From an uncultured archaeon (lineage in GTDB: Archaea; Thermoproteota; Nitrososphaeria; Nitrososphaerales; Nitrosopumilaceae), in NCBI GenBank assembly GCA_937896495.1, contig CALBNQ010000221.1, positions 1-23,993 of the forward strand: a stretch of DNA of 23,993 bases, given 5' to 3'. The position numbers were made by a program, and so were the translations under genes. Of the stretch, positions 1 to 23,993 are shown piece after piece. The notes below the pieces were generated by a model. The model did not search any database. It saw only the letters and a program-made list of their open reading frames with translations, and was not told the DNA's origin. How positions within the stretch are numbered: position 1 is the first letter of the stretch; every line of letters starts with the position of its first letter.

Positions 1-85
1 TGGTGTTTCTTTAGCTGGTTCTTCTGTCTTTGGTGTTTCTTTAGCTGGTTCTTCTGTCTTTGGTGTTTCTTTAGCTGGTTCTTCT
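1..85 (-). repeat. 30-bp tandem repeat inside the L31e tail
   Basis: A 30-base unit occurs at 1-30 and 31-60, and a third copy is identical through about base 85 before diverging. It is in frame and encodes the decapeptide KTEEPAKETP on the minus strand. The array may continue left of the window. The near-perfect identity of the copies suggests recent expansion. Confidence 0.95.
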
Positions 86-399
86 ACTTTATCTTCAACC
101 TTTTTGGTTTCTTTTTCAGGAGTTACAACATTATCAGTGTCTTCGTTGTAAGGAGATACAAGAATGTAACCTTCATCAGTTTTACTCATTCTAACTCTGA
201 TTTTTCTTGGAGGATTTCTAACACCTTTAGACCAAATTTGTAGAGATAGTTCTTCTTCAATTTTTATTTCTTCAACTTTCATATGGTGACGAGCAAATTC
301 TTTAATCATATTGATTGCTCTAACTGCTCTATGTTGAGATTGTGAAAGTTTTACTTTGCCTAAAGGAATTGTATAAACTCGTTCTAATTCTTGAGACAA
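1..399 (-). CDS. rpl31e: Ribosomal protein L31e, partial at 3' end, with repetitive C-terminal tail
   Basis: Component of the large ribosomal subunit near the exit tunnel. The first ~85 residues match the L31e fold: an N-terminal RVYTIPLGKVK strand, a helix with AVRAINMIKEFARHH, and the basic NPPRKIRVRMSK stretch. After about residue 90 the protein becomes a low-complexity Glu/Lys/Pro/Thr tail in which the decapeptide KTEEPAKETP repeats. No stop is reached before base 1, so at least 133 residues are present; L31e is usually under 100. The start is a TTG at 399-397. It follows directly on the TAA of L39e (402-400), which lies in the same frame, so no earlier start is possible, and the GGAGG in the end of L39e (413-409) is the ribosome-binding site. 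The gene forms an operon with L39e. Family call is firm; the role of the tail is unknown. Confidence 0.93.
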   Translation of the reverse strand, partial: MSQELERVYTIPLGKVKLSQSQHRAVRAINMIKEFARHHMKVEEIKIEEELSLQIWSKGVRNPPRKIRVRMSKTDEGYILVSPYNEDTDNVVTPEKETKKVEDKVEEPAKETPKTEEPAKETPKTEEPAKETP

Positions 400-558
400 T
401 TATCCTACCTCCACATCAGTTGATCTCCAAGCCCTACGTTTTGGATTTGTTCTAACACCTCTTTTTGTTTTGAGGATAATCCAAGCTGGTACTGCAGAAG
501 TTTGTTTTGTTTTCTTTAACAAACGAATCTTTCGTGGTGAGGACTTGCGTGCAGCCAT
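400..558 (-). CDS. rpl39e: Ribosomal protein L39e
   Basis: Small, very basic large-subunit protein of 52 residues lining the nascent-chain exit tunnel, found only in archaea and eukaryotes. The translation begins MAARKSSPRKIRLLKKTKQ and contains PAWIILKT and RTNPKRRAWR, typical of L39e in both length and order. The start is ATG at 558-556 and the stop is TAA at 402-400, immediately before the TTG of L31e, so translation of the two is probably coupled. A TATA-like box at 589-582 lies about 26 bases upstream of the ATG, implying a leaderless or nearly leaderless mRNA starting at this gene. Identification rests on recognisable sequence and on the classic L39e-L31e neighbourhood. Confidence 0.95.
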   Translation of the reverse strand: MAARKSSPRKIRLLKKTKQTSAVPAWIILKTKRGVRTNPKRRAWRSTDVEVG

Positions 559-581
559 AAGTTTTCAGGCACGAAGAGCTC

Positions 582-589
582 TTTTTAAA
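582..589 (-). promoter_or_regulatory. Putative TATA box for the L39e-L31e operon
   Basis: TTTAAAAA on the minus strand is centred about 27 bases upstream of the L39e ATG (558). That is the archaeal TATA-to-TSS spacing, so transcription would begin at or next to the start codon. Inferred from position and composition only. Confidence 0.5.
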
Positions 590-595
590 TGAATC

Positions 596-1141
596 TCAGG
601 ATTTTATAGGATTTTGAATCTGTTTTATGATTCTAGCAGAGGCACCCCAAACTATTTGGTTTTGATACTCAAATGTGAACATTTCTTGAATTTTGTTATG
701 CGTAGGATCTGGATCTTTTGCCATTGTTTTTAAAAATGCCTCAAGAGGAATGTGTAAAATTTCTTCAACCTCTTCATTTGCCAAAAGAGGTGGAAGTTTA
801 TCAAGAATGGTAACAAATGGAAATATCATAAAACCAGAATTCAAAGTGATTACAGAATCCAATTGACCATTAACTTGTTCCCTGGAAATTGCCAATCCTA
901 ATTCTTCACGAGTTTCACGTAATGCAGTTTCTAGAAAATCAGAATCATTATCAAATTTACCACCAGGGAATGAAATTTCACCTGCATGTAATTTCAAATG
1001 TTTTGGTTTTTTGGTCATCAAAAGAATAGGATCATCACCGTAAATGACAACAAGTACAGATGCCAATCTAAATTTTCCATTAATTGGAATTTCAAAATTT
1101 AAGGTGTTTGTAAGTCTTGATTTTAATTCAAATAGATTCAT
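596..1141 (-). CDS. Nudix hydrolase, CoA pyrophosphatase-like
   Basis: Cytosolic hydrolase of 181 residues that would cleave a nucleoside-diphosphate-linked substrate. The Nudix box runs from the GGKFDND segment to RETREELGL (about residues 60-83) and holds the metal-binding REXXEE core. It is preceded by LHAGEISFPGG, the extension typical of the CoA/acyl-CoA pyrophosphatase subgroup (NUDT7/NudL type). As in that subgroup, the first Glu of the generic GX5EX7REUXEEXGU box is absent; here the position is Ser. An upstream LLMTKKPKHLKLH segment also fits the subgroup signature. The ATG start at 1141 lies 71 bases from the divergent MetF-like gene. CoA as substrate is inferred from the motif; other NDP-X substrates are possible. 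Confidence 0.8.
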   Translation of the reverse strand: MNLFELKSRLTNTLNFEIPINGKFRLASVLVVIYGDDPILLMTKKPKHLKLHAGEISFPGGKFDNDSDFLETALRETREELGLAISREQVNGQLDSVITLNSGFMIFPFVTILDKLPPLLANEEVEEILHIPLEAFLKTMAKDPDPTHNKIQEMFTFEYQNQIVWGASARIIKQIQNPIKS

Positions 1142-1182
1142 TTTATTTTCCTACTTTTCTACATGTGTTTTGGTATTCAAAG

Positions 1183-1190
1183 GTTTTAAC
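1183..1190 (+). promoter_or_regulatory. Weak TATA-like element upstream of the metF-like gene
   Basis: GTTTTAAC is centred about 26 bases before the ATG at 1213, the spacing expected for a leaderless archaeal transcript. The match to a TATA box is weak. The element lies in the 71-base divergent gap shared with the Nudix gene. Confidence 0.3.
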
Positions 1191-1212
1191 CAAGGATGTA
1201 AGAAATGAGAAT

Positions 1213-1950
1213 ATGACAATCAGGTATGAAGCCAATCCTCCAAAAATTTTACCAGATGTAAATACTGAAGAGTCAATTATAAAATTTGTAAATAGAATAA
1301 AAAATATTTCAAAAAAATGTGATGCAATACATTTGACTGAAAATGTATTAGGTTTTCAAAGAGTATCGCCAATTCAGATTGGGAAAATCATCAAAAAAGA
1401 AATACCAAATTTTCCAATTACAGTTAGTCTAAGAGTCAGAGATAAAACAAAAAAAGAAATCGATGAATTTGTAGAAGAATGTATCAGGGCAGGATTTTCA
1501 GGGATTTTGATTCTAATGGGAGACCCATCACAAACAGGGAAAGAAGACTCAGGACTAATTCCAAGTCAAGTAGTACAGGAATTAAGAGAGAAAAAAATAG
1601 ACTCAAAAATTGAATTATATCTTTCAATATCAAATAAACCAAATTTTTCTAAGATTGGAAAAAAATTACAAGCAAAACCTAAAGGATTCATGACACAAGT
1701 AATTCAGAATATCAAACAAGCCCAAAATCTCTCAGAAAATCTTAAAGAATTTTCAATCATTCCAATCATTCTATTCCCTTCAGAAAAAAATGAAAAATCT
1801 GCAAAATTTTTACAGTTAGATTTTTCATCATATAATCAAACATTTGAAGAATTTGTGAAAAAAATCCATGAAATTACAGGAGATGTGTTAATTACATCAC
1901 CTAATGATTTTAATGGATTAAACGAATTTTTAGAAAAATCAAATATCTAA
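1213..1950 (+). CDS. metF: Short methylenetetrahydrofolate reductase-like protein
   Basis: A TIM-barrel flavoprotein of the MetF family would reduce 5,10-methylene-tetrahydropterin to the 5-methyl form, the methyl donor for MetH. The N-terminal YEANPPK segment corresponds to the E-x-x-PP motif with the catalytic Glu. ITVSLRVRDKTKKEIDEF and SGILILMGDP match the MetF core, including the conserved GDP segment. At 245 residues it is shorter than bacterial MetF (about 290). I chose ATG 1213 because family homology begins there (MTIRYEANPPK) and a TATA-like element sits 26 bases upstream; an in-frame TTG/ATA extension to 1117 would overlap the divergent Nudix gene. The TAA at 1948-1950 overlaps the stop of the convergent MetH gene. 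Whether the cofactor is folate or a methanopterin-type pterin cannot be read from the sequence. Confidence 0.75.
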   Translation: MTIRYEANPPKILPDVNTEESIIKFVNRIKNISKKCDAIHLTENVLGFQRVSPIQIGKIIKKEIPNFPITVSLRVRDKTKKEIDEFVEECIRAGFSGILILMGDPSQTGKEDSGLIPSQVVQELREKKIDSKIELYLSISNKPNFSKIGKKLQAKPKGFMTQVIQNIKQAQNLSENLKEFSIIPIILFPSEKNEKSAKFLQLDFSSYNQTFEEFVKKIHEITGDVLITSPNDFNGLNEFLEKSNI

Positions 1951-4445
1951 AGAACAAAATATTTTGCATCTGGGTGATGAACAACAATTGCAGCTGTAGA
2001 TTGTTCAGGAATTATTTGACCAGACTCAGTTAATGTCATTCCAGATTTTTCAGGATGTAAAAGTTTCCAAACCAAATGATGTTGAGATACATCAGGACAG
2101 CTAGGAAACCCCCAACTATAACGAAGACCACCACGTTGTAGATTTAATTCAGATTTAATTTTTTGATTAGTCCATTCTGCTAATGCTTCAGCAACTTCAA
2201 CTGCTAATCCATGTAAATAATAAGCATCAGTGTATTTGTCTTCAGTGTTCCATTGTTCAATGATTTCTGCAACTTTATTTCCAACAGTTACGGATTGAAA
2301 TGCAACAACATCAGTTTTACCAAAATAATCAGTCAAACACAAATGTTCAGATTTTGTAGAACGTGGGAATTCTAATTCGACATCATCTCCAGAAATATTC
2401 TCAATTAGTAATTTTCTACCATTATTATGACATTTGAAAAATCCATAAACAATTTCAGGCTCAAATAACTTCTCTCGAATTATTCTTACTTTCCATTCAG
2501 TTAGTAATTGTTCATGTTCTTCTTCAGATTCAGAACCTGCCTTACCTCTTAATCCCCAAGATAATTTGAAAAGGGATTTTTTATCAATCATGGTCCAAAC
2601 TTCGGTCATATTGATTTGATCTAATTTTAATCGAATCGGCTCTCCAATTAATTTAGGTGTAGGAGGAATAGTAGGTTTGATATTACTTTTTGGAAGAGTG
2701 GTAGAATCTATAGGAGTACTAGATTTATCTTTCCAATTTTGTAATTTCTCTTTCCAATCAGCTAAAAGTTTTGGTTTTTCATTTGAAATTAAAGCATCCA
2801 TGGTTTTAAGACCTTCAAACATGGTATTACAGTAAAATACACCTGGCTCATAAATTCCATCTTCTTTTGCAATTCGATTAATGTAATTACTGTTAATGGC
2901 AGCTCCTCCACAAAGAAGAGGGACAGTCATGTTATTTTTTCTTGCATGTTCAACAAAAAATTTCATTTGTTTAGAAGTAGATACAAGTAATGCAGATAAT
3001 CCAACTGCATCAGGTTTTATCTCATCAATTTTTTCAAGGAATTTTTGTAATGGAACTTGCTTTCCTAAATCATGTACAGTATACCCATTATTTTGAAAAA
3101 TCGTTTTTACAAGATTTTTACCAATATCATGTACATCACCATACACAGTACCTAAAACAAGTACACCTTTGCTGGTTCCTTCCTCTTTGACTAAATATTT
3201 CTCCAATTCTCCAACGGCAGCCTTCATACATTCAGCAGACTTGAGAACAAATGGAAGAATCAATTCGCCTGAACCAAACTTATCCCCTACTTCCTTCATT
3301 GCAGGAAGTAAATCTTCATTGAGTGTTTTTATTGCGCTATCATGTGTTATGTTTTTTGATAAATTAAGAGACAAAGTACCTTCAAGATCACAAATATTTT
3401 CATTATTTCCTAATTTTTCTGCGATTGCAGAAACAACATCATTTTGAATTCCATCTTTTAACCTATTTACAATTCTAAAATGGGCTCGTTTCCCAGCAGG
3501 CCAAGAAGGATCAACATCTACTTTTTTTGCAGTGGCATTATTTTGAGGTCCTGCATTTTCAAAATAGGTAATCAAATCAGAAAGAGCATTAGGATTAACA
3601 TTAAAAATTAGATCTTCTGCAAGTTTTCTTTCTTTTTCATTAATTTCACCATATGGAATGATTTCTTTTGCATTGACAATTGCCGTGTCAAGACCAGATT
3701 TAACAGCGTGATACAAAAATACAGAATTTAAAATTTTCCTGGCATAAGGTGCTAAACCAAAACTAATGTTACTTAAGCCCAAAGTAGTAAAAGAGTTAGG
3801 AAATTTTTCTTTAACTAATCGAATTCCTTCAAGAGTATTTTTTCCTGCATCAAGAAATTCATCTTCACCAGTTGCCAAAGTAAATGTGAGAACATCAAAA
3901 ATGAATTGTTCTATTTTTAATCCATATTTTTTTCCTGTTTCATAAAGTAATTCTGCAGTATCAACTTTTTGCTGAGGTGTTTTTGCCATACCTTCTGGAC
4001 CAATACACAAAGCAACTGCAGGTAAACCATATTTTGCCATTACAGGAGCTAATTTTTCAAATCTGCTTCCATCACCTTCAAGATTAATTGAATTGATGAT
4101 AGGTCTTCCAGGAATTTGTGTTACAGATGCTTCAATCACATCAGGATCAGTAGAATCAATTACAAGAGGTGCATCAATTTCTAAACTTAATCGTTTTACC
4201 AAATTTAACATGAACTCACGTTCATCTGCACGTTCAGTTGTTGCAACACAAACATCTAAACAATGAGCACCATCCTCAACTTGAATTCTCCCTAAATCAA
4301 CTAGACCATCATAATCATCATCAATAACTAGTTTCTTTGCTTTACGAGACCCCTGAGTATTGATTCGTTCTCCAATAATCATAGGTGCAGGAATTTGTTT
4401 TAGATCAACTGCCTTTAACGCAGAACTTACTCTAGGAACTGTCAA
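1947..4445 (-). CDS. metH: Methionine synthase, pterin/cobalamin/reactivation subunit
   Basis: Large part of cobalamin-dependent methionine synthase, 832 residues, cytosolic. Domains in order: a pterin-binding TIM barrel (about 20-290, starting at GERINTQG), the B12 cap helices (about 325-425), the Rossmann B12 domain with DVHDIG at 437-442 (His439 is the cobalt ligand), a Pro/Thr-rich linker (about 575-600), and the AdoMet reactivation domain (about 605-832) with RYSWGFPSCPD at 775-785. The homocysteine/zinc domain is missing here and is encoded by the gene just upstream (4477-5436), so the two proteins must act together. The TTG start at 4445 is chosen because no upstream in-frame ATG exists and the barrel follows closely. 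The stop TAG (1949-1947) overlaps the metF stop. E. coli MetH carries all four domains in one 1227-residue chain. Confidence 0.95.
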   Translation of the reverse strand: MTVPRVSSALKAVDLKQIPAPMIIGERINTQGSRKAKKLVIDDDYDGLVDLGRIQVEDGAHCLDVCVATTERADEREFMLNLVKRLSLEIDAPLVIDSTDPDVIEASVTQIPGRPIINSINLEGDGSRFEKLAPVMAKYGLPAVALCIGPEGMAKTPQQKVDTAELLYETGKKYGLKIEQFIFDVLTFTLATGEDEFLDAGKNTLEGIRLVKEKFPNSFTTLGLSNISFGLAPYARKILNSVFLYHAVKSGLDTAIVNAKEIIPYGEINEKERKLAEDLIFNVNPNALSDLITYFENAGPQNNATAKKVDVDPSWPAGKRAHFRIVNRLKDGIQNDVVSAIAEKLGNNENICDLEGTLSLNLSKNITHDSAIKTLNEDLLPAMKEVGDKFGSGELILPFVLKSAECMKAAVGELEKYLVKEEGTSKGVLVLGTVYGDVHDIGKNLVKTIFQNNGYTVHDLGKQVPLQKFLEKIDEIKPDAVGLSALLVSTSKQMKFFVEHARKNNMTVPLLCGGAAINSNYINRIAKEDGIYEPGVFYCNTMFEGLKTMDALISNEKPKLLADWKEKLQNWKDKSSTPIDSTTLPKSNIKPTIPPTPKLIGEPIRLKLDQINMTEVWTMIDKKSLFKLSWGLRGKAGSESEEEHEQLLTEWKVRIIREKLFEPEIVYGFFKCHNNGRKLLIENISGDDVELEFPRSTKSEHLCLTDYFGKTDVVAFQSVTVGNKVAEIIEQWNTEDKYTDAYYLHGLAVEVAEALAEWTNQKIKSELNLQRGGLRYSWGFPSCPDVSQHHLVWKLLHPEKSGMTLTESGQIIPEQSTAAIVVHHPDAKYFVL

Positions 4446-4476
4446 TATGTAAAATCACATCTATTTTTGTAAATAC

Positions 4477-5436
4477 TTAACCATTGACAGAATTGGCTTT
4501 TTCGTTAATTACTTTTCTCAACGCTTTGATGTGTTCCGGATTTGTCCCACAACAACCACCAATTATTCGAACTTTTTTGTATTCATTAAGAAAATCACCC
4601 AATGCATCACCCATCTTTTCAGGTGTCATTTTGTAAACTGCTTGACCACCATCATTTTCAGGCATCCCAGCATTTGGAACTACTAACACATTATGTTCAT
4701 TTTGTTCATTTAACCATCGGACACTAGGAGTCATTTCAATTGGACCAGTTGAACAATTCAATCCAAATACATCAATCCCCATATCTGAAACAGTCGTATA
4801 TGCTGCTTGAATATTTGTTCCAAGTAACATTTTTCCATATTGATCCAAAGTGGTATTTGCAATAATTGGAATTTTTTTGCCAGTTTTTTTTATCGCATTA
4901 TGACATGCCTCAATAACTAATTTCACTTCCAAAATATCTTGACTTGTTTCAATCAATAATGCATCAACACCTCCAAGAATCAAACCTTCAGCTTGTAATT
5001 CAAATGCCTCTCGTATTTCATCAAGAGGTTTTTGGCCCAAATCAGGATCATTTGAACTTGGCAAATATCCAGTTGGACCCATAGAACCAATTACAAACTT
5101 TGTATCAGAATATTCTTTACAAACTTCAGATGCAAGTGTTGCAATTTTTTTATTAAATTCAATTGTTTGATCACCAAACCCATATTCATCAAGTTTGATT
5201 TTATTTGAACCAAAAGAATTTGTTTCAATACAATCAGAACCAGCATCTAAATAATTTCTATGAATCTGTTTTATCCATTCAGGATGAGTTAAGACTAAAC
5301 CATCATTAAATCCATCTTGATTGTTTGGAAAGTCTTCAGGTTTTGGATCATGTCTTTGAATTTCAGTTCCCATTGCACCATCAAACAATAATACTCGATT
5401 TTTCATTGCATCAAGAAATAATTCTTTTTCTGTCAA
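4477..5436 (-). CDS. metH: Methionine synthase homocysteine-binding (zinc) subunit
   Basis: Homocysteine S-methyltransferase barrel of 319 residues, equivalent to the N-terminal domain of MetH. It opens with LLFDGAMGTEIQR and has the three zinc-ligand cysteines of the family: Cys228 in GLNCSTGP, and Cys295-Cys296 in GGCCGTNPEHIK. It would bind and activate homocysteine and receive the methyl group from the cobalamin subunit encoded 31 bases downstream in the same operon. Alone it resembles betaine- or S-methylmethionine-dependent methyltransferases (MmuM type), but the immediate partner makes a split MetH the better reading. The start is TTG at 5436 in the context ATATTGACAG, identical to that at the start of the partner gene. 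A palindrome at 5458-5472 lies in its promoter region. Confidence 0.92.
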   Translation of the reverse strand: MTEKELFLDAMKNRVLLFDGAMGTEIQRHDPKPEDFPNNQDGFNDGLVLTHPEWIKQIHRNYLDAGSDCIETNSFGSNKIKLDEYGFGDQTIEFNKKIATLASEVCKEYSDTKFVIGSMGPTGYLPSSNDPDLGQKPLDEIREAFELQAEGLILGGVDALLIETSQDILEVKLVIEACHNAIKKTGKKIPIIANTTLDQYGKMLLGTNIQAAYTTVSDMGIDVFGLNCSTGPIEMTPSVRWLNEQNEHNVLVVPNAGMPENDGGQAVYKMTPEKMGDALGDFLNEYKKVRIIGGCCGTNPEHIKALRKVINEKANSVNG

Positions 5437-5457
5437 TATAGTTAGAAAATATTGTAG

Positions 5458-5472
5458 AAGAGTTTAACTCTT
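5458..5472. promoter_or_regulatory. 15-bp palindrome at the metH promoter
   Basis: AAGAGTT and AACTCTT form perfect inverted arms around a single central T. The A+T centre lies about 30 bases upstream of the TTG of the metH zinc subunit, where its TATA box would be expected. The site could be an operator overlapping the promoter. It is too far (about 75 bases) from the divergent MFS start to be that gene's core promoter. Confidence 0.45.
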
Positions 5473-5545
5473 TTCAGAAAAATTATAGTGGAATATGATT
5501 AAGACGTATGTTGAAATTAGGTAAAAAATAATTTTTTGTACATTT

Positions 5546-6646
5546 ATGCAGAAATTACAAGTAAACAATCTAGTTCGTAGTGCAACATTTTTTCAACATG
5601 CAGGGATTTCAATCGTATTTGTATTCATGCCAATTATTGCTAAAGGAGTTACAGAGTCCATATTTGAAATTGGTCTAATTATTGCATCATTTAGTTTTGC
5701 TCAGATTTTATCTGAAATTTACTTTGGAAGACATTCAGATAAAAAAGGAACTAGGCTCAAATTCATTCGAATTGGGTTTATTGGATGTGCAGTTGCATTT
5801 GGAATGCATTATTTTGCAGATGATATCACATTATTATTTCTTGTAAGAATTGCAGCAGGAATTGCAAGTGGAATTATGATTCCAGCAATGATTGCATATG
5901 CATATGAAGCAAATTCAGATAAAAAAAGAGCAGCTACAGTAATATCTTTTCATGCATTAGGATGGCTTGCAGGAATTGGTGCTGCAGGTTTTGCAAATGA
6001 TTTACAATTAATTTTCTTGATAAGTGCAGCTGTATTTATCATAGGATTGTTATTTACAATAAAACTTCCAAATCCAGTACAAGGAAAAGAGCTAAAACCA
6101 GGAACTACAAAAACAGTTATTTTAAAAAATAAATTTTTGTTTTTATCATTATTACTAAGACATATTGGAGCTGCTGCAGTTTGGACTATTCTTCCAATAA
6201 TGATTATGGAAAAATTGGGTGGAGAGTTATATCACATATCAATAGTGTATGTGGCAAATACGTTGACTGCATTTATCTTGATGAATGTAATGGCAAGTAA
6301 AATTCATCTTTCTAATGTGACTAAATTCAAAATAGGTATTGGGGCTACAACATTTGTTTTTGTTGGGTTATCAGTTGTAACTGAATGGTGGATGGCAATG
6401 CCATTTATGTCACTTGTTGGTGCAACATGGGCATTTTTGTTTATTGGAGGAAACTTTCATCTAATGGAGAATAATCCTCGTTCTACATCAACTGGGATAT
6501 TTAGTTCTACATTATCAATAGCCACAGTGATAGGTCCGATAACTGCAGGAACTATTGCGTTTTTGTTTGATTATGTTGGAGTGATGTATTTTGCAATTGC
6601 AATAATTGTTTGTGCATTTGTAGTATCACTAAAAATCAAAAAATAA
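5546..6646 (+). CDS. MFS transporter, substrate unknown
   Basis: Integral membrane protein of 366 residues with about 11-12 hydrophobic segments over its whole length. After the second segment comes FGRHSDKKGTRLK, a variant of the MFS motif A (GxxxDRxGRR) in the loop between helices 2 and 3. A long hydrophilic loop (about residues 178-195) divides the two halves as in most MFS proteins. The start ATG 5546 follows an A+T-rich stretch and no better upstream start was seen. It is transcribed away from metH, and a T7 run directly after the stop could end its transcript. The family resembles multidrug/sugar-type MFS carriers; nothing in the sequence fixes the substrate, and a link to methionine or cobalamin metabolism would only be guilt by association. 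Confidence 0.85.
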   Translation: MQKLQVNNLVRSATFFQHAGISIVFVFMPIIAKGVTESIFEIGLIIASFSFAQILSEIYFGRHSDKKGTRLKFIRIGFIGCAVAFGMHYFADDITLLFLVRIAAGIASGIMIPAMIAYAYEANSDKKRAATVISFHALGWLAGIGAAGFANDLQLIFLISAAVFIIGLLFTIKLPNPVQGKELKPGTTKTVILKNKFLFLSLLLRHIGAAAVWTILPIMIMEKLGGELYHISIVYVANTLTAFILMNVMASKIHLSNVTKFKIGIGATTFVFVGLSVVTEWWMAMPFMSLVGATWAFLFIGGNFHLMENNPRSTSTGIFSSTLSIATVIGPITAGTIAFLFDYVGVMYFAIAIIVCAFVVSLKIKK

Positions 6647-6653
6647 TTTTTTT
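6647..6653 (+). terminator. Oligo-T terminator after the MFS gene
   Basis: A run of seven T begins immediately after the TAA of the MFS gene and lies in the 13-base gap to the convergent permease gene. Archaeal RNA polymerase commonly terminates at such U tracts without a hairpin. Confidence 0.45.
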
Positions 6654-6659
6654 AAAATA

Positions 6660-7427
6660 TTATCTTAAACCCCAACGAGACATTACTTTGTTTTCCAATT
6701 TTTGGAAAACTACACCATCAACTGCAAGACCAATTCCCATGATAATTAGCATCATGGCAATAACTTGAGATACGTCATTTAAAGAACGTCCAGCATTAAG
6801 CAAAAAGCCTAATCCTAAAAAGGAGAAGAGAATTTCAGCACCAATTACACCTCTCCAGGCAAATGCCCAGCCTTGTTTAAAACCTGAAATCATGTATGGG
6901 AATGCTGCAGGAATTAAAACTGCTGTGATTAATTGAGTTCCTTTTGCACCCATATTTCTTGCAGCCTCAATGAAATGGGGATCAATGTTTTTCACACCAG
7001 TATAGGTGTTAATAGTAACTGCAAAAATTGCACCAATTGCAGTAACAAAAATAATCCCGCCATCAGTTAATCCAAACCAAAGAATTGCAAGTGGAACCCA
7101 TGCAATAGAAGGAATTGATTGTAATCCCAAAACCAATGAACCCACTGTTTGATTAATCATTTCAATTCTTGCCATAAAAATTCCTAAGACAACTCCACCA
7201 GCAATAGCTATAGCCAATCCGATAGATAATCTCCACAAACTAGTTGCAATACCATAAAATAGACTTCCATCTGCTGCACCATACACTAAATCTTCAGCAA
7301 CTTCAAATGGTGAAGGGAAAATATTTTCAGGCCACATTCCAGACATTGCAGTGATTTGCCAAATTACAACAATTCCAATGTAAAATGCAATTCTAAAGGG
7401 AGTAAAATTTTTTACCATTACAATCAC
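6660..7427 (-). CDS. ABC transporter permease, NitT/TauT (SsuC/TauC) family
   Basis: Membrane component of an importer, about 255 residues with six predicted hydrophobic segments. The cytoplasmic coupling loop EAARNMGAKGTQLITAVLIP fits the EAA motif of binding-protein-dependent permeases, in the form seen in SsuC/TauC/NrtB. It would form a dimer and contact the ATPase encoded just upstream. The start is a GTG at 7427 overlapping the ATPase stop as GTGA; an ATG three codons further in (7418) is the alternative and changes little. It is the last gene of the three-gene operon and ends 14 bases from the convergent MFS gene. Confidence 0.88.
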   Translation of the reverse strand: MIVMVKNFTPFRIAFYIGIVVIWQITAMSGMWPENIFPSPFEVAEDLVYGAADGSLFYGIATSLWRLSIGLAIAIAGGVVLGIFMARIEMINQTVGSLVLGLQSIPSIAWVPLAILWFGLTDGGIIFVTAIGAIFAVTINTYTGVKNIDPHFIEAARNMGAKGTQLITAVLIPAAFPYMISGFKQGWAFAWRGVIGAEILFSFLGLGFLLNAGRSLNDVSQVIAMMLIIMGIGLAVDGVVFQKLENKVMSRWGLR

Positions 7428-8188
7428 TCTTTACTTTTCTTTACCTCAGGTCGAAGTTCATTTAGAAGATCTTTTTGAAATTTTAACAAGGATTCATCTT
7501 CTGTAACTCTAGGTCGTGGAAAATTATTATCAACTTCTTTTTTAATCAATGATGGTCTATTACTAAACACTGCAACTTTTGTACCTAACACTGCAGCTTC
7601 TGCAACATTGTGAGTTACAAACAAAATTGTTTTCTTTGTTTTTTCCCAAATTAATTGCATCTCCACTAATAACAAATCACGAGTTTGTGCATCAAGGGCT
7701 GCAAATGGTTCATCCATCAATAATACATCAGGATCCATTACAAGAGCTCTTGCTATAGCTACACGTTGCTTCATCCCAGTTGAAAGCTGATATGTGTATG
7801 AATCTGCAAACTTTGTCAATTGCATCATATCCAAATATCTATGAGATATCTTTGCACGTTCTTCTTTTGGTATACCTGCCATCTTTAATCCAAATTCTAC
7901 ATTGTCTTGAACTTTGAGCCATGGGAATAATGCACCCTCCTGAAATACCATAATTCTTTCAGGGCCAGTTTCATGAACAGGACGACCATCAAACAAAATT
8001 TGACCATCATCAGGTTGCTCCAAGCCTGCAACTATGCGTAAAAAGGTAGATTTTCCACATCCTGAAGGACCAATTAAACAAACAAAGTCACCTGCCTCAA
8101 CTTTGAGGTTTACCCCACCTAATGCTTTGAGTTTATGAGAGTCATGATTGAAATATTTTACAATATTTTTAGCTTCAAGTTTAGTCAT
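7424..8188 (-). CDS. ABC transporter ATPase, NitT/TauT (SsuB/TauB) family
   Basis: Nucleotide-binding subunit of 254 residues that powers the importer on the cytoplasmic face. All motifs are present: Walker A GPSGCGKST (40-48), the Q-loop Gln83 in VFQEGALFPW, signature LSTGMKQR (135-142), Walker B VLLMDEP (155-161) followed by the D-loop FAALD, and the switch His193. The signature has Thr where LSGG is usual, a tolerated variant. Sequence features (GLEQPDDGQILFDG, EGALFPWLKV) place it with the nitrate/sulfonate/taurine ATPases. The ATG at 8188 overlaps the TAA of the binding-protein gene by one base (TAATG), and its own stop overlaps the permease start, so the three genes are tightly coupled. 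Confidence 0.93.
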   Translation of the reverse strand: MTKLEAKNIVKYFNHDSHKLKALGGVNLKVEAGDFVCLIGPSGCGKSTFLRIVAGLEQPDDGQILFDGRPVHETGPERIMVFQEGALFPWLKVQDNVEFGLKMAGIPKEERAKISHRYLDMMQLTKFADSYTYQLSTGMKQRVAIARALVMDPDVLLMDEPFAALDAQTRDLLLVEMQLIWEKTKKTILFVTHNVAEAAVLGTKVAVFSNRPSLIKKEVDNNFPRPRVTEDESLLKFQKDLLNELRPEVKKSKE

Positions 8189-9213
8189 TAAGTTACAGCA
8201 TCCTCCAATGAATTTGTATCAAAGTAGTAAAAAATACCAGACAAATCATATCCATTTCTTCCAAGGTATCCAAGAGTATCTGCTTTTTCAGCAAATGAAA
8301 AAATAGAATCAGATTTAGGATCATCAGTTATTTTAAGATTAGATAATGCAATATCAACTACATCATCAGAAAGAGATTGTCCTAAATGAGAATCAAGAAA
8401 ATTATTAAAAACAATTCTAGTGTCTTTTGGATTATCATTGATCCAAATCATTGTTTCATGATGTGCTGATAAAAAATTTTGAATTACTTTTTTGTTTTTT
8501 TCAATATAATTAACATTCCCAATCAAAAGAACAGAAGCAAATTCATTTTCAGGCCATAATTCTTCTTCATAAAATAATCGTTTACCATCAAGTTCACTTT
8601 CCAAAATTGTTGCCCAAGGTTCTGCAACCCATGCACCATCAATATCACCTTTTACAAATAACGTGTAGATATCAGGATTTGAAATATTGTAAACAATTAC
8701 ACTGCCACCTTTTTCAGCAGGTCTTAAATTATTTTCAGATAAATAATTACGCAAAGAAACATCTTGTGTATTTCCAATTTGAGGGGCAGCTATTTTTTTT
8801 CCTGAAAAATCAGAAGCAGAATTTATTTCAGAATCTGGATGAACAATGAAACTTGCACCACCACTTGCTGCACCAGCCAAAATTTTTACATTGTTATTTT
8901 GGGAATTTAAAAATCCATTAATTGCAGGGCCAGGTCCCACATATGCAATATCAATAGAATTAGCAAACAAAGATTCTATTGCCTGTGGCCCACTATCAAA
9001 AACTCTCGTCTCAATTTTAATTTGATCTCCAAGACTGTTTTGAAAAAATCCATTTTCCATACCTACAATCGGAATAGCGTGTCCAATATTTGGAAAATAT
9101 GCAATACGAAGTTTAGGATCAGAGGTAGTTTCACTAGAATTAAGAAAAATTCCCAATACAGAAAAAACTACAATTCCTGCAATTCCTACAAAAATTACTG
9201 AACGAATTTTCAT
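8188..9213 (-). CDS. ABC transporter substrate-binding protein, NMT1/SsuA-like
   Basis: Extracytoplasmic binding protein of 341 residues and first gene of the transporter operon. A single hydrophobic N-terminal segment (about residues 5-24) would serve as signal or membrane anchor; no lipobox cysteine is present, so anchoring by an uncleaved helix is likely. The mature part begins KLRIAYFPNIGHAIPIVGM, typical of NMT1/SsuA/TauA-like proteins, with DIAYVGPGPAINGF and the GDIDGAWVAEPWA segment that lines the binding cleft in this family. Family members bind nitrate, sulfonates, taurine, bicarbonate or pyrimidine precursors, and the sequence does not let me choose. The gene is divergent from argG with a 135-base gap. 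Confidence 0.88.
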   Translation of the reverse strand: MKIRSVIFVGIAGIVVFSVLGIFLNSSETTSDPKLRIAYFPNIGHAIPIVGMENGFFQNSLGDQIKIETRVFDSGPQAIESLFANSIDIAYVGPGPAINGFLNSQNNNVKILAGAASGGASFIVHPDSEINSASDFSGKKIAAPQIGNTQDVSLRNYLSENNLRPAEKGGSVIVYNISNPDIYTLFVKGDIDGAWVAEPWATILESELDGKRLFYEEELWPENEFASVLLIGNVNYIEKNKKVIQNFLSAHHETMIWINDNPKDTRIVFNNFLDSHLGQSLSDDVVDIALSNLKITDDPKSDSIFSFAEKADTLGYLGRNGYDLSGIFYYFDTNSLEDAVT

Positions 9214-9348
9214 AAAACAGCGTTATATTTGACGGTTAAATAATCATCGAATTTTAGCTCAAGCTAGTAAGAAGTTTTTTTAAAAAAAGAAAATAATCTC
9301 AACATAACATAAGAGATAAATTCCAAAATACAAAGAAAAAATCGTTTT

Positions 9349-10548
9349 ATGACTCAAAAAGGCATTCTTGCATTTTCAGGTGGATTAGATACATCAGTAG
9401 TTGTAAAGTATCTACAAGATGAACATGATATGGATGTCATAACAGTAACTGTAGATGTTGGTCAAGGAGATAATGCAAAAAAAATTGCTGCAAAAGCGAA
9501 GTCATTGGGAGTAAAAAAGCATTACAACATTGATGCAAGAAAAGAGTTTGTCAAAGATTACATTTTTCCATCGATTAAAGCCAATGCACTTTATCAAAAA
9601 AAATATTGTTTAGCAACTGCTCTTGCCAGACCACTAATTGCAGAAAAAGTATTAGAAATTGCAAAAAAAGAAAAAGTGACAGCATTAGCACACGGATGTT
9701 CAGGAAAAGGAAATGATCAAGTACGTTTTGATATTACATTAAGGGCAGGTTCAGATTTACCAATAATTGCACCAATTCGAGATAAGAATTTAGACAGAGT
9801 TACTGAATTAAAATTTGCAGATAAACATGGAATTGAAATTGATTCTGTTGCAAAAAAATTTAGTATTGATCAAAATTTGTGGGGACGTGCAATTGAAGGA
9901 GGAGTATTGGAAGATCCATACAACGAACCACCAGAAGATGCATTCATTTGGATTAAAACAAACGATTTACCAGATAAGCCAACATATTTAGAAATAGAAT
10001 TTCAAAAAGGAATTCCAATTAAAGTGGACGGAAAAATTATGGATCCTCAAAAACTAATTGAATACATTAACAAAAAAGCAGGAAATGCAGGTGTTGGAAT
10101 AGTTGATCATATTGAAGACAGAGTTGTTGGAATCAAATCTCGCGAAGTGTATGAGACACCAGCTGCAACATGTCTAATTGAAGCACATTCAGATTTAGAA
10201 AAAATGGTTCACACAAAACATGAAAATAAATTCAAATCAATCATAGATGATGAATGGGCATATTTGGTATATTCAGGACTTTGGCAAGATCCATTAAAAA
10301 CGGATTTGGACGGGTTTATCGAAGCATCACAAAAACAAGTAACAGGAACTGTAAAACTCAAAATGTACAAAGGGAATCTAAGAGTAGTCGGAAGAAAATC
10401 AAAGAACTCCCTATACAGTCATGAGATTGCCACTTATGGAACAGAATCCACATTTGATCAAAGATTAGCCAGAGGTTTCGTAGAATTATGGGGAATGCAG
10501 TCAACAGAAGCTAATAAATTACAAAAGAAGAGGTTTTCAAAAACATGA
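9349..10548 (+). CDS. argG: Argininosuccinate synthase
   Basis: Condenses citrulline and aspartate, with ATP cleaved to AMP and PPi, in the penultimate step of arginine synthesis. The 399-residue length is normal. The N-type PP-loop SGGLDTS is at 10-16, and AHGCSGKGNDQVRFD and the following RAGSDLPIIAPIRD match the family core. The ATG at 9349 follows the divergent spacer with the ABC operon; only a poor TATA-like stretch (about 9315-9322) is visible. Its TGA overlaps the ATG of lysW1 (ATGA), so it heads the arginine part of the LysW operon. argH, its usual downstream partner, is not in this window. Confidence 0.97.
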   Translation: MTQKGILAFSGGLDTSVVVKYLQDEHDMDVITVTVDVGQGDNAKKIAAKAKSLGVKKHYNIDARKEFVKDYIFPSIKANALYQKKYCLATALARPLIAEKVLEIAKKEKVTALAHGCSGKGNDQVRFDITLRAGSDLPIIAPIRDKNLDRVTELKFADKHGIEIDSVAKKFSIDQNLWGRAIEGGVLEDPYNEPPEDAFIWIKTNDLPDKPTYLEIEFQKGIPIKVDGKIMDPQKLIEYINKKAGNAGVGIVDHIEDRVVGIKSREVYETPAATCLIEAHSDLEKMVHTKHENKFKSIIDDEWAYLVYSGLWQDPLKTDLDGFIEASQKQVTGTVKLKMYKGNLRVVGRKSKNSLYSHEIATYGTESTFDQRLARGFVELWGMQSTEANKLQKKRFSKT

Positions 10549-10712
10549 ACTGTCCAGAATGTGATGCAACTCTAAACATCCCAGACGATGCCTCTGTTGG
10601 AGAAATAGTCTCCTGTCCTGATTGTGGAGCAGATTTTGAAATATCAAAAAAAGATGGATCAAATATCGAGCTTAAACAAGCAGAAAGTGTAGGCGAAGAC
10701 TGGGGAGAGTAA
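10545..10712 (+). CDS. lysW: LysW amino-group carrier protein, copy 1 (C-terminal Glu)
   Basis: Small acidic carrier of 55 residues. In LysW systems the gamma-carboxylate of the C-terminal Glu is joined to the amino group of glutamate or alpha-aminoadipate, protecting it and presenting it to later enzymes. A zinc ribbon is formed by CPEC (Cys3, Cys6) and CPDC (Cys24, Cys27), and the chain ends in the classic EDWGE. It starts at ATG 10545 inside the argG stop, and its TAA shares a base with the ATG of the next gene (TAATG), placing carrier and ligase under coupled translation. By neighbourhood it should serve the arginine branch. The two zinc pairs, size and terminal motif make the call secure. 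Confidence 0.95.
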   Translation: MNCPECDATLNIPDDASVGEIVSCPDCGADFEISKKDGSNIELKQAESVGEDWGE

Positions 10713-11569
10713 TGTCAAAAGTCTGTATTGTGTTTGACCGTCTAAGAACGGAAGAAAAAATGCTTCAAAAAGAAGCAGTAAATCTAGGACACGATGCATT
10801 GATGTTAGATGCAAAAATTACTCAGGTTAACACAGATAGTAAAAAGGAAGATTTTGATCTAGGAGATGTTGTCTTAGAGAGATGTGTGAGTTATTTTAGA
10901 GGTCTTCATTTTACTTCTAGTTTAGAATTTTTAGATATTCCTGTTTTGAATAAATTTGAAGTTGCAAATATTTGCGGAAATAAAATGTTCATGACTTTAT
11001 TATTAAAAAAGAACAATATTCCAACTCCAAAAACATATTTTTCATTTTCAAGTGAAAGTGCAGCAGATAATTTGGAAAAAACTGGATTTCCCTTAGTAAT
11101 AAAACCAGTAATTGGTAGTTGGGGAAGAGGAGTTATGCCAATTAAAGATAAAGATACCATGGAGGCAGTTTTTGAGATAAGAGACATTACAGATAGTCCA
11201 CATGATAGAATTTACTACTTGCAAGAATTAATCAATAGACCACCAAGAGATATCAGAGTAATTACAGTTGGAGATGAGCCAATTGCTGCAATGTATAGAA
11301 AATCATCAGGAGGTTTTAAAACAAATATTGCACTAGGTGCAGATCCAGAAATTTGTGAGATCACAAAAGAGATGGAAGATTTAGCAGTCAAAGCTTCTAA
11401 AGCCATGGGTGGAGGCATTTTAGGAATCGACATCATGGAAGATGAAAAACGTGGACTAGTAGTACATGAAGTGAATAATACAGTAGAATTCAAAGGCTTG
11501 GCAAGAGTTGCAAAGCGAAATATTCCAAAAGAAATGATTGAATTTGCCCTAAACTACGTTAGGAAATAA
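10712..11569 (+). CDS. argX: LysW ligase, probably glutamate-specific ArgX
   Basis: ATP-grasp ligase of 285 residues (RimK/LysX family) that attaches an amino acid to the C-terminal Glu of LysW. Visible family motifs are VLERCVSYFRGLHFT, PLVIKPVIGSWGRG, RPPRDIRVITVGDEPIAAMYR and VVHEVNNTVEF. I assign ArgX (glutamate, arginine branch) because it follows argG and because its substrate-side segments (SWGRG, SSGGFKTN, EFKG) depart from those of Thermus LysX as I remember it. The paralogue at 16501-17343 matches that enzyme better (SWGRL, SKHWKTN, EYKN). The specificity call is inference; the enzyme family is clear. The ATG at 10712 overlaps the lysW1 stop. Confidence 0.85.
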   Translation: MSKVCIVFDRLRTEEKMLQKEAVNLGHDALMLDAKITQVNTDSKKEDFDLGDVVLERCVSYFRGLHFTSSLEFLDIPVLNKFEVANICGNKMFMTLLLKKNNIPTPKTYFSFSSESAADNLEKTGFPLVIKPVIGSWGRGVMPIKDKDTMEAVFEIRDITDSPHDRIYYLQELINRPPRDIRVITVGDEPIAAMYRKSSGGFKTNIALGADPEICEITKEMEDLAVKASKAMGGGILGIDIMEDEKRGLVVHEVNNTVEFKGLARVAKRNIPKEMIEFALNYVRK

Positions 11570-11583
11570 ATTATACTTCCTTA

Positions 11584-11591
11584 GGAGGAGG
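11584..11591 (+). promoter_or_regulatory. Strong Shine-Dalgarno sequence before lysY
   Basis: GGAGGAGG lies 6 bases upstream of ATG 11598. It is one of the strongest ribosome-binding sites in the window and fixes the lysY start in the 28-base gap after argX. Confidence 0.85.
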
Positions 11592-11597
11592 TTTATC

Positions 11598-12644
11598 ATG
11601 AAAGTAGGTGTTGTAGGTGCATCAGGTTATGTAGGAGGAGAGACACTTCGTCTTCTTGTTAATCATCCAGATGTTGAAATTGCAATGGTTACATCAAGAC
11701 AACATGTAGGAGAATATCTTCACAGAGTACAACCTAGTTTGAAAGGTTTTACCGATCTAACATTTTCTGAAATGGATTATGATAAATTAACTGACAAATG
11801 TGATTTGGTTTTTACAGCAGTACCACATGGAACTGCAACTGAAATTGTAAAAGCATTGTATGATAGGGGAATCAAAATTATTGATTTGAGTGCGGATTAT
11901 AGATTACACAATCAAGAAGCATATGACAAATGGTATGGATGGGAGCATCCTCATCCAGATTATTTGAAAAAATCAGTTTTTGGTGTACCAGAGTTACATA
12001 GAGAAGAGATTAAAAAATCACAACTAGTTTCGTGTCCAGGATGTATGGCAGTAACATCAATGTTAGCATTAGCCCCATTGATTCGAAATGATTTGATTGA
12101 CACAGAGCATATTGTTGTAGATTCAAAAATTGGTTCATCAGGTGCAGGTTCAGGTTCTGGAACAGCACATGCAATGAGAGCAGGTGTAATTAGACCATAC
12201 AAACCTGCAAAGCACAGACACACAGGTGAGATTGAACAAGAGCTTAGTGAAATTGCTGGAAAGAAAATTAATGTTTCAATGAGTCCACATGCAGTAGATG
12301 TTGTTCGTGGAATTTTATGTACCAATCACACATTCATGAAAAAAGATGTTGATGAAAAAGAATTATGGAAATTATACAGACAAACTTATGGTGATGAAAA
12401 ATTTGTGAGATTAATTAGAGATAAAAAAGGATTATACAAATTCCCTGATCCAAAATTCTTGGTTGGTTCAAACTTTTGTGATATCGGATTTGATTTAGAT
12501 GAAGATAACAACAGATTGATTGCATTATCTGCATCAGATAACTTGATGAAAGGTGCAGCAGGTTCAGCCATTCAAAACATGAATGTAATGTGTGGTTTTG
12601 ATGAAATGAACGGACTAAGATACACTCCATTAACTCCGGTTTAG
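11598..12644 (+). CDS. lysY: LysW-aminoadipate/glutamate semialdehyde-forming reductase
   Basis: NADPH-dependent reductase of the ArgC/LysY family, 348 residues. It converts the phosphorylated LysW-bound glutamate or aminoadipate into the semialdehyde. The Rossmann GASGYVGGE motif is at 8-15, and the catalytic Cys149 sits in SCPGCMAVTS, the form seen in LysW-type reductases rather than the NPGCYPT of classical ArgC. The GSSGAGSGSGTAH segment and the later SMSPHAVDVVRG fit the family. It is single copy in the window, so one enzyme probably serves both branches, as described for Sulfolobus. It is followed two bases later by lysZ. Confidence 0.94.
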   Translation: MKVGVVGASGYVGGETLRLLVNHPDVEIAMVTSRQHVGEYLHRVQPSLKGFTDLTFSEMDYDKLTDKCDLVFTAVPHGTATEIVKALYDRGIKIIDLSADYRLHNQEAYDKWYGWEHPHPDYLKKSVFGVPELHREEIKKSQLVSCPGCMAVTSMLALAPLIRNDLIDTEHIVVDSKIGSSGAGSGSGTAHAMRAGVIRPYKPAKHRHTGEIEQELSEIAGKKINVSMSPHAVDVVRGILCTNHTFMKKDVDEKELWKLYRQTYGDEKFVRLIRDKKGLYKFPDPKFLVGSNFCDIGFDLDEDNNRLIALSASDNLMKGAAGSAIQNMNVMCGFDEMNGLRYTPLTPV

Positions 12645-12646
12645 AA

Positions 12647-13450
12647 ATGATCACAATCAAAATTGGTGGAAGTGTAGTAGATGATTTACATCCATCAACA
12701 ATTTTAGATATTAAAAAAATAGCAGAATCAGAAGGTGTTATTCTAGTACATGGTGGCGGAAAAGAAGTTACCAAAGTTTGTAAACAATTAGGGAAAGAAC
12801 CAAAGTTTGTAACATCACCAAGTGGAATTAAAAGTAGATACACCGACAAAGAAACTGCAGAAATTTTTACAATGGTAATGTCAGGTAGAATTAACAAAAC
12901 AATTGTTCAAATGCTTCAAAAAAATGGAATAAATGCAATTGGACTTTCAGGAGTTGATGCCAAAGTAATAGAGGCAGATAGAAAGAAAAAACTACTCATA
13001 GTTAATGAAAAAGGAAGAAAACAAGCAATTGATGGTGGATATACGGGAAAAATCAAAGCAATAAACTCAGAATTTATCAATTCCCTCCTAGAAAGAGGAT
13101 TAACACCAGTTATCTCACCTATTGCAATCAGTGAAGAATCAGAATTTCTTAATGTTGATGGAGATAGAGCAGCAGCATATGTTGCAGGAAAAGTTGGATG
13201 TGATAAAGTATTATTCATAACAAATGTTGATGGACTTTTAATGGATGACAAAGTGGTTTCAAAACTCACACTTGCTGAAGCAAAAGAGATTAGACCAAAA
13301 ATAGGTCCAGGTATGGAGAAGAAAATTTTAGCATCAACTGAAGCATTAGATATGGGAGTCAAAAAAGCATTAATTGCAAATGGTCAAAAAGAAAATCCGA
13401 TTTCTTGTGCTATTGCACATGACAATTGTACGGTGATTGAACATGAGTGA
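12647..13450 (+). CDS. lysZ: LysW-aminoadipate/glutamate kinase
   Basis: Amino-acid kinase of the ArgB/LysZ family, 267 residues, phosphorylating the free side-chain carboxylate of LysW-bound aminoadipate or glutamate. The N-terminal ITIKIGGSVVDD holds the conserved Lys5 and glycines, and VILVHGGGKEV is the phosphate-binding loop typical of NAG kinases. NVDGDRAAAYVAGKVGCDKV and FITNVDGLL form the ATP side. It starts at ATG 12647, two bases after the lysY stop, and its last codons overlap the start of lysJ by 8 bases. There is no N-terminal extension of the arginine-inhibited NAG kinase type. Confidence 0.93.
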   Translation: MITIKIGGSVVDDLHPSTILDIKKIAESEGVILVHGGGKEVTKVCKQLGKEPKFVTSPSGIKSRYTDKETAEIFTMVMSGRINKTIVQMLQKNGINAIGLSGVDAKVIEADRKKKLLIVNEKGRKQAIDGGYTGKIKAINSEFINSLLERGLTPVISPIAISEESEFLNVDGDRAAAYVAGKVGCDKVLFITNVDGLLMDDKVVSKLTLAEAKEIRPKIGPGMEKKILASTEALDMGVKKALIANGQKENPISCAIAHDNCTVIEHE

Positions 13451-14621
13451 AGATCAATTTATGGGAAACCTCTATCAGAGATTTCCAGTTACAGTTGAAA
13501 AAGGAGTAGGAGCTCATGTATGGGATGTTGATGGAAAAGAATACATCGATTGTATGGGAGGATACGGTGTTGCATTAGTTGGTCATCAAAATAAAAGAGT
13601 TAATGATGCAATAAAAAATCAAATTGACAAAATCATTACAGTGCATAGTTCTCTTTACAATAAAACAAGAGAAGAGTTTTTAAAAACACTAATTGGTTTA
13701 GCTCCCAAAGAACTAACACAAGTTCATCTAAACAATAGTGGAGCAGAGGCAATAGAAGCTGCAATGAAATTTGCAAGAAAGTTCACAGGCAAAAAAGGAA
13801 TGGTTGCCATGAAAGGATCATACCATGGAAAATCATTTGGATCTTTATCACTGACATTTAATCCAAAATACAGAAAAGCATTTGCACCACTAGTGGAAAA
13901 AGTTTCTTTTGCATCATATGGAGATATGGAATCACTGCGTTCAGTAATTGATGAAGATACAGCATTTATCATTTTAGAACCAATTCAGGGTGAAAGTGGA
14001 ATTATTGTTGCACCAAATGGATTTTTGCAAGAAGTTAGAAAGTTGTGTGATGAAAAAGGAATTCTGTTAATCTTTGACGAAATTCAAGCAGGTTTAGGTA
14101 GAACAGGACGATTATGGGCATGTGACCATTGGAATACTGCACCAGATATTTTATGTCTTGCAAAAGGAATTGCAGGGGGAGTTCCAATGGGTGCAACACT
14201 TGTTCGTCCAGATATTTTAGCATCGATTAGTAAAGGAGAGCATTCATCCACATTTGGAGGAAATCCAATTTCCTGTGCAGCAGGTACTGCAGCACTCAAA
14301 GCGTTAACAGAAGATGGATTAATTGAAAATTCAGAAAAAATGGGAAAAATGTTCAAAGAAGGATTAGAAAAATTAAAAGAAAAACATTCCATGATTAGAG
14401 AAATTCGTGGAAAAGGACTCATGATTGGTGTTGAGATGAAATTTGAAGTAAGAGATATTTTAATGGGATTAATCAAAGAAGGAGTTTTGATGTTATATTC
14501 TGGAAGAAACATCCTAAGAATACTTCCTCCATTAGTAATATCTGAAGAAGATGTAACAAAAGTTTTACATGCTCTAGATATCATACTAACAAAAGAGGAA
14601 GAAAAAAGAAATGCAAAATGA
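13443..14621 (+). CDS. lysJ: LysW-aminoadipate/glutamate semialdehyde aminotransferase
   Basis: Class-III PLP aminotransferase of 392 residues (ArgD/LysJ) that transfers an amino group from glutamate to the LysW-bound semialdehyde, giving LysW-lysine or LysW-ornithine. Motifs in order are HLNNSGAEAIEAAMK (cofactor phosphate), GSYHGKSFGSLS, LIFDEIQAGLGRTG (Asp binding the PLP nitrogen) and LAKGIAGGVPMGA, with the Schiff-base Lys in the last. I chose ATG 13443 over the TTG two codons upstream. It overlaps lysZ by 8 bases, and its own 3' end overlaps the regulator gene by 11 bases. It is single copy, so it probably serves both the lysine and arginine branches. Confidence 0.94.
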   Translation: MSEDQFMGNLYQRFPVTVEKGVGAHVWDVDGKEYIDCMGGYGVALVGHQNKRVNDAIKNQIDKIITVHSSLYNKTREEFLKTLIGLAPKELTQVHLNNSGAEAIEAAMKFARKFTGKKGMVAMKGSYHGKSFGSLSLTFNPKYRKAFAPLVEKVSFASYGDMESLRSVIDEDTAFIILEPIQGESGIIVAPNGFLQEVRKLCDEKGILLIFDEIQAGLGRTGRLWACDHWNTAPDILCLAKGIAGGVPMGATLVRPDILASISKGEHSSTFGGNPISCAAGTAALKALTEDGLIENSEKMGKMFKEGLEKLKEKHSMIREIRGKGLMIGVEMKFEVRDILMGLIKEGVLMLYSGRNILRILPPLVISEEDVTKVLHALDIILTKEEEKRNAK

Positions 14622-15030
14622 CAAAACAGATCAAAGGATTATAGAATATCTAAAAGAGAATTCAAGAGAATCGTTTGTAGATATTGGAAAAAAATTAAAA
14701 CTTTCAGAATCAGCAATTAGGCGACGAGTAAAAAATTTAGTAGGAGGGGGAGTAATCAAAAAATTTACTTTAGAGATGGGTGAGGAGAACAGTACAAGTG
14801 CAATAGTTTTAGTTTCAGTTGATTCAGCAACAGATACATCAAAAGTATCGCTTAAGCTTGCAAAATTAAATGGTGTAAAAACAGTTTATGAAATTACAGG
14901 ACAGTATGACATCACTACAATAATCAGTGCACCAAATATTGCAGACATTAACAACAGTATTGATGCATTAAGAAAAATTACAGGAGTTGTAGATACAAAC
15001 ACTGTAATAATTTTAAGAAAAATAATCTAA
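14611..15030 (+). CDS. lysM: Lrp/AsnC-family regulator, LysM-like
   Basis: DNA-binding protein of 139 residues with an N-terminal winged helix-turn-helix (about 5-55, FVDIGKKLKLSESAIRRRVKNL) and a C-terminal RAM/AsnC ligand domain (about 62-139, ending GVVDTNTVIILRKII). Proteins of this type form octamers and sense amino acids; in Sulfolobus the equivalent LysM in the lys cluster responds to lysine. Its place as last gene of the argG-lysJ run, just before the promoter of homocitrate synthase, suggests it controls that promoter and its own operon; this is inference. It starts at ATG 14611 inside lysJ. A second ATG at 14618 is out of frame. Confidence 0.88.
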   Translation: MQNDKTDQRIIEYLKENSRESFVDIGKKLKLSESAIRRRVKNLVGGGVIKKFTLEMGEENSTSAIVLVSVDSATDTSKVSLKLAKLNGVKTVYEITGQYDITTIISAPNIADINNSIDALRKITGVVDTNTVIILRKII

Positions 15031-15113
15031 AAGCGACATTCGGTCAATAATTAAAATTCAAAACTAGTTTAGGATCAGATTTTTTCATTTGTAACGATGT
15101 TAGTACGAATATG

Positions 15114-15120
15114 TTTATAT
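15114..15120 (+). promoter_or_regulatory. Putative TATA box for the homocitrate synthase-lysK operon
   Basis: TTTATAT is centred about 31 bases upstream of ATG 15148, so the transcript would have a leader of only a few bases. It is the best TATA match in the 117-base gap after lysM and shows that the second lys run has its own promoter. It also argues against a start at 15097, which would lie upstream of the transcript. A T6 run at about 15080-15085 could end the preceding transcript. Confidence 0.55.
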
Positions 15121-15147
15121 CATCTATTTAGGTTAACGATTTCAGTA

Positions 15148-16314
15148 ATGAAGGATCCGAATCACTATGCAAATTTGTATAACGCATACGACAAAAACCC
15201 AAAAAAAATTAGAGTGTTAGACAGTACACTTAGAGAAGGTGAGCAACATCCAGGAGTTTCATTTACAAACAAACAAAGAATTCAGATTGCATGGATGTTA
15301 GATTATTTTGGTGTTGATCAAATTGAGATTTCACCAGTAGTGTCAAATGATCACAAAGAAGCAACAAAGACAATAATCAAACAAGGATTAAATGCAGATA
15401 TTGTATCTCATGGACGTGCACTCAAACAAGACATTGACATTTCATTAGATTGTGATGCAAAATGGTGTGCAGCATATTTAGGAATTTCAGATATTCATCT
15501 TAAGGATAAACTACGGATTTCAAGAGAAGATGCACTAGAGAGAGCTGTTGAAACTGTAGAATATGCAAAATCACATGGACTTAAAATTAGATTTACAGTT
15601 GAAGACGGAAGTAGAGCAGAGCCAGAATTTTTACTCAAAGTTTGTAAAGCAATTGAAGATGCAGGTGTAGATAGAATTAGTCTTCCAGATACAGTTGGCA
15701 TAATGCGTCCAATTGGAATGTATAATTTTGTTAAAAAAGTTAGCAGTATTATTGATGTACCATTAGATGCACATGTTCATAATGATATTGGATTTGCAGT
15801 AGCAAATGCATTTTCAGCATGTGATGCAGGAGTAGATCAAATTCATACAACAATTGATGGGATTGGCGAAAGAACTGGAATTCCGTCTCTTGCAGAAGTT
15901 GCAGTTGCATTAACATACTTGTACAAATCACCAAATGATTTTAGATTAGACATGTTACAAGATCTTTCTAGATTAATTGAAGAATATACAATAATCAAAC
16001 CATATGATTCAAAACCAATTGTGGGGTCATCAGCATACAAACACAAAGCAGGAACACACCTTGCAGCAATTCTTAAGAATCCTGCAGCGTACGAGCCTAT
16101 TCCTCCAAGAGCAGTAGGAAATAGACGAAAGATAGTGTTTGGAGAATTAGCAGGAAAAACAGGTGCAGGATACCTAATGTCACTATTAGGCCTTGAAAAG
16201 AACGAAGAAAGTGCAAAAGCTGTGGCTGCAGGACTAAAAAATCTAAGAATGGGAGATCTCATAGAAATTCCACTAGAAGACAGGCTAGAAAAAAAGATAA
16301 TTAATGATAAATAA
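15148..16314 (+). CDS. lysS: Homocitrate synthase
   Basis: Condenses 2-oxoglutarate with acetyl-CoA to homocitrate, the committed step of the aminoadipate route to lysine. It is a DRE-TIM metallolyase of 388 residues: RVLDSTLREGEQHPGVSF (about 22-39) holds the metal and substrate residues, DAHVHNDIGFAVANAF the metal-binding HxH region, and TTIDGIGERTGIPSLAEV the conserved glycine loop. HKAGTHLAAI further on is typical of homocitrate rather than isopropylmalate synthases. The start at ATG 15148 agrees with the family N terminus and with the TATA box upstream. The context (lysW2, lysX, lysK downstream) supports homocitrate over citramalate or isopropylmalate synthase. The symbol follows Sulfolobus usage and must not be confused with lysyl-tRNA synthetase. 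Confidence 0.92.
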   Translation: MKDPNHYANLYNAYDKNPKKIRVLDSTLREGEQHPGVSFTNKQRIQIAWMLDYFGVDQIEISPVVSNDHKEATKTIIKQGLNADIVSHGRALKQDIDISLDCDAKWCAAYLGISDIHLKDKLRISREDALERAVETVEYAKSHGLKIRFTVEDGSRAEPEFLLKVCKAIEDAGVDRISLPDTVGIMRPIGMYNFVKKVSSIIDVPLDAHVHNDIGFAVANAFSACDAGVDQIHTTIDGIGERTGIPSLAEVAVALTYLYKSPNDFRLDMLQDLSRLIEEYTIIKPYDSKPIVGSSAYKHKAGTHLAAILKNPAAYEPIPPRAVGNRRKIVFGELAGKTGAGYLMSLLGLEKNEESAKAVAAGLKNLRMGDLIEIPLEDRLEKKIINDK

Positions 16315-16336
16315 AGAGGAGAATTAGGAAACAGAT

Positions 16337-16504
16337 ATGGCAAAATGTGATGAATGTGATGCAACTATTTCAATACCAAGTGATGCACTTGAAGGTGAAA
16401 TTGTGACATGTCCAGAATGTGGTGCAAGTTTTGAATTAGCAAAAGGTTCAGACGGTTTCGATCTAAAGCCTGCCCAAACGGTTGGCGAGGATTGGGGACA
16501 GTGA
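16337..16504 (+). CDS. lysW: LysW amino-group carrier protein, copy 2 (C-terminal Gln)
   Basis: Second carrier of 55 residues. The zinc ribbon is formed by Cys4/Cys7 (CDEC) and Cys25/Cys28 (CPEC), and the end is VGEDWGQ. The last residue is Gln (CAG) where LysW proteins need Glu, the residue whose side-chain carboxylate receives the substrate. The rest of the terminal motif is intact, so the gene is not degenerate. The product would need deamidation, a different chemistry, or is a sequencing variant. ATG 16337 is preceded by AGGAA at 16326-16330. The stop TGA is overlapped by the GTG start of lysX (GTGA at 16501-16504), so carrier and ligase are coupled as in copy 1. Neighbours place it in the lysine branch. 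Confidence 0.93.
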   Translation: MAKCDECDATISIPSDALEGEIVTCPECGASFELAKGSDGFDLKPAQTVGEDWGQ

Positions 16505-17343
16505 ATCCTGACGTTACAATTCTTTACGATACCATACGTTGGGAAGAAAAGGCACTGCTAGAGGCAGGTAAAAAAAATGATATCAACATACAGATGGTTG
16601 ATTGTAAAAAATTAGCATTAAATTTAGAAAAAAAACCTGAAGAATACGGAGTTGTAATTCAGAGGTGTGTAAGTTATTACAGAAATTTACATTCAACTGC
16701 AGCTCTTGAAGGGTTAGGAGTCAAAGTAATCAATTGTTTGAATACAGGAGTGTTTGCAGGAAATAAATTATTCACACATATGTTATTAAAAAAATTCAAT
16801 GTACCAACTCCAGATGCAACTGTTGCTTTTTCAAAAGATGCAGCTTTAGAAGCATTACAAACAGAAGGGTTTCCCAAAGTAATCAAACCAACAGTGGGTA
16901 GTTGGGGCAGATTAATTTCAAAATTAAATGATAAAGATGCAGCAGAAGGAATAATTGAAAGTAGAGAAAGTATGTATCCAATTTATCAAATTCATTATCT
17001 TGAAGAATTTGTAAAAAGACCACCAAGAGACATTAGAGCAATCATGGTGGGTGATAAAATTGTTGCAGCAATTTACAGAATTTCTAAACATTGGAAAACG
17101 AACATGGCACTTGGAGGAACAGCTGAGCCATGTAAAGTTACTTCAGAGATGGAAGAAATGTGTATCAAAGCAAAAAATGCAGTTCAAGGAGATATTGTAG
17201 GAGTAGATTTGATGGAAAGTGATGAGAAAGGGTTGGTAGTACATGAGGTTAACAATACAACAGAATACAAGAATACTGTTAGAGTGTGTGATGTAGATAT
17301 TCCATCACTCATGTTAGATTATGCATTAAAGGTAGACAAGTAA
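16501..17343 (+). CDS. lysX: LysW-alpha-aminoadipate ligase LysX
   Basis: ATP-grasp ligase of 280 residues, paralogue of the gene at 10712-11569. Motifs include VVIQRCVSYYRNLHSTAA, KVIKPTVGSWGRLISKL, RPPRDIRAIMVGDKIVAAIYR and VVHEVNNTTEYKNTVRV. SWGRL (134-138), SKHWKTN (195-201), GGTAEPC and EYKN are close to the corresponding segments of Thermus LysX as I recall them, which points to alpha-aminoadipate as substrate and to lysine synthesis. Its neighbours, homocitrate synthase upstream and lysK downstream, agree. The start is GTG 16501, overlapping lysW2 as GTGA; a TTG three codons earlier (16492) would extend it into lysW2 without adding family sequence. The recalled comparison should be confirmed by alignment. 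Confidence 0.9.
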   Translation: MNPDVTILYDTIRWEEKALLEAGKKNDINIQMVDCKKLALNLEKKPEEYGVVIQRCVSYYRNLHSTAALEGLGVKVINCLNTGVFAGNKLFTHMLLKKFNVPTPDATVAFSKDAALEALQTEGFPKVIKPTVGSWGRLISKLNDKDAAEGIIESRESMYPIYQIHYLEEFVKRPPRDIRAIMVGDKIVAAIYRISKHWKTNMALGGTAEPCKVTSEMEEMCIKAKNAVQGDIVGVDLMESDEKGLVVHEVNNTTEYKNTVRVCDVDIPSLMLDYALKVDK

Positions 17344-17346
17344 GAA

Positions 17347-18474
17347 TTGGACACACATTTTACAGTAACTCCAAAATTTGCAACTAAAATGTTGGAAAAA
17401 GCACTAAAGTTGTACACACCCTCACTAAGCGAAAAACCAATGGCTGAATTTTTAGCTGATAAATGTGATGATTTAGGATTTGAAGATATCCAAATTGATG
17501 AAGTAGGTAATGTTATTGCAAAGAAAGGTTCAGGATCACCAACAATTATGCTATGTGGACACATGGATGTAGTTCCTGGAAAAGTCAAAGTGAGAAGAGA
17601 AGGAGATTCGCTTTATGGAAGAGGCGCATCAGATGCAAAAGCACCACTAATGGCAATGCTATTTGCTGCAGCATCAATTCAAAATAATAAGGGAACAATA
17701 ATTTTTGTTGGAGCAGTAGATGAAGAAGGAAATGCCATAGGAATTAAAAATATTGTAAAAAATAAGTGGGATGTAGATTATGCAGTTTTTGGCGAACCAA
17801 GTGGAATAAAACAAGTTACAATTGCATACAAGGGAAGATTAGCAATTAATCTAAAAATTAGTGTAGAAGATAGTTCACATGCAAGTGCACCATGGCTTTC
17901 AAAAAATGCAATTCAAGAATCATCTATTTTTGCAAATGAACTTAAAGAAAAATTAGAAGAAGGTCAAGAGGGCAGAACAAAAGGAATGCTTCTAACTGTA
18001 ACAATGACTGAAGTTAAAGGTGGAACAAGTCATAATGTAACACCAAAAGAATGTGAAACAACTTTTGATATTAGAATTCCAGTAGACATGAATTGTAAAT
18101 CAATTGAGCAAAAAATTGCAGTGTTAGTTAAGGAAATTGCTGAAAAGCGAAAAGTGGAGGCATTTTATTCAATACTTGATGAAACAGAACCATTTGAGGC
18201 AGCTCATAATTCACCTCTAGTTAGAGCATTTACTTTGGGAGTTATGGAGGCTGAAAAATCAAGACCTATGTTAATTAGAAAAACAGGTACAGGGGACATG
18301 AATGTTTTAGGAAATCAATGGAGTATCCCTGTAGTTACTTACGGTCCAGGAGATCCACACGAAGCCCATACAATTGATGAAAAAGTTTCAATTGATGAAT
18401 ACCTAAGAGGTATAGAAATTCTCAAAAAAACATTACAGCATTTAAAAAGACTTCATGACAAAAAAATGCAATAA
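17347..18474 (+). CDS. lysK: LysW-lysine/ornithine hydrolase
   Basis: M20-family metallopeptidase of 375 residues that releases lysine (and probably ornithine) from LysW, the last step of the carrier pathway. Metal-site motifs are CGHMDVVPG (His72, Asp74), GRGASDAKAP (Asp96) and VDEEGN (catalytic Glu126, Glu127), and GTGDMNVL and HTIDEKVS near the end are typical of LysK/ArgE/DapE proteins. A dimerisation domain occupies about residues 175-290. A TTG at 17347, three bases after the lysX stop, gives the N terminus; ATG 17389 (Met15) is the alternative but begins just before the conserved KLYTPSLSE helix. The TAA overlaps the ATG of the next gene. Confidence 0.92.
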   Translation: MDTHFTVTPKFATKMLEKALKLYTPSLSEKPMAEFLADKCDDLGFEDIQIDEVGNVIAKKGSGSPTIMLCGHMDVVPGKVKVRREGDSLYGRGASDAKAPLMAMLFAAASIQNNKGTIIFVGAVDEEGNAIGIKNIVKNKWDVDYAVFGEPSGIKQVTIAYKGRLAINLKISVEDSSHASAPWLSKNAIQESSIFANELKEKLEEGQEGRTKGMLLTVTMTEVKGGTSHNVTPKECETTFDIRIPVDMNCKSIEQKIAVLVKEIAEKRKVEAFYSILDETEPFEAAHNSPLVRAFTLGVMEAEKSRPMLIRKTGTGDMNVLGNQWSIPVVTYGPGDPHEAHTIDEKVSIDEYLRGIEILKKTLQHLKRLHDKKMQ

Positions 18475-19511
18475 TGCTGTGGTTTGTAGGTTTAGGTATT
18501 TCAGGATTCAAGTCAATTCCAAATGAAGCATTAGAAGTATTATCAAAAGCAGACATAGTGTATCTTGAACAATTTACCAGTCCAATTGGAAAATCAGATT
18601 TAACTAAAATTAAAAATGCTACTAATGGAGAATTCAAACCAGCTAAAAGATGGCTAGTAGAAGATGGGAAAGAAATTCTAGGAAATTCAAAGAAAAAGAA
18701 AGTGGTTTTGTTATCATATGGGGATCCATACATTGCTACAACCCACATCGAATTAAGGGCAAGAGCAATGGAAGAAAAAATTAAAACATATTCAATCCAT
18801 GCAGCATCATCACTTACTTCAATGATAGGAGAGTGTGGATTACATTTCTACAAAGTTGGAAGAATTGCAACAATAATGAGTGAAATGAAATCACTTACAA
18901 CCCCATACTATGTGATTTACAAAAATATCATAGAAGGAAATCACACAGTACTTCTTTTAGAATACAATCAAGACAAAGATTTTTTCTTAGATCCTAATGA
19001 TGCATTAAAGGGATTAATTGAGACAGAAAAAGGTCAAAAAAGAAATGTCATAAGTACATCAACATTTGTAATTGTTGCATCAAGAATTGGGTTTAAAGAT
19101 CAATCAATTATTTCAGGTAAAATATCTAGTTTGAAAAAAGAAGATTTCGGATTACCACCACATACAGTAATTATTCCAGGCAGAATGCATTTTACAGAAT
19201 CTGATGCATTGAAAATGTTTGGTCAATGTATCGATAAACCATTTGATAATTCTGAAAAAACAAAAAAGATTTCAAAACAGATGATGGAAAAATACGTTCC
19301 AATGGTCAGAGATGCATTAGAAGAGGTAACACCACTATACAAAGATCAAAAAGAGTACCAAGTGATTTTAGAAAATGCTGAATTATACGTTCAGGATGCA
19401 GAAAAATTTCTTGAAGATGGACAAGATGAAGTTGCAATACTGAGTATTGGGTATGCAGATGGTTTAGTTGATGCATTAAGATTGGCAAAAGGCCTTGATC
19501 CAAAAATGTAA
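18474..19511 (+). CDS. dphB: Diphthine synthase with C-terminal DUF357-like domain
   Basis: SAM-dependent methyltransferase that methylates the modified histidine of elongation factor 2 on the way to diphthamide. Residues 1 to about 260 are a complete Dph5: FVGLGISGFKSIPNEALE, SYGDP at 81-85, HAASSLTSMIGECGLHFYKVG and GLPPHTVIIPGRMHFTE. Archaeal Dph5 is normally about 260 residues; here about 85 more form a helical segment (about 272-343, from ALEEVTPLYKDQKEY to IGYADGLVDALRLAKG) that I recognise as DUF357-like. That domain is otherwise a small separate archaeal protein. The ATG overlaps the lysK stop (TAATG), so it is co-transcribed with the lysine genes, and ribL follows. Dph5 identity is firm; the DUF357 call is by eye. 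Confidence 0.9.
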   Translation: MLWFVGLGISGFKSIPNEALEVLSKADIVYLEQFTSPIGKSDLTKIKNATNGEFKPAKRWLVEDGKEILGNSKKKKVVLLSYGDPYIATTHIELRARAMEEKIKTYSIHAASSLTSMIGECGLHFYKVGRIATIMSEMKSLTTPYYVIYKNIIEGNHTVLLLEYNQDKDFFLDPNDALKGLIETEKGQKRNVISTSTFVIVASRIGFKDQSIISGKISSLKKEDFGLPPHTVIIPGRMHFTESDALKMFGQCIDKPFDNSEKTKKISKQMMEKYVPMVRDALEEVTPLYKDQKEYQVILENAELYVQDAEKFLEDGQDEVAILSIGYADGLVDALRLAKGLDPKM

Positions 19512-19556
19512 AATTTAACGATGAATTAAAGAGAGGGAATCAAAATAAGAAAAATA

Positions 19557-20174
19557 TTGGAATTCATTGAAAAAATTATTCTTTCAAGTATTTTTATTTG
19601 TCAAATTGAAAAGAAATCAGTAATAGAATTAATCAAAGAAAAAAGTACTCTTTCAGAAGAGGATATCAATTCAGAAATCGATGAGATGATCAAAAATCAA
19701 TTAATCAATGAAGATAGATGCACACTAAGTGAGAAAGGAAGAAAGTCACTACATGTGGTATTAGCAGGAGGGGTATTTGACATCATTCACCCAGGTCACA
19801 TATCTACATTAAATGCAGCAAAAGCATTGGGCGATATTTTAGTCGTAGTTGTAGCCACAGACAATACAGCAGTAAAAATGAAAAAGAAAAATCCATTACA
19901 TTCTCAAGAACAAAGAAAAGAACTAGTAAAATCACTTGTAATGGTAGATATTTGTTTAATTGGGCAAGAAAATGATATTTTCAAAACTGTAAATCATGTA
20001 AAACCACAGACCATAGTATTAGGATATGATCAAGTTCATCAAGAGAAATTCATAACTGAAGGATGTAAAAGGATCAATCTTGATGCCACAGTTGCAAGAT
20101 TAGAGTCTCCGATTCCCAAAAGTTCAAGTTCAAACATTAAAGAGGAATATGGGGATTCAATTCATGGAATTTAG
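19557..20174 (+). CDS. ribL: FAD synthase RibL with N-terminal winged-helix extension
   Basis: Cytidylyltransferase-fold enzyme that adenylates FMN to FAD. The catalytic half (about residues 65-205) has VVLAGGVFDIIHPGHISTL with HPGH at 78-81, VVVVATDNTAVK, and the C-terminal SPIPKSSSSNIK that corresponds to the ISTS-type loop. About 65 extra N-terminal residues (ILSSIFICQIEKKSVIELIKEKSTL, then DRCTLSEKGRKSL) look like a winged helix-turn-helix; the known methanogen RibL lacks it. Start choice is uncertain: TTG 19557 is the first standard codon, but the only SD (GAGAGGG, 19531-19537) is 19 bases away and fits an ATA at 19545 better. The stop overlaps the stop of ribK on the other strand. Confidence 0.85.
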   Translation: MEFIEKIILSSIFICQIEKKSVIELIKEKSTLSEEDINSEIDEMIKNQLINEDRCTLSEKGRKSLHVVLAGGVFDIIHPGHISTLNAAKALGDILVVVVATDNTAVKMKKKNPLHSQEQRKELVKSLVMVDICLIGQENDIFKTVNHVKPQTIVLGYDQVHQEKFITEGCKRINLDATVARLESPIPKSSSSNIKEEYGDSIHGI

Positions 20175-20854
20175 AAATTAACAGGTATTGTAAGTGACAC
20201 TTTTGAGCCTTCTTTTAATTTAGCACTTTTTCTCAAAGAAGATTTTGAAATTAATTCAACTACAGAATTGTCATGGTGTGTACGTTCAAGTAAAATCAAA
20301 TTACAGTTTGTAGAATTATTTAGTTTTGCTGGAAAACATTTAACCCAGCCATAGGTTCGCTTACCATCAGAAAAACTCTTTATTTTAATTCCATTCAAAG
20401 TTGCAAATTGTTTTATTGCTTCTTGATGAATTTTCTGATCTACTCTTAAGTTAAGAGTTCCAGGAAATGGAACATATCCAATTTTAGATTTGAATTGTTT
20501 TGTATATCCCTTTAATCCCATATAGTATGCACCCTCACCCATTCCAGAAACCAAAGTTCCCTTTATCTGAACATGTGATGGAAAAGAATTCAAACTTTTT
20601 TGTAAAATCGTGGAAAGTTTAATCATTTCAGAAAAACCTTTCTCAGTAATTTTGATAGAAATTTTTCTACCATTAATTATTCGTTCAATGAATTGATTTT
20701 GTTCTAATTCAAGAAGATGTTTAGATGCAGATTGTTGGGATTTTTTTATATTTTTTCCAAGAGAAGTGGTAGTGATTGTAATGTAATTGTGTTTTGCGCC
20801 TTTAGATAATAAATAAGAAAGAGTTAGGATGTGCTGAATTTTTAGTTCAGTCAT
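20171..20854 (-). CDS. ribK: CTP-dependent riboflavin kinase RibK with N-terminal HTH
   Basis: Archaeal riboflavin kinase that uses CTP to make FMN. The C-terminal domain (about 97-227) has IKGTLVSGMGEGAYYMGL, GYVPFPGTLNLRVD and the late GSKVSLTIPV strand, all characteristic of the RibK (DUF120) barrel. The N-terminal ~85 residues form a MarR-like winged helix (LGKNIKKSQQSASKHLLELEQNQFIERI, with GRKISIKITEKG as the wing), so the protein may both make FMN and regulate transcription, as proposed for HTH-RibK (RbkR) proteins. I chose ATG 20854 over the TTG one codon upstream. It follows dnaG by 8 bases on the same strand and ends tail-to-tail against ribL. Confidence 0.9.
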   Translation of the reverse strand: MTELKIQHILTLSYLLSKGAKHNYITITTTSLGKNIKKSQQSASKHLLELEQNQFIERIINGRKISIKITEKGFSEMIKLSTILQKSLNSFPSHVQIKGTLVSGMGEGAYYMGLKGYTKQFKSKIGYVPFPGTLNLRVDQKIHQEAIKQFATLNGIKIKSFSDGKRTYGWVKCFPAKLNNSTNCNLILLERTHHDNSVVELISKSSLRKSAKLKEGSKVSLTIPVNF

Positions 20855-20862
20855 CAAAAATC

Positions 20863-22005
20863 TTAAGATACGCCTAGGTCACCGAATGTTTTCAATGTAA
20901 GACCACTATCACCAGAAACTTTGGCAACACGATGTCCAATGACACATTCTATGCCTGCATTTTTGGCACCTTCTAATAATCTCTGAGTGATGATTCCATC
21001 TAAAATCAGATATTTTATTCCAGATTGTGATGACAATTTACTAACAATTTCACTGATTGGAACTCTAAAAATTTCACTTTTGGCATCATCTAATGCAACT
21101 GCTTCAAGAGTTTCATTGAGATTTGAAAATACAGTTGAAGCTAATTCTGCTAGTGGTTTATCATCTTCACTTTTCAATTCAGGGGCTGGTTTTCCATTTT
21201 TAATTTCATCAGCAATTGGACTTAGAATTTCATCAATTCTTTGAGGAGTTAATTCTTCAACTTCAACACCAGTATCTGCTTGTAGTTCGTAATCGAGTAC
21301 AACAACGGATTTTAATTCTTTAAGAATGAATCCACCGGCTCTATCACCATCTAAGAATGCAACAACTGTTTCTTTTTCGCCACATAGTTTTTTGATAGAT
21401 TCATCAATTTTTGCACCTTCGATTGCTAACACATTATCATAACCTGCTCTTAGAAGATTGATAACATCAGCTCTACCTTCAACTAGAATAATCCATTTTG
21501 AATCAAACACACCAGGACTACAAGTTAATTTTGATGGTCCATATGTGGATAATTTTTTGGATTCACCTTGATGAACATCATTTAACATGCTCTCTCCTTC
21601 ACTGACAGTTTTTGTTGCCCATTTTTGTTTAATTTCTTTTGCACGTTTTACAATATCATCTTTCTTTGAAGCTCGTACATCATCAATTGCTTCTAATTTG
21701 AATGAGCAATCAAATGGTCCTACTTTGTCAATGCTTTCAATACCTGCTGCAATTAATGCACATGTATCAATATCAGTACTCATTGGAATCAATGCATCAC
21801 CAGATGTGGTGTTTGAAGTAGATTTTGCATTAACTTCAATACGTCCTACTTTAGAAACTCGTTGTAGTTCATTCAGATTCATCTCAGGGCCTAACAATCC
21901 TTCTGTTTGGCCAAAAATAGCACCAATAATATCTGCTCTTTCAACAAGTCCATCAACCTCATAGGCAAGTTTAACGTGATACTTGACAATTCCTGACTGA
22001 GGCAT
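20863..22005 (-). CDS. dnaG: Archaeal DnaG-like primase (TOPRIM)
   Basis: Archaeal DnaG of 380 residues, linked to the exosome and to RNA-primer activity in other archaea. The N-terminal ~100 residues (KYHVKLAYEVDGLVERADIIGAIFGQTEGLLG) are typical of the archaeal form. The TOPRIM domain begins with WIILVEGRADV (catalytic Glu176) and continues with VVAFLDGDRAGG (Asp219, Asp221). There is no bacterial zinc-binding or helicase-binding domain, as expected for archaea. The ATG at 22005 is preceded by a strong SD (22022-22015). ribK follows closely downstream. The archaeal exosome role is family knowledge; nothing nearby tests it. Confidence 0.95.
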   Translation of the reverse strand: MPQSGIVKYHVKLAYEVDGLVERADIIGAIFGQTEGLLGPEMNLNELQRVSKVGRIEVNAKSTSNTTSGDALIPMSTDIDTCALIAAGIESIDKVGPFDCSFKLEAIDDVRASKKDDIVKRAKEIKQKWATKTVSEGESMLNDVHQGESKKLSTYGPSKLTCSPGVFDSKWIILVEGRADVINLLRAGYDNVLAIEGAKIDESIKKLCGEKETVVAFLDGDRAGGFILKELKSVVVLDYELQADTGVEVEELTPQRIDEILSPIADEIKNGKPAPELKSEDDKPLAELASTVFSNLNETLEAVALDDAKSEIFRVPISEIVSKLSSQSGIKYLILDGIITQRLLEGAKNAGIECVIGHRVAKVSGDSGLTLKTFGDLGVS

Positions 22006-22014
22006 AATTTAGTT

Positions 22015-22022
22015 ATCTCCTT
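22015..22022 (-). promoter_or_regulatory. Shine-Dalgarno sequence before dnaG
   Basis: AAGGAGAT on the minus strand lies 9 bases upstream of ATG 22005. Unlike several neighbours, dnaG therefore has a leader and a conventional ribosome-binding site. Confidence 0.8.
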
Positions 22023-22136
22023 TTATATTCATAAATTTGCACTCGTCTATAGACATATGAGGGTATCGCCAAAAATATGAAAAAATGAGATTATTAAAAA
22101 TACAAACAAATGAAAAATTAAAAATTATACAGTTGA

Positions 22137-22487
22137 TTATTCTGTGTTAAAAGAGTGACCACATGAACAAGATTTGGTTACATTTGGATTATTAATTTTA
22201 AATCCAGAACCCATCAAACTTTCAATATAGTCAACATTTGCACCTTGTAGATGATCAACACTATAACTATCAACTAAGAGTTTAACTCCATTTTCTTCCA
22301 TTACAAGATCGTCTTCTTCTGGTGCTTTTTCAAAGCCCATACCGTAAGACAAACCAGAACAACCTCCACCTTGGACATATACTCTAAGATATTCAGGAGA
22401 TTCTGCTTCTTCTTTCATGAACTCTTGGATTTTCTCAGCTGCTTTTGCAGTAACTGTGATCATCTTTTGTGTTTGTTCAGTTGCCAT
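22137..22487 (-). CDS. IscA/ErpA-type iron-sulfur assembly protein
   Basis: A-type carrier of 116 residues that binds or hands on Fe-S clusters (or iron). The three conserved cysteines are Cys43 in GGGCSGLSYGM and Cys107/Cys109 in SCSCGHSF, the standard C-x(n)-C-x-C arrangement, and the length is normal for the family. I took ATG 22487 (MATEQTQK) rather than a TTG three codons upstream because a TATA-like box at 22520-22511 is centred about 28 bases before it, giving a leaderless transcript. It stands alone between dnaG and the CBS gene. IscA, ErpA and SufA cannot be told apart here. Confidence 0.93.
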   Translation of the reverse strand: MATEQTQKMITVTAKAAEKIQEFMKEEAESPEYLRVYVQGGGCSGLSYGMGFEKAPEEDDLVMEENGVKLLVDSYSVDHLQGANVDYIESLMGSGFKINNPNVTKSCSCGHSFNTE

Positions 22488-22510
22488 TATGAACAAAAAA
22501 GCCGTTTCAA

Positions 22511-22520
22511 ATTATAATAA
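22511..22520 (-). promoter_or_regulatory. Putative TATA box for the Fe-S carrier gene
   Basis: TTATTATAAT on the minus strand is centred about 28 bases upstream of ATG 22487, as expected for a leaderless archaeal promoter. It supports that ATG over the TTG nine bases further out. Confidence 0.5.
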
Positions 22521-22578
22521 GCTTTTCACACTAGACACACTAGTAATTTAAGAAATTTGAATTGAATTAATGAAATTT

Positions 22579-22980
22579 TTAATGATCTGCAATATATTTG
22601 ACAATATCACTAGAAGTGACAATTCCAACAACTTTGTCATCATCAATAACAGGTAATTTTCGAACATTTCTTGTAGACATCAAATCAGAAGCTTCCCACA
22701 CATCAGAGGAAGAATCAATAGAAATCAAAGGTGCAGACATTATTCGTCTTACAGGGGTATCAATAGGGTAAGAATGAGCAGTAATTTTTATTGCAAAATC
22801 TCTGTCAGTGACAATTCCAATCGGGGAACCGTTTTCTAAAACAACCACTGCTCCAACATCAGTATCCTCCATCATCTTTGCAGCATCAGTAGCTGAAACA
22901 GAAGAATCAACTGAAACTACAGAATTATTCATTATTTTACCAATCAGAATTTTCTGCATCGAGGATTCAGGGGAGTTCAT
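22579..22980 (-). CDS. Two-CBS-domain protein
   Basis: Cytosolic protein of 133 residues made of a tandem CBS pair (Bateman module): CBS1 about 15-70 (VVSVDSSVSATDAAKMMEDT, then IGIVTDRDFAIKI) and CBS2 about 77-131 (MSAPLISIDSSSDVWEASDLM, then VVGIVTSSDIVKYIAD). Such modules bind adenine nucleotides and signal energy state. The GIVTDRD and GIVTSSD turns carry the ribose-binding Asp residues. No catalytic domain is attached, so it must act on a partner. The start is ATG 22980; Met8 (22959) is possible, since an A+T-rich TATA-like stretch lies only 10-20 bases before the first ATG. Partner unknown. Confidence 0.88.
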   Translation of the reverse strand: MNSPESSMQKILIGKIMNNSVVSVDSSVSATDAAKMMEDTDVGAVVVLENGSPIGIVTDRDFAIKITAHSYPIDTPVRRIMSAPLISIDSSSDVWEASDLMSTRNVRKLPVIDDDKVVGIVTSSDIVKYIADH

Positions 22981-23023
22981 GTATTATTTTATTAAAAGTT
23001 GTATTTCAAAGGATTATAGAATT

Positions 23024-23620
23024 TCAATTATGGTAATCATGTTCATCAAAATCAGAACCTAATGGGGCAGTTAAAATCACAGTATTATCAGTAGTTTGAA
23101 ACTTTAATTCCATATCTGGTAAAAAGTTTCTAAAAACTTGAGTTAGTAATTGTTCAGTAAATACAGACCACTTCATTCCCAAATCATGTTGAATCAAAAA
23201 TGTGTGTACATCACCTTCAATTCTATGATCAGAAGTCATCCCAGATGCTCGCATGTAATCTTCTAATGTTTCAATACATCGCTTAATGTCATAGCCACCT
23301 TTGATAAACATGACAGTATCTTTTATCATTGGAAATATCAGATTGATAATTTCATCAATATCTTTTCCATCTAATTCATCACCCAAAGACTGCAAGATGC
23401 CTTTTGGAACGGGGATCATTCCAATTTTATCAGAAAATCTATCCCACTCTACATATTTTTCTAGAATTTGTTTCACCAAAACATTTTGAGAGATACTTTT
23501 TTGTGCAGCTTCAGTTTCTAATTCATTGATTAATTTTTCTGGAAGTCGATAGGTGATACTTCTAGTAGGATCTTTTTTCTGAGTATGCATCTGTCTTTTT
23601 GTAGTCATATTCTCACTCAT
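23024..23620 (-). CDS. Unknown protein with ribbon-helix-helix-like N terminus
   Basis: 198 residues, not confidently assigned to a named family. After a polar N terminus, residues about 20-55 (SITYRLPEKLINELETEAAQ, then NVLVKQILEKYVEWDR) read as a ribbon-helix-helix: a beta strand followed by two helices, as in CopG/Arc DNA-binding proteins. The rest (about 60-198) is a mixed helical domain with HDLGMKWSVFTEQLLTQVF near 150-168 and a C-terminal strand pair, suggesting a sensor or dimerisation domain; no catalytic motif or membrane segment is visible. ATG 23620 is used; Met5 (23608) fits better the distance to a TTTATAT box at 23644-23638. It lies just downstream of another regulator on the same strand. 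Possible role: transcriptional regulator. Confidence 0.7.
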   Translation of the reverse strand: MSENMTTKRQMHTQKKDPTRSITYRLPEKLINELETEAAQKSISQNVLVKQILEKYVEWDRFSDKIGMIPVPKGILQSLGDELDGKDIDEIINLIFPMIKDTVMFIKGGYDIKRCIETLEDYMRASGMTSDHRIEGDVHTFLIQHDLGMKWSVFTEQLLTQVFRNFLPDMELKFQTTDNTVILTAPLGSDFDEHDYHN

Positions 23621-23637
23621 GATTACATCACCAGACG

Positions 23638-23644
23638 ATATAAA
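23638..23644 (-). promoter_or_regulatory. TATA-like box between the two right-edge regulator genes
   Basis: TTTATAT on the minus strand lies in the 31-base gap between the winged-helix gene and the ribbon-helix-helix gene. It is 21 bases from ATG 23620 and 33 from the in-frame ATG 23608, so it could drive a transcript starting translation at the second Met. Confidence 0.4.
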
Positions 23645-23651
23645 TCGATAA

Positions 23652-23993
23652 TTAACTCAGGCGTGAAGTATTAGGTTCAATTTCAATTGTGGTCTCGTTT
23701 AGATCACATTTGATGGAGATAGATCTCATCCTACTTTTGTACAAAAAGTATTTTTTTCCATCATCATTTATTGAGCCTGAAATTGCAAGTAATTTTGCGT
23801 CATAAAGTGTCTGCAATCTCCGATATACGGTACTGATAGGAATTTTTTCATCACTGGAAATTTCCATAGCAGATTTTGGGGTATCTATTGTACTGTGGAG
23901 AATATGTTTACAATATTTGTCAGCAAGTACTTCTAAAATAATTTGCTTTCTTTCATCCTCCATTATTTTTCTTGTTTGAATTAACTCTTGCAT
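23652..23993 (-). CDS. Winged-helix transcriptional regulator (ArsR-like), possibly 5'-truncated
   Basis: 113 residues are visible, with a winged helix-turn-helix at about 14-75: ILEVLADKYCKHILHSTID, then SAMEISSDEKIPISTVYRRLQTLYDAKLL as the recognition helix region, and SINDDGKKYFLYKSRM as the wing. A short beta-rich C-terminal tail (SISIKCDLNETTIEIEP) follows. The architecture matches the small ArsR/DUF-type regulators that are numerous in Nitrososphaerota. The first Met uses the last three bases of the window, so the true start could lie further upstream; Met12 (MEDERKQ) is an alternative. No metal-binding cysteine pair is seen, so metal sensing is not supported. Targets unknown. Confidence 0.8.
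   Translation of the reverse strand: MQELIQTRKIMEDERKQIILEVLADKYCKHILHSTIDTPKSAMEISSDEKIPISTVYRRLQTLYDAKLLAISGSINDDGKKYFLYKSRMRSISIKCDLNETTIEIEPNTSRLS

Follow-up and report, generated by a model that had tools for sequence, protein, structure and literature searches.

The gene lysW2 in the window, which is the whole stretch of 23,993 nucleotides analyzed here, encodes an amino-group carrier of the LysW kind that ends in glutamine rather than glutamate, and this Gln end is a conserved trait of the order, not an oddity of a single gene. Judging from comparisons of carrier and ligase sequences, the Gln-ended LysW is probably a working pro-carrier, which would be deamidated once to a Glu-ended form and then recycled through successive rounds of synthesis.

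The lysine and arginine gene cluster of the window

The window carries a clustered arginine and lysine pathway in the order argG, lysW1, argX, argC, argB, argD, an Lrp-type regulator, a gene of the homocitrate/isopropylmalate synthase family, lysW2, lysX, and lysK, with argG named from the list of open reading frames (ORFs) only and the Lrp-type regulator named by eye. The features discussed below are the following.

10545..10712, forward strand: lysW1, paralogue of lysW2 with a VGEDWGE end (GAG TAA); from profiles and sequence; sole site of EDWGE followed by a stop codon in its genome
10712..11569, forward strand: argX, ArgX-type ligase (NNTVEFKGL) coupled to lysW1; from profile and motif
11598..12644, forward strand: argC/lysY reductase; TIGR01850 above cut-off
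12647..13450, forward strand: argB/lysZ, [LysW]-aminoadipate/[LysW]-glutamate kinase; NF010662 above cut-off
13437..14621, forward strand: argD/lysJ aminotransferase; TIGR00707 above cut-off
15097..16314, forward strand: gene of the homocitrate/isopropylmalate synthase family, just upstream of lysW2; family-model scores below cut-off
16337..16504, forward strand: lysW2, 55-aa zinc-ribbon amino-group carrier with the tail VGEDWGQ; from profile matches and ORF reading
16499..16501, forward strand: terminal CAG (Gln55) of lysW2; from sequence, with the codon kept in relatives
16501..17343, forward strand: lysX, LysX-type ATP-grasp ligase (NNTTEYKNT, GSWGR) with a GTG start that overlaps the stop of lysW2; TIGR02144 329 bits, cut-off 275.6
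17347..18474, forward strand: lysK, M20 [LysW]-lysine/ornithine hydrolase; TIGR01902 278 bits, cut-off 163.1

No family model was above its cut-off for the gene at 15097–16314, the best scores being those of PRK00915 (418 of 517) and LysS_fung_arch (375 of 413.6), and lysK is under the cut-off of PRK04443 (277.7 of 363). The lysX product belongs to the RimK family according to the profile search. Elsewhere in the window, on the reverse strand, adjacent frames at 1947–5436 resemble a two-part methionine synthase and the region 6660–9213 looks like an ABC transporter together with its binding protein for the substrate, both read by eye from the ORF list.

The lysW2 ORF extends from an ATG start to a TGA stop (16502–16504) and is intact, as the earlier note had described it, with zinc-ribbon cysteines in two CxxC pairs (C4xxC7 and C25xxC28) and the VGEDWG motif. 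Both lysW2 and lysW1, which share 57% identity, score above the cut-offs of the archaeal carrier model NF041070 (88.2 and 92.6 bits, respectively; cut-off 75) and of PF21344 (46.8 and 54.3 bits; cut-off 27), while both fall short of TIGR01206, an older equivalog model (33.2 and 40.4; cut-off 53.2). The two end codons given in that note, CAG for lysW2 and GAG for lysW1, are likewise confirmed, the former with the support of relatives. The carriers known from Thermus, Sulfolobus, Thermococcus, and Natrinema (LysW/ArgW; PDB 3wwl, 3vpb, and 5k2m) also have a zinc ribbon and an EDWG tail and adjoin a LysX/ArgX ligase amid the full pathway, just as lysW2 is coupled to a LysX-type ligase with the GSWGR motif. 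However, they end in the Glu acceptor, and because lysW2 has EDWGQ in place of the canonical acceptor end EDWGE, its predicted product is classified here as a LysW variant rather than a canonical LysW.

Two trivial sources of the Gln codon were considered and rejected. The GTG start of lysX (16501–16503) overlaps the last base of the lysW2 CAG, but the overlap does not force a Gln, as GAG yields the identical GTG and as 12 of the 13 g24 genomes use CAA with a TAA stop and no shared GTG. A sequencing or assembly error was dismissed because relatives carry the same end. In LysX-paired LysW genes from Nitrosopumilaceae and named contigs, the last codon is CAG in 148, CAA in 3, and GAG in 5 (n = 156, in which named contigs partly duplicate genome-set entries, so that distinct DNA gives 132). 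The Gly codon before it takes all four synonyms in the same 156 rows (93, 40, 19, and 4).

Distribution and inheritance of Gln and Glu ends

The last residue was tabulated for 426 LysW rows, 348 of them distinct at the DNA level. The loci fetched for this come from the three families of the order, Nitrosopumilaceae (f1), Nitrosocaldaceae (f2), and Nitrososphaeraceae (f3), from 80 named contigs, and from genomes outside the order; 23 DNA stretches are common to the named contigs and the genome set. Within the window's family, LysW is matched in each of the 97 genomes with ≥90% completeness and ≤5% contamination, and two matches are the usual number per genome. Ligases were assigned to the LysX or ArgX type by the one motif residue (N or G) that distinguishes them in the literature. 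Counting distinct DNA, the LysX-paired LysW ends in Gln at 128 of 132 loci of Nitrosopumilaceae and named contigs (the other four end in Glu; G143 and L095 among the Glu cases are one contig), at 40 of 54 loci of Nitrososphaeraceae (the other 14 in Glu), and at 5 of 6 loci of Nitrosocaldaceae. Gln therefore predominates next to lysX in all three families, and GAG in related genomes, which the earlier note had named as evidence that would speak against its reading, is not the pattern. The ArgX-paired LysW ends in Glu at 65 of 65 loci of Nitrosopumilaceae and named contigs and at 7 of 7 of Nitrosocaldaceae; in Nitrososphaeraceae it ends in Gln at 29 of 33 and in Glu at 4 of 33. These paired counts omit LysW without a downstream ligase motif (seven in f1 and the named contigs, two in f2, four in f3, and 17 outside the order) and two rows outside the order with an unclear ligase motif. 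The Gln codons of Nitrososphaeraceae comprise 26 CAG and 14 CAA in LysX-paired genes and 6 CAG and 23 CAA in ArgX-paired genes. Outside the order, 36 of 38 LysW end in Glu, the remaining two being those of G268 and G244.

At 331 distinct loci, the last residue is exclusively Glu or Gln, for tails of the W-G type that the regular expression needs (a LysW without a W-G end would escape it). A single base change in GAG could just as well give Lys, Ala, Gly, Val, or Asp, and none of these residues occurs at the 331 loci. At one Nitrosopumilaceae locus (L322; G015:C161), a second LysW ends in Gln at the contig end with no readable ligase, and loci L094 and L121 showed no LysW.

Protein-database tallies, which are biased towards the tail of the query used, gave 114 Gln, one Glu, and five other ends among the best 120 of 302 matches to lysW2, and 101 Gln, 18 Glu, and one frameshifted end among the best 120 of 195 matches to a Nitrososphaera LysW1. 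A profile of carriers from outside the ammonia-oxidizing archaea returned 116 Glu and four Gln among the best 120 of 6173 matches, nine of these rows being already among the earlier lists. Four of the five odd rows of the lysW2 query overrun the Gln or Glu, probably because the gene caller misread TGA as Trp; the database LysW entries P0011, P0020, P0036, and P0042 have a Trp beyond the terminal Gln or Glu, and the odd row P0007 looks like an adaptor. Database protein P0269 is the same as the carrier at the Nitrosocaldaceae locus L153.

In the 99 genome records that gave the ends of both carriers (named and genome-set records overlap in part), the tails of the LysX and ArgX partners are Q/E in 68, Q/Q in 15, E/Q in 12, and E/E in 4. 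The genera g141 and g143 have swapped tails, the mirror image of Nitrosopumilaceae, and most ArgX-paired carriers of Nitrososphaeraceae end in Gln; the Gln trait is not bound to lysX. On a LysX tree of 137 of the 194 sequences, a quick build with many weak forks, the tail needs at least four changes versus 11.7 with shuffled labels, and the well-supported branches alone force two; as read from this tree, the tail history is one of long inheritance with some switches. Ligase residues that track the tail were also sought. All 194 LysX-type ligases (175 Gln-paired and 19 Glu-paired) have GSWGR, and a single, conservative column (Leu/Ile) exceeds a frequency difference of 0.7, so this candidate was rejected for LysX; for ArgX, tail and family vary together, which makes the many differing columns uninformative.

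Genomes in which only Gln-ended carriers were found

In several relatives, only Gln-ended carriers were found. In all 13 g24 genomes there is one LysW above the PF21344 cut-off, always Gln-ended, together with two LysX-family ligases, the second of which is at 273–275 bits in three of the 13, just below the 275.6 cut-off. The argX frame opens before the end of argG at 12 of the 12 g24 loci fetched (from 12 of the 13 genomes), four of which were also mapped one gene at a time, and lysW1 is therefore gone from its slot. In g145, four of five genomes (G414, G421, G428, and G440) carry a single LysW, Gln-ended, and a single LysX-type ligase, the fifth (G434) being contaminated and mixed; an ArgX-type ligase was not found in these four, which implies that arginine is made another way or taken up.

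An overlooked, divergent Glu-ended LysW was considered for such genomes and rejected, as searches with PF21344 to E 1, with NF041070, and with the exact DNA pattern gave none. The exact pattern for EDWGE followed by a stop codon is absent from 27 of 27 genomes (g24, g25, g139, g140, g145, g147, and G268), in a scan that would overlook a changed motif or sequence missing from the assembly, and whose list includes G418, 75% complete; in the window's own genome the pattern has one site, lysW1. Genome G430 belongs to a Q/Q genus and is presumably that of Nitrososphaera viennensis. The medium listed for this species contains no amino acids, as far as the excerpted description extends (PMC4129164), and an organism of this Q/Q genus would accordingly be expected to make both lysine and arginine. 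Judged from these gene complements, a Gln-ended LysW must be usable and its Gln would not abolish function, which agrees with the expectation in the earlier note that a loss of lysW2 function would be surprising.

That note had also considered lysW2 to be a possible non-accepting variant, with lysW1 serving both branches. As a general answer this fails, because relatives with only Gln-ended LysW, such as g24 with its single carrier, keep both ligases; moreover, 15 of the 99 records have Gln on both carriers, and g141 and g143 show the reverse tail arrangement. The option can apply at most to Q/E genomes, that of the window among them, although these make up 68 of the 99 records, and G023 shows that one Glu carrier can serve both branches, as it has two ligases and only a Glu-ended, ArgX-paired LysW, with lysW2 missing. 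At this locus (L359), a GGGRAAAAPPKAGKG-type repeat expansion replaces lysW2 in the gap between the homocitrate-synthase-family gene and lysX. On the other hand, the remaining tail motif of lysW2 stays intact, and it is very improbable that in the window's organism lysW2 is a non-accepting scaffold or regulator while lysW1 carries both substrates. The carriers as such appear, from their sequences, to be exchangeable in evolution.

Proposed charging of the Gln-ended carrier

Carriers studied so far bind the substrate through its amine to the gamma-carboxylate of their terminal Glu, and the E54A replacement in Natrinema ArgW stops arginine synthesis so that the strain needs arginine, according to the sections of the report available to us (PMC10433800). 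In that carrier, then, the side chain is important. A Gln side chain cannot be activated in the manner of Glu, and hydrolysis of its amide would therefore be the simplest way out. We infer a route in which the side-chain amide of the terminal Gln would be hydrolyzed once to give Glu, LysX (or ArgX) with ATP would activate the new Glu and join the substrate amino group to it in the gamma linkage, and LysK would free lysine or ornithine in each round, leaving LysW-Glu. Since the carrier would return as LysW-Glu, one activation per molecule would be enough and even a slow activity would suffice. Deamidation is the reading that best fits the Glu/Gln-only ends, their conservation, and the nearly tail-blind ligases.

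LysK itself is the favored deamidase, because its substrate LysW-gamma-Glu-Lys has the same gamma-amide as LysW-Gln, which may be written as LysW-gamma-Glu-NH2 with ammonia as the leaving group. The hydrolase was present in 11 of 11 genomes checked. The best PDB match of the lysK product is the Thermus [LysW]-lysine hydrolase (5xoy; 358 residues, E = 5.5e-52), in whose alignment the GHxD, DAK, GEPSG, and late HT segments of 17347–18474 are aligned; we take these segments to have metal-site roles. The two hydrolases are related, and the deamidation of a Gln tail is a proposal made here, no account of LysK doing so having come up in the sources consulted. The usual leaving group of LysK bears a carboxylate, however, which ammonia does not, and taken alone the assignment of the deamidation to LysK is tentative, at slightly under even chances. 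Of the three options in the earlier note, prior deamidation, as Dop does to Pup, fits best, without the extra deamidase gene, which is not required because the neighboring LysK cleaves the same kind of amide; an amide exchange by the ligase found no support.

If the deamidase were some amidase different from LysK, whether dedicated or general, the genomic evidence for it would be the same as for the pro-carrier reading. The search for a deamidase suggested in the earlier note, however, gave no protein of the Pup-ligase/Dop family (PF03136) above the cut-off in 11 genomes, with a control search in which 1 of 14 known genomes had a match above it, and such an additional amidase is decidedly unlikely. 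A sub-threshold PF03136 match (E = 0.07) occurs in G414.

The Pup/Dop system of actinobacteria is nevertheless instructive. Dop deamidates Pup-Gln and removes Pup from its targets, and many species encode Pup-Glu, as stated in the accessible portion of a published account (PMC12288473). Pup is likewise a small protein with an encoded Gln end in some species and Glu in others, and one amidase both activates and releases it, which for LysW is proposed by analogy. Pup is regarded as unrelated to LysW and has a different chemistry partner, so the likeness is one of tail and mechanism, not of membership.

The earlier note had held that a general pattern of Gln-ended LysW charged directly would count against its reading; the general pattern is borne out by the order-wide counts, while direct charging is what the main and serious rival to deamidation proposes. 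According to this rival, the ligase activates the main-chain alpha-carboxylate, and the Gln carrier would be charged without deamidation, its side chain being irrelevant. RimK acts on the alpha-carboxylate of the last residue of ribosomal protein S6, and LysX belongs to the same ATP-grasp family, for which the S6 ligases serve as a model of this rival only. Alpha-carboxylate ligation accounts for the same genomics as deamidation, including the existence of all four tail combinations and tails that switch with almost no change in the ligase. Indifference to the side chain, however, predicts other last residues, which are lacking at the 331 loci; one set of argC, argB, and argD between the two carriers would face two linkages; and the gamma-carboxylate junction of known carriers and the inactive E54A (in the available sections of PMC10433800) also speak against it. 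We consider this rival unlikely, though it deserves to be taken seriously.

It is also conceivable that mistranslation of the Gln codon as Glu is frequent enough to supply active carrier. The archaeal indirect route to Gln-tRNA passes through Glu-tRNA-Gln, so that leftover misacylated tRNA is a matter of general archaeal biology, and the carrier is needed in catalytic amounts only. Such misreading would nonetheless occur at all Gln codons and does not explain why this one is so strictly conserved, and it is hardly to be expected.

The pro-carrier reading leaves one feature aside, as deamidation alone does not account for the strict Q/E pattern of Nitrosopumilaceae. An encoded off-state might serve to protect newly made carrier from the wrong ligase, although any simple rule of this sort is hard to square with the genera that have swapped or Q/Q tails. 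In the literature searched on LysW and the carrier, mostly open-access, no description of a Gln-ended LysW was found, and a metabolic model of SCM1 cites LysW (Nmar_1287) and ArgX without an activation step in the part of the text available (PMC6038301).

Lysine and arginine synthesis on a carrier is taken to be defined, among other things, by the terminal Glu of LysW, yet in most of the ammonia-oxidizing archaeal genomes sampled this Glu is missing from one carrier or more. The patterns Q/E, Q/Q, E/Q, E/E, single Q, and single E offer a ready-made series for the question why a carrier would be encoded in an off-state. If alpha-carboxylate charging is true, ammonia-oxidizing archaea would have a new linkage chemistry that is tolerated by the downstream enzymes, and the choice between Glu and Gln side chains would be irrelevant. 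The finding points either to such a different linkage chemistry or to an unrecognized step of carrier activation, perhaps the work of the hydrolase that the pathway already has and a parallel to Pup and Dop reached by convergence. By analogy with the bacterial tag Pup, the carrier is probably made in a switched-off form and must first lose ammonia.
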